64,000 nucleotides of DNA. Origin: Bryobacteraceae bacterium. Its GTDB lineage: Bacteria; Acidobacteriota; Terriglobia; Bryobacterales; Bryobacteraceae. Under the pieces are notes generated by a model that was not told where the DNA came from, did no database searches, and saw only the letters and a program-made list of their open reading frames with translations. The stretch's first letter is position 1; every line of letters starts with the position of its first letter. A program made the translations under genes and the position numbers. The stretch is from positions 186,001-250,000 of the forward strand of contig JANWXD010000001.1 of the NCBI GenBank assembly GCA_025055455.1. Reading direction: 5' to 3'. This document shows, piece after piece, positions 1-64,000 of the stretch.

Positions 1-429
1 GGCGGCGAGCGCCACAATGTAGCCGGCCTCCGGCGTCAGATTCAACGACCAACGGATGCCGAGGGCGGCCTGCCGGTCGGGAGTGGCGGCAAGATACGCC
101 CAGTGCCCGATGAGCCAGCAGGCGTAGCCGGCCCAAAACACCGCGGTGAAGGCCGCCGCGAAGCGGCGCACCGGAGCGCCCATGAGCGCCGCGCCGCACG
201 AGAGCAGCACGAGCAGAAAGGCGTAGGTCGCCAGCAGGCTCGCCCAGCCCGGCAGGGCCGCATAGCGGGCGGAGACGGGGGCCAGCGAGGCCGCCAGTTT
301 CGTCCAAACCTTGGCCGAGACCGCCCATCCGAGCAAGTCCGCCCCGGCGGCCGACGCCAAGGCCAGGCCGAACAGCAGCAAGCCCAGCAGTACCGCCAGC
401 CAGTCTTCGGTCAACGGCCGCCGCTTCAT
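1..429 (-). CDS. YeiH-family putative sulfate exporter, N-terminal part (runs off window)
   Basis: Reading leftward from the ATG at 427-429, the frame stays open to the window edge and gives 143 residues. The protein starts MKRRPLTEDWLAV and has hydrophobic segments at about 11-29, 61-83, 90-114 and from 130 on. The stretch FWAGYACWLIGHWAYLAATP followed by LGIRWSLNLTPEAGYIVA is characteristic of the YeiH/UPF0324 family of inner-membrane proteins annotated as sulfate exporters. The substrate is not proven for most members. The full family protein is longer, with further membrane segments, so the C-terminal part lies outside the window. The start overlaps the DUF72 stop by 4 bp (ATGA), which makes it part of the minus-strand run ABC permease, DUF72, YeiH. 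Recognition is by eye. Confidence 0.8.
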   Translation of the reverse strand, partial: MKRRPLTEDWLAVLLGLLLFGLALASAAGADLLGWAVSAKVWTKLAASLAPVSARYAALPGWASLLATYAFLLVLLSCGAALMGAPVRRFAAAFTAVFWAGYACWLIGHWAYLAATPDRQAALGIRWSLNLTPEAGYIVALAA

Positions 430-1151
430 GTCCGACTGCCTCGCCTCACCCGCTGCAACAAGCTTTCGGCGTAGAGCGCCCCTTGCGGCGTCTCCTCATG
501 TTTGAAGTACACGAACACGTCCTTGCCCGCTGCCAACAGCTCCTCGCACCGCGCGCCGATCCGACCCAGCTCCGCCTCCGAATAGGAGGGCATCCGTAAG
601 CGGTAGTACACGAAATCCGCCGTGACCACTTCGGGGATTTGCAACCGCTCCGCCTCCGCCAGGCACAGCGCGACGTTGTGCCCGCCGAGCAAGTCGTAGA
701 CTGCTTCCGTGAGCCACGAAGCGTGCCGGAATTCGAAAGCATAGCGCACGTCCCCTGGCAGTTGCGCCAGAAACTCAGCAAGCAAAGCGGTGTCCGCTCG
801 CAGGTTTGGCGGCAGCTGAAACAGCACGGGCCCCAGGCGGCGCGTAGCGCGCAGCGGATCGATCGCACGCAGAAAAATCTCCGTGGCCGTCCCAGCATCT
901 TTCAGCCGCTGAACGTGCGTGATGCGTTGATGCGCTTTGACGGCAAACAGGAAACCGCGCGGCGTGGCCCGAACCCAATTCTCCAACGTGGAGCCAGGCG
1001 GCATGCGCCGAAACGTGTAGTTGATCTCGACGCTGTTCAGCCGGCCGGCGTAGTGCTCCAGAAAGCGCGTCGCGGGCAGTTTTTCCGGATAAAAGTCCGG
1101 CTTCCACTGCGCGTAGGCGAATCCGGAAGTGCCGGCGTACAGCGTCGCCAT
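426..1151 (-). CDS. DUF72 domain-containing protein (YecE family)
   Basis: This 241-residue protein has the DUF72/YecE TIM-barrel hallmarks: the N-terminal LYAGTSGFAYAQWKPDFYP, the SVEINYTFRRMP segment near residue 45, GPVLFQLPPN near 110 and YAFEFRHASW near 140. The length matches the usual 230-300 residues. The biochemical role of the family is unknown, although the fold resembles barrel nucleases and isomerases. The ATG at 1151 lies 13 nt after the stop of the ABC permease gene, and the stop overlaps the YeiH start by 4 bp, so the three genes look co-transcribed. No signal peptide is visible, so it is probably cytoplasmic. Confidence 0.88.
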   Translation of the reverse strand: MATLYAGTSGFAYAQWKPDFYPEKLPATRFLEHYAGRLNSVEINYTFRRMPPGSTLENWVRATPRGFLFAVKAHQRITHVQRLKDAGTATEIFLRAIDPLRATRRLGPVLFQLPPNLRADTALLAEFLAQLPGDVRYAFEFRHASWLTEAVYDLLGGHNVALCLAEAERLQIPEVVTADFVYYRLRMPSYSEAELGRIGARCEELLAAGKDVFVYFKHEETPQGALYAESLLQRVRRGSRT

Positions 1152-1164
1152 GTGCGCTTCGGGC

Positions 1165-2001
1165 TCAGAGCACGTCGGCGAAGCCCCGTTTCAGCCGCCG
1201 GAAAAACAGCCCGCCCAGCAAAAACGCCCCCACGCCGTAAGCCGCCGCCACCGCCAGCCCTTGGGGATCCGGCAGGCGATAAGACAGCAACGCCTCCCGA
1301 TAGCCGCGGACGATATAAGCCATCGGGTTGGCCTGAATGAGAAACCGCAGTTGCGCCGGATACTGCTCCTCGGGAATGAAGATGGGCGTGGTCCAGAACC
1401 ACAGCGTCAGCACGACCACCAACACCTGCGCCGTGTCGCGGAGATACACGTGGAGCGCCGCGACGATCCAGCCGAGGCCCACCGCAAGCAATCCGACCAC
1501 GGCGGTGTAGACGGGCAGCGTGAGCACCATCGGGCCGAAATGGTTCGACCAGACGGCGATGGCCGCCACTGCGAGGGCCACGCCGATCGAATGGTGAATC
1601 AACGAGGACAGAAACACCGACAGCGGCACGATCTCCGAGGGAAACACCGTCTTGGTAATGAGCGTGGCGTTCTCGACGAGCGACGTCGCCGAGCGCTGCA
1701 CCGTGTCCTGCAACAGCAGCCACGGCAGGAAGCCGCAGAACAAGAACAGGGTGTAGTTCTGCGTCACCTCGCCGGGGCCAAGGCGCACCCTCAAGCACCA
1801 GTCGAAGACGAACGTCCAGCTCAGCAGCAGCACCAGCGGATGGATCACGCCCCAGACCCACCCCGCCGCGGACCCAACGAAACGTTTTTCGAAGTCCCGG
1901 CGCACCAGCTCGGCCAGAAGCGTGCGCCGCTCCACCAGGTTTTGGATAAAATACCGCCCGGGAAAGCGCACCCGTCCTGGGATTGCCGCCAGTGTCCCCA
2001 T
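1165..2001 (-). CDS. ABC-2 type polysaccharide/polyol phosphate export permease (Wzm/TagG-like)
   Basis: This 278-residue integral membrane protein has about six hydrophobic segments. The N-terminal amphipathic part RRTLLAELVRRDFEKRFVGS is typical of Wzm/TagG permeases, as are LGWIVAALHVYLRDT and FWTTPIFIP in the middle and ANPMAYIVRGYREALL near the C-terminus. These permeases pair with an ATPase (Wzt/TagH) to move lipid-linked glycans across the inner membrane. No ATPase or glycosyltransferase is encoded nearby, so it is an orphan within this window. It is the first gene of the run leading to DUF72 and YeiH. The ATG at 2001 has no clear ribosome-binding site, but a promoter-like box sits 7 nt upstream. 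Confidence 0.88.
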   Translation of the reverse strand: MGTLAAIPGRVRFPGRYFIQNLVERRTLLAELVRRDFEKRFVGSAAGWVWGVIHPLVLLLSWTFVFDWCLRVRLGPGEVTQNYTLFLFCGFLPWLLLQDTVQRSATSLVENATLITKTVFPSEIVPLSVFLSSLIHHSIGVALAVAAIAVWSNHFGPMVLTLPVYTAVVGLLAVGLGWIVAALHVYLRDTAQVLVVVLTLWFWTTPIFIPEEQYPAQLRFLIQANPMAYIVRGYREALLSYRLPDPQGLAVAAAYGVGAFLLGGLFFRRLKRGFADVL

Positions 2002-2008
2002 CGCCGCC

Positions 2009-2017
2009 AGTATCGCA
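2009..2017 (-). promoter_or_regulatory. Candidate extended -10 promoter of the ABC permease gene
   Basis: On the minus strand TGC-GATACT (an extended -10 of TGN type) is followed by seven bases and then the ATG at 2001. Transcription would start at or within a base or two of the start codon, giving a leaderless message. No convincing -35 is seen. Confidence 0.35.
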
Positions 2018-2198
2018 CTTGTCCAGCTCGCAGCGGAGCAGCGCCCCTAAGGATTAGCGACTCCCCTCCTCCGATCAGGTATGCGTTGCCGGTCGATCGG
2101 TCGTTGCCGTTCTCTTATCCGCCGCTTGGCGTGGAGGTGCGACAGCGCGAATGCGCCGCGCCGAAGTTCTGCTAGATTGTTAACCGGGAGGAACAGCG

Positions 2199-2396
2199 AT
2201 GAGCACCGCCCCCCAGCCGCAACCCGTATTGAGCGAAGCCGAGTGGGCGCTCGTCGTCGAGTTGCTCGAGCGGGAGCGCGGCGAGCTGCCCGCCGAGATT
2301 CACCACACCCGCACCAGCGCCCTGCGCGAAGAGCTGCGTCGTCGCCTGGACATGGTCGAGGGCCTCCTCGCCCGTTTGCGGGGCCAGGCGGCCTGA
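2199..2396 (+). CDS. Small conserved-looking protein, 65 residues, function unknown
   Basis: The ATG at 2199 is preceded by a good ribosome-binding site (GGGAGGAAC, ending about 6 nt upstream), and a -10-like TAGATT sits 20 nt before the start. The product is 65 residues, strongly acidic/basic and probably helical. Its core SEAEWALVVELLERER and the following REELRRRLDMVEGLLARL look like two amphipathic helices. There is no signal peptide or membrane segment. It stands alone between leftward genes. I do not recognise a named family; the codon pattern and ribosome site argue that it is real. Confidence 0.6.
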   Translation: MSTAPQPQPVLSEAEWALVVELLERERGELPAEIHHTRTSALREELRRRLDMVEGLLARLRGQAA

Positions 2397-2561
2397 GCCA
2401 GCCGCCGGGGGTCATCGCTTGGCGGTGCGGACGAACAGTCCGCAGTTCACCAGATCCAGAACGACCCGAACACGGATTTTCATCTCACCGTAGCGGGACA
2501 GAGAACCCCGATCAAGTTCGACGCAAAAGCTGGATGACGTTGCGAACCGGATCCAGGCCCG

Positions 2562-2861
2562 TCACTCCTTCGGGAACAGGAGCTTGGAAAGGTCCTCGGG
2601 GGGTTTGGGCGCCCGGCGACCGCGCAAGAACCCGATGCCGACGCCGGCGGTCACCACTGCCAGCATGACGCCGGAAACGGGGTCCAAGCCGCCGCTAACG
2701 AGCACCGCGAGGGAAGCCACTGCCGTCCGGAGGATCCAACGGTAGAGGCGCCCGAGCGGGGCGACGCCGCGGCGCCTCGCCCCCGCGGTGAGGCCGGTAA
2801 GATACGCAAAAGATACCGCGAGGACGGCAAGCGCCAACCGAATGGGCCCGTAGTCCTGCAT
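2562..2861 (-). CDS. Small membrane protein, 99 residues, function unknown
   Basis: The 99-residue product has three hydrophobic stretches (about 7-26, 45-60 and 62-77) and a basic, proline-containing tail ending DLSKLLFPKE. GAAGGCATG places an AAGG ribosome site just before the ATG. It lies 68 nt downstream of the metal-sensor gene of the ECF operon and could be its last member or an independent gene. No family is recognised. Confidence 0.5.
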   Translation of the reverse strand: MQDYGPIRLALAVLAVSFAYLTGLTAGARRRGVAPLGRLYRWILRTAVASLAVLVSGGLDPVSGVMLAVVTAGVGIGFLRGRRAPKPPEDLSKLLFPKE

Positions 2862-2929
2862 GCCTTCACTTTCGCGCAGGCCAGGACCGGGCGCAACGCA
2901 TCAGGGGGAAGGTTGTGGGGAGCCCGGCT

Positions 2930-3433
2930 TCAGAAGTCCAACGCCGGGCCGCGAGGAGGTTGCGCCGGGGGAGGCGGCGCTGCTGGCCTTGGTGGTTCGG
3001 GTACCTGCTCCAACCGCTGCCCGCGACGCCAGCGGCCGCCCGGCCCGACCCGGGGTTCCATGCGACGCCGCTGGAGCTCCTGCCACTGTTGGACCGTGAG
3101 CACCTGCCGCATCTTCACCGCCATGCGGGCGAGCGTGCGGGTCAGTTCGCCACGGGCGGCAATCACTTGTTCGACCGCCTCCGACGCTTTGGCTTCATCC
3201 ACCTGATCCTCGTTCATCAGATCCTGGAGGCGCGCTTCGGCTTTCTGGAGCGCCGCCCGCTGCTCGATGAGCCGGTCGCGATAATCCCGAATCGTGGCGC
3301 GGATCTGCTTGCGCTGCTCCTCGCTCAGGTTGAGGTCGCGCACCAAAGGACTGTCCCACCAGGGGAAAATCCCCGGGATCTGCGCCCGAGCCAAGCCGCC
3401 CACCAGCCAAAAGAAAAGGGCCAACCGTTTCAT
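2930..3433 (-). CDS. Spy/CpxP-like periplasmic (heavy-metal) sensor protein
   Basis: The product has 167 residues: a signal peptide (MKRLALFFWLVGGLARA) followed by PWWDSPLVRDLNLSEEQRKQ, the LTxxQ-type motif of the Spy/CpxP/ZraP/CnrX superfamily, and a long charged helical region ending VLTVQQWQEL, a second copy of the motif. The last 45 residues are proline-rich. Family members are periplasmic antiparallel helical dimers that sense metals or protect proteins. The ATG at 3431-3433 overlaps the anti-sigma stop by 4 bp, and the order sigma, anti-sigma, sensor resembles cnrH, cnrY and cnrX. The inferred role is to control the anti-sigma factor. An upstream in-frame extension was rejected because it would remove the signal peptide. 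Confidence 0.8.
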   Translation of the reverse strand: MKRLALFFWLVGGLARAQIPGIFPWWDSPLVRDLNLSEEQRKQIRATIRDYRDRLIEQRAALQKAEARLQDLMNEDQVDEAKASEAVEQVIAARGELTRTLARMAVKMRQVLTVQQWQELQRRRMEPRVGPGGRWRRGQRLEQVPEPPRPAAPPPPAQPPRGPALDF

Positions 3434-3852
3434 GGCTCCACCTCGAAGAGGCCATAGATGGGCGTGACGGCCGCCGGCTCGCTCTCGAGCAGCGAGTACA
3501 CTTCTTGGAAGACGTGGCGGTCTGTGGAGGCGACGTTCGGCTGCGGGCCGGGCGCGGGTCCCCAAAGGAGTACCGCGAGGAACAACATCGCGGCGGTTGC
3601 GGCCAGGGGCGCCAAAGCTTGCCGCCAGCGGCTCGGGGCAGCAGAGCGCTCCAGGCGCGCGTGCAGGCGCGCGCGCTGCGCCTCCCAGAAGGAGGGGTGC
3701 AGGTCCGGCTCTGCCAGGAAGCGCTCACGCGCGGCCAGCAAGCTCTTCCAGCGGCGCGCACATTCCGCGCACTCCTCCAGATGCCCGTCCTCCAGCCCGG
3801 CCCCGTAAAGCCGCGCGATCAATTCCTCATCGCTCCAATGTCGCTGCCTCAT
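3430..3852 (-). CDS. Zinc-binding anti-sigma factor (ZAS type), single membrane span
   Basis: This 140-residue protein has an N-terminal cytoplasmic anti-sigma domain. His24, Cys28 and Cys31 form the H-x3-C-x2-C zinc motif of ZAS domains. A single membrane segment follows at about residues 79-97, then a roughly 40-residue periplasmic tail. Such proteins hold their ECF sigma factor at the membrane until a signal releases it. The gene overlaps the sigma gene upstream and the Spy-like gene downstream by 4 bp each, so all three are translationally coupled. Confidence 0.88.
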   Translation of the reverse strand: MRQRHWSDEELIARLYGAGLEDGHLEECAECARRWKSLLAARERFLAEPDLHPSFWEAQRARLHARLERSAAPSRWRQALAPLAATAAMLFLAVLLWGPAPGPQPNVASTDRHVFQEVYSLLESEPAAVTPIYGLFEVEP

Positions 3853-4475
3853 ACTGGATCCTTCGCTGGCTGGGGATGGCCGACCCCGGCCGCTTGACGG
3901 AAATACAGGTCCCGCAGCTCGTTACGCAGCTTTGCGAGCGCCCGAGCCAAATGCGCCTTCACCGTACCCACGTCTAGCGAAAGCAAGGCCGCAATCTCCT
4001 CCAGGCTGCGGTCTTCGTAATGGCGCAATACGAACACGGCCCTCTGCCGCTCGGAAAGCTTGCCCAAAGCTGAAGTCAAGCGGCGCGCGATCTGCTTGGC
4101 GAACAGCTCCTCTTCGGCGCTCGGGTTCGGGCTGCGCTGCAGCGTCAAAACCGTTTCTTCGTCTTCGGGATCGAGCCTGCGCCTCCAGAAGCGCCAGCGC
4201 GGGGAACGGAGCCGGTCCAGGCAAGCGTTCACCGCCACGCGGGTGAGCCAGCGCGCCGGCTCGTCGACCCCCACGGGCCCCTTCCCGCCAAAAGTCTGAA
4301 ACGCTTTCAGAAACACCTCCTGAGTGGCGGCGTCGGCCTCGTCGCGATCTCCGAGCATACGGTAACAGAGCAGGAACACGCGCCGTTGTTCGGCCCGCAT
4401 CCAATCGTCGAAGCTTGTGGGGCGAACCGCTTCCCCCGCGGTCGCGACCGCCGGGACGGCCATCACGCCCATCAT
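3849..4475 (-). CDS. ECF-type RNA polymerase sigma factor
   Basis: This 208-residue sigma-70 family protein has region 2 at about residues 21-90 (VFLLCYRMLGDRDEADAATQ, then EVFLKAFQTF) and region 4 at about 138-188 (KLSERQRAVFVLRHYEDRSL, then a helix-turn-helix SLDVGTVKAHLARALAKLR). The linker is short and there is no region 3, as in ECF factors. It heads the three-gene operon with the anti-sigma factor and metal-sensor-like protein. Several ATG codons are clustered at the start (4475, 4472 and 4463), so the exact start is uncertain within a few codons. ECF operons are often autoregulated, but I could not find a clear GGAAC/GTC promoter. Confidence 0.9.
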   Translation of the reverse strand: MMGVMAVPAVATAGEAVRPTSFDDWMRAEQRRVFLLCYRMLGDRDEADAATQEVFLKAFQTFGGKGPVGVDEPARWLTRVAVNACLDRLRSPRWRFWRRRLDPEDEETVLTLQRSPNPSAEEELFAKQIARRLTSALGKLSERQRAVFVLRHYEDRSLEEIAALLSLDVGTVKAHLARALAKLRNELRDLYFRQAAGVGHPQPAKDPV

Positions 4476-4551
4476 ATCCCTATCTTCACTAACGGGGAAC
4501 GCCTAGCTTGGTTTACGGGCACGGGGGGATCCTTTGTTACCCTGGGGGGTC

Positions 4552-4914
4552 ATGACGTATTTGACGCTACTGGCCATCGGCCTCGTTGCTGGAGTCGCAG
4601 CCGGCATGTTCGGCATCGGCGGAGGGCTCGTTATCGTCCCAGCTCTGCTGTTTCTGCTAAAGCTGAAGGAACTGGAGGCGATCGGAACGAGCTTGGCCGC
4701 GATGATCCCGCCCGTGGGCCTTCTCGGCGCGATGGAATACTACCGCAACGGATACATCAACCTACGGTATGCGGCGCTCGTGGCAGCAGGGCTGTTTTTG
4801 GGCGCCTATTTCGGAGCCCGCATCATGATCGCGCTTCCTGAAGCCCACATCCGCCGGGCTTATGCCGGTTTTTTGTTCGTAGTGGCGCTGCGCATGCTGA
4901 TCACGGGAAGATAG
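4552..4914 (+). CDS. Half-size TauE/SafE family membrane permease
   Basis: The product has 120 residues with four membrane helices. GVAAGMFGIGGGLVIVPALL near residues 12-31 is the glycine-rich signature of the TauE/SafE (COG0730) family, which moves sulfite, sulfoacetate or other small organic anions. Full-length members have two such halves; this one has a single half and presumably acts as a dimer. The ATG at 4552 is preceded by TGGGGGGT at ribosome-site distance. A TTG at 4534 would add six residues but has no such site. It converges with the carbamoyltransferase gene, 6 bp apart. Confidence 0.8.
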   Translation: MTYLTLLAIGLVAGVAAGMFGIGGGLVIVPALLFLLKLKELEAIGTSLAAMIPPVGLLGAMEYYRNGYINLRYAALVAAGLFLGAYFGARIMIALPEAHIRRAYAGFLFVVALRMLITGR

Positions 4915-4920
4915 ATGCGG

Positions 4921-6501
4921 TTACTTCTGGAGCAGAAAGTGGCCGACGAACATGGAGTCGATGCCGGAGGAATAAAAGCTCCGGACGGCATCCCGCGGCG
5001 TGCAAACCAGCGGGTCTCCGAACAGGTTGAAAGACGTGTTGTAGAGGACGGGCAATCCCGTCGCCTCACCGAAGGCGTGCAGTAGCTTCCAGTAGAGAGG
5101 ATTATCGTCGCGGGACACAGTGTGCACGCGCACGAGGTCGGCTCCGAGGATCGCGCTTTCGAAAACCTTGCGGTGCGCCGGACGCACGCGTCCCACCGTG
5201 GCTAAGAAACGCGCGTTCGGTCCGACCTCGAAATATTCCGACGCCAGTTCGGCGGGCACGGAAGCGGCGAACTTGCGGAAGGGCTCCCGGTGCTTGATGT
5301 AAATGTTCAGGTTCTCGGTGGAATAAGGGTTCAGTGGCGAGGCCAGGATGGAACGATTCCCCAAAGCGCGGGGGCCGAACTCCATCCGGCCATGCATCCA
5401 AGCCACGATCTTGTGGTCGTTGAGTTCCGCCACGGCTGCGGAAATCAGCTCGTCCGCCGTCAGCACATACCGAAAGCGGAGCTTGCAGTTCTCCAGGACC
5501 TGCTTGATTTCCTCCGGCCCGTAGCACGGCCCGAGGCACAGGTCCCCGACGCCGCTCCGCGCACTTTGGCCGCAAAGCACATGCCAGGCGTAAAAGACGG
5601 CGCCTAAAGCCGCCCCCGCGTTGCCGGCCGCCGGCTGCACGAAGACGTTCTTCCACCGGCCGGAGCGCTCGATGGCCGCGACGAGAAGGGCGTTGAACGC
5701 GAGGCCTCCACCGAGGCAAAGATTTTCCCCCTCACCGGCCATCCGCAGGACAGCTTCCTCCACGGCGCGCTGCAAGCCGGCCGCCAGCGGGGCGTGCAAT
5801 GACGCGGGGATTTCGGCCCCTTCCTCGAGCCCCAGGCGCTGGTAAAAACGGGCGCTGAAGCCGCCCCGAGTTCTCAGCTCGTCATGAAAATAGGATCGGT
5901 CAATGCGCGGCCAGCCGGCATCGTCGGCGCACAGAATGTCCCGAAACAGATCCACGTAGCGGTCATCGCTGGTCGTGGCCGACAGCCACTGGACTTTGTG
6001 TTCCTCGGCGTTGGGTTTGAACCCCAGAAGCTCGGTGACGCGCCCGTAAAGGTCTCCGAGCGAGTCCGGGTAATACAGTTCCCTCTCGGAGACGAGCTGG
6101 AGTCCGCGCGCGCGCCAGAGCACGCCGCAACGGAAGTCGCCGGCGCGGTCCAAGGTCAGGACCGTGGCGTGCTCGAATGGCGAAGCGAAATAACAGGAAG
6201 CGGCGTGCGCGGTGTGGTGCTCGACGAGCACGATCTGGCTGTTCGGGAACTTCTGTCGCAGGTCCAGATGGACGGCCATCTCATTGCCCGAGGCAAACGG
6301 GCGCACCAGCGCGACGCAGTCCACCTCTGCCGGGCGAACCGCCCCGATGCGGAGGCAGGCGGTGATGGCTTCCTCCGGCACCTGTCCCGGCTGGAAATAA
6401 CGGGCCAGCTTGCGTTGTTCAGCGGCGGCCAGCAGGACGCCGTCCTTCAGCAGGGCGCACGCCGCATCGTTGAGCAAGCCACTCAGTCCGAGTATCACCA
6501 T
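4921..6501 (-). CDS. NodU/CmcH-type carbamoyltransferase
   Basis: This 526-residue protein has both halves of the family. The N-terminal Kae1-like domain contains EHHTAHAAS with metal-binding histidines at about 95 and 99, VLTLDRAGDF, and the nucleotide-binding LGGGLAFN and PAAGNAGAALGAV. The C-terminal YrdC-like/CarbTransf domain contains HGRMEFGPRALGNRSI and LYNTSFNLFGDPLV. Members transfer a carbamoyl group from carbamoyl phosphate, via carbamoyl-AMP, onto hydroxyls of sugars, antibiotics or polyols. The acceptor cannot be told from the sequence. The gene starts 4 nt after the gltX stop and is almost certainly co-transcribed with it, an unexplained pairing. Confidence 0.88.
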   Translation of the reverse strand: MVILGLSGLLNDAACALLKDGVLLAAAEQRKLARYFQPGQVPEEAITACLRIGAVRPAEVDCVALVRPFASGNEMAVHLDLRQKFPNSQIVLVEHHTAHAASCYFASPFEHATVLTLDRAGDFRCGVLWRARGLQLVSERELYYPDSLGDLYGRVTELLGFKPNAEEHKVQWLSATTSDDRYVDLFRDILCADDAGWPRIDRSYFHDELRTRGGFSARFYQRLGLEEGAEIPASLHAPLAAGLQRAVEEAVLRMAGEGENLCLGGGLAFNALLVAAIERSGRWKNVFVQPAAGNAGAALGAVFYAWHVLCGQSARSGVGDLCLGPCYGPEEIKQVLENCKLRFRYVLTADELISAAVAELNDHKIVAWMHGRMEFGPRALGNRSILASPLNPYSTENLNIYIKHREPFRKFAASVPAELASEYFEVGPNARFLATVGRVRPAHRKVFESAILGADLVRVHTVSRDDNPLYWKLLHAFGEATGLPVLYNTSFNLFGDPLVCTPRDAVRSFYSSGIDSMFVGHFLLQK

Positions 6502-6505
6502 CGGT

Positions 6506-7924
6506 TCATGCCCTGCGGAGCCGTTCGATGGCGCGCTCCCGGCCCAGCGCAGTGAAGACGGCGAAAGCGCTCGGCCCCACGGTCTGCCCGGTGAGGATCG
6601 CGCGAGCCGCGTTGATGATCAGGCCGGCCTTGACGCCGCGCTCGGCGGCCAAGTTACGGAGCTCGGTTTCGACGCTGTGTTCGGTGAATTCGGCCGCGGC
6701 TTCCAGGCGAGCGGCCAGCTCGTGCAGAAGCTCGCGCGCGCCGGGCTGATTGAGTTTGTCCGAAGCTTCCGGGGTGATCTCGTAATCCTCCGCGAAATAG
6801 GCGCGGCCTCGGGTGACGAAATCGTTCAGCGTCTGGTACCGCGTCCGGATCACCTCGAGCACTTGCAGGAAGCGGTCCTCGCTCGGCGCCGCCAAACCAG
6901 CGCGCTCCAACACGGGCCGCACATAACGCGCCAAATCGCGCACGTCCATCTGCCGCAAATGCTGCGTGTTGAGCCAAAGCGCCTTCGGGTCGATGGGGTT
7001 TTCCGGGGTGAAGTTGACCACCGCGTTGTGGCGGTTGACGCCTTCGAAAGAAAACGCGGCGATGAGCTCGTCGAGCGTCAAGTACTCGCGGTTGTCTTTC
7101 GGCGACCAGCCGAGCAGGCAGAGGAAGTTGACATAGGCCTGCGGGAGGAAACCGCAGTCGCGGTAGGTGGTGACGCTGACCACCTGGCCATGGCGCCGTT
7201 TGGAAAGTTTGGAGCCATCGGGCGCGACGAGCAAGGGCAGATGCGCGAACTGGGGCACGGGAGCGCCCAGGGCTTCGAAGATGAGTACGTGCTTGAAGGT
7301 GTTCGTCAGGTGATCCTGCCCGCGGATGATGTGGGTGATGCGCAAGTCGACGTCGTCCGCACACGAGGCCATGTGGTACGTCGGCATGCCGTTGCTGCGC
7401 AGGAGCGCAAAGTCTTCGATGTCCGCGGTGGCTTTGCACTGCTCGCCGTAAACCAAGTCCGTGAAGACGATCTTGTCGCGGGTCTCGCGAGGGACGCAGA
7501 AGCGCAACACGAAGGGTTCGCCCGCCGCAGCGCGCCGGTCGCTTTCCTCCCGCGACATCGCACGCATGTCGGGATGGAAGAGCCAGGGGCCCTCTCCGTA
7601 GGGCCGCTCGTCAGCGTCCCCGTGGGCGGGCGAGAAGTCCCGGTAGGCCAGCCCCTTGTCGAAAATGACCTGGGCCATCTGCCGATGCCGCTCCAGACGC
7701 TCCGACTGCCGGTACTGCTCGTCCCAGGCCAGCTCGAGCCACTTCAGTCCCTCGAAGATCGACGCCAGGGACTCCTCGGTGTTCCGCTCCACGTCGGTGT
7801 CATCGATTCGCAGGATGACCTGGCCGCCGTGACGGCGCGCGTACAGCCAGTTGAAAATGAACGTGCGCGCGCTGCCGATGTGCAGGAAACCCGTGGGAGA
7901 GGGCGCAAACCGAACCCGAAGCAT
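6506..7924 (-). CDS. gltX: Glutamate-tRNA ligase
   Basis: This 472-residue class I aminoacyl-tRNA synthetase charges tRNA-Glu in the cytoplasm. The HIGH signature appears as PSPTGFLHIGSAR (residues 8-20) and the KMSKS loop as GSKLSKRRHG (residues 237-246). ITHIIRGQDHLTNTFKH is the conserved tRNA/ATP-site block. The C-terminal anticodon-binding region is complete. I chose the ATG at 7922-7924 because MLRVRFAPSPTG is the usual family start; an in-frame start 11 codons upstream adds only a non-conserved tail. No ribosome-binding site precedes it, but TATACT lies 9 nt upstream. Confidence 0.96.
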   Translation of the reverse strand: MLRVRFAPSPTGFLHIGSARTFIFNWLYARRHGGQVILRIDDTDVERNTEESLASIFEGLKWLELAWDEQYRQSERLERHRQMAQVIFDKGLAYRDFSPAHGDADERPYGEGPWLFHPDMRAMSREESDRRAAAGEPFVLRFCVPRETRDKIVFTDLVYGEQCKATADIEDFALLRSNGMPTYHMASCADDVDLRITHIIRGQDHLTNTFKHVLIFEALGAPVPQFAHLPLLVAPDGSKLSKRRHGQVVSVTTYRDCGFLPQAYVNFLCLLGWSPKDNREYLTLDELIAAFSFEGVNRHNAVVNFTPENPIDPKALWLNTQHLRQMDVRDLARYVRPVLERAGLAAPSEDRFLQVLEVIRTRYQTLNDFVTRGRAYFAEDYEITPEASDKLNQPGARELLHELAARLEAAAEFTEHSVETELRNLAAERGVKAGLIINAARAILTGQTVGPSAFAVFTALGRERAIERLRRA

Positions 7925-7933
7925 GAATCTTTC

Positions 7934-7939
7934 AGTATA
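7934..7939 (-). promoter_or_regulatory. Candidate -10 box of gltX (leaderless)
   Basis: On the minus strand GC-TATACT is followed by nine bases (GAAAGATTC) and the gltX ATG. A start point about 7 nt after the box would fall at the start codon. No Shine-Dalgarno sequence and no clear -35 are present. Confidence 0.45.
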
Positions 7940-8107
7940 GCGATTCGATTTCGGCACGCCGGTCCGCCGGGCTCCAAAGCTGTGGCGCGCGTGCTGCTTT
8001 CGCGGGACTTCGAAACCGAGCCTCGACGTGTAAGGGAAAGCTTCGTTCGTCTTCCTGGTCGCCGGAACTCGGCCGGTCGTGGGAATCGGAACATGTCGGC
8101 GCCGGGT

Positions 8108-8880
8108 CTAACCGAACCCCTCGACGCGGGCCTCACGACGCGCGCGCCAGCTCGCCACGAGGAAGTCGCGGTTCATGCGGGCGATCACTTCCAACTTGAT
8201 GTTCTTGGGGCAGACGGCCTCGCAGGCGCCGATGTTGGTGCAACTTCCGAAGCCCTCTTGCGTCATCTGAGCCACCATGTTGAGCGCGCGGCGGTAGCGC
8301 TCCGGCTGGCCTTGAGGAAGCAGGCCCAGGTGAGCGATCTTGGCGCCGACGAACAGCGACGCGGAGGCGTTGGGACAAGCCGCCACGCAAGCGCCGCAGC
8401 CGATGCAAGCGGCAGCGTCCATGGCCCGCTCGGCGATTTCCTTCGGGATTAAAATCGCGTTGCCGTCGGGCGCGCTGCCGGTATTCACCGAGATGTAACC
8501 TCCCGCAGCGATGATCCGGTCAAAGGCGCTGCGGTCCACGACCAGATCCTTGATCACGGGAAAGGCGCGGGCGCGCCACGGCTCCAGGTACAGCACATCG
8601 CCGTCGCGGAAGTGGCGCATGTGGAGCTGGCAAACGGTGGTCCCGGGCAGGGGCCCATGGGCGACGCCGTTGATCATGAACCCACACGAGCCGCAGATGC
8701 CCTCCCGGCAGTCGTGATCGAACGCGACGGGATCCTCACCGCGATTCATCAGCTCCTCGTTGAGCACGTCCAGCATTTCCAGGAACGACATGTCCGGATT
8801 GACCTTGGCGACTTCGTAACGGACCATGCGTCCCGGCGCGTCCCGGTGCGGCTGCCGCCAGATGTAAAGAACGATGCGCA

Positions 8881-8884
<4 letters not shown>
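8108..8884 (-). CDS. sdhB: Succinate dehydrogenase/fumarate reductase iron-sulfur subunit
   Basis: This 258-residue subunit carries electrons from the flavin to quinone. The [2Fe-2S] ligands are in CREGICGSC (Cys59, 64, 67) with Cys85. The [4Fe-4S] ligands are in [12 protein letters not shown] (Cys160, 163, 166, 170), and the third cluster ligands in [12 protein letters not shown] (Cys215, 221, 225). It overlaps the sdhA stop by 4 bp and is the last gene of sdhCAB. The N-terminus begins [11 protein letters not shown]. Gene order and the single cytochrome subunit suggest a type-B enzyme that works with menaquinone. Confidence 0.95.
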
Positions 8885-10794
<1,910 letters not shown>

Positions 10795-10809
10795 TTCAGC
10801 TCTCCTGCG

Positions 10810-11496
10810 TCACTCCCTCACCCAGCCAGCGAGAACGGCTACGGGAATCGAAATGTTGCCGGCGCCGATGAAGATGGCAAACGCCGCGGCCAGGCGCTTG
10901 AGCCAAGGGGTGTACCGCGGGTGATGGACGCCCACGGTCTGGAACATGCTCCAGAGGCCGTGGTACAGGTGCATGGCCAGCAGCACCATAGCGAGGATGT
11001 AAGAGAGAGAGACCGGCCAGATGCGGAAGCCATAAACCATGTTGTGGTACGGATCCAGTTCCCGGTACGGGAGTCCCACCGAACCCGTCGTGAGATGCAG
11101 GATGTGGAACACCACAAAGGCGCCGATGATCGGACCGCTCCATAGCATGGTGCGGGAGGCGTAGCCCGCCGGCGGGTCTTTTTCCATCACGTAACTGACC
11201 GGCCGCGCGCGACGGTTCAACAGCCACAGCTGCACCGACGCCGTGATGTGGAGGATCACTGCGGCCAACAGCACGACCCGTGCGCCCCAAAGCAGCAACG
11301 GCGTAGAGTGCAAAAACCGAGCATAGGCATTGATCTGCTCCGGGCCGAGGTAGATCTGCAAGTTGCCGAGCAGGTGGACCAATACATAGCCGAAGAGAAT
11401 GAAGCCCGTCACGGCCATGACGATCTTCTTGCCGATTGCCGCCTCATAGAAGCGGACTGCCGGCTCGCCGCGAACGCTCACACCGGCTGTGCTCAT
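10810..11496 (-). CDS. sdhC: Succinate dehydrogenase cytochrome b subunit (type B, di-heme)
   Basis: The product has 228 residues with five hydrophobic helices, as expected for the single large anchor of type-B complexes. Candidate heme histidines are in YVLVHLLGNL, VILHITASVQ, FVVFHILHLT and AMHLYHGLWS. It anchors SdhAB to the inner membrane and passes electrons to quinone. It is the first gene of sdhCAB. A -10-like TAGAAT (minus strand, 11536-11541) would give a leader of roughly 35 nt. Confidence 0.93.
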   Translation of the reverse strand: MSTAGVSVRGEPAVRFYEAAIGKKIVMAVTGFILFGYVLVHLLGNLQIYLGPEQINAYARFLHSTPLLLWGARVVLLAAVILHITASVQLWLLNRRARPVSYVMEKDPPAGYASRTMLWSGPIIGAFVVFHILHLTTGSVGLPYRELDPYHNMVYGFRIWPVSLSYILAMVLLAMHLYHGLWSMFQTVGVHHPRYTPWLKRLAAAFAIFIGAGNISIPVAVLAGWVRE

Positions 11497-11587
11497 TGGA
11501 AATCCCCAGGTGACGGAAGCGTCATCAAAACCACCATTCTATCGGCAAATCCGAGGTCGGCCGAGGCCTTGTATGAGCCCCGCGGGG

Positions 11588-12430
11588 CTAGGAAAAGAAC
11601 TCGACGCAAGTCTTCTTCGGAATCAGTCCGGCTTCATAGCCGAGATCCAGCAGCTTCTGGGCTGCCGCAGGCACCGTGGCGCCGCAATCGAGCGTATGCT
11701 GGTTGACATACATGCCGACGAACTGCTCCGCCAGACTGGCATCCATGTCGCGGGCGAATTGCAGTGCGTAGGCCAGCGCCTCGTCGTGATGATCGAAGGC
11801 GTACTGGATGCTCTGGCGCATCAGGCGGGAGCACTCCTGGCGAATCTCGTGGGACAGTGACCGCAACAGGGCGTTGGCGCCGAGGGGGAGCGGCAGACCG
11901 TAGGTCTCTTTCCACCAGCGGCCCAAGTCCACCACGTTATGCAGACCAGCTCCCGCGTAAGTGAGCTGTCCCTCATGGATGACCACGCCGGCATCCACCG
12001 TGCGGGAGCGGACGGCCTCCAGAATTCTGTCGAACGGAACCTCCACGGCTTCCAGATCCGGCTCGAAAAGCTTGAGCACCAGATAGGCGGTGGTCAGCTT
12101 GCCCGGAACCGCGACCCGTTTGCCCCGAAGCTCTTCCGCTGGCAGAGGCCGCGCCGCCACCACCACGGGCCCGTAACCATCCCCGACGCTGGAGCCGCTC
12201 CGCAGCAGCACGTACTTGTCCGCCACGTACGGGTAGGCGTGGAAGGAGATCGCCGTCACCTCGTAGCAACCTTCCATCGCTCTGCGGTTCAGCGTCTCGA
12301 TGTCCTCGAGCACATGACGAAACCGCACGAGCGGCGATCGGATTTTTGCCGTCGCCAGGCCGTAGAACATGAAAGCATCGTCTGCATCCGGACTGTGAGC
12401 GCAAACGATCTCGGTCTGCGAGGGGTCCAT
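11588..12430 (-). CDS. mqnD: 1,4-dihydroxy-6-naphthoate synthase (futalosine menaquinone pathway)
   Basis: The product has 280 residues with a periplasmic-binding-protein-like fold. The N-terminal AHSPDADDAFMFYGL is the MqnD signature, ISFHAYPYVADKYVLL follows, and the active-site region includes DAGVVIHEGQLTYAG. MqnD converts cyclic dehypoxanthinylfutalosine to 1,4-dihydroxy-6-naphthoate. The other mqn genes are not in the window. The ATG at 12428-12430 gives the usual family length; the longer in-frame extension has no family-like sequence. It lies next to sdhCAB, which needs menaquinone, and is divergent from the aldo/keto reductase gene. Confidence 0.88.
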   Translation of the reverse strand: MDPSQTEIVCAHSPDADDAFMFYGLATAKIRSPLVRFRHVLEDIETLNRRAMEGCYEVTAISFHAYPYVADKYVLLRSGSSVGDGYGPVVVAARPLPAEELRGKRVAVPGKLTTAYLVLKLFEPDLEAVEVPFDRILEAVRSRTVDAGVVIHEGQLTYAGAGLHNVVDLGRWWKETYGLPLPLGANALLRSLSHEIRQECSRLMRQSIQYAFDHHDEALAYALQFARDMDASLAEQFVGMYVNQHTLDCGATVPAAAQKLLDLGYEAGLIPKKTCVEFFS

Positions 12431-12564
12431 AGCGGAGGAGAAGTTTCCAATCTTAGCAGAGCCAGCCAGATTTCGGTGACTGGCTACGAAATGCCCATTT
12501 ACCGCATCGCCCCCCTGTCGGCAGGATTTGGGTTGGCGTAGCCTGTGCCGGAAACTAGAGAAGG

Positions 12565-13356
12565 ATGGGTTGGCAGCGAACGACGTTGGGCGCAACGAAG
12601 ATCGAAGTATGTCGGCTCGGCTTGGCCGCCGGCTACGGTGCGCCTGCCGAAACGGTCGAGCGGGCCTTCGAGCATGGGGTTAACTACTTCTACTGGGGCA
12701 GCCTGCGCAGGACCGCGTTCGCCGAAGGATTGCGACGCCTGGCGCCCAACCGCGAGCGCTTCCTGCTCGTGATCCAATCCTATTCGCGCACGGCCCGCCT
12801 GGTCGGCTGGAGCCTGGAGCGCGCGCTGCGCGCCCTACGCTTTGACCAGGCGGACGTGCTCCTGCTGGGCCTCTGGAACCGCCGTCCGCCCGAGCGAATC
12901 CTCGAGGCGGCCCAGCGCCTCAAAGAACGGGGTTTGGTGCGCTTCCTCGCCCTCTCCACTCACCACCGCCCTCTGGTCCCTACACTGGCCGCGGAGGGAA
13001 TTTTCGACATCTTCCACGTCCGGTACAACGCCGTCAACCCTGGCGCCGAGCGCGACGTTTTTCCGCGGCTGCCGCAAGGCGACCGGCGGCCCGGCATCGT
13101 CACGTTCACGGCCACCCGGTGGGGCCAATTGTTGGGCCACCGGCGCATCCCCGAGAACGAGAAGACCCCGACGGCGACCGACTGCTATCGGTTCGTCCTT
13201 TCTCATCCCGCGGTGGACGTCTGTCTGGCCGGCCCCGGCAGCGCGCACGAGTTCGAGGCCGCCCTCGAAGCGCTGCGCCGCGGCCCGATGAGCGAGGACG
13301 AGCAGAGCTGGATGCGGCGCGTAGGGCGTGCGATCTCCGGCAAGCCCGAAGCCTGA
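12565..13356 (+). CDS. Aldo/keto reductase-like protein with degenerate active site
   Basis: This 263-residue protein has the overall AKR TIM-barrel pattern: VERAFEHGVNYFYWGSLRR, LRFDQADVLLLGLW, LKERGLVRFLALSTHHRP and a C-terminal PAVDVCLAGPGSAHEFEAAL. It is shorter than the usual roughly 320 residues. Of the Asp-Tyr-Lys-His tetrad only the His (in LSTHH) is obvious. The Asp and Tyr positions read NYFYWGS, and the Lys position reads VIQSYS rather than the usual ATK. It may be a non-redox or altered-chemistry subfamily. It is divergent from mqnD, and a recurring TTGGCGTAGCCTGT-type element lies 17 nt before the start. Confidence 0.78.
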   Translation: MGWQRTTLGATKIEVCRLGLAAGYGAPAETVERAFEHGVNYFYWGSLRRTAFAEGLRRLAPNRERFLLVIQSYSRTARLVGWSLERALRALRFDQADVLLLGLWNRRPPERILEAAQRLKERGLVRFLALSTHHRPLVPTLAAEGIFDIFHVRYNAVNPGAERDVFPRLPQGDRRPGIVTFTATRWGQLLGHRRIPENEKTPTATDCYRFVLSHPAVDVCLAGPGSAHEFEAALEALRRGPMSEDEQSWMRRVGRAISGKPEA

Positions 13357-13374
13357 CTTTGCAGAGTAAAGTAC

Positions 13375-13404
13375 TTGACAGAATGCTCCCCTGTGGGCTA
13401 ACCT
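13375..13404 (+). promoter_or_regulatory. Strong sigma-70-like promoter, leaderless arrangement
   Basis: A perfect TTGACA (13375-13380), an 18-bp spacer and TAACCT (13399-13404) are followed after only six bases by the ATG at 13411. The transcript would start at or next to the start codon, and no Shine-Dalgarno sequence exists. Confidence 0.65.
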
Positions 13405-13410
13405 GACACC

Positions 13411-14025
13411 ATGCGTCCCGCACAGTCCCTGCGCCCGGCGCAAGCGTCCATCGAGGCGATCCACCGCCAGGCGGTCGAAAACTTGCGCTTCATCCGCAAG
13501 ACCATGGAGGGCGCTTGCTCCTTTACGGCGGTCTCCGGTGCGGGCGGCATCGGTATGGGCCTGACCGCTTGTGCCGCCGCCGTGCTGGCCGGCGGACCAC
13601 CCCTCGGGGCGCGCTGGCTGGCGGTCTGGCTTTCGAGCTCCGTGGTGGCCTTCCTGATCGGCGCGTTGGCGATGCGGCACAAGGCGAGGCGCCACAACAT
13701 CGCTCTTCTGTCGCGGCCGGGACGCAAGTTCGCGCTGGGCCTCGCCCCGCCCCTCATCGTGGCGGCGCTCCTGACGCCGGCGTTGTACCGATCCGGCTTG
13801 CCGGAGCTGCTCCCCGCCATGTGGCTCCTTCTTTACGGGGCGGCCATCATCAGCGGCGGCGCCTTCTCGGTGCGGATCGTGCCGGCCATGGGCGCTTGCT
13901 TTATGACGCTCGGCGCCGTGGCACTGTTGGCGCCCGCGAGCTGGAGCAACTGGCTGCTGGCGGCCGGCTTCGGGGGCATTCACATCGTCTTCGGCGCCGT
14001 CATTGCTTGGAGGCACGGTGGCTAA
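13411..14025 (+). CDS. Polytopic membrane protein paired with a winged-helix regulator
   Basis: The product has 204 residues. After a roughly 40-residue cytoplasmic N-terminus there are about six hydrophobic segments, starting with GGIGMGLTACAAAVLAGG and ending WLLAAGFGGIHIVFGAVIAW. The family is not recognised by name, but pairs of such a protein with a small winged-helix regulator are common in Acidobacteria. It overlaps the regulator gene by 8 bp, so the two are translationally coupled and probably work together. The promoter is excellent and apparently leaderless. Confidence 0.72.
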   Translation: MRPAQSLRPAQASIEAIHRQAVENLRFIRKTMEGACSFTAVSGAGGIGMGLTACAAAVLAGGPPLGARWLAVWLSSSVVAFLIGALAMRHKARRHNIALLSRPGRKFALGLAPPLIVAALLTPALYRSGLPELLPAMWLLLYGAAIISGGAFSVRIVPAMGACFMTLGAVALLAPASWSNWLLAAGFGGIHIVFGAVIAWRHGG

Positions 14026-14392
14026 GCATCCCACACCTCTGCGCGCTGCGGCGCCCCGGCGCACCGAGCCCCGACAGACGCCGCCCGGCTCCGTGCCGAC
14101 GGCGCGCCTGGACCGGCTGATTCACGAACGGATCCGCCTCGGAATCGTCAGCGCGCTGGCGGTCAACGACTCGCTGACCTTCAACGAACTCAAAGCGCTG
14201 CTCAAGACGAGCGACGGCAACTTGAGCGTCCACGCGCGCAAACTCGAGGAAGCCGGTTATATCGCCTGCGCCAAGTCGTTTGACAGACGCGTGCCCAAGA
14301 CGCGCTACCGCCTGACCCCGGCGGGGCGCCGGGCTTTCGAACGATACCTGGCGCATATGGAGGCGCTGATCGAAGCCATGCGCGAACGCTAG
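14018..14392 (+). CDS. Winged-helix DNA-binding transcriptional regulator
   Basis: The product has 124 residues. A basic, proline-rich N-terminal tail precedes a compact winged helix: [40 protein letters not shown] (recognition helix) and [17 protein letters not shown] (wing and C-terminal helix). This fits the HTH_34/MarR-like superfamily. I chose the GTG at 14018 because GGAGG sits 4-9 nt upstream; a TTG at 14003 is in frame but lacks a site. It overlaps the membrane-protein gene and presumably regulates that operon. Confidence 0.82.
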
Positions 14393-14396
14393 GAGG

Positions 14397-14412
14397 AGCC
14401 CCCGACGGGGCT
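14397..14412 (+). terminator. GC-rich hairpin after the regulator gene
   Basis: AGCCCC-CGAC-GGGGCT forms a 6-bp stem with a 4-nt loop, 4 nt after the regulator stop and 24 nt before uppS. There is no T-run, so termination strength is uncertain. Confidence 0.4.
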
Positions 14413-14435
14413 GCGATCCTGCCCGCCGACCGTTT

Positions 14436-15164
14436 ATGGACCAGAGCCCTTCGTCACACGGCTTGCATGTGGCCATTATCATGGACGGCAATGGCCGCTG
14501 GGCAGCAGCTCGCGGCTGGCCGCGCCTGGCGGGTCACCGCGCCGGCTCCGAAGCGGTCCGCCGCACGGTCGAAGCGGCGCCGCGCTGCGGCATTTCCATC
14601 CTGACCCTCTACGCCTTCTCGGCTGACAACTGGAAGCGGCCACGCGAGGAGGTCAACGAACTGTTCCGTGTGCTCGAGGAGCACTTGCGCACTCACACCC
14701 CGGAATGCGTCGCGCACGGCGTGCGCCTCCACGTGATCGGCCGCCGCGACCGCCTGCCGATCCGCCTGGTGGCCGCCATGGACGACGCCGAAGAGGCCAC
14801 GGCCCACTGCCGCACGCTCGAGCTGCGCATCGCGGTGGACTATTCCGCCCGGGACGCGATCCTGTGTGCGGCGCAGCGCTCGCGCATGGCGCCCGCCCTA
14901 ACGCGGGAGTGTTTCGCGCGCCTTCTGGCCGAGGCTTCCCACGCCCCGGCGCCCTCGCGCGACGTGGATTTGCTCATCCGCACTGGCGGCGAGCAGCGCC
15001 TCAGCGACTTTTTGCTGTGGGAGTGCGCCTACGCCGAGCTCCTCTTTCTGCCCAAGATGTGGCCCGATTTCGCAGCGGCAGATCTCGAAGCCGCTGTGGC
15101 CGAATTCCACCGTCGCCAGCGGCGCTTCGGGGCGCTTCCGGTCCCGGTCCGAAGTGCGCGCTGA
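14436..15164 (+). CDS. uppS: Isoprenyl transferase (undecaprenyl diphosphate synthase-like)
   Basis: This 242-residue cis-prenyltransferase extends farnesyl diphosphate with isopentenyl diphosphate to make the C55 carrier lipid for cell-wall and polysaccharide synthesis. The catalytic block [15 protein letters not shown] is at about residues 13-27, with [14 protein letters not shown] near 55. The signature [19 protein letters not shown], followed by AYAELLF, lies near 180-205. The ATG at 14436 gives the normal length; no clear ribosome site is visible. The cdsA/dxr genes that often follow uppS are absent here. Confidence 0.92.
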
Positions 15165-15200
15165 GATATAGTCATTGGCAGGAGCGTCCAGCCCCGCGCG

Positions 15201-16478
15201 ATGCCTTCTTTGCCGGCAATGGTCTTGGCCGTCGAGCCGGCCCTGCCCCAGGCGGTCCAATCCGTCGTGGAGGCTCTGCTGATCGGATTTCTTATCGGCG
15301 CCCAGAGGGAAGCGTCGCATGGCGAGGGTCACCCTGGGGTGCGCGATTTCGTTCTCATCGGTCTCACCGGGGCCATCTGTGGACTGCTCCAGAACGCCTG
15401 GCTCACCGTGGCGGCCCTGCTTTCCATTACCGCCATGCTGGCGGTCTTCTACTTCCACATGCGCGAGCGCACGGGCATCACGACCGAAATGGCCGCGGTC
15501 GCCACCTTCACGCTCGGCTTTCTGGTGGCCACGCCCGGCAATCCTCTCGGGGCGCCCTTGGCGGTAGGGACGGCGGTGGTCGTCGTGGCATTTCTCGAGG
15601 CCAAGCGCTCCCTGCACCGCTTGGTCCGGGAGACGATCACCGAGATCGAATTCAACGACACGCTCCGCTTCTTGGCGCTGATCTTCATCATCTACCCCGT
15701 GCTGCCGACGGGCAGCTTCGGGCCGTACGGCTTTTTCGATCCGCGAAAGATCTGGACGTTTGTCATTCTCGTGGGTTCGATTTCTTACTTGGGCTACTTT
15801 TTGGAAAAATTTCTCGGCAGCAGCCGCGGCTTGCGTCTGACCGGCTTGCTGGGAGGCATCGCCTCCACGACGGCGGCCACAGCCTCCTTTGCTCGCGCCT
15901 GTCGCGATCGCCCCGAACAGGTCGCGCTGTATGCGCAGGCGGCCGTTCTGGCCAACGCTGTGCAGTTCCCGCGACTGCTGGTGATTCTTGCTGTGTTCGC
16001 CGCTCCGCTGGCGGCTATGATGGTCGGCCCCATGGCCCTCATGAGCTTGGCCGGACTCGCCGTGAGCGCCGCACTCGCACCTCGGAAAACTTTGGCCCCG
16101 GCGGTGGGAGGGCTTTCTCTGTCGAACCCGCTACAGCTTTGGCCGGCCCTGAAATTTGGCCTCGTGTTCGCGCTGATTTTGTTCTTCACCAAGGCAGCGG
16201 CAGCCGTCTGGGGCGGAGGCGGGGTGTATTGGACTGGTGCGCTCGGCGGCGCTCTGGACACTGACGCAGTGGCCGTCTCGGCGGCCGAGCTGCTCACCGC
16301 CGGAAGGCTCACCCCCGACGGCGCCTGGATTACGGTGCTGCTGGCCCTCGCTTCGAACGCCGTCGTCAAGACGGTAATCGCTTTTGCCACAGGAGGCCGT
16401 GATTTTGGTCTCCAGGTGACCGCCGGATTTGCGGCAATGTTTGCGGCGGCAGTGTTAGGGTGGTGGGCAGTGCCATGA
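15201..16478 (+). CDS. MgtC/SapB family membrane protein with DUF4010
   Basis: This 425-residue polytopic protein has an N-terminal MgtC/SapB-like domain (LLIGFLIGAQREASHGEG, DFVLIGLTGAICGLL) and, in the second half, the DUF4010 domain with GLLGGIASTTAATASFARA and AAELLTAGRLTPD. About 11-13 membrane helices are visible. The function of this family is unknown; the MgtC link to magnesium is only by homology. TATAGT lies about 30 nt upstream. The stop overlaps the serine hydrolase start by 4 bp. Confidence 0.85.
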   Translation: MPSLPAMVLAVEPALPQAVQSVVEALLIGFLIGAQREASHGEGHPGVRDFVLIGLTGAICGLLQNAWLTVAALLSITAMLAVFYFHMRERTGITTEMAAVATFTLGFLVATPGNPLGAPLAVGTAVVVVAFLEAKRSLHRLVRETITEIEFNDTLRFLALIFIIYPVLPTGSFGPYGFFDPRKIWTFVILVGSISYLGYFLEKFLGSSRGLRLTGLLGGIASTTAATASFARACRDRPEQVALYAQAAVLANAVQFPRLLVILAVFAAPLAAMMVGPMALMSLAGLAVSAALAPRKTLAPAVGGLSLSNPLQLWPALKFGLVFALILFFTKAAAAVWGGGGVYWTGALGGALDTDAVAVSAAELLTAGRLTPDGAWITVLLALASNAVVKTVIAFATGGRDFGLQVTAGFAAMFAAAVLGWWAVP

Positions 16479-17566
16479 GCGGGTGGCGGATCTCGCGCCG
16501 CTTCCTTCTTTGCGGGCTGGCTGTGGCCGCCTCCGCCGCGGCGCAGCGCGGACTGGACCGCAGCCAAGTCCAGGAGCTCGAGCGCATCCTCACCACCGAA
16601 ATGGCCCGACAGAGCATTCCGGGCCTCTCAGTGGCGGTGGCAGCCGGAGGAAAGCTGGTGTGGGCGGCCGGCTTCGGCTTGGCCGATTTGGAGAATCATG
16701 TCCCGGCCAAGACCACGACCGTTTACCGCCTCGCCTCCATCTCCAAACCCTTCACCGCCGTGGCCGTCATGCAACTGGTCGAGCAGGGCAAGATGGACCT
16801 CGAGGCGTCCGTCGAGAAATACGTGCCGTCCTTTCCCAAGAAACCGTGGCCCGTCACGATCCGTCATCTGCTGTGCCACCAGAGCGGCATCCGCCACTAC
16901 CGGGACGGGGCCGAAATCCATAGCACGCGCCATTACACGGATCTGATCGAGCCGCTCCAGATCTTTCAAAACGACCCACTTCTGTTCGAGCCGGGCACGC
17001 GCTTCTCCTACACGACGTACGGTTATAACTTGCTCGGCGCCGCCGTCGAGGGCGCCAGCGGCATGAAGTTCCTGGATTACTTGCGCCGCCACATCTTCGA
17101 ACCCGCGGGCCTGCGCCGCACGCGCGATGACAACGTCTATGATCTGATACCCGACCGAGCTCGGGGCTACCGGCGCGTGCTCGGCGGCAAGATCGAGAAC
17201 TGCGCCCTGGCGGACACCAGCAACAAAATTCCGGGCGGCGGCCTCGTGGGCACCGTAGAGGACCTGGTGGATTTCGCCATCCACCTCAACGGCGGCACAC
17301 TCCTTAAACCCGAAACTGTCCGACGCATGTTCACGCCGCAAACAACGCGGGACGGCAAGCCGACGCCCTACGGGCTGGGTTGGCAGATCTTCGAACGGGG
17401 TGGGCGGCGCTGGGTAGGCCACGGAGGCGCGCAGCAGGGGGTACGGACCCTACTGCTCATGCGCCCCGAGCGGGGCTTCGCCGTCGCCCTGATGGCGAAC
17501 TTGGAGGGGGTCAACCTGGAACCGGCCGCCGGCCGGATCGCGGCGATCGTCCTCGGAGAGGAGTGA
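16475..17566 (+). CDS. Serine hydrolase, class C beta-lactamase-like (PF00144), exported
   Basis: The product has 363 residues. The N-terminus MSGWRISRRFLLCGLAVA has a twin-arginine-like motif (SRRFLL) and a hydrophobic stretch ending AAAQ, so export by Tat is likely. The nucleophile motif SxxK is SISK at residues 88-91. The YxN position reads YTTYGYNLLG, a common variant in non-lactamase members, and HGGAQQG matches the third motif. Members are esterases, DD-peptidases or D-aminopeptidases. The start ATG overlaps the MgtC stop by 4 bp. Confidence 0.87.
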   Translation: MSGWRISRRFLLCGLAVAASAAAQRGLDRSQVQELERILTTEMARQSIPGLSVAVAAGGKLVWAAGFGLADLENHVPAKTTTVYRLASISKPFTAVAVMQLVEQGKMDLEASVEKYVPSFPKKPWPVTIRHLLCHQSGIRHYRDGAEIHSTRHYTDLIEPLQIFQNDPLLFEPGTRFSYTTYGYNLLGAAVEGASGMKFLDYLRRHIFEPAGLRRTRDDNVYDLIPDRARGYRRVLGGKIENCALADTSNKIPGGGLVGTVEDLVDFAIHLNGGTLLKPETVRRMFTPQTTRDGKPTPYGLGWQIFERGGRRWVGHGGAQQGVRTLLLMRPERGFAVALMANLEGVNLEPAAGRIAAIVLGEE

Positions 17567-17634
17567 CGCGGCGCAGCTTCCACCCACCGTAGCGCTGGGC
17601 TCGCTAGGCCGGTCCCTGATACGCCGCTGCCGCC

Positions 17635-18597
17635 CTAGCTTCGGCCAGCGTATGCGGCGTACAGTTGCGCGATCCCCGCCGTGCCGGGGTCCCCGGGATG
17701 GATCACGACCCGGTAGCGAAATCGGAGCCACTGGCCCGGCGCCAGCGTCAAACTGCCGTCCTGTGTGCGGTCTCGCAAGAAGTCCCGAAGCCCGAAAATG
17801 TTGGCCGCAAACAAGCCGTAGCCGCGGGCGTGCCAGTAAGTGGGATGGCGCGGGTTGCTCGGGTGGTCGAAAATCGCCACCCCGAGCTTCTCGCCCCGAA
17901 TCTCTCCGAAATAATCCACCCAAGCGGCGCGGCTGCCCCAGACCTCTTTCTCGGTCTGTTTGCCCTCGGAGCTGACCATCCGGCCGGTGCGGGGAGGCGA
18001 AGCGGGGGCGCGCGCATGCGGCTCCTCCAACCACGGCGCCAGCCGGATGGCGAACGTCCCTTCCTTGGTGTCGCCGAATCTGACCGTGACGGCTGCCGTC
18101 AGCGTGATGTCCAAGTCGAGCACCCGCAAAGACGGATGCGCGTGGAACACCATGTCCCTGCGCTCGACAAGCAGCGCGTTGCCTTGCGGATCCCGCCACT
18201 CGAACTGCGCCGAGATGGAGCCCGACTCGCGTCCTTCCTTCACCCCAAGCATCTGCTTGAGCACCACACGCCCCAAATTGGTGCGCCTCGGGTTGGGTTC
18301 GTTTGCCCAGAAATCGAATCCGTTGACATCGCCATGCGTGAACCACAGACCGCGATGGTGGGGGTGGTCATAGGCCTCCCCTTCCACCTTCGCCATGGGA
18401 TACAGGCGGGTGACGATCGTGCCCGAGGCCGCTCGCAGCGGGTGCAGATAGGGCTTCGGGGTCTCCGGTCCGAAGAAAAACTCAGTGAAGGGCTTACCGT
18501 CGATCTCCACTGCGATCCGACCCGGGTGGCGCGCCATCTTGACTTGGGCGCTCAGCGGCAAAGCGACCAAAATCGCTGCGAGGCGGCGGGCTTTCAT
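17635..18597 (-). CDS. PmoA family protein (DUF6807), secreted
   Basis: The product has 320 residues with a signal peptide (MKARRLAAILVALPLSAQ). Conserved-looking blocks are PKPYLHPLRAASGTIVTRLY, YDHPHHRGLWFTHGDVNGFD and YFGEIRGEKLGVAIFDHPSN, which fit the PmoA/DUF6807 family. That family is not methane monooxygenase despite its name, and is common in Acidobacteria and Planctomycetes beside sugar-catabolism genes. The histidine-rich DHPHHRG suggests a metal or sugar site. The start (18595-18597) overlaps the MFS transporter stop by 4 bp, so the transporter and this protein act in one pathway by inference. Confidence 0.83.
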   Translation of the reverse strand: MKARRLAAILVALPLSAQVKMARHPGRIAVEIDGKPFTEFFFGPETPKPYLHPLRAASGTIVTRLYPMAKVEGEAYDHPHHRGLWFTHGDVNGFDFWANEPNPRRTNLGRVVLKQMLGVKEGRESGSISAQFEWRDPQGNALLVERRDMVFHAHPSLRVLDLDITLTAAVTVRFGDTKEGTFAIRLAPWLEEPHARAPASPPRTGRMVSSEGKQTEKEVWGSRAAWVDYFGEIRGEKLGVAIFDHPSNPRHPTYWHARGYGLFAANIFGLRDFLRDRTQDGSLTLAPGQWLRFRYRVVIHPGDPGTAGIAQLYAAYAGRS

Positions 18598-19847
18598 GTC
18601 CGACAGTATATTGCTGGCTGGCCTCGCGACGTGCCGTTGCCGATCCGCCAGAGCAGGAAACCGGCAGCCGGGCAACAGCCGGCCAGCAGGAAGGCTAGAT
18701 CCCAGCGGCCCCGATCGATCAAACGGCCGAACAGCGGCATCGCGCACGCCACCATCGCCGACCAAGCGCCCGCTCCCAAGCCAGCGATCAGGCCGGCCTG
18801 GGAGGCGCCGAACATGCCTGTGGCGTAGCTCAACGAAAGCACGATGAATCCCGCCGCCACGAACATGGCAGCAACCATGGACAGCATGGCGGTGGCGAAT
18901 GAGCCGGCCCAGGGCGCCGCGGCGAGCACCCACCCACCTAGGGACAGCGCGCTCATCAGGCCCCGCACGGCCGACGCCGGTCCGTGACCCGCCGCCCGCC
19001 TTCGATCGGCCAACCACCCCCAGAAAAAATATCCGGCCTCCCAGCCGAGCGGCGGAATCCACATGAGCTTGCCGACCAAAGCTTGCGTGGCGCCGAAGCG
19101 GCGACTCAAGAAAAGGGCCCCGCTGTAAAGGACAAACGCGATGGGGAGGGCGCCGAAGGCGTAGGCGGCCATGAAGCTCCACAACCGCTTATCGCACCAC
19201 CGCAGTCTCTCAGACGGACGAGGGTTCGCCAGCCGCGGAGGCCGGCGGAGCGCTTCTCTGCGACTCACTCCGCTCCACAGCGCCAGCCATGCTGCGCCGA
19301 TCAGCCCGGTGAACCAAAATGCGCCCCTCCAGCCGAACCACAGCGCCACCGGGGTGATGATCAGGGGCGTGAAGATCGCTCCGAGCGAACCGCCACTGTA
19401 GGCCACGGCCACGCCGCGGGCCTGCCGGGACAGGGGCAAGGTCTGCACGACGGTCCGCAGCGCGCCGGGGAAGGTGGCCCCTTCTCCGAAGCCGAGACAC
19501 GCCCGCGCCACGGCAAAACCGGCGAAGCTGCCGGCGAGGGCGTGCGCCGCCGAGGCCAGACTCCACAAGCTCACGGCCGCGGTCATCCCGACGCGCAGTC
19601 CCCAACGGTCCAGCCAGCGGCCCCAGATCGGATTGCCCGCCGTGTACGCCACGGAAAACGCCGAGATGACCCACCCGTATTGGGTGGCGGTGAGCCCCGT
19701 TTCCTCGAGGATCGTGGGCGCCAGCAGCGCCAGTGTGTTGCGGTCGATGTAGCTGATCAACGAGACGGCCAGCATGCTCAGGGCCGGAATCCAGAGGCGA
19801 AGGCCCTCGGCACGCTCGGAGCGGTGTTGCGGCGCCGGTTCCTGCAT
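18594..19847 (-). CDS. MFS transporter, anion:cation symporter (hexuronate-like) family
   Basis: This 417-residue protein has 12 predicted membrane helices. SLISYIDRNTLALLAP at the first helix, GNPIWGRWLDRWGLRVGM in loop 2-3 and RACLGFGEGATFPGALRTV in helix 4 are typical of the ACS family, whose members import hexuronates, glucarate or related organic anions. It lies 4 nt after the KAS gene stop region and overlaps the PmoA-family gene. The substrate is not determinable; a uronate or a sugar acid is a reasonable guess. Confidence 0.87.
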   Translation of the reverse strand: MQEPAPQHRSERAEGLRLWIPALSMLAVSLISYIDRNTLALLAPTILEETGLTATQYGWVISAFSVAYTAGNPIWGRWLDRWGLRVGMTAAVSLWSLASAAHALAGSFAGFAVARACLGFGEGATFPGALRTVVQTLPLSRQARGVAVAYSGGSLGAIFTPLIITPVALWFGWRGAFWFTGLIGAAWLALWSGVSRREALRRPPRLANPRPSERLRWCDKRLWSFMAAYAFGALPIAFVLYSGALFLSRRFGATQALVGKLMWIPPLGWEAGYFFWGWLADRRRAAGHGPASAVRGLMSALSLGGWVLAAAPWAGSFATAMLSMVAAMFVAAGFIVLSLSYATGMFGASQAGLIAGLGAGAWSAMVACAMPLFGRLIDRGRWDLAFLLAGCCPAAGFLLWRIGNGTSRGQPAIYCRT

Positions 19848-19851
19848 GCGG

Positions 19852-21069
19852 TTAGCCGTCCCAGCGCCGGAATGCCAGCACGGCGTTCAGGCCGCCGAAG
19901 GCGAACGAGTTGGACAAAGCGTAGTCGACTTCAGCCCGGCGGGCCTGGTTCGGCACCACGTCCAAGTCACACTCGGGATCCGGCTCCAGGAAGTTGGCCG
20001 TCGGCGGCAGCACACCGTGCTGGAGCGCGAGCACGGTGGCGACGGCTTCGATGGCGCCGGCAGCGCCGAGCGTGTGGCCGTGCATAGATTTCGTCGAGCT
20101 CACCGCGAGCCGATCCGCATGGGGGCCGAAGACCGCACGGATGGCGGCCGTCTCGGTCGGGTCGTTGGCCGGCGTCCCGGTCCCATGCGCATTGATGTAA
20201 CCCACGGCCTCCAGCGGGACGCGGCCGTCCTCCAATGCAGCGCGCATGGCTTGGGCGGGTCCTTCGACAGAGGGTTGGGTGATGTGATAGGCATCGGAAG
20301 ACATGCCGAAGCCGACCACCTCGGCGTAGATCTTCGCGCCACGCGCCCGCGCCGCCTCGAGGGGCTCGAGCACCAGCATCGCCGCGCCTTCACCCAGAAT
20401 CATCCCGCGGCGGCCTTTTGAAAAGGGACGGCACGTGTCCGGCGAAACCACACGCAGCGCCTCCCACGCTTTGAGGTTGCCGAAGCTGAACGGCGCTTCG
20501 CTTCCCCCGGCGAGAGCCATCTCGGCCACGCCGGCCCGCACGAGCCAAAACGCCTGCCCCAAGGCGTGGTTCGAGGAGGAGCAAGCCGTCGAGACGGTGA
20601 ACACCGGGCCGGTAATTCCCAGTTCCAGAGAAATCTGGCTGGCGCCGGCGTTCGCCATCACCCGCGGAATGGTCATAGGGTGCACCCTTCCCCGACCGTG
20701 GCGGTACACATCGGCGAACGCCGCATCTTCGGTGGTCTGGCCTCCCACGCACGAACCCGTGACGATGGCGGTGCGCCGCCGCAGCTCCGCCGTCCATTGG
20801 ATCCCCGAATCGGCCACGGCCTCTCGGGCCGCGATCACCGCGAATTGCGCGAACCGATCGAGGAAATCGAGCTCGCGTGGCTCGAAGTAATTCTCAGGAC
20901 GGTAGGGGCGGACTTCCGCCCCGTTCCGAAACCGGAATTGCGTGCAATCCACGGACTCCAGGGGCCCGATGGCACTGGCTCCCTCACACAGGCGTGCCCA
21001 GAAGGCGGCGGTGTTATGGCCCAGGGCAGAAATCACCCCCACCCCGGTAATGACGACCCGGCGGCTCAT
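19852..21069 (-). CDS. fabF: Beta-ketoacyl-ACP synthase II-type (FabF/NodE-like)
   Basis: This 405-residue condensing enzyme extends acyl-ACP with malonyl-ACP. The catalytic cysteine is Cys163 in VSTACSSSNHA. The catalytic histidines are His295 in NAHGTGTPANDP and His330 in STKSMHGHTLGAAGA, with Lys327 between them. The gene starts 9 nt after the stop of a dedicated ACP gene. No fabD, fabG or fabZ is close by, so this pair may serve a special lipid or polyketide-like product rather than bulk fatty acid synthesis; FabF and NodE types cannot be separated by eye. Confidence 0.87.
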   Translation of the reverse strand: MSRRVVITGVGVISALGHNTAAFWARLCEGASAIGPLESVDCTQFRFRNGAEVRPYRPENYFEPRELDFLDRFAQFAVIAAREAVADSGIQWTAELRRRTAIVTGSCVGGQTTEDAAFADVYRHGRGRVHPMTIPRVMANAGASQISLELGITGPVFTVSTACSSSNHALGQAFWLVRAGVAEMALAGGSEAPFSFGNLKAWEALRVVSPDTCRPFSKGRRGMILGEGAAMLVLEPLEAARARGAKIYAEVVGFGMSSDAYHITQPSVEGPAQAMRAALEDGRVPLEAVGYINAHGTGTPANDPTETAAIRAVFGPHADRLAVSSTKSMHGHTLGAAGAIEAVATVLALQHGVLPPTANFLEPDPECDLDVVPNQARRAEVDYALSNSFAFGGLNAVLAFRRWDG

Positions 21070-21078
21070 TCAACTAGT

Positions 21079-21363
21079 TTACGTGGGCTGCTCTCCGAAT
21101 GACTCCGTCCCACCGGCCGGTGTGGGCGCCACCAGCTTGGCGATGCCCTCGATCACTTGCCGCACGGTGCGAATTTCCCGGGCGTCCTCATCGGGAATGC
21201 TGACGTTGAATTCTTCCTCCAGCGCGAACAGCACGTTCACCGCGTCCAGCGAGTCCAAGCCCAGTTCCTGGAAGGTCGTCTCCGGAGTGATCGTCTCGGG
21301 AGGCACGCGGCGAGCCTTGGCGATCACGCCGATGACGCGCTGCGCGAGTTCTTCGACCGACAT
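21079..21363 (-). CDS. acpP: Acyl carrier protein
   Basis: The product has 94 residues. The 4'-phosphopantetheine attachment serine is Ser38 in LGLDSLDAVNVLFALEEEF, followed by DEDAREIRTVRQVI. It is longer than AcpP of E. coli because of a tail ending GGTESFGEQPT. The ATG at 21361-21363 matches the family start; no Shine-Dalgarno sequence is present, but a TTGCAA/TACCGT promoter lies immediately upstream. It is followed directly by a cognate KAS gene. Confidence 0.9.
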   Translation of the reverse strand: MSVEELAQRVIGVIAKARRVPPETITPETTFQELGLDSLDAVNVLFALEEEFNVSIPDEDAREIRTVRQVIEGIAKLVAPTPAGGTESFGEQPT

Positions 21364-21374
21364 CAGACACGCAC

Positions 21375-21404
21375 ACGGTAGCAGAGCGGAAGCGAAATTT
21401 GCAA
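21375..21404 (-). promoter_or_regulatory. Candidate promoter of the ACP-KAS operon
   Basis: On the minus strand TTGCAA (21399-21404), an 18-bp spacer and TACCGT (21375-21380) precede the ATG by 11 nt, giving a leader of only a few bases. Confidence 0.45.
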
Positions 21405-21445
21405 CTTCGACGGCGGACGCTGAACCTCGAGGGCGAGACGACCGG

Positions 21446-22135
21446 ATGCCACGCGCACGGGAATTCGCTTGCGCCGTCTCCTGCGGCTGCGGCAAACTGA
21501 TCGTGGTGAGCGAATTCTGCACCTGCGGGGCCCAGCTCCTCCCCGAGGCCCGCTTCTGTCACAAATGCGGCCGACCCGTGCGCGAGGAGCCGCGCGCGGC
21601 GGAAGCGCCCGAAGAGAAGCCTGCTGCACAGCCGGCTCCGGCGGCGGCAACGGCCCAAGAGATCAGCTTTCGCGATTCCACCGCCGTGCGAGTGGGCTTC
21701 GTGGCGGGGGTCCTCGCGTTCGTTCTCGGCTTGCTGCCCAGCCCCTTTCCCGTTCGCGCCCTGCTGCTGGCAGCCGCCGGCGGGTTCTCCGTTTACCTTT
21801 ACGGACGCCGCACCGGGCGTTCGCTCACGGTCGGCGGCGGCGCGCGCATCGGCTGGATCAGCGGCTTGTTCGGCTTCGTGATCGTCATGGTGCTGTTCAC
21901 CCTCAACTTCGCTCTCATCGCCGTGCTGACGCGCGACATCGGTATGGCCAATTTCTATCGGCAGCAGCTGAGCGCCATGGGGATGCCGCCGCAACATGTC
22001 GAACAAGTGCTCGAGATTTTTCAGAGCCCCGTCCGCCTGGCCGGCTTGCTGATTTCCATCTTCGTCATGTTCACGGGGCTGCTGATGGCCGGCGGCGCGC
22101 TGGGCGCCAAACTGCTTCGCCGGAACGAACTCTGA
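21446..22135 (+). CDS. Zinc-ribbon membrane protein, function unknown
   Basis: The N-terminus carries a zinc ribbon (EFCTCGAQLLPEARFCHKCG: C-x-C and C-x2-C), then a proline/alanine-rich linker, then four hydrophobic helices (GFVAGVLAFVLGLLP, VRALLLAAAGGFSVYLYG, ISGLFGFVIVMVLFTL, LISIFVMFTGLLMAGG). Such ribbon-linker-membrane proteins are frequent in Acidobacteria and have no known function. The ATG at 21446 gives 229 residues. A GTG at 21506 (209 residues, starting directly before the ribbon) may be the true start, since the first 20 residues look unrelated to the family. Confidence 0.68.
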   Translation: MPRAREFACAVSCGCGKLIVVSEFCTCGAQLLPEARFCHKCGRPVREEPRAAEAPEEKPAAQPAPAAATAQEISFRDSTAVRVGFVAGVLAFVLGLLPSPFPVRALLLAAAGGFSVYLYGRRTGRSLTVGGGARIGWISGLFGFVIVMVLFTLNFALIAVLTRDIGMANFYRQQLSAMGMPPQHVEQVLEIFQSPVRLAGLLISIFVMFTGLLMAGGALGAKLLRRNEL

Positions 22136-22298
22136 CTCGCGGCGCGACTCGCCCGGCTGGCTGCCCCAGCAAGGGAAAGTTCGGAGCGCAAACCCGGGCT
22201 AGCTTGCGAGGCCGTGGTCAGGCATTGGGAGTCAGCTGCGCAGCCCGGGCTCCTGGGTGTCATAGCGAAAGTTCCACGTCCCGCCGGCGTCGGTCTCG

Positions 22299-22304
22299 TA
22301 CAAT
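22299..22304 (+). promoter_or_regulatory. Candidate -10 box of the PfkB kinase gene
   Basis: TACAAT is followed by six bases and the TTG start at 22311. No Shine-Dalgarno sequence and no convincing -35 are seen. Confidence 0.35.
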
Positions 22305-22310
22305 GAACAC

Positions 22311-23237
22311 TTGATCCTGACGCTCACCGTCAATCCTGCCATTGACCGGAACATCGTCACCGACCGCCTCGTGTTCGAGGACCGCTCCTACATCCTCTCG
22401 ACCAGCGAGTCCGCTGGGGGCCGTGGGATCAACGCCTCCTGCGTCATCCAGGCCTTCGGAGGCCAGACGCGCGCCATTGTCACCTCCGGAGGCAAGACCG
22501 GTGCGCGTCTGGAGCAGTATCTTTGCGGTTACGGCTTCCCTGTGGAGATCGTGCGGATTCGCAACCCGATCCGCACCAACCTGACCATTACGGACAAGAC
22601 CGGGTTGACCATCAAACTCAACGAACTCGGCCCGCGGTTGAGCCGGTCCGAGCTAGCGCGGCTGGAACAGGCCGTGCAGACTCATTTGCAAGAGGCGAGC
22701 TGGCTCATGCTGTGCGGGAGTTTGCCCCCCGGCGTGCCGGGTTCGTTTTACGCCCGCCTGATCGAGGCCGCGCGAGCGCGAGGCGTGCGGACGTTACTCG
22801 ACACGGACGGGGAAGGCCTTCAGGCCGGCATCGAGGCGCGGCCCACGGTCGTGACCCCGAATCAGCAGGAGGCCGAGCGGCTGCTCAACAAAGCGCTGCT
22901 CACTCGCGCCCACTGGGTCGAAGCAGCCGAGCGCATCCGCCGCCTGGGCGCCGAGTCGGTGGTCTTGTCGTTGGGCAGCCGGGGCGCCCTCGGCGCCCAG
23001 GACCAGCGAATCGTCGAGGCCGTGCCGCCCGCCATCGAGGTAGTGTGTCCGATCGGAGCGGGAGACGCCTTGGCGGCGGCCTTTGTGTGGGCCATGACGG
23101 AGGGGAAGGACTTTGCGAGCGCACTCCGCTGGGGCGTCGCCGCGGGCACCGCTTCGGCCCGCTTGCCGGGGCTGAAATTCGCCACCCTGGAGCAAACCCG
23201 CGAGATTTACAACGATGTCGAGCTCCGCGTGATCTGA
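22311..23237 (+). CDS. 1-phosphofructokinase/tagatose-6-phosphate kinase-like PfkB sugar kinase
   Basis: The product has 308 residues. The N-terminus MILTLTVNPAIDRNIVT is the canonical FruK/LacC start, which supports the unusual TTG start codon; an overlapping ATG at 22303 is out of frame and closes after three codons. The PfkB signatures are SAGGRGINASCVIQAFGG near residue 35 and the C-terminal CPIGAGDALAAAFVWAM, whose GAGD aspartate is the catalytic base. It phosphorylates a sugar phosphate with ATP; the substrate is not certain. Confidence 0.87.
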   Translation: MILTLTVNPAIDRNIVTDRLVFEDRSYILSTSESAGGRGINASCVIQAFGGQTRAIVTSGGKTGARLEQYLCGYGFPVEIVRIRNPIRTNLTITDKTGLTIKLNELGPRLSRSELARLEQAVQTHLQEASWLMLCGSLPPGVPGSFYARLIEAARARGVRTLLDTDGEGLQAGIEARPTVVTPNQQEAERLLNKALLTRAHWVEAAERIRRLGAESVVLSLGSRGALGAQDQRIVEAVPPAIEVVCPIGAGDALAAAFVWAMTEGKDFASALRWGVAAGTASARLPGLKFATLEQTREIYNDVELRVI

Positions 23238-23250
23238 CCCGGCTCGGTCG

Positions 23251-23637
23251 TCAACCGGCGGCACCTGCGTTCGCCAACGCCTTCTGCGCGCGTTCCACGA
23301 CAATTTGCGCGAGTGCGGGGTGTCCATCGAGGGGGTCGGCGACGGCGATCTCCACGCCCGGGTGCTGCTCGCGTAGGCCTTCGACCAGCCGGGGCAGGTC
23401 GCGCTGCAAATGAATCCCCAGCGTGAGGAAGTAGGGCACGACGATGATGCGTTCCGCTCCTCGCTCCCTCAGCCGCGTCACCGCCTCCTCGAGGTCGGGC
23501 GAGGCCAGCTCCAGAAACGCCGTCTCCACGAGCTCGAACTGCCCGGCTTGGGCCACGACGGCGGTCAGCGAGCGGACCGCTTCATTGGCCGAGGCAATGC
23601 TCGATCCGTGAGCGAACACCACGATTCCGGTCTTCAC
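23251..23637 (-). CDS. CbiX/SirB-type chelatase (sirohydrochlorin cobalt/ferrochelatase)
   Basis: The product has 128 residues, the size of a single-domain CbiX. The N-terminal GIVVFAHGSSIASANEAV contains the catalytic histidine (His10), and the middle has IIVVPYFLTLGIHLQRDLP with a second conserved histidine. The enzyme inserts Co or Fe into sirohydrochlorin for cobalamin or siroheme synthesis. No other siroheme or cobalamin gene is in the window. The start is GTG (23635-23637). It converges with the PfkB gene 13 bp away. Confidence 0.85.
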   Translation of the reverse strand: MKTGIVVFAHGSSIASANEAVRSLTAVVAQAGQFELVETAFLELASPDLEEAVTRLRERGAERIIVVPYFLTLGIHLQRDLPRLVEGLREQHPGVEIAVADPLDGHPALAQIVVERAQKALANAGAAG

Positions 23638-23657
23638 GTCGCCGGCAGCCCCTCTGC

Positions 23658-24299
23658 CTACTTCGCCATGATAACGCGCGGTGCGGACCGCCGGGCGGCG
23701 GGCGCGTAGCGGTCCGCGAGTTTTCCCATGAAATGCCGGCCCCGTTTTCGCCCGTTATCATTGGCCACAGCCAAGCGGTGCCAGAACACGAGCACTCCGA
23801 GCACGTCGGCGTCCCGCGCCACGGCGAATCCCGCCTCGCGCTCCGCGCGGCGCAACAGCTCCTCCAGCGTGCGCAAGACCCGCTCGTAAATGCCCAGGGC
23901 GGCCGGGTGAGCGGGCCGCGTGTCATAGACCAGTCCGCTGTGCCGTGTCCGGTAAGTGCGCACGAGCGCCTCGAGGGCGGCGCGCAGCTCCGGGTCCGCG
24001 GCTCCCGGCGTCTCGATGGCCGCAGAAGCCAGAAGTCCTCCCACAGCTTCCGCCAAGGCGCTGTTGCGCTCGAGAAATGCTTCCGTCACCTCCACGTCGG
24101 CGTGCGGCTGCTGCTCGGGGCCCAGCGGGGCGAGGCGTTCGTGGGCGTGCGCCTCCACGAGGTGGGGACAGTCCAGCGGGCATTCGATGGTCACTTCGCG
24201 CTCGGTGCCGCAGCAAAGCGTGCAGATCTCACGGTGCACTCCGGGGCAGAAGCGGCGCGGGCGGCGGCTTTCGCACAGGGGGCACTGTGGGGAGGGCAT
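23658..24299 (-). CDS. Cysteine-rich N-terminal protein of unknown function
   Basis: The product has 213 residues. The first 44 residues hold eight cysteines (6, 9, 18, 26, 29, 30, 40, 44) in the order CPLC, CPGVHREICTLCCG and IECPLDCPHL, which look like one or two metal sites, including an unusual Cys-Cys pair. The rest is helical, with FLERNSALAEAVGGLLAS and YERVLRTLEELLRRAEREAG, and has no signal peptide or membrane span. I do not know a named family. A possible -10 (TAGCAT) lies 15 nt before the ATG. It sits between the chelatase and dgt genes. Confidence 0.7.
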   Translation of the reverse strand: MPSPQCPLCESRRPRRFCPGVHREICTLCCGTEREVTIECPLDCPHLVEAHAHERLAPLGPEQQPHADVEVTEAFLERNSALAEAVGGLLASAAIETPGAADPELRAALEALVRTYRTRHSGLVYDTRPAHPAALGIYERVLRTLEELLRRAEREAGFAVARDADVLGVLVFWHRLAVANDNGRKRGRHFMGKLADRYAPAARRSAPRVIMAK

Positions 24300-24337
24300 G
24301 GGGTCGTTTCTCTCATGCTATCACCGCGCCGGCGCCC

Positions 24338-25468
24338 TCAGGCCCCGGCGGCGACCAGGCGCTGATAGGTGCGCCGCAAGAACCCGTCCGTCATGCCGGC
24401 GATGTAGTCGCACACCACGCGATGAGGGGGTTGCTGCGCCATGCGTTCCCGGTGCGGTTCGGGCAGATCTTCCGGATGGTCCAGAAAATGGTGAAATACC
24501 GCGGCCAGCATCGCGCGGGAACGACGCCGCTCCTCCATTACGCTCGCGGTGAAGTACACGTGCCGGTGCAGAAACTGCTTCAGTTCCCGGGTCAAAGCGA
24601 GCGCCGCGACATTGAAGCCCGCCAGGCGCTGGGGATGAGCGCGCACCTCGTCCGGGTCTCGTACGCCCGCCTCCATGGCGGACGTAAACGTGCCTTCGAT
24701 CAAGCCGGACACCAGCAGGTCGATCCAGCGCCGCAGGGCCTCGTGGAAGCGAATCCGTTCCGGCGCCCCCGGGAACTGCATTTCGGTTTCTTCGAGCACG
24801 CGGGCGCAGCCGGGCGAGGCGGCAGCCAGTTGCTCGAGCGTGAACAATCCTGCCGCAAATCCGTCGTCCAGGTCGGCGGTGTTGTAGGCGATCTCGTCGG
24901 CCAGGTCGATGAGTTGCGCCTCGAGCGGCGGGCGTAAACCCGGCAAGTATTCTTCCAACTCGGGGGCCGTTCCCGGCTCGAGATCGCGCGAATGCTTCAC
25001 GATGCCCTCGCGCACTTCGAAGGTGAGGTTGAGTCCGGGGAAGCGCGCGTAGCGCTGCTCGAACGTTTCGACGATCCGCAGCGCGTGCAAATTGTGCTCG
25101 AAACGGTCGCCGAAAGCCTGCATCAACCGGTCCAGCTCTTCTTCGCCGGCATGAGCGAACGGAGGATGACCGATGTCGTGGGCCAGCGCCAGAGCTTCGG
25201 TGAAGTCCTCGTCCAGCTCCAGCACCGCGGCCACCGTACGGGCGATTTGCGAAACCTCGATCGTGTGGGTCAGCCGGTTGCGGAAATGATCCGACATGCC
25301 GGCTCCAAAGACTTGCGTTTTGTCTTCCAGGCGCCGGAAAGCCCGCGAGTGGACGATGCGGTCCCGGTCGCGCTGGAACTCGTTGCGATACGGATGTGGG
25401 GGCTCGGGATAGCGCCGGCCTCGGCTGCGCTCGACGGGGAAACGCAGGTTCGCCAAGCTCGGGCGCAT
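24338..25468 (-). CDS. dgt: Deoxyguanosinetriphosphate triphosphohydrolase-like protein (HD domain)
   Basis: The product has 376 residues. The HD metal site is visible as RLTHTIEVSQIAR (His68), ALAHDIGHPPFAHAGE (His97-Asp98) and IDLADEIAYNTADLDDG (distal Asp). NEFQRDRDRIVHSRAFRRL at the N-terminus is the family signature. The enzyme cleaves dGTP, or other dNTPs in this shorter type-2 class, to nucleoside and triphosphate. It starts 13 nt after the TPR-protein stop, so the two genes are probably one transcript. Confidence 0.92.
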   Translation of the reverse strand: MRPSLANLRFPVERSRGRRYPEPPHPYRNEFQRDRDRIVHSRAFRRLEDKTQVFGAGMSDHFRNRLTHTIEVSQIARTVAAVLELDEDFTEALALAHDIGHPPFAHAGEEELDRLMQAFGDRFEHNLHALRIVETFEQRYARFPGLNLTFEVREGIVKHSRDLEPGTAPELEEYLPGLRPPLEAQLIDLADEIAYNTADLDDGFAAGLFTLEQLAAASPGCARVLEETEMQFPGAPERIRFHEALRRWIDLLVSGLIEGTFTSAMEAGVRDPDEVRAHPQRLAGFNVAALALTRELKQFLHRHVYFTASVMEERRRSRAMLAAVFHHFLDHPEDLPEPHRERMAQQPPHRVVCDYIAGMTDGFLRRTYQRLVAAGA

Positions 25469-25481
25469 GCCGTCTCGGCGG

Positions 25482-26186
25482 TCAGGGGGTCGCGATTTCG
25501 CTCAGTGCGGTCAGAGCCACACGTCCCACCGCTCCCGGTTGCGTGCGCAACGGCTCCAGTAGCTTTCGGGCCTCCTGCGGCTTGCTTCGCGCCAACAGCC
25601 GAGCCAAGCTGATGGTGGCCTGTTCTTTGGAGACCAGCATGGTGGGTCGCTCGATCAGCTCTCGCAACAGCTTTTCGCCGTCGGCGAGTTTGCCTTGTTG
25701 AGCGTAGGCGTCCGCCAGCGCGAACTTGGCCAGCGAGGCGAAATCCTCATGGCCGGAAGCGGCGACCTCTTGGAAGGCCTTGATCGCCTCGCCCATCTTC
25801 CCTTGGTCCGCGTAAATCGTTCCCAAATAGTAGCGGGCGATCAAGCCTTCCTCGGTGCCCGGATATTTTGCCGCCAGCGTCTGAAAAGCTTTGATGGCGG
25901 CTTTCTGGCGCTCAGCGATGGTCGGAAACGTAAGCAAGTTCGGATTGCCGGGCTCCGGCCCCACGGAAGCGTTGTGGATGCGCAGCGCTTCAGCTAATTC
26001 CTGCTGTCGCAGCTGGTGCTGGTGCCGGCTGTAATAGCGCCAGGCCACGCCGAGAATCAGCGCCAACAGGACCGCCCCGGCACACCAAGCCGCCGTGCGC
26101 CGATGTTTCTCGATAAAGGTGACGGTGCGCCCGACCTCTTCCGCGAACGCGTCTTTTTTTAGCGCCTTGCGTGTGATGCGGTCCAC
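25482..26186 (-). CDS. YfgM-like TPR protein, membrane-anchored
   Basis: The product has 234 residues. A cytoplasmic N-terminus is followed by one membrane helix (about 33-50, AWCAGAVLLALILGVAWRYY) and TPR-like repeats containing AIKAFQTLAAKYPGTEEGLI and GEAIKAFQEVAASGHEDFAS. This layout matches YfgM, a SecYEG/chaperone-associated protein, though the C-terminal half is not diagnostic. The start is GTG (26184-26186), with TAAGAT 16 nt upstream and no ribosome site. Confidence 0.78.
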   Translation of the reverse strand: MDRITRKALKKDAFAEEVGRTVTFIEKHRRTAAWCAGAVLLALILGVAWRYYSRHQHQLRQQELAEALRIHNASVGPEPGNPNLLTFPTIAERQKAAIKAFQTLAAKYPGTEEGLIARYYLGTIYADQGKMGEAIKAFQEVAASGHEDFASLAKFALADAYAQQGKLADGEKLLRELIERPTMLVSKEQATISLARLLARSKPQEARKLLEPLRTQPGAVGRVALTALSEIATP

Positions 26187-26372
26187 GGTGCTTGCAGTCT
26201 TGATCTTAGCACACGCCTCAGGTGGCCATCTTCAGACTTGCCTCGGACGAGTAACGGTGAGCTCGAAGACTCGGACGCGGCGCGCGAAGTCGGATCGAAA
26301 GCACCCCGCAAACCCTACGCCCAGCCGTGACTTGTTTCGTGCCGGGCGCCACTCCCGCGTGGCATGCTGACG

Positions 26373-26386
26373 ACGGGATAACCCGT
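26373..26386 (-). terminator. Weak hairpin downstream of the leftward TonB receptor gene
   Basis: ACGGG-TTAT-CCCGT (minus strand) lies 35 nt after the receptor stop and has no T-run. The whole 26187-26420 gap holds no gene that I can support. Confidence 0.25.
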
Positions 26387-26420
26387 TTGCCGACTCCGGC
26401 GCCACGCGGCCGGCGGCCAT

Positions 26421-29400
26421 TTACCAATACAGCTTCAAGCCCAACTGCATGCGCCGAGGCTCGTTCAGCGTGCTGTTAACGACACCGAAGTCCGGCGCTT
26501 GAACGTTCCGGTTCCCTGGGTTGAACCGCGGCGTGTTGAAGGCGTTGAACATCTCCCACCGCAAGTCGAAGCGGATCGATTCCTTGATGGGGAGGGTCTT
26601 TGCCAGAGAGAAGTTCACTTCATTCAACCATGGCATGCGGGCCTTGGGGTTGTGGCGGGTGGTGTTACCCGGTCGGTCGGTGTGCTGAGGCCCGAAGTAA
26701 GACGGCGGTTGGAAGAAGCGATCGCCACCCAGCCAGTTCGGATTCTTGTGCTTCACCACCCACCCCTCGTAGGTGGTCGCGTGCGCGGCGTTGCGACCGT
26801 TGAAGACCGGGAAGGTCACACTGTTGTGCAGCTCGAGCGGGAAGCCGCTCGCGTAGAAGTGCATGCCCGCGACGCGCCAATTGCCCAGGATCCACCGCAG
26901 GCGCGATTGATTGAGCCAACGCTTTCCCGTGCCGAAGGGAAGTTCGTAGATGTAGGCCAGCTTGATGCTGTGCGTCTGGTCGTACTGGCCGATGGACTTC
27001 TCCAGGCGGCGGTTGTAGTGATCCAGAGCGCTGTTGTCCGCATCGTAGGAGTCCGCGTCCGTGATCAGCTTGGAGATCACGTAGGAGCCCTGCAGCGTCA
27101 AGCCGGCCGAGTAGGCCTTCTCGATGCGGAACACGGCCGCATGGTAAGTGGAATGGCCGCTCTTGTCCCCGTTGCCCGACGCCGTGTCGATATTTAGATA
27201 TTGCGGGAAAGGCCGCAACGCTTGGGCGACGCTCACCGGAGTGCAAGCACGGCTGAAATCGCAGTCGATATTGCGGTAGGGGCGCGTGATGCCGGCCGCC
27301 CGGGCTGCGGGCGAGTCGATGCTGCTGGTCAACAGCGCCCGGCCATACTTCTCGAAGAGGCTGAACGGCAGCTGATTGATGCGCTTGAGCCCCGCCACCA
27401 AGTGCGCTCCCACGGTGGCATTATAAGTGGCCTCGACTACGACGGAGCTGGTCAATTGCCTCTGCAAGGAGAACGTCCACTGGTAGTTGGTCGGCAGCCG
27501 CACGGCGTCGCTGTCCCAGTAGGCTGTGTTGTTGCCGTTTGAAAAACTTGGATCGACCACCGGCGGCTTGGTGTAAGGCGGCAGACCTTGATCGATGAGG
27601 AACGACGGCGTTACTCCTTCGTCGAGGCTGGTAGGACGGAAGATCAGCACGGCGCCCTCGAAGTGGGTGCTACCCGTGATGGCTTTCACCACGCCGTAGC
27701 TGATGCCGCCCCCCGCGCGCATGACCGTCTTGTCGTCGAGCTGGTACGCCAAGCCGAGACGCGGACCGATACCGCCCCACCAGCCGTCGACGAGCGTCCG
27801 ACGATTCTCGCGGCCCGGGCCGAAGCCGGCGAAACGCAGCGCCCCCGGAAGGTTGTCGGCCCGAGGGTTGGGCCGATTGGGGGTGAAATCGCTCCATTTG
27901 TCCTTCTGCTCCAGGGGCGGCAGTGTGAACTCATATCGCACGCCCAAGTTCAGCGTCAGGCGGGGCGTTACTTTCCAGTCGTCCTGGACGTACCAAGCAT
28001 GGCTGCGGAATTGCTGGCCCACGAACCGATCATTTTCCGTACCGCCGGAAAAGGCGTGTCCGAGCAAGAACGAGGCGAAACCGTTGCCCCCGCCCGTGCT
28101 CAAGTTGTTGTCGCCCGGGACGCTGGTCGAGCGCCGGTCGCCCCGGACCATTCCGCCGATGGTTTGCTGACCGAAGCCGTTGTAATGGATCCGCTCCCAA
28201 AGGTAGCCGAACTTGATGGTGTGCCGGCCCCGCACCACAGTCAGATCGTTGCCGTAGGAAAACACGAAGTTCTCCGAGCCGTCGTAGGCGTTGGCGACCC
28301 ACCGGCTATGGTCGGAGAACTCGACGATAAGCAAATTCCGGTTACAGTCCCATGCGCCGATCAAGCAGATGCCTTTTTGCGACCAGTTGCCGTCGAGAGT
28401 GAGCGCCCGGTGGCGCTCCTTCCAAAAGTTCACTCCACCGTAGCCATAAAACACCACGGTCGGACTCAAGACTTTAGTGATGGTGCCACGGTAGACATCG
28501 CTCTTCTGCCGTGTAATGCGGTTGTTGTTCAGGATGCCGGGAAGCCCCGGAAAGCCGTCGGGACCAGGCACCCGTTCGTGGAGGCCGTAGTTATACAGGA
28601 AGCTGACGCGGGTGTTCCCGGAGAAATGATGGTCGCCTTTCACCGAATATTTCGTCCAAGGATCGAGCACCGTACCTTTGTCATTGATGTAATTGTTCCG
28701 CACATAATCGCTCGTGCCAGGTTGGGCCTTGTTATTCGGATAAGCTAAGTTACCGATCAACTTCAAATAATTCGACGCCAATGTGCTGAAGCGGCCTTTG
28801 GGGATCATGTTGTTGGGGAAGGGATCGCGGACAAAGCCGCGACCACTCGGGTGGGGCCGCGTCGTGTCCGGATCGTAGATCGGCACCAGCCGCCCGCTGC
28901 CGTCGACCCAGTTCCGGAAATCCCCTTCGTACATCTCCGGTGTGGGGACGCTAAACCGGCCGCTCGCCGCCCCCACGCGGTTGCGGAACCACTCGCCTGC
29001 CACGAAGAAGAAACTGCGGTTGCGCCCGTCATAGAGCCGCGGCAGAGAAACCGGCCCGCCCACCGTAAAGCCGAAGTCATGTTGTTTGTAGACGCCGCGA
29101 CGTCCCTCGAAAAACCGCCGGGCGTCGAACGCGTCGTTGCGCAAGAACTCGTACGCTGTGCCGTGCAGATCGTTGGTCCCGGACTTCGACGCAAAGGTGA
29201 TCAAACCACCTTGCGCGCGACCATACTCGGCTTTGAACCCGTTGGTCTCGACCGCAAATTCCGTGATGGCGTCCACCGGCGGGGTGTTGACGTTGGCCCA
29301 CTCGACCGAGTTGAACCGACCGGTCAGAATGGAGATGCCGTCGAGTGTGGCGCCATACGCCCCTGCTTGCCCGCCGCCGACGTTGAACGCTTTGTCGGTG

Positions 29401-29903
29401 TCGATGCCGGGCTTGTGAGCCTCGGGCGCGATGATAGCCAGATCGAAAGCGCCCCGCATGGCCCCGCCCACCACTAAAGGAAGCTCATCGATCATGCGCG
29501 TCGAGACCTGCGTGGTGACCTTGGCCGTTTCCGTCTGAAGTTGCGCGAGGGTGCCCGTGACCAAGATCGATTCGGTCACGGCGCCGATTTCCAACAAGAC
29601 GGGGACGGAAGTGGTGCCGCCGGCCGCCACCACTACGCCGCTGCGCTCATAAGCTTTGAAGCCCGACGCTTGGACGCGCACGGTGTAGGTGCCCGGTGGA
29701 AGCGAAGGAACGGTGAAGTTGCCCGCCGTCGTGGTCTCGGTAGTGACGCTAGCGCCTGTGGCCGCGTTCGTCACGACGACTCGCGCCCCGGGAACCACGG
29801 CCCCGCTGGCATCGGTCACGGTTCCGGTGACGATACCCCGGTCGGTCTGCCCCATAACAAAGACACCAGTAAGTAGCCCTAGGAGCAGGACACGATATCC
29901 CAT
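26421..29903 (-). CDS. TonB-dependent receptor with N-terminal carboxypeptidase-regulatory-like domain (Oar-like)
   Basis: This 1160-residue outer-membrane protein begins with a signal peptide (MGYRVLLLGLLTGVFVMGQ). A beta-sandwich carboxypeptidase-regulatory-like domain follows at about residues 22-105, opening GIVTGTVTDASGAVVPGARV. Next is a plug region with EFAVETNGFKAEYGRAQGG and LITFASKSGTNDLHGTAYEF, and a long beta-barrel ending in aromatic Trp (LGLKLYW). This architecture is the expanded Oar-like family of Acidobacteria, thought to take up large glycans or siderophore-like substrates; the ligand is unknown. The ATG at 29901-29903 has AGGGGGGAAGAG as ribosome site. It is divergent from a second receptor. 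Confidence 0.92.
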   Translation of the reverse strand: MGYRVLLLGLLTGVFVMGQTDRGIVTGTVTDASGAVVPGARVVVTNAATGASVTTETTTAGNFTVPSLPPGTYTVRVQASGFKAYERSGVVVAAGGTTSVPVLLEIGAVTESILVTGTLAQLQTETAKVTTQVSTRMIDELPLVVGGAMRGAFDLAIIAPEAHKPGIDTDKAFNVGGGQAGAYGATLDGISILTGRFNSVEWANVNTPPVDAITEFAVETNGFKAEYGRAQGGLITFASKSGTNDLHGTAYEFLRNDAFDARRFFEGRRGVYKQHDFGFTVGGPVSLPRLYDGRNRSFFFVAGEWFRNRVGAASGRFSVPTPEMYEGDFRNWVDGSGRLVPIYDPDTTRPHPSGRGFVRDPFPNNMIPKGRFSTLASNYLKLIGNLAYPNNKAQPGTSDYVRNNYINDKGTVLDPWTKYSVKGDHHFSGNTRVSFLYNYGLHERVPGPDGFPGLPGILNNNRITRQKSDVYRGTITKVLSPTVVFYGYGGVNFWKERHRALTLDGNWSQKGICLIGAWDCNRNLLIVEFSDHSRWVANAYDGSENFVFSYGNDLTVVRGRHTIKFGYLWERIHYNGFGQQTIGGMVRGDRRSTSVPGDNNLSTGGGNGFASFLLGHAFSGGTENDRFVGQQFRSHAWYVQDDWKVTPRLTLNLGVRYEFTLPPLEQKDKWSDFTPNRPNPRADNLPGALRFAGFGPGRENRRTLVDGWWGGIGPRLGLAYQLDDKTVMRAGGGISYGVVKAITGSTHFEGAVLIFRPTSLDEGVTPSFLIDQGLPPYTKPPVVDPSFSNGNNTAYWDSDAVRLPTNYQWTFSLQRQLTSSVVVEATYNATVGAHLVAGLKRINQLPFSLFEKYGRALLTSSIDSPAARAAGITRPYRNIDCDFSRACTPVSVAQALRPFPQYLNIDTASGNGDKSGHSTYHAAVFRIEKAYSAGLTLQGSYVISKLITDADSYDADNSALDHYNRRLEKSIGQYDQTHSIKLAYIYELPFGTGKRWLNQSRLRWILGNWRVAGMHFYASGFPLELHNSVTFPVFNGRNAAHATTYEGWVVKHKNPNWLGGDRFFQPPSYFGPQHTDRPGNTTRHNPKARMPWLNEVNFSLAKTLPIKESIRFDLRWEMFNAFNTPRFNPGNRNVQAPDFGVVNSTLNEPRRMQLGLKLYW

Positions 29904-30001
29904 TCGCTCTTCCCCCCTGTGTTGTAATCCCTCGGTCTTCCCAAGGGAGTTGCTAACCGTCGAGTGGCGCAACCAACCTCCCCCGGGCAGGAGTCGGGCC
30001 G

Positions 30002-30030
30002 ATTATAGCACCGAATCTTCCTCGGCGCAA
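30002..30030 (-). promoter_or_regulatory. Promoter of the leftward TonB receptor gene
   Basis: On the minus strand TTGCGC (30025-30030), a 17-bp spacer and a perfect TATAAT (30002-30007) are present. The predicted start near 29995 gives a leader of about 90 nt. The 367-bp gap 29904-30270 holds this and the divergent promoter, and no gene. Confidence 0.6.
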
Positions 30031-30180
30031 GAGGAAACTGGTTGCGATCCGCCATGACATGGCCAATAAGTCGCCCAGCATCCAACATCCGGTTCTGCGC
30101 TTAGAACTCCACGTCCACGCAGCTGCGTTCGGCACTGGCGGGCCGGGGGTGTGGACCACCAGATTCGTGTCCAAAATCTC

Positions 30181-30209
30181 TTGACTTGCCGAGTGGCGCA
30201 TGCTAAAAA
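30181..30209 (+). promoter_or_regulatory. Promoter of the rightward TonB receptor gene
   Basis: TTGACT (30181-30186), a 17-bp spacer and TAAAAA (30204-30209) give a leader of about 55 nt to the ATG at 30271. The spacer contains CGAGTGGCGCA, which also occurs at 29960-29970 in the leader of the divergent gene. Confidence 0.5.
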
Positions 30210-30270
30210 GTGGCAAAGCTCGCCAAACGGGGGGGCGAGGAGGCAATGCCCAGCGAGAAGGGAGGGGCGT

Positions 30271-33200
30271 ATGAAACGGTTTGTGACGGGGGTTTTTGCG
30301 CTCTCAACCAGTCTCTGGGCCCAGACGACCGGCACCGCAACGCTCGTGGGCACGGTATTCGACCAGTCAGGCGCGCGGGTCGCAGGGGCCCAAGTGACCG
30401 TAGTCAACACTGCGACGTCGTTCACTTCCAACACGGTGACGACCGCAGAGGGCGACTATTACGTACCGTATTTGATCCCGGGACCTTATCGGCTGACGGT
30501 CGAGGCGCCGGGCTTCAAACGCTATGTGCGCGACGGCATCGTGCTGCGCATGGACGAGACGCCGCGCATCGACGTACAGCTTCAGGTCGGCGCTGTGACC
30601 GAGACCATCGCGGTGACGGCGGAAGCTCCGCTTCTCGAGACCGAGACCGCCGCCACGGGCCAAATCCTCGGCGGCGACACCATCGTCAAAATTCCCGTCT
30701 TGCAAAAATACGCCTTCCGCATTTTGCTCTACTTCCCGGGAACGACCAACATCAACGGGCAGCACATCGTCGGCCAACGCGAGCGGGCCATGGGCTACAC
30801 GCTTGACGGCGTGAGCGGCAAAGAGCCTGTGCGGGGGCCGGTGGGCGCCACGAACCAGGTGGTCTCCACGACCATCGACGCCTTTCAAGAGGTCAAGGTC
30901 TGGACCACCGGCATGCCGGCGGAGTTCGGACACGCGGCCGGCGGCCTAATGAGCATTGTCTACAAAAGCGGCACCAACGAGTTCCACGGAGCCCTTGAGG
31001 ATCGCTACATCCACCGCGCCTTGATTCACCGCCACCGCTTGGAGCGCTTGCCCCGAACGAACCCCTTCGGCTATCACGAGCTTTCCGCCGTGCTGAGCGG
31101 GCCTACCTATCTGCCTCGGCTGTACAACGGGCGCGATCGAACGTTTTGGCTTTTCGGTTTCCAACGCCATCACGAGAAGGCTTCCGAGACGTTCATCGGC
31201 AACGTGCCCAGCCCGGAGATGCTGGCCGGGGATTTCTCCTTTGGCGGGCTCGGCAACCCGATCTACGACCCGGCCACCACCCGACAGGACGCTACGGGTC
31301 GCTGGGTGCGGGATCCGTTCCCGAACAACCGGATTCCGCAGGCCCGCTTCGATCCGGTCGCACGGAACTTCCTCGCACAAAATCCTTACACTCCTCAAAA
31401 CCAGCCGGGCTACTTCACTCGCACTGGGGTTTTCGACAACCTCGTGACCATGACCAAGTACCGGTCCTACCGGACGCGCTTCGACGGAAAGATCGATCAC
31501 CAGTTGAACCCGGCTCACCGTCTGTTCGTGCGCTACTCCCACGTGCGACACCGGGCCTGGGCGGACCGGTGGAACCCGCAGATCCAGTGGCGCGAGTTCG
31601 ACTCGCGCGCGGTTCCCATTCCGATCGACCAGCGCAACGTGGTGCTGTCTGACACCTATACCTTCACGCCAACGGTCATCAACGAGATGCGGTTCGGCTA
31701 CAACCGGCGGCGTTTCACCCGGGCGCCTTCCACGCTGGGCCAAGGCTGGGCGGGCAAGCTCGGCATTCCCAATGTGGGGCCGCAAACCTTCCCACATTTC
31801 GTCACCTCCACCGGAGGGCTGTTTTACCGCAACGGTAGTCTCGGCCGTTCTCAAGATGTGGGCGAGGATTTTACCTTTCAAGAGAACTTGACCAAGGTGG
31901 CCGGGCGACACACGTTCAAGTTCGGCTATGAGTTGATCCGGACCCGGTACAACTCCCTGGTGGAGACCCTGCCTTCTGGCATCTATTACATGGGCGGCAC
32001 GGAGTTCCCCTTCGCCCCGGCCGGCACCACCGGAAACGATTTTGCCGCGTTGCTGCTCGGCTCCGTGGTCCGGGCCGACTTCACGCAGAACCTAGCCACA
32101 TGGCTGCCCCGATGGTGGTCCCATGCCTGGTACGTGCAAACCGACTTCCGTCCGGCCCGCGGGCTGACGTTGAACCTCGGTTTGCGCTGGAGCTACGAAT
32201 CCCCCTTCCGGACGAAGTACGGTCAGCAGTCCCAGTTCGACCCTACCGCGATTGACCCTCTGACCGGCCGACGGGGCGCCCTGCTGCACCCCAAAGGAGC
32301 ATTGACCCGGCGCGACTTGAATAACTTCCAGCCTCGCTTGGGCTTGGCTTGGAACTTCCATCCGAAGTTCGTGTTCCGGTCCAGCTTCGGCGTCATCCAC
32401 CAAGACTTGTTCACCAACGGACTGAACCAGAACTTCGAGGAGTATCTCGCCACGGCATCGATCCAGCAGCCGCCCGGCGATCCGCGCGTCGCTTTCTACC
32501 TATCGCAGGGACCGCCCAGCTTCCGCTTCCACATCGCGCCCGACGGAAGCGCCCCGTTTGTGGGAACCAACTACGCGGGCCGGAACGCCTCCTGGTTGGA
32601 TCCCAACATTCAAATGCCGTATGTGATGAACTGGTCGGCGGGGATTCAGTGGAACTTCGCCCGCACGTGGCTGCTCGAGACGCTGTACATGGGTTCGCGG
32701 GGCGTCCGCTTGCTCAACAACTGGGATATCAATGTGGTCCCGCTCAACATTGCGAGCGATTTCGCGACGCTCGACCAAATTCGACGGGCCTACCAGAATT
32801 ATCGACCGTATCCTCACTTCGGTGCGATCCAGCATTACAGCAATTACGGAGACATCAGTTACCACGGCGGCACCGTGCGAGTGGAAAAGCGCCATTCCGC
32901 CGGCTTGACGCTCAATGCGTTCTACACCTTCTCCAAGGCGCTGAACAACGGGGATACCGACGGCGGCATGAGCGGGGTCACGTATTACAACCGCGCGCTG
33001 GAGAAAGGAAGAGCGAATTACGACATCAAGCACCGGTTCGTCAGCGTGATGGTCTACCAGTTGCCCTTCGGCCGCAACCGGCCGTTCATGAACGTCGGCG
33101 GTTGGCGCAACGCGCTGTTCGGCGGCTGGGATTTGGCATGGACCCAGACCTTCCAGTCCGGTCCGCCCTTCAGTGTCACGTTCACCGGAAGTCCCAACGT

Positions 33201-33627
33201 TTATCTGCCCGGTGTCTGGCGCCCCAACTTGCTGCGGCGCGACCCGCGCACACCGAGTTGGAGTATCGGGCCGCACCGCTTCCCGACGAGCGCCCAGATC
33301 CCGTACCTGGACGCGTCGGCGTTTCAATATCCCGCCTCGTTTACAGCGGGCACGATGGGACGCAACGTCGTGGAGGCGCCGGGAATCGACTGGACGCAAC
33401 TGTCGCTGTCGAAGGAGTTCCCCGTCCATGAGCGGGTCAAGTTTATCCTGCGCTGGGATGCGAACAACTTCCCGTTCAAGCGGCCCCAATACGGCCAGCC
33501 CAACTCCGTTTACAACGTCGGCGACTTAGCGAACTTCGGCCGCATCGGCACTGCGACCCGCGGCGGCTTCAGCGATATCGGCACCGCCAATGCACACCAC
33601 GTTTTGGTGTTACGTCTGGAGTGGTGA
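30271..33627 (+). CDS. TonB-dependent receptor with N-terminal carboxypeptidase-regulatory-like domain (Oar-like)
   Basis: The product has 1118 residues: a signal peptide (MKRFVTGVFALSTSLWAQ), a carboxypeptidase-regulatory-like domain at about 25-105 (TLVGTVFDQSGARVAGAQVT), a plug (VKVWTTGMPAEFGHAAGG, then LMSIVYKSGTNEFHGALE) and a barrel ending HVLVLRLEW. GGGAGGGGCGT is the ribosome site for the ATG at 30271; an in-frame start 40 codons upstream would bury the signal peptide. It is only distantly similar to the divergent receptor. No SusD, TonB or glycan-degrading gene is beside it, so the ligand is unknown. Confidence 0.92.
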   Translation: MKRFVTGVFALSTSLWAQTTGTATLVGTVFDQSGARVAGAQVTVVNTATSFTSNTVTTAEGDYYVPYLIPGPYRLTVEAPGFKRYVRDGIVLRMDETPRIDVQLQVGAVTETIAVTAEAPLLETETAATGQILGGDTIVKIPVLQKYAFRILLYFPGTTNINGQHIVGQRERAMGYTLDGVSGKEPVRGPVGATNQVVSTTIDAFQEVKVWTTGMPAEFGHAAGGLMSIVYKSGTNEFHGALEDRYIHRALIHRHRLERLPRTNPFGYHELSAVLSGPTYLPRLYNGRDRTFWLFGFQRHHEKASETFIGNVPSPEMLAGDFSFGGLGNPIYDPATTRQDATGRWVRDPFPNNRIPQARFDPVARNFLAQNPYTPQNQPGYFTRTGVFDNLVTMTKYRSYRTRFDGKIDHQLNPAHRLFVRYSHVRHRAWADRWNPQIQWREFDSRAVPIPIDQRNVVLSDTYTFTPTVINEMRFGYNRRRFTRAPSTLGQGWAGKLGIPNVGPQTFPHFVTSTGGLFYRNGSLGRSQDVGEDFTFQENLTKVAGRHTFKFGYELIRTRYNSLVETLPSGIYYMGGTEFPFAPAGTTGNDFAALLLGSVVRADFTQNLATWLPRWWSHAWYVQTDFRPARGLTLNLGLRWSYESPFRTKYGQQSQFDPTAIDPLTGRRGALLHPKGALTRRDLNNFQPRLGLAWNFHPKFVFRSSFGVIHQDLFTNGLNQNFEEYLATASIQQPPGDPRVAFYLSQGPPSFRFHIAPDGSAPFVGTNYAGRNASWLDPNIQMPYVMNWSAGIQWNFARTWLLETLYMGSRGVRLLNNWDINVVPLNIASDFATLDQIRRAYQNYRPYPHFGAIQHYSNYGDISYHGGTVRVEKRHSAGLTLNAFYTFSKALNNGDTDGGMSGVTYYNRALEKGRANYDIKHRFVSVMVYQLPFGRNRPFMNVGGWRNALFGGWDLAWTQTFQSGPPFSVTFTGSPNVYLPGVWRPNLLRRDPRTPSWSIGPHRFPTSAQIPYLDASAFQYPASFTAGTMGRNVVEAPGIDWTQLSLSKEFPVHERVKFILRWDANNFPFKRPQYGQPNSVYNVGDLANFGRIGTATRGGFSDIGTANAHHVLVLRLEW

Positions 33628-33667
33628 GCGCCACGCGAGCGACCGCCGACAACGCCTCCACAAAGCG

Positions 33668-33710
33668 GATGCGACTCAACGGGAGCAGGCCCGAGGTGCA
33701 GAGTCGCATC
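33668..33710. terminator. 10-bp perfect inverted repeat between TonB receptor and tRNA-Val
   Basis: GATGCGACTC (33668-33677) and its exact reverse complement GAGTCGCATC (33701-33710) flank 23 bases. It starts one base after the 3' end of tRNA-Val and 41 bases after the receptor stop, so it could end both converging transcripts. A T-run is weak (CGCTTTG on the minus strand). Confidence 0.5.
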
Positions 33711-33711
33711 G

Positions 33712-33788
33712 TGGTGGGCGGTGGAGGGCTCGAACCTCCGACCTCCTGCTTGTAAGGCAGGCGCTCTGACCGGCTGAGCTAACCGCCC
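33712..33788 (-). tRNA. tRNA-Val (anticodon TAC)
   Basis: This 77-nt cloverleaf includes an encoded CCA. Acceptor arms GGGCGGT/ACCGCCC pair fully, the anticodon stem CCTGC/GCAGG encloses the loop CTTACAA (anticodon TAC), and the T arm is GGAGG-TTCGAGC-CCTCC. It reads valine GUA codons. A decayed tyrosine recombinase lies directly upstream on the same strand. I could not find a convincing promoter between them. Confidence 0.95.
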
Positions 33789-33799
33789 AAGTGCAAGCG

Positions 33800-34260
33800 C
33801 CCGGGCGCCAAAATCGCTGACTTTGGGGATTTCTTTGGGTCCCCAAACTCGGCAGCGACCCGCTCGAGCGCTTCGATGCCCCGCACCGGACCTCGATATG
33901 GATCTGCGATTAGCGTTTGAGCATCGAGGCGCTCACCTGTCCCATCATATCCAGCATCGTCGATTCCGGAATGCCGGCCTCCATGTCGGCCTCGCCGAGC
34001 TTTGGTGCAGAAGGTATGCCGGAGATCATGGAGCCGGCAGGCAACACCGGCCTGGCGGCGGACGCTGTCCCAGGCGCGCTTGAAACTCAGGATCGGCGCA
34101 GTCGGATCTGCCGGCCGTTGCCGATTAGAGGCCGCAAACCGCTACCCGTCCGGCTGTAGCGGTCCGACCCCGCCGGCGCAGCGTGAAGCATGCAGCGCGA
34201 GCTGCGGGATCACTTGCTGCCGGCCCCCACCATCGCGCACGCCCGCCTGGAACAGTTCAC
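33800..34260 (-). pseudogene. Decayed site-specific tyrosine recombinase (phage-type integrase)
   Basis: Reading leftward, the remnant has GVGPLQPDG, an in-frame TAG, then RFAAS, PILSFKRAWDSVRRQAGV and CRLHDLRHTFCTK (34001-34138), containing the box II His-x-x-Arg. A one-base frameshift follows, then LGEADMEAGIPESTMLDMMG and QVSASMLKR (33913-34002), ended by TAA at 33910-33912. The next codons read SQIHIE, so the stop sits exactly where family members have the nucleophile tyrosine (KRYSHI). The His of the third motif reads Gln. A further shift gives RGIEALERVAAEFGDPKKSP. The N-terminal part is not recognisable. It is a non-functional relic of an integrated element beside tRNA-Val. Confidence 0.8.
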
Positions 34261-34850
34261 CAACTCATCATCGCATCATTGATGATTGGCCTCGGCGTGC
34301 TCTCTCTGAGACTCTGCAATCGCGGTTGGAGAACACAGACCCGTCCTATTGCCGAGAGGCTGAGCGGCCCGCGCTGGTTCGCTTGCACCGAACCGGTGCC
34401 ATGCCCTGATGCGCCAGCGGCACGATTGCACCGCGCCGCCGAACCGATGCCCGATTATGAAAGGCGCCTCTTTCGCGGGCTGAGGCGGTGTGTCACTGTG
34501 TGGGAGAGGGCCTTCCTGCAAGCACGGTCCGAACCCGCCCCAGGCGGTTCACGCAAGGAATCGGCCTGACAATCCCCGATCAGCCGCGATGCCCAGAAAA
34601 CCCTTCCTCCTCGCTATCCTTTTCGAGCGACCACACCGGGCGGAAGTCGTCAACAGGAAGTTTCCGCTGCGGTCGCGATGGGACTGCGGCCTGCCGCCCG
34701 GCTGGTTCCACCGCCCCCGCTCTCGCAGAGAGAAACCCTCGCCGGGCCGCGGCGCCACCGATGATACCACCCCCACGGCGCGCCACGGCCTCTGTACGGC
34801 CCCTGGGCCTCGACGTGCGGCGTGCACCGGGAAAAAGAGACGACCTCCGG
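34261..34850. other. Non-coding stretch of about 590 bp between integrase relic and efflux operon
   Basis: No ORF here has a recognisable product, ribosome site or family motif in either direction. It may hold further eroded remains of the element whose integrase relic lies on its left. A small inverted repeat (ATCATC...GATGAT) is at about 34266-34285. I see nothing else. Confidence 0.4.
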
Positions 34851-35039
34851 CTACGATCGCACGCCGAGCTTCTTGAGAAACGACATCATCGGGCACCAGT
34901 TGGTGAAGGCCGACTGGAACAGGTTCAGCCCCACGAACGCCGTGAACCAGTACCACTTCGGATTCACCCAAGTGCCCAAGGCCAGGCTCAGGAGCACGAA
35001 GGCTCCCGCAATCATCCGCAGCCATCGTTCGACTGTCAT
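34851..35039 (-). CDS. DUF2892 inner-membrane protein (YgaP C-terminal-like)
   Basis: This 62-residue protein has two hydrophobic helices: [17 protein letters not shown] and [20 protein letters not shown]. The second block, with Phe-x-x-Ala-Phe-Thr and CP, is the DUF2892 signature also found as the membrane part of the rhodanese YgaP. It overlaps the RND permease stop by 4 bp and is the last gene of the efflux operon. Its role there is unknown. A cysteine in NWCPMM could be redox-active. Confidence 0.85.
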
Positions 35040-38000
35040 GACTGGACCCTCCTGCGATTAGCTAAGTAGTACACAATCGGGACGGTCATCCGCGACAGCG
35101 CCAGCGAAGCGATTTCGCCCGCCATCAGCGAGATGGCCAGCCCCTGGAAGATCGGATCGAACAAAATCACCGCCGCGCCGACCACCACCGCCGACGCTGT
35201 CAACAGCATCGGCCGGAATCGCACCGCCCCGGCGTCCACGACCGCCTCCTCGAGCGGCATGCCCTCCCGCAACCGCAGCTCGATGAAATCCACGAGAATG
35301 ATCGAGTTCCGCACCACGATCCCGGCGCCGGCGATGAAGCCGATCATGGAGGTGGCCGTGAAAAACGCATTGAGCAAGCCGTGCGCCGGCAGAATGCCCA
35401 CCAGCGAGAAGGGAATCGCGACCATGATCACCAGCGGCGTGACGAAGCTCTGGAACCAGCCCACCACCAGCACGTAGATCAGGATCAGCACCGCGCCGAA
35501 GGCCAGCCCGAGATCGCGGAACACTTCGTAGGTGATGTGCCATTCTCCGTCCCACTTCATGGCGTAGCGGGAGTCGTCAAAAGGTTGCCGCGCCATGTAT
35601 TGCTCGATGGCGTAGCCTTCCGGGATCTGGATCTGCGCGATCTTGGGCCCCATCGCCAGGATGGCGTACACCGGGCTCTCCATGGCGCCGGCCACGTCCG
35701 CGGTCACGTAGGTCACCGGCATGAGGTTTTTGTGATAGATGCTTCTTTCGGCCCACACCTGTTCGACCTGAACCAGCTCGCTGAGTGGAACCAGCTCCCC
35801 GGAGCGCCCCGGCACTTTCAGGTTCAGGATCCGGCCCAGATCCGACCGGGACTCCCGGCTCAACCGGAGCACGATCGGCACGTCTTCCTTTTCCGCGTCC
35901 GCGTGCAGCAGTCCGGTGGCCTCGCCGACCGAGGCGATCCGCACCGTTCGGGCGATGTCTTCCTCGGTGATGCCGTGCAGCGCCGCCTTCTCTTTGTCCA
36001 CCACCAAGCGGTACTTGGGCTGGTCGTCTTCGACGTACCAATCCGCGTCCACAATGCCCTCGGTCTTGTCGAACAGGTCCAGGATCTGCCGCGCGATGCG
36101 CAAGCGGCCCTCTTCAGTGGGACCGTAAACCTCCGCCACCAGCGTTTGCAGCACCGGCGGTCCGGGAGGCACCTCGGCCACTTTGATCCGCGCGCCGTAA
36201 CGTCGCGCCACGGGCACCAGTTGCTCGCGGACCCGCTTGGCGATGTCGTGACTTTGCAGGTCCCGCTCGTGCTTCGGCAGCAGGTTCACCTGGATGTCGG
36301 CCACGTTGGATCCGCGCCGCAGGAAATAATGCCGCACCAAGCCGTTGAAGTTGTAGGGCGCTGCCGTGCCCACGTAGGTCTGGAGATTGACCACCTCCGG
36401 CTGGCGGAGCACCACCTCGGCCAGCTCCCGCGTCACCCGCCCGGTCTCCTCCAGCGTGGTCCCCTCCGGCATGTCCACGATCACCTGGAATTCGCTCTTG
36501 TTGTCGAAGGGGAGCATCTTGACTTCGACGAAGCGAATGTACAGGAGCGCGCAGGAGGCGACGAGCAGCACGGTGACGGCGGCGAGAAATCCCCAGCGTA
36601 AGGGCGGATGATGGAGCAGCGGCCGCATGACGCGCCGGTACAACCGGGTCAGGCGGTCTTCCTGCTCACCGTGCGCCGCGCCCTCGCGCATGCGCAGCAC
36701 GCGGACGGCGGCCCAGGGCGTGACGATGAAGGCCACCAGCAGGGAGAAAATCATCGCCGCCGAGGCCCCGATCGGGATGGGTCGCATGTAGGGGCCCATC
36801 AACCCGCCCACGAAGGCCATCGGGAGAATCGCCGCGATCACGGTCAAGGTGGCCAGGATCGTCGGGTTGCCCACCTCGTCCACGGCCTCGATGGCCACCT
36901 GCGCCAGCGGCCGTCCCGCATTGGCCGGCATCCGCGCGTGGCGCACCACGTTCTCCACCACGACGATGGCATCGTCGACCAAAATGCCGATGGAGAAGAT
37001 CAGGGCGAACAGCGTGATCCGGTTCAGTGTGTAGCCGTAGAAGTAAAACACCGCCAAAGTCAGCGCGAGGGTCACGGGAATGGCGATGAAGACGATCAGC
37101 GACTCGCGCAACCCCAGCGTCACCCAGATCAGCAGGCTCACCGAGATTACGGCGATGAACATGTGCAGGAGCAGCTCGTTGGACTTTTCCGCCGCCGTCT
37201 CGCCGTAGTGCCGCGTTACCGTCATCTGCACGTCGGTTGGGATCACGCTGCCCTTGAGAGCTTCCACGCGGACCAACACCCGCCGGGCCACGTCGATCGC
37301 ATTGGTGCCCCTGCGCTTGGCCACCGAGACGGTCACGGCCGGGTAGAAACGGCCGCCTTGGGCGAACTGCACATACTGAGAGGGCTCCTCGCCTCCGTCC
37401 GTCACCTGCGCCACGTCGCGCACGTACACAGGACGGCCGCCGTGGACCCCCACCACCACCCGTTGGACGTCGTCGGCGCTGCGCAAAAATTCGCCCGTCT
37501 CCAGCAGGAACTCCCGGTTGGCCGAGGCGAAGCTGCCGGAGGCCAGCCGGCGGTTGGCGGCACTCAGGGCGCCATAGACCTGCATGGGCGAAAGCGCATA
37601 CGCCGCCAGACGCGCTTCGTCCAGCGTGACCCGAACCTGACGCCGCTGCCCTCCGATGATGTGGACTTCCGAGACATCGCGGACCTGCTTGATCGCGTCG
37701 TGCACCTGAGCCGCGATACGCCGCAATTCGTAATCGCCATAGCGTGGGCTCCAGAAGGTCAACGCCAGGATGGGCACATCGTCGATCGAGCGCGGCTTGA
37801 TCAACGGCTGCGAAGCGCCCGGCGGGATGAGGTCGAAGTTGGCGAACATCTTCTGGTTGAGTTTGACGAGGCTCTCCTCTTCGTCCTCGCCCACGTAGAA
37901 GCGCACGATCGCCAACGCCTGGCCCGGGCTCGACGTCGAGTAAATGTACTCGACGCCCGGGATCTCCCACAGCAGCTTTTCCATCGGCTTGGTGACGCGT

Positions 38001-38209
38001 TCTTCCACCTCGCGCGCCGAAGCGCCCGGCATGGCCACGAAGATGTCGATCATCGGGACTTTGATCTGCGGCTCCTCCTCCCGCGGCAGCATCCACACCG
38101 AGAAGCCGCCCAGCGCGATCGAGGCCAGGACGATGAGCGGCGTCAACTTGGAATCCACGAAGGCGGCCGCGACGCGTCCGGCCAGGCCGAGCCCCTGCTT
38201 ACCGTTCAC
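35036..38209 (-). CDS. Efflux RND transporter permease (AcrB/MdtB-like)
   Basis: This 1057-residue inner-membrane antiporter has the usual twelve helices and two large periplasmic loops. [20 protein letters not shown]-type sequence marks helix 1 and the first loop, and [19 protein letters not shown] the porter domain. [19 protein letters not shown] is the helix-4 proton relay with an Asp-Asp pair, and [19 protein letters not shown] the matching C-half block. It pumps drugs, lipids or other compounds out through the adaptor and TolC channel encoded upstream. It overlaps both the adaptor and DUF2892 genes by 4 bp. Confidence 0.94.
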
Positions 38210-39345
38210 GGCCGAGCCTCCACCCGTACCCCGTCCCGGAGCCCCGCCGGGATGGGAACGATCACGCGCTCACCCGCGTTCAATCCGGAGAGAACCTCGC
38301 GCAGCCCGGATTCCACCGAGCCCGCGGTGATCATGCGCGTCCGCGCAAAGCCGCCCTCGGCGACGAACACCGATTGCAGCTGCCCTCGTTCTTGAATCGC
38401 TCCCAGGGGAATGGCCAGCGCTTGGCGCGTGCCCAGGGCAAACCGCGCGCGTCCGAACATGCCCGAATGCAGGCCGGGGACGCTCGGCAGATCCATCTTG
38501 ACCGTGTAGGAGCGCGCTGCCGGATCCACGGCGGGCACGACTTCGACGACCCGGCTTTCGACGGTGCGGCCTAGGGCCTCCAGCACCACCGTGACCCGAT
38601 GACCGGGCCGAATGTGGATGATCTGCGATTCGGCCACGGGCGCCTCCAGCCGCCAAGCGCCCTCCCGCTCCAGCGTGAGCAGAGGCGCGCCCGGCGTGGC
38701 CAGGTCGCCCGGATCCACATGCTTGGTTGTCACCCGCCCGTCGAACGGTGCCTCAATATTGGCATAGCTTCGCGTAATCCTCGCCGCCTCGAGCGCTTGC
38801 TCGGCTTGGCGGATCTTGGCGTCGAGCTGTCGCCGCTTGGCGAGCGCCATCTCGTAGGCGGCTTGCGCGGCTTTGTGCCGGGCGGCAGCTTCGTCGAATT
38901 CTTGGTTGGAAACCGACTTCTTTTCGAACAAGTCCCGCATCCGCCGTAGCGTGACCTCCGCCAGCTCGAGGTTGGCCTTGGCGGCCGCCACGCCATTGTC
39001 CGCCTCCGGCACGGCGTCCTTGGCCTCATGCAGAGCGGCTTCGGCCTGTCGGTAGGCCGCCTCGAGATCGCGCGAGTCGAGCATCACGAGCGATTGGCCT
39101 TGCCGGACCCGATCTCCTTCCCGCACATGGACCTCCCGCACGTAGCCCATGACCTTAGCGGCCACCGTCGCCTCCCATCGCGGACGCACGGTGCCGACGG
39201 TCTCGTACACCACAGGCCAGTCGGTGAACGCCACGGTGTGGGTGGTGACCGGAATCGGCCCTTCCGGCGCCGTCGCCGCCCGCTCGGGCGCTCGCGTGCA
39301 CGAAACGGTTCCAATCAAAAGCATCAGTGCGACAGCGAATCTCAT
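38206..39345 (-). CDS. RND efflux periplasmic adaptor (membrane fusion protein)
   Basis: The product has 379 residues. The N-terminus [16 protein letters not shown] looks like a lipoprotein signal. The two lipoyl half-motifs [20 protein letters not shown] and [20 protein letters not shown] surround a helical hairpin (about residues 100-190), followed by beta-barrel and membrane-proximal domains. It links the RND pump to the TolC channel. It starts 10 nt after the tolC-like gene and overlaps the pump gene by 4 bp. Confidence 0.92.
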
Positions 39346-39355
39346 GTGGGCATCC

Positions 39356-40687
39356 TCACCGGAGAATTTCCGACCCGGGCGCCAGGCGCCCGGCAGCTAG
39401 CTCCAGCGCCGCCGCAGCGATGCGCTGGTCATGGATGGCCGCCAGCCGCCGCAGCCGCGCCTCGAGCAGCGCCGTTTGGCTCCGAAGCAATTCCGTGACC
39501 GTGGTCAGACCAGCCTCGTAACGGTTGCGGATGATGCGCAGATTTTCTTCCGCCATGGCCACGGACGCTGCGGCCACCTCCAAACGCTCCTGGGCCGCTT
39601 TCAGATCGGTGTATGCCTTGCGAACTTCCAGGCGGACGGCGGCTTCGGTCTGGCGCTCCTGCGCTCTAGCGCGGGCCAGCCCCTCGGAGGCTTCCCGGAT
39701 TCTGGCCTGATCCGCGAAGCCGTTGAACACGTTCCAGCGAAGGAAAGCACCGGCGAACCAGTTGGCGCCACCCCGCGTGACAAAGCGCTGGCGGTCAGCT
39801 TCGAAGGCCAGACGGAAAGACACCTGAGGGCGGAGCGCGGCGCGGGCCTGCTCGATCTGAGTCGCGGCGAGCTGGGCGGCCAGGCGGGTTTGCCGGAGCT
39901 CCGGGCGGTTTTCTGTGGCGCGCGCCTCATGCTCGGCCAGCGGCGCCTCGGACAGAGTCACAGGCCGGAGGGGCGTCGACAGCTCGTGCGCTGTATCCAG
40001 GGGCAGCCCCAGCGCCTCGTTGAGCGCGGCCCGCGCCACGTCGAGTTCGTAGCTGCGGCGGATCTCTTGTTCCCGCATCGCCGCCAGGTGGACCCGGATC
40101 GCCAGCACGTCGGCATCCGTGGCCATGCCGGCGGCCCGCAGAGCCTCGGCGCGCTTCAGATCCGCCTCGGCGGCTCGCACCGCCTCCTGCGCCACGCCCA
40201 AGGCTTCCTGACTGACCGCCACGCCAAAGTACGCGCGCACCACCTGGGCGATCAACTGCATCTCGGTGCGGCGACGCTCCTCGGCCGTCACCGTTCGCCC
40301 CAGTTCCGCCGCCCGCGTCGCTGCGCGGGTCAAGCCGCCGTCCCACAGCAACTGGTCCGCCGCCAACTGCGACTGAAAATTGTTCAAAAAATCCGGCCGG
40401 TTCAGGAACCCGATGGCGAAATTCTGCTCCGTGAACCGGTGCTGGGTCAAAAGCGAGCCGAAGACGAACACCGGGTTATTACTGCGCTGCCAGGACTCGA
40501 TGTAGTTGAGTTTGGGCAGGTACCCGCTCCGCGCCTGCTCGAGCCGGGCCGCGGCCGCGCGTTGCGCCGCAGCCGCCGCCTCCACCGACGGATGTTTTTC
40601 CAGAGCCAGCCGGACGGCTTCCTCGAGCGAGAGTCTGGCCTGAGACCACGCGGGAACAACGACTGCTGCCACCAGTAGCAATCTCAT
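39356..40687 (-). CDS. TolC family outer-membrane efflux channel
   Basis: This 443-residue protein has a signal peptide (MRLLLVAAVVVPAWSQ) and two repeats of the outer-membrane efflux protein domain. Each has long helices rich in Ala, Arg and Glu, and characteristic segments such as RLSLEEAVRLALEKHPSVEA and RNRYEAGLTTVTELLRSQTA near the end of the second repeat. It is the first gene of the four-gene efflux operon and is divergent from osmC. No clear ribosome site precedes the ATG at 40685-40687. Confidence 0.92.
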   Translation of the reverse strand: MRLLLVAAVVVPAWSQARLSLEEAVRLALEKHPSVEAAAAAQRAAAARLEQARSGYLPKLNYIESWQRSNNPVFVFGSLLTQHRFTEQNFAIGFLNRPDFLNNFQSQLAADQLLWDGGLTRAATRAAELGRTVTAEERRRTEMQLIAQVVRAYFGVAVSQEALGVAQEAVRAAEADLKRAEALRAAGMATDADVLAIRVHLAAMREQEIRRSYELDVARAALNEALGLPLDTAHELSTPLRPVTLSEAPLAEHEARATENRPELRQTRLAAQLAATQIEQARAALRPQVSFRLAFEADRQRFVTRGGANWFAGAFLRWNVFNGFADQARIREASEGLARARAQERQTEAAVRLEVRKAYTDLKAAQERLEVAAASVAMAEENLRIIRNRYEAGLTTVTELLRSQTALLEARLRRLAAIHDQRIAAAALELAAGRLAPGSEILR

Positions 40688-40740
40688 CGGGTTCGGATGC
40701 TCCCTCTGTCCTTAACTGGAGATGCAAATTCGCCTTTGAG

Positions 40741-40764
40741 GTGACACCTTGCGTAGGTTGTCAC
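40741..40764. promoter_or_regulatory. Imperfect inverted repeat in the efflux/osmC divergent region
   Basis: GTGACA-CC, seven bases and GGTTGTCAC form an 8-9 bp inverted repeat with one bulged base, central in the 117-bp gap between the divergent tolC-like and osmC genes. The position suits an operator controlling both; no adjacent regulator gene is present. Confidence 0.4.
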
Positions 40765-40804
40765 GCGCGCGGCGCAATTACATCTCTAGCCAAGTAGGGA
40801 TTAT

Positions 40805-41215
40805 ATGGAGGCGAGTGCCCGCTATCTCAACGGTGTCAAATTCTCGATCGAATGCGGCCGGCATGTCTTGGTGTGCGACCAGCCGGCGGAGAACGGCGGC
40901 GACGGGGCGGGGCCGAGCCCACCCGATCTCCTGCTGGCCTCCCTGGCGGCCTGTGCCGCCTATTACGCTCTGCGTTACCTGCAGGCGCGCTCACTGCCTA
41001 CCGAGGGCCTGATGGTTCGGGTGACGGCTCACAAAGCCAGCCCGCCGCCGCGTCTGGACGCCTTCCGCGTCGAACTCCGCCTGCCGGCGCTCGACGAGCG
41101 CCACCGTGAAGGCGTGCTGCGTGCCGTCAAGTCCTGCCTCATCCACAACACGCTCACCGAGGCGGCGGAAATCGAAACCGTCGTCGACACGGCGGTAACC
41201 ACGTCGGCGACGTAA
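40805..41215 (+). CDS. OsmC-family peroxiredoxin-like protein
   Basis: The product has 136 residues. The two family cysteines are in ASLAACAAYYALRYL (near residue 56) and AVKSCLIHNTL (near 116). The GPSPPDLLLASLAAC block and the C-terminal AEIETVVDTAV are typical. OsmC/Ohr proteins reduce organic hydroperoxides; this short, YhfA-like type is less well characterised. Its divergent position next to an efflux operon suggests joint response to toxic organics. The start ATG is at 40805; a weak AGGGAT ribosome site overlaps close to it. Confidence 0.85.
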   Translation: MEASARYLNGVKFSIECGRHVLVCDQPAENGGDGAGPSPPDLLLASLAACAAYYALRYLQARSLPTEGLMVRVTAHKASPPPRLDAFRVELRLPALDERHREGVLRAVKSCLIHNTLTEAAEIETVVDTAVTTSAT

Positions 41216-41237
41216 AAAAGCTCAGGATCCGTCCCAT

Positions 41238-41283
41238 GGCCAGCCGCTCCGCCCGGCCACTCCCCGACGGGGAACGGCTGGCC
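41238..41283. terminator. Nested inverted repeat between convergent osmC and mutS2
   Basis: GGCCAGCCG (41238-41246) and CGGCTGGCC (41275-41283) are perfect reverse complements. Inside, TCCCC-GAC-GGGGA (41261-41273) makes a second hairpin. The location between converging stops suggests a bidirectional terminator without a T-run. Confidence 0.55.
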
Positions 41284-41309
41284 GGGGCGGAGGAGCGCGA
41301 CGGCCCTCT

Positions 41310-43742
41310 TCAGGCTTCCTCCCCGCTGCGCAATTCCGCGATCGTCACCCCCGCGCCGCCTTCCAGCGGCTCGGCGGGGTAAAAACGCGCCACGTGAGGG
41401 CTGGCGTGCAGGAGTTCGGCAACCACCCGTCGCAGCACGCCCATGCCGTGGCCGTGCACGATGCGCACGCGCGGCAATCCGGCCAGCACGGCGTCATCCA
41501 AGAATTTCTCCACGCGGGTCCGCGCTTCGTCGGCGTGCTGGCCGATGACATGGATCTCGTCTTTGACCGGCTCCGGGCGCGGGGTGAGTCGCAAGGAAAC
41601 GCCCTCGGGCCGCTTGGGGGGAGGGGTCTCCGGCAAGACCTCCACGACGTCGCTGACGGGCACGCGCAACCGAACGGCGCCGGCTTCGACTTCCATCTCC
41701 TCGTGCGGCAGCAGCCGGCGCACGCGGGCCGGCTCGGGCCAGCTGCGCAGCCGCACGCGCGCGCCCTCGCGGACTTGCGCGGCGGGCGCCAGGAGCGTCT
41801 CCGTCCGTGCCTCGTCCTGCGCGGCCAACACCGTGGCGTCCAGCTCCTCGCGCAATTGGCGTTTTGCCGCCGCCACGCGGCGTCGGGCGGCCGCAGCCCG
41901 CTTCGGCTCCACCTCAGCCAGGATGCGGTCGATCGTCTGACGCGCCTCCGCCTCGAAGCGCGCGAGCACGAGCTCGCAGCGCCGCTCCAGCTCTTTGAGC
42001 TTGGCCGCCTCGCGGCGGCTCCATTCGGCGGCGAGCGAGGCGCGCTGGGCGGCCAGCTCTCGCTTTTCTTGCTCGAGCTCCGCTTGCAGCCGGCGCACCT
42101 GCTCGAGTTTTGCGTGCAACTCATCGAGGAACCGGGCCAAGTCGCGCTCCCGGGCCCCGAGGCGGCCTCGCGCCTCTTCGATCAGTTCTTCCGGCAGCCC
42201 CAACCGCCGCGCAATCTCCAATCCGGCCGACTTGCCCGGAGCACCCACTGAAAGGAGATACGTCGGTTCGAGCGTGGCTTCGTCGAACCCCATACTGCCG
42301 TTGAGCACGCCCGGCGTCGTCGCCCCATACATCTTCAAGCCCAGCAAGTGGGTGGAAGCCAAGGTGAACGCTCCCCCGGCGCGGCACCGCTCGAGCACCG
42401 CAGCCCCCAAAGCCCCTCCTTCTTCGGGATCGGTGGCTCGGCCCAGTTCATCCAAGAGGACGAGCGAATCCGGACCCACCGCCTCCAGCATCTGCCGCAC
42501 CCGCGTGATGTGCGCGGAAAACGTGCTCAGACTTTCCTGAATGGATTGCGCGTCGCCGATGTCAGCGAGTACCTGGTCGAAGACCGGAAGTTCCGCCTCG
42601 GCGCAAGGCGCCGGCAAGCCGGACTGCGCCATGAGCGCCACGAGCCCGACGGTCTTGAGGGCGACCGTTTTGCCGCCCGTGTTCGGACCGCTGATCAACA
42701 GCGTGCGGCAGTCGCCCTCGAGCGTCACCGTCAGCGGGACCACCCGCTTGCCTTGCCGCCGCAGCACCTCCTCGAGCAGCGGGTGCCGGGCCTCCCGCAG
42801 CCGGAGCCGCGGCGCCTGCGGCGGGCTGAAGCGCGGCACCGTGCAACCGAAGTCGGCGGCGAAGCGCGCCACCGCGAACAGCAAATCCAGCCCTCCCAGC
42901 ACCTCGACCGCGGCATGGATCGCCGCCAGATAGGCCCGCAGGCGCTCGGTCATTTCCCGGAGGACGCGGCGCACTTCGCGCTGCTCCTCTTCGACCAGCC
43001 GCACCAGCTCGTTGTTCAGCTCGATGGTTTCCAGCGGCTCGACGAACAAGGTGTGCCCGCTGCCGCTCGAACCGTGCACCACGCCTTCCAGCCGGTGCTG
43101 GCGGCCCGCCACCACCGGCACCACGAACCGGTCGTTGCGGATGGTGACGAATTCCTCCTGCAGGACTCCGTCTTCCCGGTGGCGGCGCAGAAATCGCTCG
43201 AGCGACTCTTGCACCAGCCCGCGCTGGCGGTCAATGTCGCGGCGCAACCTTCCCAGGGCGGGGCTGGCATGATCGGCTACCTCGCCTTCGGGCGTGATCT
43301 TACCGGCCAGATCCGCCACCACGGGGCTGAATTCGGCGATGCCGCGCGCTCGCGCGGCTAGACGGGGAAACCGTTCGCCGCAAGCCAACAGCAACCGCCG
43401 GATCTCGACGGCGCGGGCCAGCAGGTTGGTGAGATCGTAGATCTCCTTGGCTTCGAGGCACGCTCCGTCGATGCCCAGCTTTCGCAGCGCTTCGGCGGGA
43501 TCCACGAGCGAGTCGAAACGGAGGCGCACGGCCGCGCCGCGAACCGCGGGCTGCCGCTGGGAGGCCGCCGCGGTGTAAGCGATCGCCTCCGCCGCATCCG
43601 CTAGGCGCGCCTCGGCGTCCCGGCGGTCGCTCGTAGGCATCAACTCCTCCAGTTGCTTCCGTCCCAGGTTGCTTTCGACGTAGCGCCCGAGAAGCGCTTT
43701 CAGTTGTCCGAACTCGAGCAGCTCCGCGCTCGTCGCTTTCAT
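41310..43742 (-). CDS. mutS2: Endonuclease MutS2
   Basis: The product has 810 residues. The MutS core and clamp helices precede the ATPase: Walker A is SGPNTGGKTVALK (residues 351-363), then STFSAHITRVRQML and LVLLDELGRATDPEEGGAL (Walker B). A long coiled coil follows, and the last roughly 85 residues are a Smr domain with EIHVIGQHADEA and RVRIVHGHGMGVLR. MutS2 acts in suppression of recombination and in rescue of collided ribosomes in other bacteria. The ATG at 43740-43742 overlaps the NUDIX stop by 4 bp; longer in-frame starts lie inside that gene and were rejected. Confidence 0.94.
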   Translation of the reverse strand: MKATSAELLEFGQLKALLGRYVESNLGRKQLEELMPTSDRRDAEARLADAAEAIAYTAAASQRQPAVRGAAVRLRFDSLVDPAEALRKLGIDGACLEAKEIYDLTNLLARAVEIRRLLLACGERFPRLAARARGIAEFSPVVADLAGKITPEGEVADHASPALGRLRRDIDRQRGLVQESLERFLRRHREDGVLQEEFVTIRNDRFVVPVVAGRQHRLEGVVHGSSGSGHTLFVEPLETIELNNELVRLVEEEQREVRRVLREMTERLRAYLAAIHAAVEVLGGLDLLFAVARFAADFGCTVPRFSPPQAPRLRLREARHPLLEEVLRRQGKRVVPLTVTLEGDCRTLLISGPNTGGKTVALKTVGLVALMAQSGLPAPCAEAELPVFDQVLADIGDAQSIQESLSTFSAHITRVRQMLEAVGPDSLVLLDELGRATDPEEGGALGAAVLERCRAGGAFTLASTHLLGLKMYGATTPGVLNGSMGFDEATLEPTYLLSVGAPGKSAGLEIARRLGLPEELIEEARGRLGARERDLARFLDELHAKLEQVRRLQAELEQEKRELAAQRASLAAEWSRREAAKLKELERRCELVLARFEAEARQTIDRILAEVEPKRAAAARRRVAAAKRQLREELDATVLAAQDEARTETLLAPAAQVREGARVRLRSWPEPARVRRLLPHEEMEVEAGAVRLRVPVSDVVEVLPETPPPKRPEGVSLRLTPRPEPVKDEIHVIGQHADEARTRVEKFLDDAVLAGLPRVRIVHGHGMGVLRRVVAELLHASPHVARFYPAEPLEGGAGVTIAELRSGEEA

Positions 43743-44209
43743 CGTTTCAACAGGCGGCGCGCCCCTTGCCGAAACGCCTTTTCGATCACGGCGCGTGTGC
43801 CTTCCGTGAGGACGTAGCGGTCGAGCTCGGAGCGGGACACCCAAGCCGCCCGGCTGACGTCGTCGCCGGGCGCCAGACGCCCGCCCCGGACGCGGCAGAG
43901 AAAATCGATCAGCACGTAGTGATACTCCGGACGCCCTCGCCGGTCGGGCAGGATTCGCTCGAAGACTTCGAAGATGCCAAGAGGCTCGACCTCGAGGCCG
44001 GTCTCTTCGCGCACCTCCCGCCGAAGGCCCTCTTTGAGCGTTTCCCCCGCTTCGAGCACCCCACCCGGAATCGACCACGACCCCTTCTGCGGCGCCCGCG
44101 CGCGTTCCACCAGCAGAATCCGACCCCGATGGAGGATCAGCGCTCCGACGCCCAGCACCGGGCGGGAAGGGTAGCGGCGGTCGGCAAGGCCGCGTGTGCG
44201 GGGCGCCAC
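43739..44209 (-). CDS. NUDIX hydrolase
   Basis: The product has 156 residues. A complete Nudix box G-x5-E-x7-REV-x-EE-x-GL runs from Gly50 to Leu72 (GVLEAGETLKEGLRREV, then REETGL). The enzyme hydrolyses a nucleoside diphosphate linked to another group, and the substrate is unknown. The start is GTG (44207-44209), 4 nt after the SMP-30 gene stop. A longer N-terminal tail precedes the first strand. Confidence 0.9.
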   Translation of the reverse strand: MAPRTRGLADRRYPSRPVLGVGALILHRGRILLVERARAPQKGSWSIPGGVLEAGETLKEGLRREVREETGLEVEPLGIFEVFERILPDRRGRPEYHYVLIDFLCRVRGGRLAPGDDVSRAAWVSRSELDRYVLTEGTRAVIEKAFRQGARRLLKR

Positions 44210-44213
44210 ACGA

Positions 44214-45080
44214 TCAGTATTGCACTGCGCCGCGGACGTTGAGCCGGATGCGGTAGAGCGAAGTCCGGGCCGTTACGTAGAGCGTCATGAAGTCGGGATC
44301 GCCGAAGGCGCAATTGGCCGGCGTTTCCGGAAGTTCGATCGTGGCGAGCAGCTTGCCCTCCGGCGAGTATACGGAGAGGGCTTTGGCCGTCACGTAGAGG
44401 TTGCCCTTTTCGTCCACGCGGATGCCGTCGGGCACGCCGTCGATTCCCGAAACCACGATGCGCTCGTTGGAAGCTTTGCCGTTGCGGTCCAGATCGTAGG
44501 CGCGCACGTTGCGTTCGTCGGAGTTGGCCACGTAAAGGATCCGCCCGTCGGGCGAGAGGGCGATGCCGTTGGGCCGTCCCGCGGGCTTGGCGACGAGTTC
44601 CATCTCGCCTTTCGGGCTGATGTGGTAAACGCCGTAGAAATCGAGTTCGCGCGTCTCTGCCTGCTGGCCGAAAGCCGGATCGGTAAAGTAGATGTGGCCG
44701 TCGCGCCGCACCACGATGTCGTTGGGCGCGTTCAATCGTTTCCCCTCCCACCGCTCGGCCAGCACCTCGACGTTGCCTTTCTTGTCCGTGCGGATGACGC
44801 GACGGGTGCGGCTTTCACAGCTATAGAGCCGGCCGCGGGCGTCGAACGTGTTGCCGTTGGCGCCGTTGGAGTTTTCCCGGAACACGACCACGCCTTTGCC
44901 GGGAGTGTATTGGAGGATGCGGTTGTTGGGGATATCGCTGAACAGCAGGTAGCCATCGCGCGACCAGACCGGCCCTTCGGTGAAGGCGTAGCCCGTGGCG
45001 ACCTTTTCGATCTTGATGTCGGAGAAGTCCTGAGCGGCCACCACCGTCGCGACCAGCAATTTCAGGTACAGGCTACGCAA
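44214..45080 (-). CDS. SMP-30/gluconolactonase/LRE family secreted protein
   Basis: The product has 288 residues with a signal peptide (MRSLYLKLLVATVVAAQ) and a six-bladed beta-propeller: FTEGPVWSRDGYLLFSDIP, NSNGANGNTFDARGRLYSC, RLNAPNDIVVRRDGHIYFTD, GRPNGIALSPDGRILYVANS and VPDGIRVDEKGNLYVT. These contain the metal-binding Glu, Asn and Asp of gluconolactonases. I chose TTG at 45080 because AGGAG lies 7 nt upstream; a TTG at 45086 is too close to that site. The ribosome site sits directly against the 3' end of tRNA-Arg. The gene leads the SMP-30, NUDIX, mutS2 run. Confidence 0.87.
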   Translation of the reverse strand: MRSLYLKLLVATVVAAQDFSDIKIEKVATGYAFTEGPVWSRDGYLLFSDIPNNRILQYTPGKGVVVFRENSNGANGNTFDARGRLYSCESRTRRVIRTDKKGNVEVLAERWEGKRLNAPNDIVVRRDGHIYFTDPAFGQQAETRELDFYGVYHISPKGEMELVAKPAGRPNGIALSPDGRILYVANSDERNVRAYDLDRNGKASNERIVVSGIDGVPDGIRVDEKGNLYVTAKALSVYSPEGKLLATIELPETPANCAFGDPDFMTLYVTARTSLYRIRLNVRGAVQY

Positions 45081-45090
45081 CCCCAAACTC
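45068..45090 (-). repeat. Copy 1 of a short repeat at gene starts (SMP-30 gene)
   Basis: ACAGGCTACG-C-AACCCC-AAACTC (plus-strand reading) matches 52741-52764 at 22 of 23 positions with one extra base. On the gene strand it reads TTTGGGG-TTGCGTAGCCTGT and covers the start of the SMP-30 gene. Confidence 0.5.
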
Positions 45091-45094
45091 CTAC

Positions 45095-45171
45095 TGGCGC
45101 GCCCGGAGGGATTCGAACCCCCGGCCTGCTGGTTCGAAGCCAGCCGCTCTATCCACCTGAGCTACGGGCGC
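45095..45171 (-). tRNA. tRNA-Arg (anticodon TCG)
   Basis: This 77-nt cloverleaf includes an encoded CCA. Acceptor arms GCGCCCG/CGGGCGC pair fully, discriminator G, anticodon stem GCTGG/CCAGC with loop CTTCGAA (anticodon TCG), and T arm GGGGG-TTCGAAT-CCCTC (one mismatch). It reads arginine CGA codons. The SMP-30 gene starts only 14 nt downstream. Confidence 0.94.
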
Positions 45172-45183
45172 CCCGGCTCTCTC

Positions 45184-45189
45184 ATTATA
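45184..45189 (-). promoter_or_regulatory. -10 box of tRNA-Arg
   Basis: A perfect TATAAT on the minus strand lies 12 nt before the tRNA 5' end. No good -35 is seen. It could also drive the SMP-30, NUDIX, mutS2 genes by read-through. Confidence 0.5.
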
Positions 45190-45269
45190 CGGCCGCGCTC
45201 GATGCGGATCCCGCGCCCTTTCAGGACGTTGTCGAGAAGCGCTCCCCACGCTGGCAGGTGGCGCTGCCC

Positions 45270-46676
45270 TCACTCGTCTTCGTCAGTATCGTCGCTTAGC
45301 GGCTTCAATCCGGCCGCTCGGAGCCGGTCGTCCAGGGCGACCTGAACCACCTCCGCTTCGAGGGGGGACAGGCCGCCGGCGAGCCGCTCGATTTTGGCCA
45401 GCAAGCGCCGCATGTTGACGCGCGAGACGTCGCCCGTGGGGGCGGCCAGCGCGTAGGCCTCCAGCGCGCTGAGACGGAGATCCTCGTCGTCGAAAAACTT
45501 CTCCAGTTTGCCCACGTGGGCCTTGAGTCCGAGCCAGCCGATGCCCAGAATGGCCTGACGCTTGGTCTCCACGTCGGGATCGTCCAGGTAACGCAGGAAG
45601 TAGTCCGCCAGGCGGTAGTCGAACGCGTACCGCATCGCCTCGAGCGCCCGCGCCCGGGTCTCCGGCCGCTCGCAAAACTGAAGAGCGTAATGGCGGACCG
45701 CAGGATCTTGCAAATGCCGCGCCAAACCCACCAGCGCGCCGGCGCGTTCCACCGCCGGCGCGGCCTCATCTTTCAGGCGCGCCAGCAGGGCGTCGAATAC
45801 CGCCGGGTCTTCCGACTCCGCCAGCGCCTCCCAGCAGGCGGCCCGGACTTCGGCGGAGGGATCCGTCTCCGCGGCCCGGCGGAGCCGGCTCTGCGCTTCG
45901 GCCGAGGGGCGTTCGTAGCGGAAGCTCGAGGCCGCCTCCCGGCGCGCAGCTTCGTCTACGCTACCGAGCAGTTCCAGGCGCTCGGCCTCGGTCAGCGCGT
46001 CCATGTCCGGCAGCGCCGTCTCGGGATAGCGCGACCATAAGTCGAACGGCTCCACCTCCGCGCCCGTCCGCCCTTGCTTGAGTTCCGCGATCGCGGCTTC
46101 GAGCTCCCGTCGGACCCAAGCCTCTTGCGGCTCGTCGCGGTTCCGCTTGGCCAGCGCCGCCTCGAGAGCTGGCACGGCCTGCGGATCGCCGTAGGCCGCC
46201 AGTGCGAGGGCAGCCTCCGCCGGATCGAGCTCGATCCGCCCGAGCAGCAGCTTCAGGATCCGCTGGTCGCGAACGCCGAGCAGCGCCAGGGCGTAGGCGA
46301 TCTCCTCGCCCTCGGCGGCACCGGTCTCCTCGTACAGCTGCAGCAGGGGCTCGACCGACGGCGCACCGAGACGGCGAAACGCCTCGAACAGCTGATCCGG
46401 AAAATCGCGGCGCTGGCGACGCGCGCAGTCGATCAGAAACGGCAGGGCTTCGGACGTGGGCCGGTAGCAAAACAGGTCGAGCAAAACCGGCTCCAAGTCG
46501 TAGACCCCGTCGTGACGGGATTCGAGCCCGAAGCGGACCAGATCGGGAACGGCTCGCTCGAAGCGCTCCAGAATGGCGCGCAGCAGCCGGCGGTCCACTC
46601 CGATGCGCCCTTGCGCCGCGGCGACGAGGAGGTCATAAACTGGAGCGGCGGAGTACTGTTCGGGCCTCAGGAGCAC
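45270..46676 (-). CDS. HEAT-repeat domain protein
   Basis: The product has 468 residues made of short helical pairs. Several repeat units show the HEAT pattern with Pro, Asp and Arg, for example DPSAEVRAACWEALAESEDP, VERAGALVGLARHLQDPAVR and DPDVETKRQAILGIGWLGLK. It has no catalytic motif and an acidic tail (SDDTDEDE). It is probably a cytoplasmic scaffold. It starts 1 nt after the SDR gene and closes the long housekeeping run. The function is unknown, but its place there suggests a link with translation or growth. Confidence 0.8.
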   Translation of the reverse strand: MLLRPEQYSAAPVYDLLVAAAQGRIGVDRRLLRAILERFERAVPDLVRFGLESRHDGVYDLEPVLLDLFCYRPTSEALPFLIDCARRQRRDFPDQLFEAFRRLGAPSVEPLLQLYEETGAAEGEEIAYALALLGVRDQRILKLLLGRIELDPAEAALALAAYGDPQAVPALEAALAKRNRDEPQEAWVRRELEAAIAELKQGRTGAEVEPFDLWSRYPETALPDMDALTEAERLELLGSVDEAARREAASSFRYERPSAEAQSRLRRAAETDPSAEVRAACWEALAESEDPAVFDALLARLKDEAAPAVERAGALVGLARHLQDPAVRHYALQFCERPETRARALEAMRYAFDYRLADYFLRYLDDPDVETKRQAILGIGWLGLKAHVGKLEKFFDDEDLRLSALEAYALAAPTGDVSRVNMRRLLAKIERLAGGLSPLEAEVVQVALDDRLRAAGLKPLSDDTDEDE

Positions 46677-46677
46677 G

Positions 46678-47433
46678 CTAGTAGGTGGCGCGCCCTCCGC
46701 TGGCGTCGTAGCACTGCCCGGTGACGAAGGAACAATCCGGGCTCGCCAGGAAGTGGACCACCGCCGCGATCTCTTCCGGCGTGCCGGTGCGCCGCATGGG
46801 AATGCGCGAGGTCATGTACTCGATTTGTTCCGGCGTCAGCTGGTCCAGGATCTTGGTGCGCACCACGGCCGGGGTGACGGAATTGACGCAGATGCCCTCC
46901 AGGGCCACTTCTTTCGCCAAGGCTTTGGTGAAGGCGATCACGCCCGCTTTGCTGGCGGAGTAGGCGGTCATGTTCGGGTTGCCCTCTTTGCCGGCCACAG
47001 AGGCGATGTTCACGATCCGGCCGTACCGCCGCGCACGCATGTGGGAGATGACCGCGCGGCAGCAATGGAACACGCCGTCCAAGTTCACGGCCATGACCGC
47101 ACGCCAGTCTTCGGGAGTCTGCTCCCACAGCGGCGCGGCCTTTCCGGCGACGCCGGCGTTGTTCACGAGGATGTCGATGCGGCCCGTGCGTTCCAGCACT
47201 TTCGCCATCGCGCGGGCAACGGAGGCCTCGTCGGCGATGTCGATCTCCACTGGAAACGCCTCGTGCCCCTCGGCGACCAGCGCCGCCGCGACGCGATTCG
47301 CCCCGTCTCGGTCGATGTCGGCCACCGCGACCGTGGCGCCCGCGCGCGCCAGGCGCCAAGCGATCGCCTCGCCGATGCCGGCGGCGGCGCCCGTGACCAC
47401 CGCCGTCTGGCCGCTCAGGTCGAAGAAGCGCAT
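46678..47433 (-). CDS. Short-chain dehydrogenase/reductase (SDR)
   Basis: This 251-residue classical SDR has the cofactor motif VTGAAAGIGEA (T-G-x3-G-x-G), the structural ILVNNAGVAG, and the catalytic Ser in NIASVAGKEG with YSASK (Tyr-x3-Lys). Its closest pattern is FabG or glucose-dehydrogenase-like, and the substrate is not determinable. The ATG at 47431-47433 lies 13 nt after the rplI stop. Its position between rplI and the HEAT gene is unusual. Confidence 0.88.
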   Translation of the reverse strand: MRFFDLSGQTAVVTGAAAGIGEAIAWRLARAGATVAVADIDRDGANRVAAALVAEGHEAFPVEIDIADEASVARAMAKVLERTGRIDILVNNAGVAGKAAPLWEQTPEDWRAVMAVNLDGVFHCCRAVISHMRARRYGRIVNIASVAGKEGNPNMTAYSASKAGVIAFTKALAKEVALEGICVNSVTPAVVRTKILDQLTPEQIEYMTSRIPMRRTGTPEEIAAVVHFLASPDCSFVTGQCYDASGGRATY

Positions 47434-47446
47434 GAGGGGCGCGCTG

Positions 47447-47899
47447 CTACTCCTCCTTGACGACCTGCACCAAGATTTCGGCGGTGACCTCCTTGTGGAG
47501 CCGCACCGGAACTTTGTACTCGCCGAGTTGCTTGATTGGCTCCTCCAGCTGAATCTTGCGCCGGTCCACGGTGTAATTCTGCCGTTGCAACGCTTCGGCA
47601 ATGTCCCGGGCCGTCACGGAGCCGAACAGTTGGTCGTGCTCGCCCGCTTTCTGGCGGATCGTCACCGTGACGCCCGCCAGCAGCCGGGCTAACTCCTCGG
47701 CTTCGCTCCGCTCTTTGGCTTCGCGGCGCAGATGCGCCTGGCGCTCCTGCTCGACGATCTTCTTGTTGGCCTCCGTGGCCGGCACCGCCAGCCGGCGGGG
47801 CAGCAAGTAATTGCGCGCGTACCCGTCCGCCACCGTGACGATGTCTCCCCGGTTGCCGAGCTTCTCGATGTTCTCCCTGAGAATGACTTGCATTTGCAA
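47447..47899 (-). CDS. rplI: 50S ribosomal protein L9
   Basis: This 150-residue protein has the canonical N-terminal domain MQMQVILRENIEKLGNRGDI followed by VTVADGYARNYLLPRRLA, a long connecting helix and a C-terminal rRNA-binding domain with FGSVTARDIAEAL. It follows rpsR by 19 nt in the order rpsF, rpsR, rplI, which is standard in bacteria, but without ssb between rpsF and rpsR. Confidence 0.97.
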   Translation of the reverse strand: MQMQVILRENIEKLGNRGDIVTVADGYARNYLLPRRLAVPATEANKKIVEQERQAHLRREAKERSEAEELARLLAGVTVTIRQKAGEHDQLFGSVTARDIAEALQRQNYTVDRRKIQLEEPIKQLGEYKVPVRLHKEVTAEILVQVVKEE

Positions 47900-47918
47900 G
47901 CTCCCTGTGCTAGGGGAC

Positions 47919-48218
47919 TCAGACGACCGCGGCGAAGGGCAGCAGCGCGATGTTGCGTGCTTGTTTGATCGCCTCGCTCAGCCGCCGCTGATGGGGGCTG
48001 CACACGCCGGAGACGCGCCGCGGCACGATCTTGCCCCGCTCGGTAAGAAACGCCGAGAGTAACTTCACGTCCTTGTAATCGATATCATCGATTCGCTCGA
48101 CGCAGAATCGGCAGACTTTCTTGCGCCGGAAATACTGCTTCCGCGTCGCCACGATGGCTTTGTCCGTGCCGGTGGGCTTCTGGGAAGCGGCCACCGGCTT
48201 GCCTTTTGCTTCGGCCAT
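47919..48218 (-). CDS. rpsR: 30S ribosomal protein S18 (zinc-binding form)
   Basis: This 99-residue protein has the S18 core [40 protein letters not shown] and [19 protein letters not shown]. The CxxC and the later Cys in SGVC are kept, so this is the C+ form thought to bind zinc. The N-terminal 25 residues are a basic extension. It follows rpsF by 20 nt. Confidence 0.96.
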
Positions 48219-48238
48219 AGTTTGGGATCTCCTTTAGT

Positions 48239-48661
48239 TTATTTTGAGGCCTCGCCCTCGGCTTTCGCCATCACTTCTTCGGCCGCGGGAACGCCCGGCA
48301 CCGGCCCGACGGGGGCCGGCTTGCGCGCCGCCCGCTTTTCGCGCTCCTTGCGCTTCTTCTCGAGCCGCTTGAGCTTGCCGTCGATGCGCACGGTGAGATA
48401 CTTGATGACGACATCCGAGACGCGCAGGCGCCGTTCGATCTCTTTGACCGCGTCCGGGGGCGCGCTGAACTGCACAAGCACATAGTAGCCGTCCTCATGC
48501 TTGCGCACGCGGTAGGCGAGCTTGCGCACACCCCATTTTTCCACCTTGTCGACCGTGCCCTTCGCCTCGGTGACGACCTGCCGGATTTGCTCGACGGCTT
48601 GATCTACTTCCTCTTCCGTGGCGTTCGGCCTGACGATGAATAGTTCTTCGTAAATCCTCAT
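48239..48661 (-). CDS. rpsF: 30S ribosomal protein S6
   Basis: This 140-residue protein opens [20 protein letters not shown] and contains [20 protein letters not shown] and [20 protein letters not shown], typical of S6. The C-terminal 40 residues are a Lys/Arg-rich then acidic extension. It overlaps the pth stop by 4 bp. Confidence 0.95.
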
Positions 48662-49275
48662 TCGTCCTCTGCTCTCTCACCGGGGGCGCGGCGGTTGAAT
48701 CTCGCCATGGACTTTTCGACGCCCTCGGAAATCAGACACGCGACCGCCTCGGCCGCGTACTCCACAAACTCCGCCACCTCCTCCCGCTGCTGCCGGGGAA
48801 ATGGCGACAGCACATAGCGCGCGCCGTCACCCACGTGATAGCCGGCAATGCCCAGCCGCACTCGGGGGAACTCCGTCGTGCCCAGCGCTTCGGTTACCGA
48901 CTCGACCCCGTGATGACCGCCCGGGGAACCTTTGGGCCGAATCCGCAAGGCACGCCAAGGCAGATCTAAATCATCGTAAACCAAAATCAAGTCGCCGGGC
49001 TTCAAACCGTAGCGGGCGAGTAGGGCCCGCACGGCCGGTCCGCTGAGGTTGACATAGGTCTGCGGCTTCGCCAAGACCACCGCCTGCTCGCCCACCCGCC
49101 CCGTGCCGACCAGTGCCATGGCCTCTCGGTGCCGGACGGGGATACCATAACGGTCTGCCAACCGGTCCACTACGAGAAACCCCAGGTTGTGGGGCGTCCA
49201 TTCATATTCTGGGCCGGGATTTCCCAAACCGACCACGAGCACGGGCGAGGAACTGCGCTCCCTGGCCGTCCCCAT
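48658..49275 (-). CDS. pth: Peptidyl-tRNA hydrolase
   Basis: The product has 205 residues. [18 protein letters not shown] carries the conserved Asn19 and catalytic His29; [10 protein letters not shown] carries Asn76 and VYDDLDLP Asp101. The GGHNG loop reads GGHHG (Asn replaced by His122), an odd change at a residue that contacts substrate. The enzyme frees tRNA from stalled peptidyl-tRNA. The gene lies between rplY and rpsF, overlapping the latter by 4 bp. Confidence 0.93.
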
Positions 49276-49312
49276 ACGGTTCTGTCACGGCACGCATGCC
49301 AGCGTCCCAAGC

Positions 49313-49972
49313 CTAGGTCTCCTCCGCCTCCTCCTTCTTGCCCTTCTTGATGACCTCCGGCTCGGCAGGCGCTGCCGGGGCGGCGCCTTCAGGGGCCCGT
49401 GCGGCTTCGTGATGCCGCAGGGCGATGACGTGCACGACCACCGTGTCCGGAGGGCTCAGCAGCACCATGGAGCCGGGCAGCGGCACGTCCGAGGCACGTT
49501 TGCTTTGCCCAATCATCAACTCGGTGACGTCCACCGGCAGCGAGTCCGGGATTTCCTCGGGCAGGCATTCCACCTCCAGCTCGCGGGTCACGATCTCCAA
49601 AAGGCCGCCTTGTTGCTTGACCCCCTTGGCGTCCCCTACCGGGTGAACCGGTACCGAAACCCGGATGCGCTGGGCCAAATCGATTCGCTTGAAGTCCACG
49701 TGCAGCAGCGCGTCTTTGACCGGGTGAAACTGCCAGTCCACGATCATCACCGGCGTGACGTCCCCGTCGATGGCCAACTGAAAGATCGTGTTGTGGCCGG
49801 ATTCGCTGTGCAGAATCTTGATGACGTCTCTCGGGCTCACCGAGACGGCCACGGGCGGCCGGCCGCCGCCGTAGACGACCCCCGGGATGAGCCCTTGAGC
49901 CCGCAGGCGCCGCGCCTCGTTTTTGCCGCGCGCGGAACGCGCCTGCGCCCTCACGGTTAAATCTTTCCTCAT
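49313..49972 (-). CDS. rplY: 50S ribosomal protein L25 (general stress protein Ctc type)
   Basis: This 219-residue protein has the 5S-rRNA-binding N-terminal domain (RSARGKNEARRLRAQGLIPG, VVYGGGRPP) and the TL5/Ctc C-terminal beta domain (LEVECLPEEIPDSLPVDVTE). An acidic/lysine tail, KKGKKEEAEET, ends it. The order prs, rplY, pth is the standard bacterial arrangement. Confidence 0.95.
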   Translation of the reverse strand: MRKDLTVRAQARSARGKNEARRLRAQGLIPGVVYGGGRPPVAVSVSPRDVIKILHSESGHNTIFQLAIDGDVTPVMIVDWQFHPVKDALLHVDFKRIDLAQRIRVSVPVHPVGDAKGVKQQGGLLEIVTRELEVECLPEEIPDSLPVDVTELMIGQSKRASDVPLPGSMVLLSPPDTVVVHVIALRHHEAARAPEGAAPAAPAEPEVIKKGKKEEAEET

Positions 49973-50039
49973 CGTTTAACTCCCTATCAGGCTGGCGCGC
50001 AGCTCCGCTGAAAGCAAACTGCGCGAGCCGGATGCAATT

Positions 50040-50984
50040 TCATACAAACAGTTTGCTGACCGAGGTCTCCTCGTGGATGGACTGGATCGCCTGGGCCAGC
50101 AGCGGCGCCACCGACAACACCCGGATCCGGTCGCACTGGCGGGCTTCCGCGCGAAGCGGAATGGAGTTGGTCAACACGACTTCTTTGATGCGCGAGGCTT
50201 GGATGCGCTCCACCGCCGGTCCGGACAGAACCGCGTGCGTGGCGCAAGCGGTCACGCTGGCGGCCCCGTGGGCGAACAGGGCTTCGGCACCCTCCACCAG
50301 CGTGCCCGCGGTGTCAATCAAGTCATCCACGATCAAACAGTTACGATTCCTGACGCGGCCGATGATGTGCATCACCTCGGCGACATTGGCCTCCTGGCGC
50401 CGTTTGTCGATAATCGCGAGCGGCGCCTTGAGCCGTTTGGCGAAGGCGCGCGCGCGCTCTACGCCTCCAGCGTCCGGAGAAACCACCGTCAGGCGGTCTT
50501 CGGCCAAAGCCCGGAAGTGTTCGATCATGACCGGAGTCGCAAACAGGTGATCCACCGGGATATCGAAGAAGCCCTGGATCTGGGCCGCGTGAAGATCCAA
50601 GGCCAGAATCCGATCCGCTCCGGCACGCTCGAGCAGACTCGCAACGAGCTTGGCCGAAATCGGAACCCGGGGCTTGTCCTTCCGGTCTTGGCGTGCGTAC
50701 CCATAGTAGGGTAACACGGCGGTGATTCGCTCTGCGGAGGCGCGCTTGAGGGCGTCGATCATCAGCAGCAGTTCGAACAGGTGTCGCTCGACGGGCGTGC
50801 AGGTCGGCTGAATGACAAAGACGTCGGCGCCGCGGACGTTCTCGAGGATTTGAACATAGATCTCTCCATCGGAGAACGATTTGACCGCGGCATCGCCGAT
50901 CGGGCAGCCCAGGCAGGCACACACCTCCTCGGCTAAGGGGCGGTTGGCGTTGCCCGTGAAGACCTTCAAACGATCGAACGTCAT
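50040..50984 (-). CDS. prs: Ribose-phosphate pyrophosphokinase
   Basis: This 314-residue enzyme makes PRPP from ribose 5-phosphate and ATP. The start [20 protein letters not shown] matches the family, and the ATG at 50982-50984 overlaps the ispE stop by 4 bp; an ATG at 51011 would lie deep inside ispE. The flexible-loop/ATP block is PYYGYARQDRKDKPR, and the PRPP-binding loop is CLIVDDLIDTAGTLVEG. The gene sits beside apt, which consumes PRPP. Confidence 0.95.
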   Translation of the reverse strand: MTFDRLKVFTGNANRPLAEEVCACLGCPIGDAAVKSFSDGEIYVQILENVRGADVFVIQPTCTPVERHLFELLLMIDALKRASAERITAVLPYYGYARQDRKDKPRVPISAKLVASLLERAGADRILALDLHAAQIQGFFDIPVDHLFATPVMIEHFRALAEDRLTVVSPDAGGVERARAFAKRLKAPLAIIDKRRQEANVAEVMHIIGRVRNRNCLIVDDLIDTAGTLVEGAEALFAHGAASVTACATHAVLSGPAVERIQASRIKEVVLTNSIPLRAEARQCDRIRVLSVAPLLAQAIQSIHEETSVSKLFV

Positions 50985-51946
50985 TGCGCGTACCGGCTTC
51001 GGGGCGGCCATGACTGGCGATCACCAATATGGGGCGCAAGCCACCTGCGCCACCAGCTCCAATACTCGGCGCGGGACACCAGCCGCTCGGTGAACACGCG
51101 ACAAACGCGACCGAATTGCTCGGAGGCCTCCTCCCACTCGGCGCGGCTGCGGAACAATCCGAACAGCCCGGATCCACTCCCCGTGAGCCCTACCCGGACG
51201 GGATGGAGCCGCTCGATCCGCTTCTTGAGGGACTTCAGCTCGGGGAATCGCTCGAACACCAGCACTTCGAAATCGTTACCGACTGAGGAGCCCTTGTCTC
51301 CCGGTGGCGCCCCCATCGCCGCCGCCCACGCCGCAGACTGGAAATCTCTTATAATAAAAGGCCTCCGCTCCGGAGTCAATTTCTCTCGCAAGCTCCGGTA
51401 GGCTTCCGCGGTCGAGATCTTCAATTCCGGTACGACGACTACGCAATAAAGGCGGCCCAAATCCGGAAGGGGATAAACCTCTTCTCCGCGGCCCACTCCC
51501 AGGGCGGTGCCTCCCAGCAGAAAAAAGGGCACGTCGCTGCCGAGCTGCGCCGCCAGTCCGGACAGTTCCTGGAGGCTCAAAGTCCGGCCCGCCAGCACCG
51601 GCAGGGTCAGCAACACCGCGGCGGCATCCGAGGAGCCGCCCCCTAAGCCGGCTCCCGCGGGGATGCACTTGCGGAGCCGGATGCCGACGCTGCCGCGGAT
51701 GTGAGCCGCCTCCATGACCGCTTCGGCCGCCCGCACCACCAGGTTGTCCGGTATCGGCGGCTCGCAATCCACCTCGATCCGAGTGGAGCGGGAAGGCCGG
51801 TATTCGAACTCCAGCGAGTCGGCCAGAGATATGGTTTGGTAGATCGTGCGCAGCTCGTGGTAGCCGTCGGGGCGGCGCCCTAGCACGTGCAAGGCCAGGT
51901 TGATCTTGGCCAGCGCTCGTATGCGCGCCTGCCGTACGGCGCTCAT
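50981..51946 (-). CDS. ispE: 4-diphosphocytidyl-2-C-methyl-D-erythritol kinase
   Basis: This 321-residue GHMP kinase of the MEP isoprenoid pathway opens [20 protein letters not shown] with the conserved catalytic region. The ATP-binding motif is [17 protein letters not shown], and motif 3 is [15 protein letters not shown]. It is about 20-30 residues longer than usual because of a Trp/Arg-rich C-terminal tail. The overlaps with apt and prs (4 bp each) show tight coupling. Confidence 0.95.
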
Positions 51947-52464
51947 TGCGGATACTGGATCAGGGAGAAGACGTCGTAGCCGGCGAGTTTGCTCCGCCCA
52001 TGAAGAAAATCGAGCTCGACGACAAAGCCGACCCCGACCACACGGCCGCCGAGTCTCTCGACGAGCTGACAGACGGCTGCGGCGGTGCCGCCCGTGGCGA
52101 GCACGTCGTCGACGACGAGGACCTTCTGACCGGGCTCGATGGCGTCCTTGTGGACCTCCAGGGCGTCCGTGCCGTACTCCAAGGTGTACTCCACACGCTC
52201 GGTGGCGGCAGGCAGTTTGTTGGGCTTGCGAACCGGCACGAATCCGACTCCGAGGGCATAGGCCACCGCCGGGGCAAAAATGAAACCCCGGGCCTCGATA
52301 CCGAGCACCATGTCCACTTGCGCGTCTCGATAACGGTCCCGGAAGGCGTCAATCACGGTTTTCAAACCGGTGCGGTCCTTCAGCAGCGTGGTGATGTCGT
52401 AAAAAAGGATTCCCGGTTTTGGGAAATCCGGGACCTGCCGGATGAGGCGTTTGAGGTCGTCCAT
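51943..52464 (-). CDS. apt: Adenine phosphoribosyltransferase
   Basis: This 173-residue enzyme salvages adenine to AMP using PRPP. The start [20 protein letters not shown] matches the family, and [20 protein letters not shown] and the PRPP loop [16 protein letters not shown] are present. The ATG at 52462-52464 is 4 nt after the acylphosphatase stop. The gene overlaps ispE by 4 bp. Confidence 0.94.
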
Positions 52465-52468
52465 GAGT

Positions 52469-52732
52469 TCATTCAATACGGAAACCCCGACATTGTAACA
52501 TCGGAGCATCTTGCTCCCGCACGTCCTCGACGATGGCCAAGCGCGGGCCCTTCCAGAGCTGGTTGCGGAGTTCGGAGAGCTGGGTCGGTGAGCCGAGCGC
52601 GTAGACCTCGACGCGGCCGTCATCCAGATTCCGCACGTAGCCGCTGAGCCCCAGTTCGGAGGCGACGCGTTCGACGAAGAAACGAAACCCCACCCCCTGG
52701 ACCCGCCCGGAGATGAGAAACTTCCGCGCCAA
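52469..52732 (-). CDS. acyP: Acylphosphatase
   Basis: This 87-residue enzyme hydrolyses acyl phosphates. The motif [12 protein letters not shown] holds catalytic Arg17, and [15 protein letters not shown] holds catalytic Asn35. The start is TTG (52730-52732), the only start that keeps the family N-terminus; it has no Shine-Dalgarno sequence. It is the first gene of the eleven-gene housekeeping run. Confidence 0.9.
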
Positions 52733-52740
52733 TTTTGGAG

Positions 52741-52764
52741 ACAGGCTACGTAACCCCCAAACTC
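52741..52764 (-). repeat. Copy 2 of a short repeat at gene starts (acyP)
   Basis: This is the partner of 45068-45090. On the gene strand it reads TTTGGGGGTTACGTAGCCTG, followed within 9-10 nt by the acyP TTG start. Confidence 0.5.
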
Positions 52765-53260
52765 AAATGTAGCGCCTGCGGCCCTCGTTTTGCGGGACGG
52801 AGCGGGGGACCGAGCGGCGCTCCTAACTCTTGCACAAAAAACTCGCTTCCCAAAGGCCGACCGGTGCGGGTGGCTTCGCGAACGCGCTCGAGGGACGCTG
52901 CCTCTCGACTTTTGCTGGCGAGACCTCGCTCCAGCGGAACGCGGTGTCAGCGGGACCCACAGCTCCCGGCCAAGCCAGCTAGGGGATCCAAGCCGGTCAA
53001 GTGCGCTCGAGCGCTCGGCCAAGGCCACTCACAAGGGATGCGCAACAAGATTGTGTGCGGAGGGGCTCAGGTCAATGCACCGGTGCGCTTCCCAGAAGTG
53101 CAAGTGCGCGCGGGCAGAGATGAGATTGTTGGGAAGAATTAAAGGCACGGGCGCAGAGGAGGCAAGGAGCTCCGAGCCGAGGCAGGCGGAGGATGAGGCC
53201 GTGGGGGAGGCGAATTTCGAGATTGCGCAACCTGTTCCCGAGATGCCATAAAGAGGGGGT
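52765..53260. other. Non-coding region of about 500 bp with strong inverted repeats
   Basis: Between the divergent acyP and hemB genes no ORF has a credible product. The stretch 52855-53010 is rich in self-complementary sequence, including the hairpin GCTGGCGA-GACC-TCGC(T)CCAGC near 52915-52940 and outer arms GACCGG/CCGGTC. A structured RNA (6S-like, for example) is possible but I could not identify one. The right end holds the hemB ribosome site. Confidence 0.35.
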
Positions 53261-54229
53261 ATGGGGTTTCCGGTGCAGCGGATGCGGCGGCTGCGGGCCA
53301 GCGAGCCGCTGCGGCGTCTGGTGCGCGAGACGCACCTGGAACCGAGCCAGCTCATCTATCCGCTGTTCGTCTGTCCCGGCGAGGGGATCCGCCGGGAGAT
53401 CGGCGCCATGCCGGGAAATTACCAGCTCTCGGTGGACGAACTCGTCAAGGAGTGCCGCGAGGTGCACGCCCTCGGGCTCGGAGGTGTGATCCTGTTCGGG
53501 ATCCCGGAAAGCAAGGACGAAAAAGCCTCCGGGGCCTACGCCGCAGACGGTATTGTGCAACGCGCTGTTCGGGCGGTCAAAAAGGAAATTCCCGATCTGG
53601 TGGTGATCACGGACGTCTGCAACTGCGAGTACACCAGCCACGGCCACTGCGGCAAGGTAGTCAACGGCGAGGTAGACAACGACGCCACGCTCGAGTGGCT
53701 GGCGGCGACGGCGGTCTCCCACGCCCGTGCCGGTGCCGACATCGTCGCTCCATCCGACATGATGGACGGCCGAGTGGCAGCGATTCGCAAGGCGCTGGAC
53801 GCCAACGGCTTCCAGCGGGTCCCGATCCTGTCGTATGCCGCGAAGTTCGCGTCCTGTTTCTACGGGCCCTTTCGGGAAGCCGCCGAGTCGGCGCCCCAGT
53901 TCGGCGACCGCCGCAGTTACCAGATGGATCCGCCCAATGCCCGGGAGGCCATGCGGGAAATCGAGCTGGATATCGAGGAAGGGGCCGACATCATCATGAT
54001 CAAGCCGGCACTTCCGTACTTGGACCTGATCCGGGCGGCCCGCGAGCGCTTTGATGTGCCTTTAGCGGCCTATCAAGTCAGCGGAGAGTTCAGCATGATC
54101 GTCGCCGCGGCGCGCAACGGATGGCTGGATCGGGAGCGTGCGATGCTCGAAACCTTGATCGCCATCCGGCGCGCCGGGGCCCAGATCATTCTGACCTACT
54201 TTGCCAAGGACGCCGCCCGGTTGTTATAG
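53261..54229 (+). CDS. hemB: Delta-aminolevulinic acid dehydratase (porphobilinogen synthase)
   Basis: This 322-residue enzyme condenses two aminolevulinates to porphobilinogen in heme and cobalamin synthesis. The catalytic-zinc cysteines are Cys120, Cys122 and Cys130 in [13 protein letters not shown], so this is the zinc type. The Schiff-base lysines are Lys195 in [15 protein letters not shown] and Lys248 in [20 protein letters not shown] gives a clear ribosome site for the ATG at 53261. It converges with the ACT-domain gene 4 bp away. Confidence 0.96.
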
Positions 54230-54233
54230 CGGC

Positions 54234-54650
54234 TTACGACACCCCCAGGGCCTTGCTGGCTTTCCGCAGATCCGGGGACTTGACCCAGAGGATCGCCCCG
54301 TAGCGGCCTGCTCCAGCGCAAATGGCTTGGATGGCAGTGACGTTGATGCCGGCCGTTGCCAGCTTTCCCATGACTTCGGCCACCGCGCCCGGCCGGTCTT
54401 CGCCCTGGATGAGAAAGCCAGACTTCTTCGGGCTCAGCTTCAGACCGGCCTTCCGGGCCGCCTTGGCAAAGGCTGCGGGGTTTTCCGGGATGAAGTCAAG
54501 CTGGGCCTTCCGGGCCGCGGCGGGAAAGCCGGAGAAGGCAAGGAGGTTGACCCCGGCCTCGTGCAGAGCTGCCAGGATGCGCGCACCCTCGCCAGGTTTA
54601 TCAGGAACCGTCACGTAGTAGTAGTCAACGCGCCGAATTTCTTCAGCCAT
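54234..54650 (-). CDS. ACT-domain protein
   Basis: The product has 138 residues with two ACT-like units: YYYVTVPDKPGEGARILAAL with GVNLLAFSGFP, and GFLIQGEDRPGAVAEVMGKL with GINVTAIQAICAGAGRYGAI. ACT domains bind small ligands such as amino acids. Stand-alone pairs like this are probable regulators or sensors. A perfect ribosome site GGAGGTGACT precedes the ATG at 54648-54650, which settles the start. Confidence 0.85.
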   Translation of the reverse strand: MAEEIRRVDYYYVTVPDKPGEGARILAALHEAGVNLLAFSGFPAAARKAQLDFIPENPAAFAKAARKAGLKLSPKKSGFLIQGEDRPGAVAEVMGKLATAGINVTAIQAICAGAGRYGAILWVKSPDLRKASKALGVS

Positions 54651-54853
54651 AGTCACCTCCGCTCCTATGTTATCGTGAATTTTCTGCTTCGGATCCCGAG
54701 AAGTTAGAAAAATTGCGACTATCTGGCCTAGCTTTGCGCTCATGATAACGGAATCCGACAGGGGGGAAGCAGGTGCACGAAGCCGCCGCAACGTCCCCTT
54801 GCCAATCCGTTCCGCCTAGGGCATGATGGGCCGAGAAGGGTGAACGCGAAGCC

Positions 54854-55543
54854 ATGACGCACGAGGAGGCGGCGGAGGCCCGTCTCTTGGCGGCGTTGAT
54901 CGATGCGCACCAACAGGATTGCGCCCAGCTCTCTCGCGTCCTGCACGATGAAGTCGGCCAGATCCTGACTGCGGTGGGTCTGCAGTTGGAGCTGCTACGA
55001 CTCGACTTTCGCGAGCAGCTCCCGGCGCTCGACGCGCGCCTGGCCGCTATCCAAGCCCTGCTCGAAACCGCCGTCTCGCGGATCCGCAGGATAAGTTACG
55101 ACCTGGATCCGGCCTTGGTGGAAAAGGCCGGGCTCGCATTCGCCTTGGAGCAGCTGGTGGGACGCTACCGGCAAAAGTTCGATGGCCCGCTGCGTCTGAT
55201 GGTGGATCTGCCCGAGCGGCTCCCGGACGACGTCGCCAAGGCTTTCTATGAGATCGCCGACCGGGCGCTGGCGAATGCGGTACAACACGCCCAGACTCCT
55301 CGGATCGAGGTGCTCGTGCACCCCTCGGCGGAAGGCAGCGTGCTCGAGGTACGGGACTGGGGAGTGGGGTTTTCCCGCCACCCGCCGGGGCAGAAAATCC
55401 GGGGCCTGGGGGTTCTCCTGATGGAGCATTTCGCGGCCCGGGCGGGAATCCGGCTGTCGATTGAAAGCATACTCGGGCAGGGCACGGTGGTCAGAGCCGT
55501 CCGCCCCAACGCGAGCGTGTCCAGCCGGGCGACCCGGGATTGA
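54854..55543 (+). CDS. Soluble sensor histidine kinase (NarX/DesK-type HisKA_3)
   Basis: This 229-residue protein is a bare transmitter: the dimerisation/phosphoacceptor helix SRVLHDEVGQILTAVGLQ with His31, then an ATPase domain with RALANAVQHAQTPRIEVLV (N box), VRDWGVGFS (G1) and GLGVLLMEHFAARAG (G2). There is no membrane span and no sensor domain, so it must sense through a partner or its short N-terminus. The response regulator gene follows 9 nt later. Confidence 0.88.
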   Translation: MTHEEAAEARLLAALIDAHQQDCAQLSRVLHDEVGQILTAVGLQLELLRLDFREQLPALDARLAAIQALLETAVSRIRRISYDLDPALVEKAGLAFALEQLVGRYRQKFDGPLRLMVDLPERLPDDVAKAFYEIADRALANAVQHAQTPRIEVLVHPSAEGSVLEVRDWGVGFSRHPPGQKIRGLGVLLMEHFAARAGIRLSIESILGQGTVVRAVRPNASVSSRATRD

Positions 55544-55552
55544 GGTAAGTCT

Positions 55553-56236
55553 ATGGCCCACACAATCTTGTTGGTGGACGATCACAAGATTATGCGAGAT
55601 GGCCTGCGCGCCATCCTCCAGCATGCCCCGGAGTTCGTGGTGGTGGGCGAGGCCGACAGTGGGACCGAGGCGGTGCGGCTGGCTAAGAGCTTGCGCCCGG
55701 AGATCGTGCTGATGGATATCGGCATGCCCGGTATGAACGGCATCGAGGCCACAGCAGAGATTTTGCGTCACTTTCCCGAGGCAAAAGTGGTCATTCTTTC
55801 CATGTACGACGACGAGCACTCCGTCGTGAGCGCCATCCGTTCCGGCGCCCGCGCCTTTGTGCTGAAGAAAGCTTCCGACAGTGACCTTCTGGACGCCTTG
55901 CGTACCGTGGCCAAAGGCGGATCGTACCTCAGCCCGCAAGTTTCCGATAAACTGCTGCACTGCATTCAGCGCGGGGATCTGGAGACCAAAGCGCCGGGCT
56001 CGCCGCTCAGCACGTTGTCCCCGCGCGAGCTCCAAGTGATGCGATTGGTGGCCGAAGGCAAGACCAGCAAGGAAATCGCCGCCATGTTGGATCTGGGATT
56101 ACAGACGGTGCGGAGTTACCGTAAGACGATGATGAAAAAGCTCGGAGTCACCAACGTCGCCGAGCTGACCACGATGGCCTTGGCGGCGGGGCTCACGCGC
56201 TTTCCGGCCCCGCAAAACCCGGAGGGTGCCCCGTGA
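55553..56236 (+). CDS. NarL/FixJ-family response regulator
   Basis: The product has 227 residues. The receiver domain has the acidic pair in LLVDDHK, phosphoacceptor Asp55 in VLMDIGMPGMNG and Lys near 105 (FVLKKAS). The LuxR-type helix-turn-helix is LSPRELQVMRLVAEGKTSKE, IAAMLDLGLQTVRSYRKTMM. It is partner to the histidine kinase upstream. Its stop overlaps the amidohydrolase start (GTG) by 4 bp, so the regulator and that enzyme share a transcript. Confidence 0.92.
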   Translation: MAHTILLVDDHKIMRDGLRAILQHAPEFVVVGEADSGTEAVRLAKSLRPEIVLMDIGMPGMNGIEATAEILRHFPEAKVVILSMYDDEHSVVSAIRSGARAFVLKKASDSDLLDALRTVAKGGSYLSPQVSDKLLHCIQRGDLETKAPGSPLSTLSPRELQVMRLVAEGKTSKEIAAMLDLGLQTVRSYRKTMMKKLGVTNVAELTTMALAAGLTRFPAPQNPEGAP

Positions 56237-57183
56237 ACGGGATGCCCACCCCGTGGGGCGTGATCCCCGTTGGCGACGCCCACATCCACTTTTTCTCCCA
56301 TCGGTTTTTCTCCCTACTCGCCAGCCAGCGCCCCGGTCCGCCCACCGAGCAGTCCGTGGAAGCCGCCGGAGCGACGCTCGGCTGGGAGATGCCCCCGCCG
56401 GAGCCCGAGCGCCTGGCCGCCCGCTGGGTGGAAGAGCTGGACCGCTACGGGGTGTCCCGCGCCGCCTTGATCGCCAGCTTGCCAGGGGACGAAGACTCGG
56501 TGGCAGCCGCCGTCGGGGCTTACCCCGAGCGTTTCTTCGGCTATTTCATGGTGGATCCCTGCGCCCCGGATGCGCTGGCGCGCGTCCAGAAGGCCCTGGC
56601 CGGGGGACGTCTGCGCGGCGTATGTTTGTTCCCCGCCATGCACCGCTACTCCCTCCACGACGAGCGCGTCACCGCGGTGCTGGAGCTGGCCGCCTGCCAG
56701 CCGGCGGCCGTGATCTTCGTCCACTGCGGCGTCCTCACGGTCGGGGTTCGCCAGAGGCTGGGATTGCCGTCGCAATTCGACTTGCGATACTCCAACCCCG
56801 TTGACCTCCATGCGCTGGCGTTGCGCTACCCCAGGCTCCGCTTTGTGATTCCTCACTTCGGGGCGGGCTATTTTCGCGAGGCGCTCATGGTCGCCGACCT
56901 GTGCCCGAACGTGTATTTCGACACCTCCAGTAGCAATCAATGGATTCGGTATCTGGCTCCGGAGATCGATCTCAAGACGGTGTTCCGCCGTTCGTTGGAC
57001 GTGCTGGGAGCGCGACGCCTGCTGTTCGGCACCGATTCTTCTTTCTTCCCTCGAGGGTGGAACAAAGCGATTTTCGACACACAGGCTGAAATTCTCCGCG
57101 ATCTCGGCCTGTCCGAAGAAGAAGCCCGCTGGATCTTCGGCGAAAATCTCGAGCGAATTTTTTCGAATTCTCGAGAGCCTTGA
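56233..57183 (+). CDS. Amidohydrolase family protein (amidohydrolase 2/TIM-barrel)
   Basis: The product has 316 residues. Metal ligands are visible as GDAHIHFF (Asp15, His17, His19), VIFVHCG (near 165), FVIPHFGAGYF (near 210) and the catalytic Asp in LLFGTDSSFFP (near 258). This matches the COG2159 group of hydrolases and decarboxylases. The start is GTG at 56233, overlapping the response regulator stop. It is preceded by a two-component system and followed by the PaaK-like gene. The substrate is unknown. Confidence 0.85.
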   Translation: MNGMPTPWGVIPVGDAHIHFFSHRFFSLLASQRPGPPTEQSVEAAGATLGWEMPPPEPERLAARWVEELDRYGVSRAALIASLPGDEDSVAAAVGAYPERFFGYFMVDPCAPDALARVQKALAGGRLRGVCLFPAMHRYSLHDERVTAVLELAACQPAAVIFVHCGVLTVGVRQRLGLPSQFDLRYSNPVDLHALALRYPRLRFVIPHFGAGYFREALMVADLCPNVYFDTSSSNQWIRYLAPEIDLKTVFRRSLDVLGARRLLFGTDSSFFPRGWNKAIFDTQAEILRDLGLSEEEARWIFGENLERIFSNSREP

Positions 57184-57226
57184 GAAAAATTTCCCGCGGG
57201 ATCCACTTAATTTTTCTGGAAAACTC

Positions 57227-58072
57227 TTGCTCTTGAGCGAAGCGGCGCTCCGGCCCGCCGGCGTCAGTCCGGACGTGCGCTTGGTGCGGTTCCAGGCCGT
57301 GCTCCGGGCCGCAGCGCAAACCCGATACTACGCTCCTCGGCTCGAGGCGGCGGCCCTGCGGGAGCCGTGGCACGGGCCGGACGTCACGACGGCGGAGACA
57401 GCTCTGCGTCGGCTTCCGCCGACCGACCTGACGTCGTGGCTGCTGCGGCCGGATGAGTTCGTCAACCGGCAGGCGCGGCCGCCCAGCAAGACGCACTTGT
57501 TCTTCCCTGGGCCCCGACCGTGTCGGACCGCTCTGCTTCGCCGCTGGGGCCGGAGCGCCGAATTCAATCTCACCAGCCGGCTCCTGGCGTGGTTCCCACC
57601 CGACCTGCTGGTGGGGTCCGCGCGACACCTCGGCCGGATGGCGGAGGCCGTGCAGAACCAGCAGTGCGACCCCCTGCGCGTGAACCTCGCCGTGGTGGCG
57701 TGGATCGGTCCGGAGCAGGGCTTTTTGGACGAGGCCACGCGCGACTTGCTGTGGCGCACTTTCCAAGTGCCGGTCTTCGTGCAGCTTGTCGGGCCCGCGG
57801 GAGAGATTCTGGCGTGGGAGTGCGAGGCGCACGACGGACTGCACGTGGAATCCAGCCAAGGCATCTGCGAATTTTCCGCCGGCGAGCTGCTGATCACCTC
57901 GCTCGTCAGCATGCGGCGCCCGGTCTTGCGGCTGCGAACGGGGCTGACGGGCGCCGTAACCGACGCGCCCTGTCCGTGCGGCGTCTCCTCACAGCGGCTC
58001 ACCGACTTGCGGCGGCGAAGAATTCCCGAGGCCCGCGTCGCCGTGGCGGGCGCTTCCGCGGCGGCCGACTGA
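57227..58072 (+). CDS. Truncated PaaK/F390-synthetase-like protein lacking the adenylation core
   Basis: The product has 281 residues. The N-terminus (RFQAVLRAAAQTRYYAPRLE, LRRLPPTDLTSWLL) resembles the start of phenylacetate-CoA ligases. The C-half matches their second part: DLLVGSARHLGRMAEAVQN, LAWECEAHDGLHVE, GELLITSLVSMRRPVLRLRT and DAPCPCG. The Ser/Thr/Gly-rich ATP loop and the YGSTE-like motif are missing (QLVGPAG instead), and the protein is about 150 residues short. It may be a pseudo-enzyme or a binding protein. The start TTG at 57227 has GGA 7 nt upstream. It is probably the last gene of the kinase-regulator-amidohydrolase operon. Confidence 0.65.
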   Translation: MLLSEAALRPAGVSPDVRLVRFQAVLRAAAQTRYYAPRLEAAALREPWHGPDVTTAETALRRLPPTDLTSWLLRPDEFVNRQARPPSKTHLFFPGPRPCRTALLRRWGRSAEFNLTSRLLAWFPPDLLVGSARHLGRMAEAVQNQQCDPLRVNLAVVAWIGPEQGFLDEATRDLLWRTFQVPVFVQLVGPAGEILAWECEAHDGLHVESSQGICEFSAGELLITSLVSMRRPVLRLRTGLTGAVTDAPCPCGVSSQRLTDLRRRRIPEARVAVAGASAAAD

Positions 58073-58089
58073 GTCGCTGCTTCGTGGGG

Positions 58090-58116
58090 ATGACAACGAA
58101 AACGGGGTGGTATCAT
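58090..58116 (+). promoter_or_regulatory. Possible promoter of tRNA-Leu
   Basis: ATGACA (58090-58095) and TATCAT (58111-58116) lie upstream of the tRNA with a short 15-bp spacer. The -10 is convincing; the -35 is doubtful. Confidence 0.3.
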
Positions 58117-58141
58117 GAGTGCGGATGGTCCTAACCGACTC

Positions 58142-58228
58142 GCGAACGTGGCGGAACTGGCAGACGCACCAGACTTAGGATCTGGCGGGAGCAATCCCGT
58201 GGGGGTTCGACTCCCCCCGTTCGCACCA
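58142..58228 (+). tRNA. tRNA-Leu (anticodon TAG)
   Basis: This 87-nt class II tRNA has an encoded CCA. Acceptor arms GCGAACG/CGTTCGC pair fully. The anticodon stem CCAGA/TCTGG encloses CTTAGGA (anticodon TAG), the long variable arm is CGGGAGCAATCCCGT, and the T arm is GGGGG-TTCGACT-CCCCC. It reads leucine CUA codons. Confidence 0.96.
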
Positions 58229-58372
58229 TAGTCGGTGATTCCTGTTTCAGTCTCTCTCCAGCACATTGAAAATACCGGGGATTTTCTTATTGACTTTCCG
58301 AGTTTTCGGTCCCATAGTTAAGGTGAGGAGCTCACAGAAGTCAAGGGCGCTCCCCAGGAGGAGGGAGTAGAA

Positions 58373-58885
58373 GTGCACGCGCCCGAATCGCATCGCGCTG
58401 CTCCGCTAGCAACCGTCTCTGACGCCACAGCCTGCAACGTGCTGGTGCTGGCAGTGAGTCCCCTTCCCGACGACCACATCAGTCTGCGCGCTATCTTCCG
58501 CCATTCGAAATGGCAACTCCACTCCGCGGCCACCCTCGAGGAAGCGCGCGCGTTTCTTTATGCGAATCCGGTCGGAGTCGTGCTGAGCGAGTGCACACTG
58601 GCTGAGGGAAAGACCTGGAAGGACCTGCTGCGTGCCGTGGAAGTTCTTCGCCATCCACCTCCGCTGATCGTCACATCCCGGCTTGCCGATGAGTGCCTCT
58701 GGGCTGAGGTACTGAACTTGGGGGGCTACGACCTTCTGATCAAGCCATTCGATCCCACGGAAGTGTTTCGCGTCGTCAGCCTGGCTTGGTTGTCTTGGAA
58801 AAGCCGCATCGAGAAGAGCCGGCCGGCGCGCGAGCGGACGCATAAGGCGGGTAACGCCGCGGTGTGGAAGGCGGGGGCGGGCTAA
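58373..58885 (+). CDS. Receiver-like protein with degenerate phosphorylation site
   Basis: The product has 170 residues with a response-regulator receiver fold after a 20-residue tail: CNVLVLAVSPLPDDHISLR, GVVLSECTLAEGKTWKDLL at the phosphoacceptor strand, PPPLIVTSRLADECLW and GGYDLLIKPFDPTEVFRVV, with the conserved Lys-Pro kept. The phosphoacceptor Asp is replaced (Ser-Glu-Cys), so normal phosphorylation is unlikely. The start is GTG at 58373 with GGAGGAGGGAG as ribosome site. It overlaps the convergent epimerase stop by 4 bp. Similar short proteins seem frequent in Acidobacteria. Confidence 0.78.
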   Translation: MHAPESHRAAPLATVSDATACNVLVLAVSPLPDDHISLRAIFRHSKWQLHSAATLEEARAFLYANPVGVVLSECTLAEGKTWKDLLRAVEVLRHPPPLIVTSRLADECLWAEVLNLGGYDLLIKPFDPTEVFRVVSLAWLSWKSRIEKSRPARERTHKAGNAAVWKAGAG

Positions 58886-59841
58886 GGGCGGTTCGGCGGC
58901 TGGCAGAGCCAGTCCCAAAAACGGCGGAGCCCATCCTCGAAGGAGGTTACGGGTCGAAAGTTCAACAACGCTTCGGCCTTGGAGATATCCGCAAACGTAC
59001 GCGGCACGTCGCCGGGTGGCAGTGAGTGGCGCTCGATCGCGGCTTTCAGGCCCGAGACCCGCTCAAGGGCGTGGATCATCTCCCGCAACGCGATGGGCCG
59101 GTGATGGCCGAGGTTAATGACTTCGTAGGGTGTGGCCGCGTAATCCATGGCTGCCCGCACGCCCTCGATGATATCCGCGATATAGGTGTAGTCGCGGCAA
59201 GTGTTGCCGTCACCGAAGACCGGAAGTGGCTTGCCCTCGAGCAGCAGACGAGCGAATTTATGAATAGCCAGGTCCGGCCGCTGGCGGGGCCCGTAGACGG
59301 TGAAAAACCGCAGCGCAATGAACCGAATGCCGTACAGGTGGCTGTAGACGTGGCCCATGAGCTCGCCGCTGACCTTGGTGCTCGCGTAAGGACTGATCGG
59401 ACGCAGCACCGGATCGTCCTCGCGCCATGGGACATTGGGGTTCAGCCCGTAGACGCTGCTGGATGAGGCGAAAACGAACTGAGCGACGCCGCGCTCCCGG
59501 GCCAGCTCCAGCAGATTCTGGGTGCCGCGCACATTGACGTCCTGATACCCAACCGCGTCCTCGACGGAGCGCCGCACCCCCGCCTTGGCCGCCAAGTGCA
59601 CGATCACATCGAAGCGATCGGGGAGATCCCGTCGAAGGACGCTCAGGTCTCTGACATCGGCCTCGACCATGCGGAAACATGGATTGGTCCGGTGTGCTGC
59701 CACGTTGGCGCGTTTGATCGCAGGGTCGTAGGACGGATCGAAGTTGTCTACGCCAGTCACCCGCCATCCTTCGGCCAGCAGGCGGTCCACCAAGTGGCTA
59801 CCGATAAAACCGGCGGCGCCGGTTATAAGGGCGTGTTTCAT
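58882..59841 (-). CDS. NAD-dependent sugar-nucleotide epimerase (UDP-glucuronate 4-epimerase-like)
   Basis: This 319-residue extended SDR has the NAD motif [12 protein letters not shown] (residues 6-17), [12 protein letters not shown], the catalytic Ser region FASSSSVYG and the Tyr-x3-Lys YASTK (Tyr152, Lys156). [20 protein letters not shown] is typical of UDP-glucuronate/galactose 4-epimerases. It provides activated sugars for polysaccharide. No ribosome site is evident before the ATG at 59841. Confidence 0.9.
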
Positions 59842-59933
59842 CTAAGTTTCAAGCGCCGACGACAAATCTTACGAGCGAAGCCAACGCCGGGCAGCTCCCC
59901 GCGGTGCTCCTCGCCCCGTCGCCGGGGGCTTCC

Positions 59934-60602
59934 TCACGACGGCTGGAGCACGCGCCGGACCCAGACCCTGCCAGCGGCGGGCCGTCCGAGCTGCACCGGG
60001 CGGCCGTCCACGCGCAGGTTCAGCGTTTCGTCCCAGTTGCGGCCCAGCACGCGCAAGCGAACGCCGGGGCGAAGTCCGAGCCCGTCCAGATACTCCAGCA
60101 GTTTCCGGTCCCGTTCGAACACGCTCACGACCTCGACGTCGGTCTGAGAAGCCGCCTCATCGAGCGGCAGCAACCCGCGCCGCCTGCGGTCTTCCGGCGT
60201 ATCCATACCCACGCGGTTTCCATGGGGACAGGGCGCATCCGTGCCCAGCTTCTCGGCCAGCCGCCTTTCGAAGTCCTCCGAGACGGCGTGCTCGAGTTGT
60301 TCCGCCTCTTCGTGCACCTTGTACCACTCCATGCCGAAAATCTCGGTGAGCATCCGTTCGATGAGATGATGACGGTTGAGCAGGCGGTTGGCAATTTCCC
60401 GGCCCGCCGGCGTGAGCGAAAGCTGGCCCCCCTTGCCGACGCGGATGAGTCCGTCCCGCTTGAGGCGCTTGATCGCCATGGCCACGGCAGGCGCGGAAAC
60501 GTTCAGCCAGCGCACCAGCGTGGCGGCAATCACCGTCTCTCCCTCGGATTCGGCCTCCGCGATCGTTTTCAGGTAATTCTCCTTGGAGATGGTGATCTTC
60601 AC
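59934..60602 (-). CDS. DtxR/MntR-family metal-dependent transcriptional regulator
   Basis: The product has 222 residues. The N-terminal winged helix is YLKTIAEAESEGETVIAATL with recognition helix SAPAVAMAIKRLKRDGLI. The dimerisation domain carries metal ligands in RHHLIERMLTEIFGMEWYKV and HEEAEQLEHAVSEDFERRL. A C-terminal FeoA-like SH3 domain follows (LDGLGLRPGVRLRVL). With Fe or Mn bound it would repress metal uptake genes; none is adjacent. The start is GTG at 60602, 9 nt after a TACAAT -10 box. Confidence 0.9.
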   Translation of the reverse strand: MKITISKENYLKTIAEAESEGETVIAATLVRWLNVSAPAVAMAIKRLKRDGLIRVGKGGQLSLTPAGREIANRLLNRHHLIERMLTEIFGMEWYKVHEEAEQLEHAVSEDFERRLAEKLGTDAPCPHGNRVGMDTPEDRRRRGLLPLDEAASQTDVEVVSVFERDRKLLEYLDGLGLRPGVRLRVLGRNWDETLNLRVDGRPVQLGRPAAGRVWVRRVLQPS

Positions 60603-60611
60603 GCTACCCCG

Positions 60612-60617
60612 ATTGTA
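60612..60617 (-). promoter_or_regulatory. -10 box of the dtxR-like gene (leaderless)
   Basis: On the minus strand GC-TACAAT precedes the GTG at 60602 by nine bases. It overlaps the -35 of the divergent peptidase promoter. Confidence 0.5.
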
Positions 60618-60642
60618 GCGCGCGCGGATTCCCTGCTATGCT
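60613..60642 (+). promoter_or_regulatory. Promoter of the M28 peptidase gene (leaderless)
   Basis: TTGTAG (60613-60618), an 18-bp spacer and TATGCT (60637-60642) are followed by seven bases and the ATG at 60650. Confidence 0.5.
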
Positions 60643-60649
60643 CGGGACC

Positions 60650-62293
60650 ATGACGCGCCGAACCGTTTGGATCGTGCTCTGGGCGGCCTGGATTGCGCTG
60701 CCGCTGGTGTCCGCGCAAGAGAAAGTCGACCTGCTGGCGGTGCACCGCATCCGCGCCGAGGCGTTGAACAACCCCAAGGTGATGGAGCACGTCTTTTATC
60801 TGACCGACGTGCACGGACCGCGGCTGGCGGGTTCGCCCGGTTACCGCGCCGCGGCCGAGTGGGCGGTGAAACAACTCAAAGAATGGGGCATCGACAACGC
60901 GCGCCTGGAAGGCTTCGGCTCCATGGGACGGAGCTGGTCGTTCGTCCATTATGCGGGCCGCCTGGTGGAGCCCCAGCCCGCGCCGCTGATCGGGTTTCCG
61001 CTGGCGTGGACGCCGGGGACCAACGGAAAGGTCTCGGCCGAGCCGGTCCTGGCGCCCATGCCGCTTGGCAACTCGGACGAGGAACTGGAAAAGACGCTGG
61101 CTGCATTCCGGGGCAAGCTGCGGGGGAAGATCGTGTTGATCGACAACCCGCGGGAGCTGGAGCTGGTCGTGCAGCCGCTCGCCCGGCGCTTCACCGACGC
61201 CGAGCTGGCCTCCGAGGCGCTGGCCCCCGACCCGCGGCCGGAGTCCCCCTTTGCGGCGCCGATCCCGCGGCCCCAGGGTCCCCCGGCGGCGCCCGGCCCG
61301 CGCGGCCCGTTCGATCGGGAGGGCGTGCGCCGCCGCGCCAACCGCCGCATCCAGTTTCTCAAGGAAGAGGGCGCCTTGGTGGTGGTGAGCGCCGGACTGC
61401 GAGGGGATCGCGGTACCATCTTCGCGACGTCGTTCGGATCCCGAGAGCCGAAAGATCCCCTGCCTCCGCCGGCCGTGGCGATCGCCATCGAACACTACAA
61501 CCGCATCGCGCGGCTGTTGAACAAGAAGATCCCGGTCCGGTTGGAGTTCGAGATCGAAACGCGGTTTCACGACGACGCCCAGGGTTACAACGTCATCGCG
61601 GAGATCCCAGGCGGGAGCAAGAAAGAGGAAATTGTCATGTTGGGCGCGCACCTGGATTCCTGGATCGCCGGCACCGGCGCCACCGATAACGCGGCCGGCT
61701 GCGCGGTGATGCTCGAAGCCATGCGCATCCTCAAGACGTTGGATTTCAAGATGGACCGCACCGTGCGGCTGGCTCTTTGGGACGGAGAAGAACAGGGTTT
61801 CCTCGGCTCGCGCGCATACGTCAAGGAGCATTTTGCGGACCGGGAAACCATGGCGCTGAAGCCCGCCCACGCCAAGCTGGCGGCTTACTTCAACTTGGAC
61901 AACGGCAGCGGCCGGATCCGCGGGGTGTATCTGCAAAACAACGACATGGTGCGGCCCATCTTTCAGGCCTGGCTCGAACCGTTCCGGGATCTGGGCGCGA
62001 CGACGCTCACGATTCGTAACACCGGCGGCACGGACCACCTCTCATTCGACGAGGTCGGCTTGCCCGGGTTCCAGTTCATCCAGGATCCGCTCGAGTACAG
62101 CACGCGCACGCACCACTCCAACATGGACCTCTACGACCATGTGCGAGGCGGAGACCTGATGCAGGCTTCGGCGGTGGTGGCCTCGTTCGCCTATCACGCC
62201 GCGATGCGCCCCGAGATGCTCCCGCGCAAGCCCTTGCCCAAGCCCCGCCCGCGTCCGGAAAGCAAAGCCGAAGGCGGGCCGTCGGGAGGCTAA
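60650..62293 (+). CDS. M28-family zinc metallopeptidase, exported
   Basis: The product has 547 residues with a signal peptide (MTRRTVWIVLWAAWIALPLV, then SAQ), a protease-associated-like region with a proline-rich insert near residues 190-225, and an M28 catalytic domain. Zinc ligands are in MLGAHLDSW (His), GATDNAAGC (Asp), LWDGEEQGFLGS (Glu), FNLDNGSGRIRG (Asp) and THHSNMD (His). It is an amino- or carboxypeptidase acting outside the cytoplasm. The second ATG, at 60650, is chosen; an ATG at 60638 overlaps the -10 box. It converges with the ChbG gene (4-bp stop overlap). Confidence 0.88.
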   Translation: MTRRTVWIVLWAAWIALPLVSAQEKVDLLAVHRIRAEALNNPKVMEHVFYLTDVHGPRLAGSPGYRAAAEWAVKQLKEWGIDNARLEGFGSMGRSWSFVHYAGRLVEPQPAPLIGFPLAWTPGTNGKVSAEPVLAPMPLGNSDEELEKTLAAFRGKLRGKIVLIDNPRELELVVQPLARRFTDAELASEALAPDPRPESPFAAPIPRPQGPPAAPGPRGPFDREGVRRRANRRIQFLKEEGALVVVSAGLRGDRGTIFATSFGSREPKDPLPPPAVAIAIEHYNRIARLLNKKIPVRLEFEIETRFHDDAQGYNVIAEIPGGSKKEEIVMLGAHLDSWIAGTGATDNAAGCAVMLEAMRILKTLDFKMDRTVRLALWDGEEQGFLGSRAYVKEHFADRETMALKPAHAKLAAYFNLDNGSGRIRGVYLQNNDMVRPIFQAWLEPFRDLGATTLTIRNTGGTDHLSFDEVGLPGFQFIQDPLEYSTRTHHSNMDLYDHVRGGDLMQASAVVASFAYHAAMRPEMLPRKPLPKPRPRPESKAEGGPSGG

Positions 62294-63048
62294 GCCTCGG
62301 GAACTTCCACGTCGCGAAAACTGACCAGGCGCACACCAGAGCTCGCCAGAGCTTCCCGCACCTCCGGGGCGGTGAGGGCCGCCAATTCCTGCTCGCGGCT
62401 TTCCTTCAAGCGCGTGGGCGCGCGACGGAGCTCCTCGCCGCAGCGCCCTGGATGGCACATCAGTTCGGTGAGCCCCGTCGGCAGGCGGCGAATCAGATGG
62501 ACGAGCTGCGGGACGCCGAGGCGTCCCGTGAGGCGGAACCCGGCGAAGTGGTCGGTCATGCGGAGCCCGTAGCGCGAGAGAATCCGCCCGGCGAGGGAGT
62601 CAACCCCAGGCAACGGCAGCGGCCTCCGCACCCAGCGGATGCCGAACTCGCCGGCCACTTGCGCCACGGCCCGAAAAATCCACGGCAGCAAGTGGGTGTG
62701 CTTATGCGTGTCCACGTGAGTGGGCTGCAGGCCGGCGCCGAGAATCTTCTCGACTTGGGCGCGCAGGATGTCGCGCAACGGCAGCCGCCGGGCCGCGACA
62801 GCCGCGACGAGCTCCGGAAGGCTCTCGGGCAAACCGGGGGCGCCCACGAGCACCAGATGACAGCCGACGTCGAGGCTCGGGTGCGAGCGGGCCCGCTGGA
62901 CGGCATCTTCAAAGGCCGCACCAGTGGCCATCAGGGTCGCCGAGGTCAGGATCCCGCGCTCGTGCGCTTCCAGGATCCCGGCGTTGACGTCCCGCGTGAA
63001 GCCGAAATCGTCGGCGTTGACGATCAAGAGGCGGCGGGCCGAGCTCAA
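62290..63048 (-). CDS. ChbG/HpnK (YdjC-like) carbohydrate deacetylase
   Basis: This 252-residue protein begins with LLIVNADDFGFTRDVNAGIL, the family signature with the catalytic Asp and metal-binding Asp. THVDTHKHTHLLPWIFRAV supplies the metal histidines, and ELMCHPGRCGEEL a further conserved His. Members remove acetyl groups from chito-oligosaccharides or hopanoid sugars. It overlaps the MCE gene by 4 bp, an arrangement that might link it to envelope lipids or glycans. The exact substrate is unknown. Confidence 0.88.
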   Translation of the reverse strand: MSSARRLLIVNADDFGFTRDVNAGILEAHERGILTSATLMATGAAFEDAVQRARSHPSLDVGCHLVLVGAPGLPESLPELVAAVAARRLPLRDILRAQVEKILGAGLQPTHVDTHKHTHLLPWIFRAVAQVAGEFGIRWVRRPLPLPGVDSLAGRILSRYGLRMTDHFAGFRLTGRLGVPQLVHLIRRLPTGLTELMCHPGRCGEELRRAPTRLKESREQELAALTAPEVREALASSGVRLVSFRDVEVPEA

Positions 63049-64000
63049 AACAGTGCCAATTTGATGCGCAGGAACTTTTTCGGGTTGGCCCGGAAATCCT
63101 TGAGCAAGCTCTCCAGTTCGCGGCTCACACCGTTCAAGGACTCGTACAGCTGCGGGTTGACCACCAGCTGGCCGAGCGTGCCCTGGCCGTTGTTGAGTTT
63201 CTCGACCGTGTCTTCGAGCCGCGCCAGCGTCGTCTGGATCTGCCGATGCAATTCCTCGTCCTTGAGTAGCTTGCCCGCCGTGCCCTTGCCCGCGTTGAGG
63301 TCTTCCACCAGGCGGTTCAACTCGGCCACGGTCTTCCGGGCCTCGTCGTAAAGCGAGGGGTCGCGGAGCAGCTTGCCAGCCGTGCCCTGCCCCTCCTGAA
63401 CGTTGCGTGCGATCTCGTCGACGCGCTGCACCGTGGAGCGGAGGTCGTTGTAGAGGCTGTCGTCGTACAGCAGCCGTCCGACGGTGCCCTGGCCGCTGGA
63501 AACGGCCCGGGTGACCTTTTCGGCCTCGGCGGCGGTACTGGTAAGGCGTTTATACAGCTCTTCATCCACGAGCAGCTTGCCGATGGTGCCGCGCCCGGCC
63601 TCCACGTCGCGCACGACACCGTCAATACGACGCAGCAGGTCCCGAGCCGCCACCATGACGTCGTAGCCGGACTGGACGACTTCCTCGAACTCGCTGACGT
63701 CCTTACTCGGGATCTCGGCTCCGTCACGCACCGTTTCCGCGCTCTGTCCCATCTTGATGTTGATGAACTTCGTGCCGAGGACGTTTTCAGCGCTGATGGC
63801 GGCTTGCGAGTCCACCGGTATGCGGCTGAGCATGGCCGCATCCACCGACATGTCGATGCGCACCACGCGGCGAGGCGTCTTTTCCCCCGATAGTCCGACG
63901 CGGGTCACGTTGCCGATGATGATCCCATTCAGCCGCACGGGGGCGCCCACGGCCAATGCCGCCGAGTCGTCCATATAGGTCCGCAGAGTGGCTTTGGCCA
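63045..64000 (-). CDS. MCE/MlaD-family lipid-transport substrate-binding protein (N-terminus off window)
   Basis: The frame is open through the right edge, so the N-terminal membrane anchor is missing. What remains (318 residues) begins AKATLRTYMDDSAALAVGAP with the MCE domain PVRLNGIIIGNVTRVGL, and IPVDSQAAISAENVLGTKFI. After it come five copies of a roughly 34-residue helical repeat, each starting G-x-G-T-x-G-x-L (GRGTIGKLLVDEELY, GQGTVGRLLYDDSLY, GQGTAGKLLRDPSLY, GKGTAGKLLKDEELH, GQGTLGQLVVNPQLY). MCE proteins shuttle lipids between membranes with an ABC transporter, likely encoded upstream outside the window. Confidence 0.88.
   Translation of the reverse strand, partial: AKATLRTYMDDSAALAVGAPVRLNGIIIGNVTRVGLSGEKTPRRVVRIDMSVDAAMLSRIPVDSQAAISAENVLGTKFINIKMGQSAETVRDGAEIPSKDVSEFEEVVQSGYDVMVAARDLLRRIDGVVRDVEAGRGTIGKLLVDEELYKRLTSTAAEAEKVTRAVSSGQGTVGRLLYDDSLYNDLRSTVQRVDEIARNVQEGQGTAGKLLRDPSLYDEARKTVAELNRLVEDLNAGKGTAGKLLKDEELHRQIQTTLARLEDTVEKLNNGQGTLGQLVVNPQLYESLNGVSRELESLLKDFRANPKKFLRIKLALF

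Follow-up and report, generated by a model that had tools for sequence, protein, structure and literature searches.

What feeds a two-component system whose histidine kinase has no sensor of its own and is encoded beside proteins that resemble metabolic enzymes? The question is raised by positions 54854-58072 of the window (the whole stretch of DNA that was analysed, 64,000 nucleotides), where genes encoding a HisKA_3 kinase (HK), a NarL-type response regulator (RR), a PF04909 amidohydrolase (AH), and a PaaK-derived protein (PK) follow one another. The gene cluster is described as coming from a soil bacterium. A preliminary description of this DNA had proposed that one of the two enzyme-like proteins senses a small aromatic or acyl ligand and feeds the kinase.

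RESULTS AND DISCUSSION

Organization of the locus

All four open reading frames lie where the preliminary description had placed them (Table 1). The 4-bp overlap that it reported between RR and AH requires a GTG start for AH, whereas the orthologs favor an ATG at position 56242, which leaves a 5-bp gap. Since several AH orthologs begin M-x-TPWG, the ATG is likely the true start. The hemB cluster was found in 7 of the 98 neighborhood loci used; one contig accounts for two of these 7. Homologs of the ACT-domain gene occur in three loci (L099, L106, and L174), each time adjoining a transketolase N-subunit gene; in relatives, the transketolase pair comes after the ACT-domain gene.

Table 1. Features of the locus and its upstream neighbors in window coordinates
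Feature	Position	Strand	Basis or remark
hemB (ALAD)	53261..54229	+	PF00490, E 3e-152; upstream neighbor, outside the proposed mechanism
ACT-domain protein, between hemB and kinase	54234..54791	-	PF01842
Soluble HisKA_3 histidine kinase, 229 aa	54854..55543	+	HisKA_3, 40.5 bits; HATPase_c, 30.8 bits
Kinase phospho-acceptor His31	54944-54946	+	Codon position
NarL/GerE-type response regulator RR	55553..56236	+	PF00072 (Response_reg) and PF00196 (GerE)
RR phospho-acceptor Asp55	55715-55717	+	Codon position
AH, PF04909 amidohydrolase	56233..57183	+	Pfam, E 5e-32
PK, PaaK-derived probable pseudo-ligase, 281 aa, TTG start	57227..58072	+	Profile match and predicted fold
PK putative zinc-ligand codons	57821..57979	+	Cys199, 57821-57823; His206, 57842-57844; Cys249, 57971-57973; Cys251, 57977-57979

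A promoter-like site is present at 54799-54827, one of two in the region against 0.5 expected, and the number of terminator-like sites in the region was at chance level. In a comparison of 22 regions upstream of transketolase genes plus the one preceding the window kinase, no k-mer or dyad stood clearly above shuffled sequences; GCGGCGGC occurred in 7 of the 23 regions, relative to a shuffle maximum of 4 to 7.

The genes stay together within the Bryobacteraceae

Orthologs were surveyed in 61 genomes including the window's own, 37 from the window's family and 24 from outside it. Absences are weak evidence in this survey, since in each genome the scan for RR and AH scored the best 48 of as many as 164 first-look candidates and another genome scan scored the best 6 of up to 119; of 134 confirmed places, the 80 best went into the neighborhood collection. 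RR and AH orthologs were both present in 18 of the 61 genomes and were adjacent in 17 of these 18 (16 of 17 if the window's own genome is left aside), a count made by hand from coordinates. This adjacency rules out chance co-location. The genes remain together across genera, and the separation in relatives that would have spoken against the preliminary description did not occur.

RR orthologs scoring at least 269 bits were found in 25 of the 37 family genomes (best 48 of up to 164 candidates scored); the RRs of the 24 genomes other than the window's own share 58 to 78% identity with that of the window. Asp55 of RR is kept in all 48 aligned rows, which include some contigs twice. The conserved group is larger than four genes, usually with a split transketolase upstream: by hand count from coordinates, the transketolase N-subunit gene lies within about 2.2 kb of RR in 20 of the 25 RR-bearing genomes, the window genome being one of the 5 without transketolase at that place.

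The make-up of the group varies. An AH ortholog was not found in 7 of the 25 RR-bearing genomes (best 48 of up to 164 candidates scored); PK directly follows RR in the AH-less genomes of L099, L103, and L117, with one inverted gene between them in L100. At L113, L114, L168, L174, and L183, the fetched stretch contained an AH-PK pair but no kinase or regulator gene, and nine fetched loci had PK on its own (L102, L105, L107, L110, L111, L116, L119, L122, and L126). Strain KBS 96 carries both PK and AH, at a great distance from each other, and the matching genome G008 yielded no RR ortholog (best 48 of up to 164 candidates scored). A low-threshold scan for PK behind AH in loci listed without PK gave nothing above 15.5 bits there. 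Because triplets without AH, triplets without PK, and pairs without kinase and regulator all occur, the genes form a loose module rather than an obligate complex.

Outside the family, 21 of the 24 genomes have AH orthologs; these outside genomes yielded no RR ortholog (best 48 of up to 164 candidates scored) and no PK-family score, the best being 41 bits in a 426-aa frame. By eye, AH had no common partner among its neighbors in other families. Among the matches listed, PK so far occurs only in the window's family or in Acidobacteriota-labelled records, and the group belongs to the window's family, Bryobacteraceae by the named matching contigs. The open-access literature, which omits most subscription journals, yielded no publication on the gene cluster.

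The incomplete combinations and the occurrence of AH outside the family are consistent with a loose housekeeping cluster in which AH and transketolase would be metabolic, the two-component pair a co-inherited regulator, and PK a structural or decaying leftover without a signaling role. The high conservation of RR argues against this explanation, and evidence from PK and the kinase bears on it below.

PK is probably a zinc-stabilized remnant of a PaaK-type ligase

A Pfam search with PK gave no match up to E 1, and its best hit to the NCBIfam PaaK-type models (E 2.9e-10, 39.7 bits) was far below the cut-off of 300. A PK profile matched full-length PaaKs with an E of 1.7e-28 over 145 columns, and the AlphaFold model of PK (pLDDT, 86.9; pTM, 0.84) matched PaaK-type ligases (Foldseek, 3.4e-14; Z of 20.4, rmsd of 4.0, and 262 aligned to 4r1l_D). 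Profile and predicted structure thus agree on the PaaK large-domain fold, and PK did not turn out to align with a complete, different family.

The Ser/Thr/Gly-rich ATP loop is absent: PK residues 76 to 117 sit between two homologous stretches, correspond to residues 99 to 198 of PaaK (L204 numbering), and contain no counterpart of the SSGTTGKP consensus of the PaaK alignment (A4). The YG(S/L)(T/S)E motif is absent as well, with Tyr236-Glu240 of NatL2 corresponding by hand count to Leu187-Val-Gly-Pro-Ala191 of PK. So is the C-terminal domain with the catalytic Lys, as homology stops at PK residue 264 (residue 346 of 449 in L204) and PK ends at 281. The preliminary description was therefore right that PK derives from PaaK, retains the N-terminal segment, and has lost the ATP loop and YGSTE motif, but the retained part that it called C-terminal is the latter half of the large domain, and PK has no true C-terminal small domain.

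Cys199, His206, Cys249, and Cys251 of PK are invariant in a 27-row alignment (A1) whose members are 26 to 39% identical to the window's PK. They align on Cys248, His254, Cys308, and Cys310 of NatL2, which available excerpts of PMC7204872 give as zinc ligands of a structural site. Conservation of the motif was counted in A1 only, because the rows of A3 and A4 were picked by the pattern AxECEA[HR][DE]G; A1 rows were found without this pattern, and contig-cut PKs (L114 and L141) were left out. A3 was built without L178 and overlaps A1, the same contigs coming from two collections. Together, the motif losses and the alignment with the NatL2 zinc ligands suggest that PK is a dead, probably zinc-stabilized ligase remnant, as far as sequence and a predicted model can tell.

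A first scan gave one in-frame TGA in two PK matches (L012 and L015); an ORF scan at these places found open frames of 289 and 203 aa (L142 and L099). The invariant zinc-ligand residues, confident model, and open frames rule out that PK is no more than a broken PaaK pseudogene. They also weigh against PK being a leftover of a housekeeping cluster, although PK is only about 143 aa long in some relatives, which would fit that explanation.

AH retains a full metal site

AH (316 aa) reaches the PF04909 family score and carries the HxH/H/H/D metal residues (His17, His19, His164, His208, and Asp268), each present in 60 to 63 of 63 rows; it looks like a working metal enzyme with a full metal site. 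A profile of 36 AHs searched against PDB sequences up to E 1 matched 16 sequences, mostly ACMSD-like. These are metal-dependent hydrolases, decarboxylases, and hydratases and span several activities.

In the benzoxazole pair NatL2/NatAM, a PaaK-type ligase and an amidohydrolase act in sequence (excerpts of PMC7204872). Given that PK has the NatL2 zinc-ligand pattern, AH and PK could descend from such a biosynthetic pair whose ligase died. We regard this origin as highly improbable: AH occurs without PK in other families, the 16 PDB matches include none with the name NatAM (homology is still possible), and the same excerpts describe NatAM as having two domains and about 494 residues, far more than AH.

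The kinase has no input domain, and relatives have repeatedly lost the ATP site

HisKA_3 and HATPase_c of the window kinase both score above Pfam gathering; the H-box His and the N and G boxes are present, with six of six ATP-site marker residues. A Pfam search for an N-terminal sensor or input domain found none, and there is no transmembrane part. Ten codons before the ATG there is an in-frame stop, which leaves no space for a sensor domain overlooked through a start called too late. The search and the stop agree with the earlier claim of a kinase lacking its own input domain, which is most naturally read as receiving its input in trans.

In 16 of 38 loci, the kinase has at most three of the six N/G-box ATP-site residues left, and the phospho-acceptor His is always kept. 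(The 38 rows were obtained from 44 by dropping the duplicates L146, L154, and L188 and three paralogous kinases; the kinase of L124 fell below the score cut-off and is outside the 38 rows, yet is labelled degenerate on the tree.) The predicted model of a degenerate relative kinase had DesK as its top structural match. ATP-site loss requires a minimum of 6 changes on the best RR tree, which would also be compatible with a housekeeping cluster; taking both sides together, we consider that explanation rather unlikely. Kinase decay set against PK length or AH presence gave only 3 independent pairs on starred branches, too few for a correlation. One clade has kinases with an N-terminal PAS (PAS_4 was found in L094 and L100), accompanied by the shortest PKs (143 to 145 aa in L094, L095, and L100) or by no PK nearby (L098 and L109); on the tree this pattern is one change. 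Adjacency tables and PK lengths for the kinase comparison and tree were entered by hand, and start codons were chosen by eye.

Candidate routes of input to the kinase

Partial Mantel correlations of distances were calculated over 17 loci while controlling for the other genes (L148, L150, and L151 were left out as near copies, and p values are uncorrected). The expected partners HK and RR correlated (0.40), as did HK-AH (0.41) and AH-PK (0.48), each with p of 0.001 or below. HK-PK gave -0.16, or 0.10 and 0.00 with one other gene controlled, and was negative in re-runs; the signs of these four pairs were unchanged in three re-runs. The test is not specific, because PK-transketolase (0.49; 0.35 to 0.71 in re-runs) and HK-transketolase (0.24) were positive too. 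RR-PK was also positive (0.32 to 0.36, uncorrected p of 0.02 to 0.03; 0.46, p of 0.006, in one reduced set).

The RR-PK correlation, the RR-PK neighbors without AH in four loci, and the sensorless kinase would fit a scheme in which PK serves as the kinase's sensor or adaptor and gates it directly, via an aromatic or acyl ligand or a state change of its Cys3His site. The PAS kinases with the shortest or no nearby PK point the same way, as if PAS had replaced part of PK, but that pattern is a single change on the tree. Moreover, controlling for another gene abolishes the HK-PK correlation, PK has lost the ATP-binding elements of its parent enzyme, and the matching zinc site is structural in NatL2 (excerpts of PMC7204872). 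Direct gating by PK is therefore unlikely. For the preliminary description, this means that nothing shows ligand sensing by PK, whose invariant part is the zinc-ligand pattern, and that its tie between PK and the kinase gives way to one between PK and AH, with transketolase correlating as well.

The system most likely receives its input through a partner protein, AH being a likelier partner than PK. Our tentative reading, possible though not probable, is of a conserved regulatory-metabolic group: a cytoplasmic two-component system with input via AH and with PK as subunit or scaffold. Since the kinase has no sensor, a partner protein would relay a cytoplasmic cue to it; AH is the best candidate for this role, by contact or through the level of its substrate. 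PK would be a zinc-stabilized subunit or scaffold of AH, and RR phosphorylation would alter expression of the gene group and of carbon-metabolism genes. Kinases without an ATP site may serve as dimerizing phosphotransfer partners for another HisKA_3 kinase. The synteny, the zinc-ligand mapping of PK, the AH metal residues, the lack of room for a sensor in the kinase, the HK-AH and AH-PK correlations, and the AH-PK pairs without kinase or regulator count for input via AH; the unspecific distance test, the solitary PKs, and the lack of a common upstream motif count against it.

AH cannot be an obligate input, because no ortholog of it was found in 7 of the 25 RR-bearing genomes (best 48 of up to 164 candidates scored), with PK behind or near RR in four of the loci. 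The proposal that an enzyme-like protein feeds the kinase suits a sensorless kinase but cannot be the whole story, as several lineages have retained the operon although their kinases lost ATP-site residues. A bolder version, which we consider doubtful, is that AH and its dead-ligase subunit PK form a metabolite-reading complex that sets the state of HisKA_3 in trans, that the His-bearing dimer is a phosphotransfer hub even without an ATP site, and that PK founds a zinc-stabilized pseudo-ligase family in bacterial signaling. If true, this would be a two-component system with a metabolic enzyme complex as its input in place of a built-in sensor, in which the ligase and, in several lineages, the kinase have seemingly turned non-catalytic while the genes stay together. 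Relatives found in nature, some with intact, some with PAS-bearing, and some with ATP-site-less kinases, form a comparative series on the use of a kinase without kinase activity.

Comparison with known systems

PK resembles PaaK-type ligases (phenylacetate-CoA ligase; BT_0428, 4r1l; NatL2, 6siw) in the fold of the large domain and NatL2 also in its Cys/His/Cys/Cys zinc-ligand positions, a likeness of residues only. It differs from them in lacking the ATP loop, the YGSTE motif, and the C-terminal domain and in having about 60 residues fewer mid-protein. As in the NatL2/NatAM pair (excerpts of PMC7204872), a PaaK-type protein is coupled to an amidohydrolase, although here the ligase is probably dead and AH is a PF04909 protein whose nearest PDB sequences are ACMSD-like. 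The kinase and regulator have the same domains as HisKA_3/NarL-type systems (NarX/NarL, DesK/DesR, and MctS/MctR), with NCBIfam matches all below cut-off; unlike these systems, the present one has no sensor or transmembrane part, is genetically tied to metabolic enzymes, and has lost ATP-site residues in some lineages. DivL is reportedly a histidine pseudokinase that still acts in signaling with an inactive ATP domain. The degenerate kinases of the relatives likewise recall the ChrS CA-frameshift variant, which keeps signaling with its ATP domain inactivated (excerpts of PMC9491836). In contrast to both, the loss of ATP-site residues described here is repeated among natural relatives of one operon kinase, the window's own kinase keeping all six residues.

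A hollowed PaaK in a four-gene cluster

The cluster in the window is a real conserved module that contains an unusual pseudoenzyme, PK (see the table). From kinase to PK, the genes are separated by 9 bp, by a 4-bp overlap or a 5-bp gap (depending on the amidohydrolase [AH] start), and by 43 bp. The preliminary description had the regulator (RR) and AH genes overlapping by 4 bp; their adjacency stands, but since several AH orthologs begin with M-x-TPWG, ATG 56242 is favored as the AH start, which removes the overlap. The kinase was correctly called sensorless, since an in-frame stop ten codons 5' of its ATG closes the frame.

Features of the cluster and of selected related loci
Feature	Location	Coordinates	Strand	Length	Annotation
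Four-gene cluster	Window	54854-58072	same for all		kinase, RR, AH, PK
Kinase	Window			229 aa	HisKA_3 + HATPase_c
RR	Window				NarL-type regulator
AH	Window				PF04909 amidohydrolase
PK	Window			281 aa	no Pfam match
tRNA-Leu (tag)	Window	58142-58228	+		directly 3' of PK
Receiver-like protein	Window	58373-58882	+	170 aa	PF00072, 25.6 bits (below gathering)
AH	L121 (G008)	8206-9968	-		stretch with AH, which lies between hemB and hemD-like ORF
MoaD/ThiS-like ORF	L138	8849-9109			abuts AH
MoaD/ThiS-like ORF	L139	9146-9451			abuts AH

The protein encoded after PK and the tRNA looks like a receiver unable to be phosphorylated, as judged from its sequence, with a Glu seeming to occupy the expected phospho-Asp position (VVLSEC). 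Searching the gene calls of 98 neighborhood loci by blastp turned up no homolog of it.

PK is a hollowed PaaK. Comparison of a profile of 47 PKs with one of 18 full-length PaaKs confirmed their homology, PK residues 117 to 264 matching PaaK residues 198 to 346 (numbering of relative locus L204; E = 1.7e-28), while a separate N-terminal comparison with that single template, using 32 rows of which some are the same contig from two collections, matched PK 18 to 75 to PaaK 46 to 99 (E = 6.8e-5). Relative to PaaK, PK lacks ~60 residues, including the ATP loop, and everything beyond the large domain, and the YGSTE stretch of the PaaK-type ligase NatL2 aligns to LVGPA in the window PK; the loss of the ATP loop and of the YGSTE motif had been noticed from the sequence beforehand. 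The AlphaFold model of PK, built on the 47-PK alignment (pLDDT 86.9, pTM 0.84), has a PaaK-type ligase fold: all 37 Foldseek matches at E ≤ 0.001 were PaaK-type or 2-hydroxyisobutyryl-CoA ligases, with 4rvo_D at the top (3.4e-14), and a second structure comparison with 4r1l_D gave a Z score of 20.4 and an rmsd of 4.0 over 262 residues.

Seven residues (W176, P182, C199, G204, H206, C249, and C251) are invariant in an alignment of 27 PK rows chosen without a motif. When counted by hand in the alignment with 6siw_A, C199, H206, C249, and C251 align to Cys248, His254, Cys308, and Cys310 of NatL2, described in PMC7204872 as a tetrahedral zinc site. According to the same paper, EDTA abolished NatL2 activity and added zinc restored it, from which an essential structural role was concluded, and the zinc was called unique to NatL2 among the structures compared there; by sequence, 4r1l also has Cys/His/Cys/Cys at these four positions. 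NatL2 is by itself a weak match to PK (E = 0.24), and 4r1l matches with an E of 1.3e-6. Given the aligned ligands and the LVGPA replacement, PK has lost the adenylation elements and kept the zinc-ligand pattern, and we infer that it binds zinc.

Distribution and modularity of the cluster

The genomes searched numbered 61, comprising 37 Bryobacteraceae (the window's own included) and 24 others. RR orthologs (at least 269 bits) occurred in 25, every one in the family, and AH orthologs (at least 313 bits) in 26 of the 37 family genomes and 21 of the 24 others. Gene neighborhood was conserved, with RR and AH adjacent in 17 of the 18 genomes having both (the exception is G034); no AH ortholog reached at least 313 bits in the other seven RR-bearing genomes. 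The window's order of all four genes recurred in 9 of 54 fetched relative loci, and all four were present in 18 of 47 PK-family loci among the best 80 of 134 confirmed places in the named collection, two of the 18 being contigs already counted among the 54 and many stretches in these counts ending at contig ends. Also counted in the 18 are L160, with two inverted genes among the cluster genes, and L162, where an extra ORF separates members.

Scoring six candidates in each of 396 genomes drawn from the phylum gave PK-family scores (at least 141 bits) for three, all Bryobacteraceae; the rest at E ≤ 1e-10 scored at most 69 bits in frames of at least 426 aa. The 47 named loci carry Acidobacteriota labels except L188, a cluster-bearing MAG labeled Bordetella parapertussis, which is very likely a mislabeled record.

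Subsets of the cluster also occur: kinase-regulator-PK without AH (L099, L103, and, with one inverted gene between, L100), regulator-PK (L117), kinase-regulator-AH with no PK nearby in a low-threshold check (L098, L101, L104, L115, L118, L125, and L129), AH-PK in a stretch that has neither kinase nor regulator (L113, L114, L168, L174, and L183), and PK by itself (nine loci). L147, L150, and L151 carry a further, divergent kinase-regulator pair beside the cluster, its kinase measuring about 450 aa; the long protein encoded between pair and cluster looks secreted from its sequence.

Of the 25 RR-bearing genomes, 20 have a split transketolase (PF00456 and PF02779+PF02780 proteins) no more than about 2.2 kb 5' of RR. 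The best match to its N-subunit in the window genome is 48% identical and lies in a 633-aa frame on another contig. The gene order of L106 (hemB, ACT, transketolase, kinase) makes it most likely that the pair once lay, and was then lost, between the ACT gene and the kinase of the window. In L130 (G007) and L233 (G018), where no kinase-regulator pair of the usual type was found, the regulator between transketolase and AH is a more distant one (180 bits by blast-type score, 173 bits by HMM).

Repeated kinase decay with retention of the histidine

Of the kinases from 38 loci, 22 have at least five of the six ATP-site marker residues, 16 have at most three, and none has four, whereas His31 is retained in all 38. 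The window kinase has an intact site. The H-box Gln, a phosphatase residue in kinases of this type, is present in 21 of 22 intact kinases versus 4 of 16 degenerate ones. All ten degenerate kinases scanned matched HisKA_3 at the gathering threshold, and none reached that threshold for HATPase_c. The model of one (L181; pLDDT 87.8, pTM 0.76), whose alignment contained intact relatives, keeps the long helices and an alpha/beta domain, with DesK as its top match. The best RR tree requires at least six changes of ATP-site state, and three independent pairs fall on strongly supported branches. A separate five-kinase clade (one change on the tree) has a PAS-looking N-terminal extension, confirmed as PAS_4 in both members scanned; the L153 kinase is also extended, with no Pfam match in the extension.

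Possible routes of input

Tree distances were compared by partial Mantel tests in a set of 24 loci and in one of 17 that had transketolase among the controls. Kinase-RR, kinase-AH, and AH-PK correlations were positive in both sets, while kinase-PK showed nothing above the shared background in either; signs agreed in reduced and rank-based sets. These results are a hint, not proof, that AH bridges the kinase and PK. The bridge is weakened because PK-transketolase (as positive as AH-PK), kinase-transketolase, and RR-PK (in the 24-locus test and one reduced set) were positive as well.

AH retains the full set of metal residues, and its mean tree distance (0.98) makes it the most conserved of the three, PK and the kinase having 2.63 and 2.11. 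Together with its occurrence beyond the family, these features make AH most likely an independent enzyme. In the PDB profile search it matched ACMSD-like decarboxylases, hydratases, and uncharacterized hydrolases. AH can also sit inside a heme-synthesis gene group, given its place in L121 beside hemB and an ORF resembling hemD (uroporphyrinogen-III synthase) by sequence appearance; the small ORFs of L138 and L139, assigned likewise, are from another family of the order. Taken together, the cluster most likely encodes a cytoplasmic two-component system that would read carbon metabolism, with input arriving through AH and its PK partner.

This module, with its pseudoenzyme, is a novel variation on already known two-component systems. 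For the decayed kinases, a possible mechanism is offered by Corynebacterium glutamicum, where, according to PMC9491836, the ChrS pseudokinase works with a paralogous kinase and forms heterodimers with it. PK, for its part, shares with NatL2 a pattern of zinc-ligand residues but differs from it in having lost the adenylation elements.
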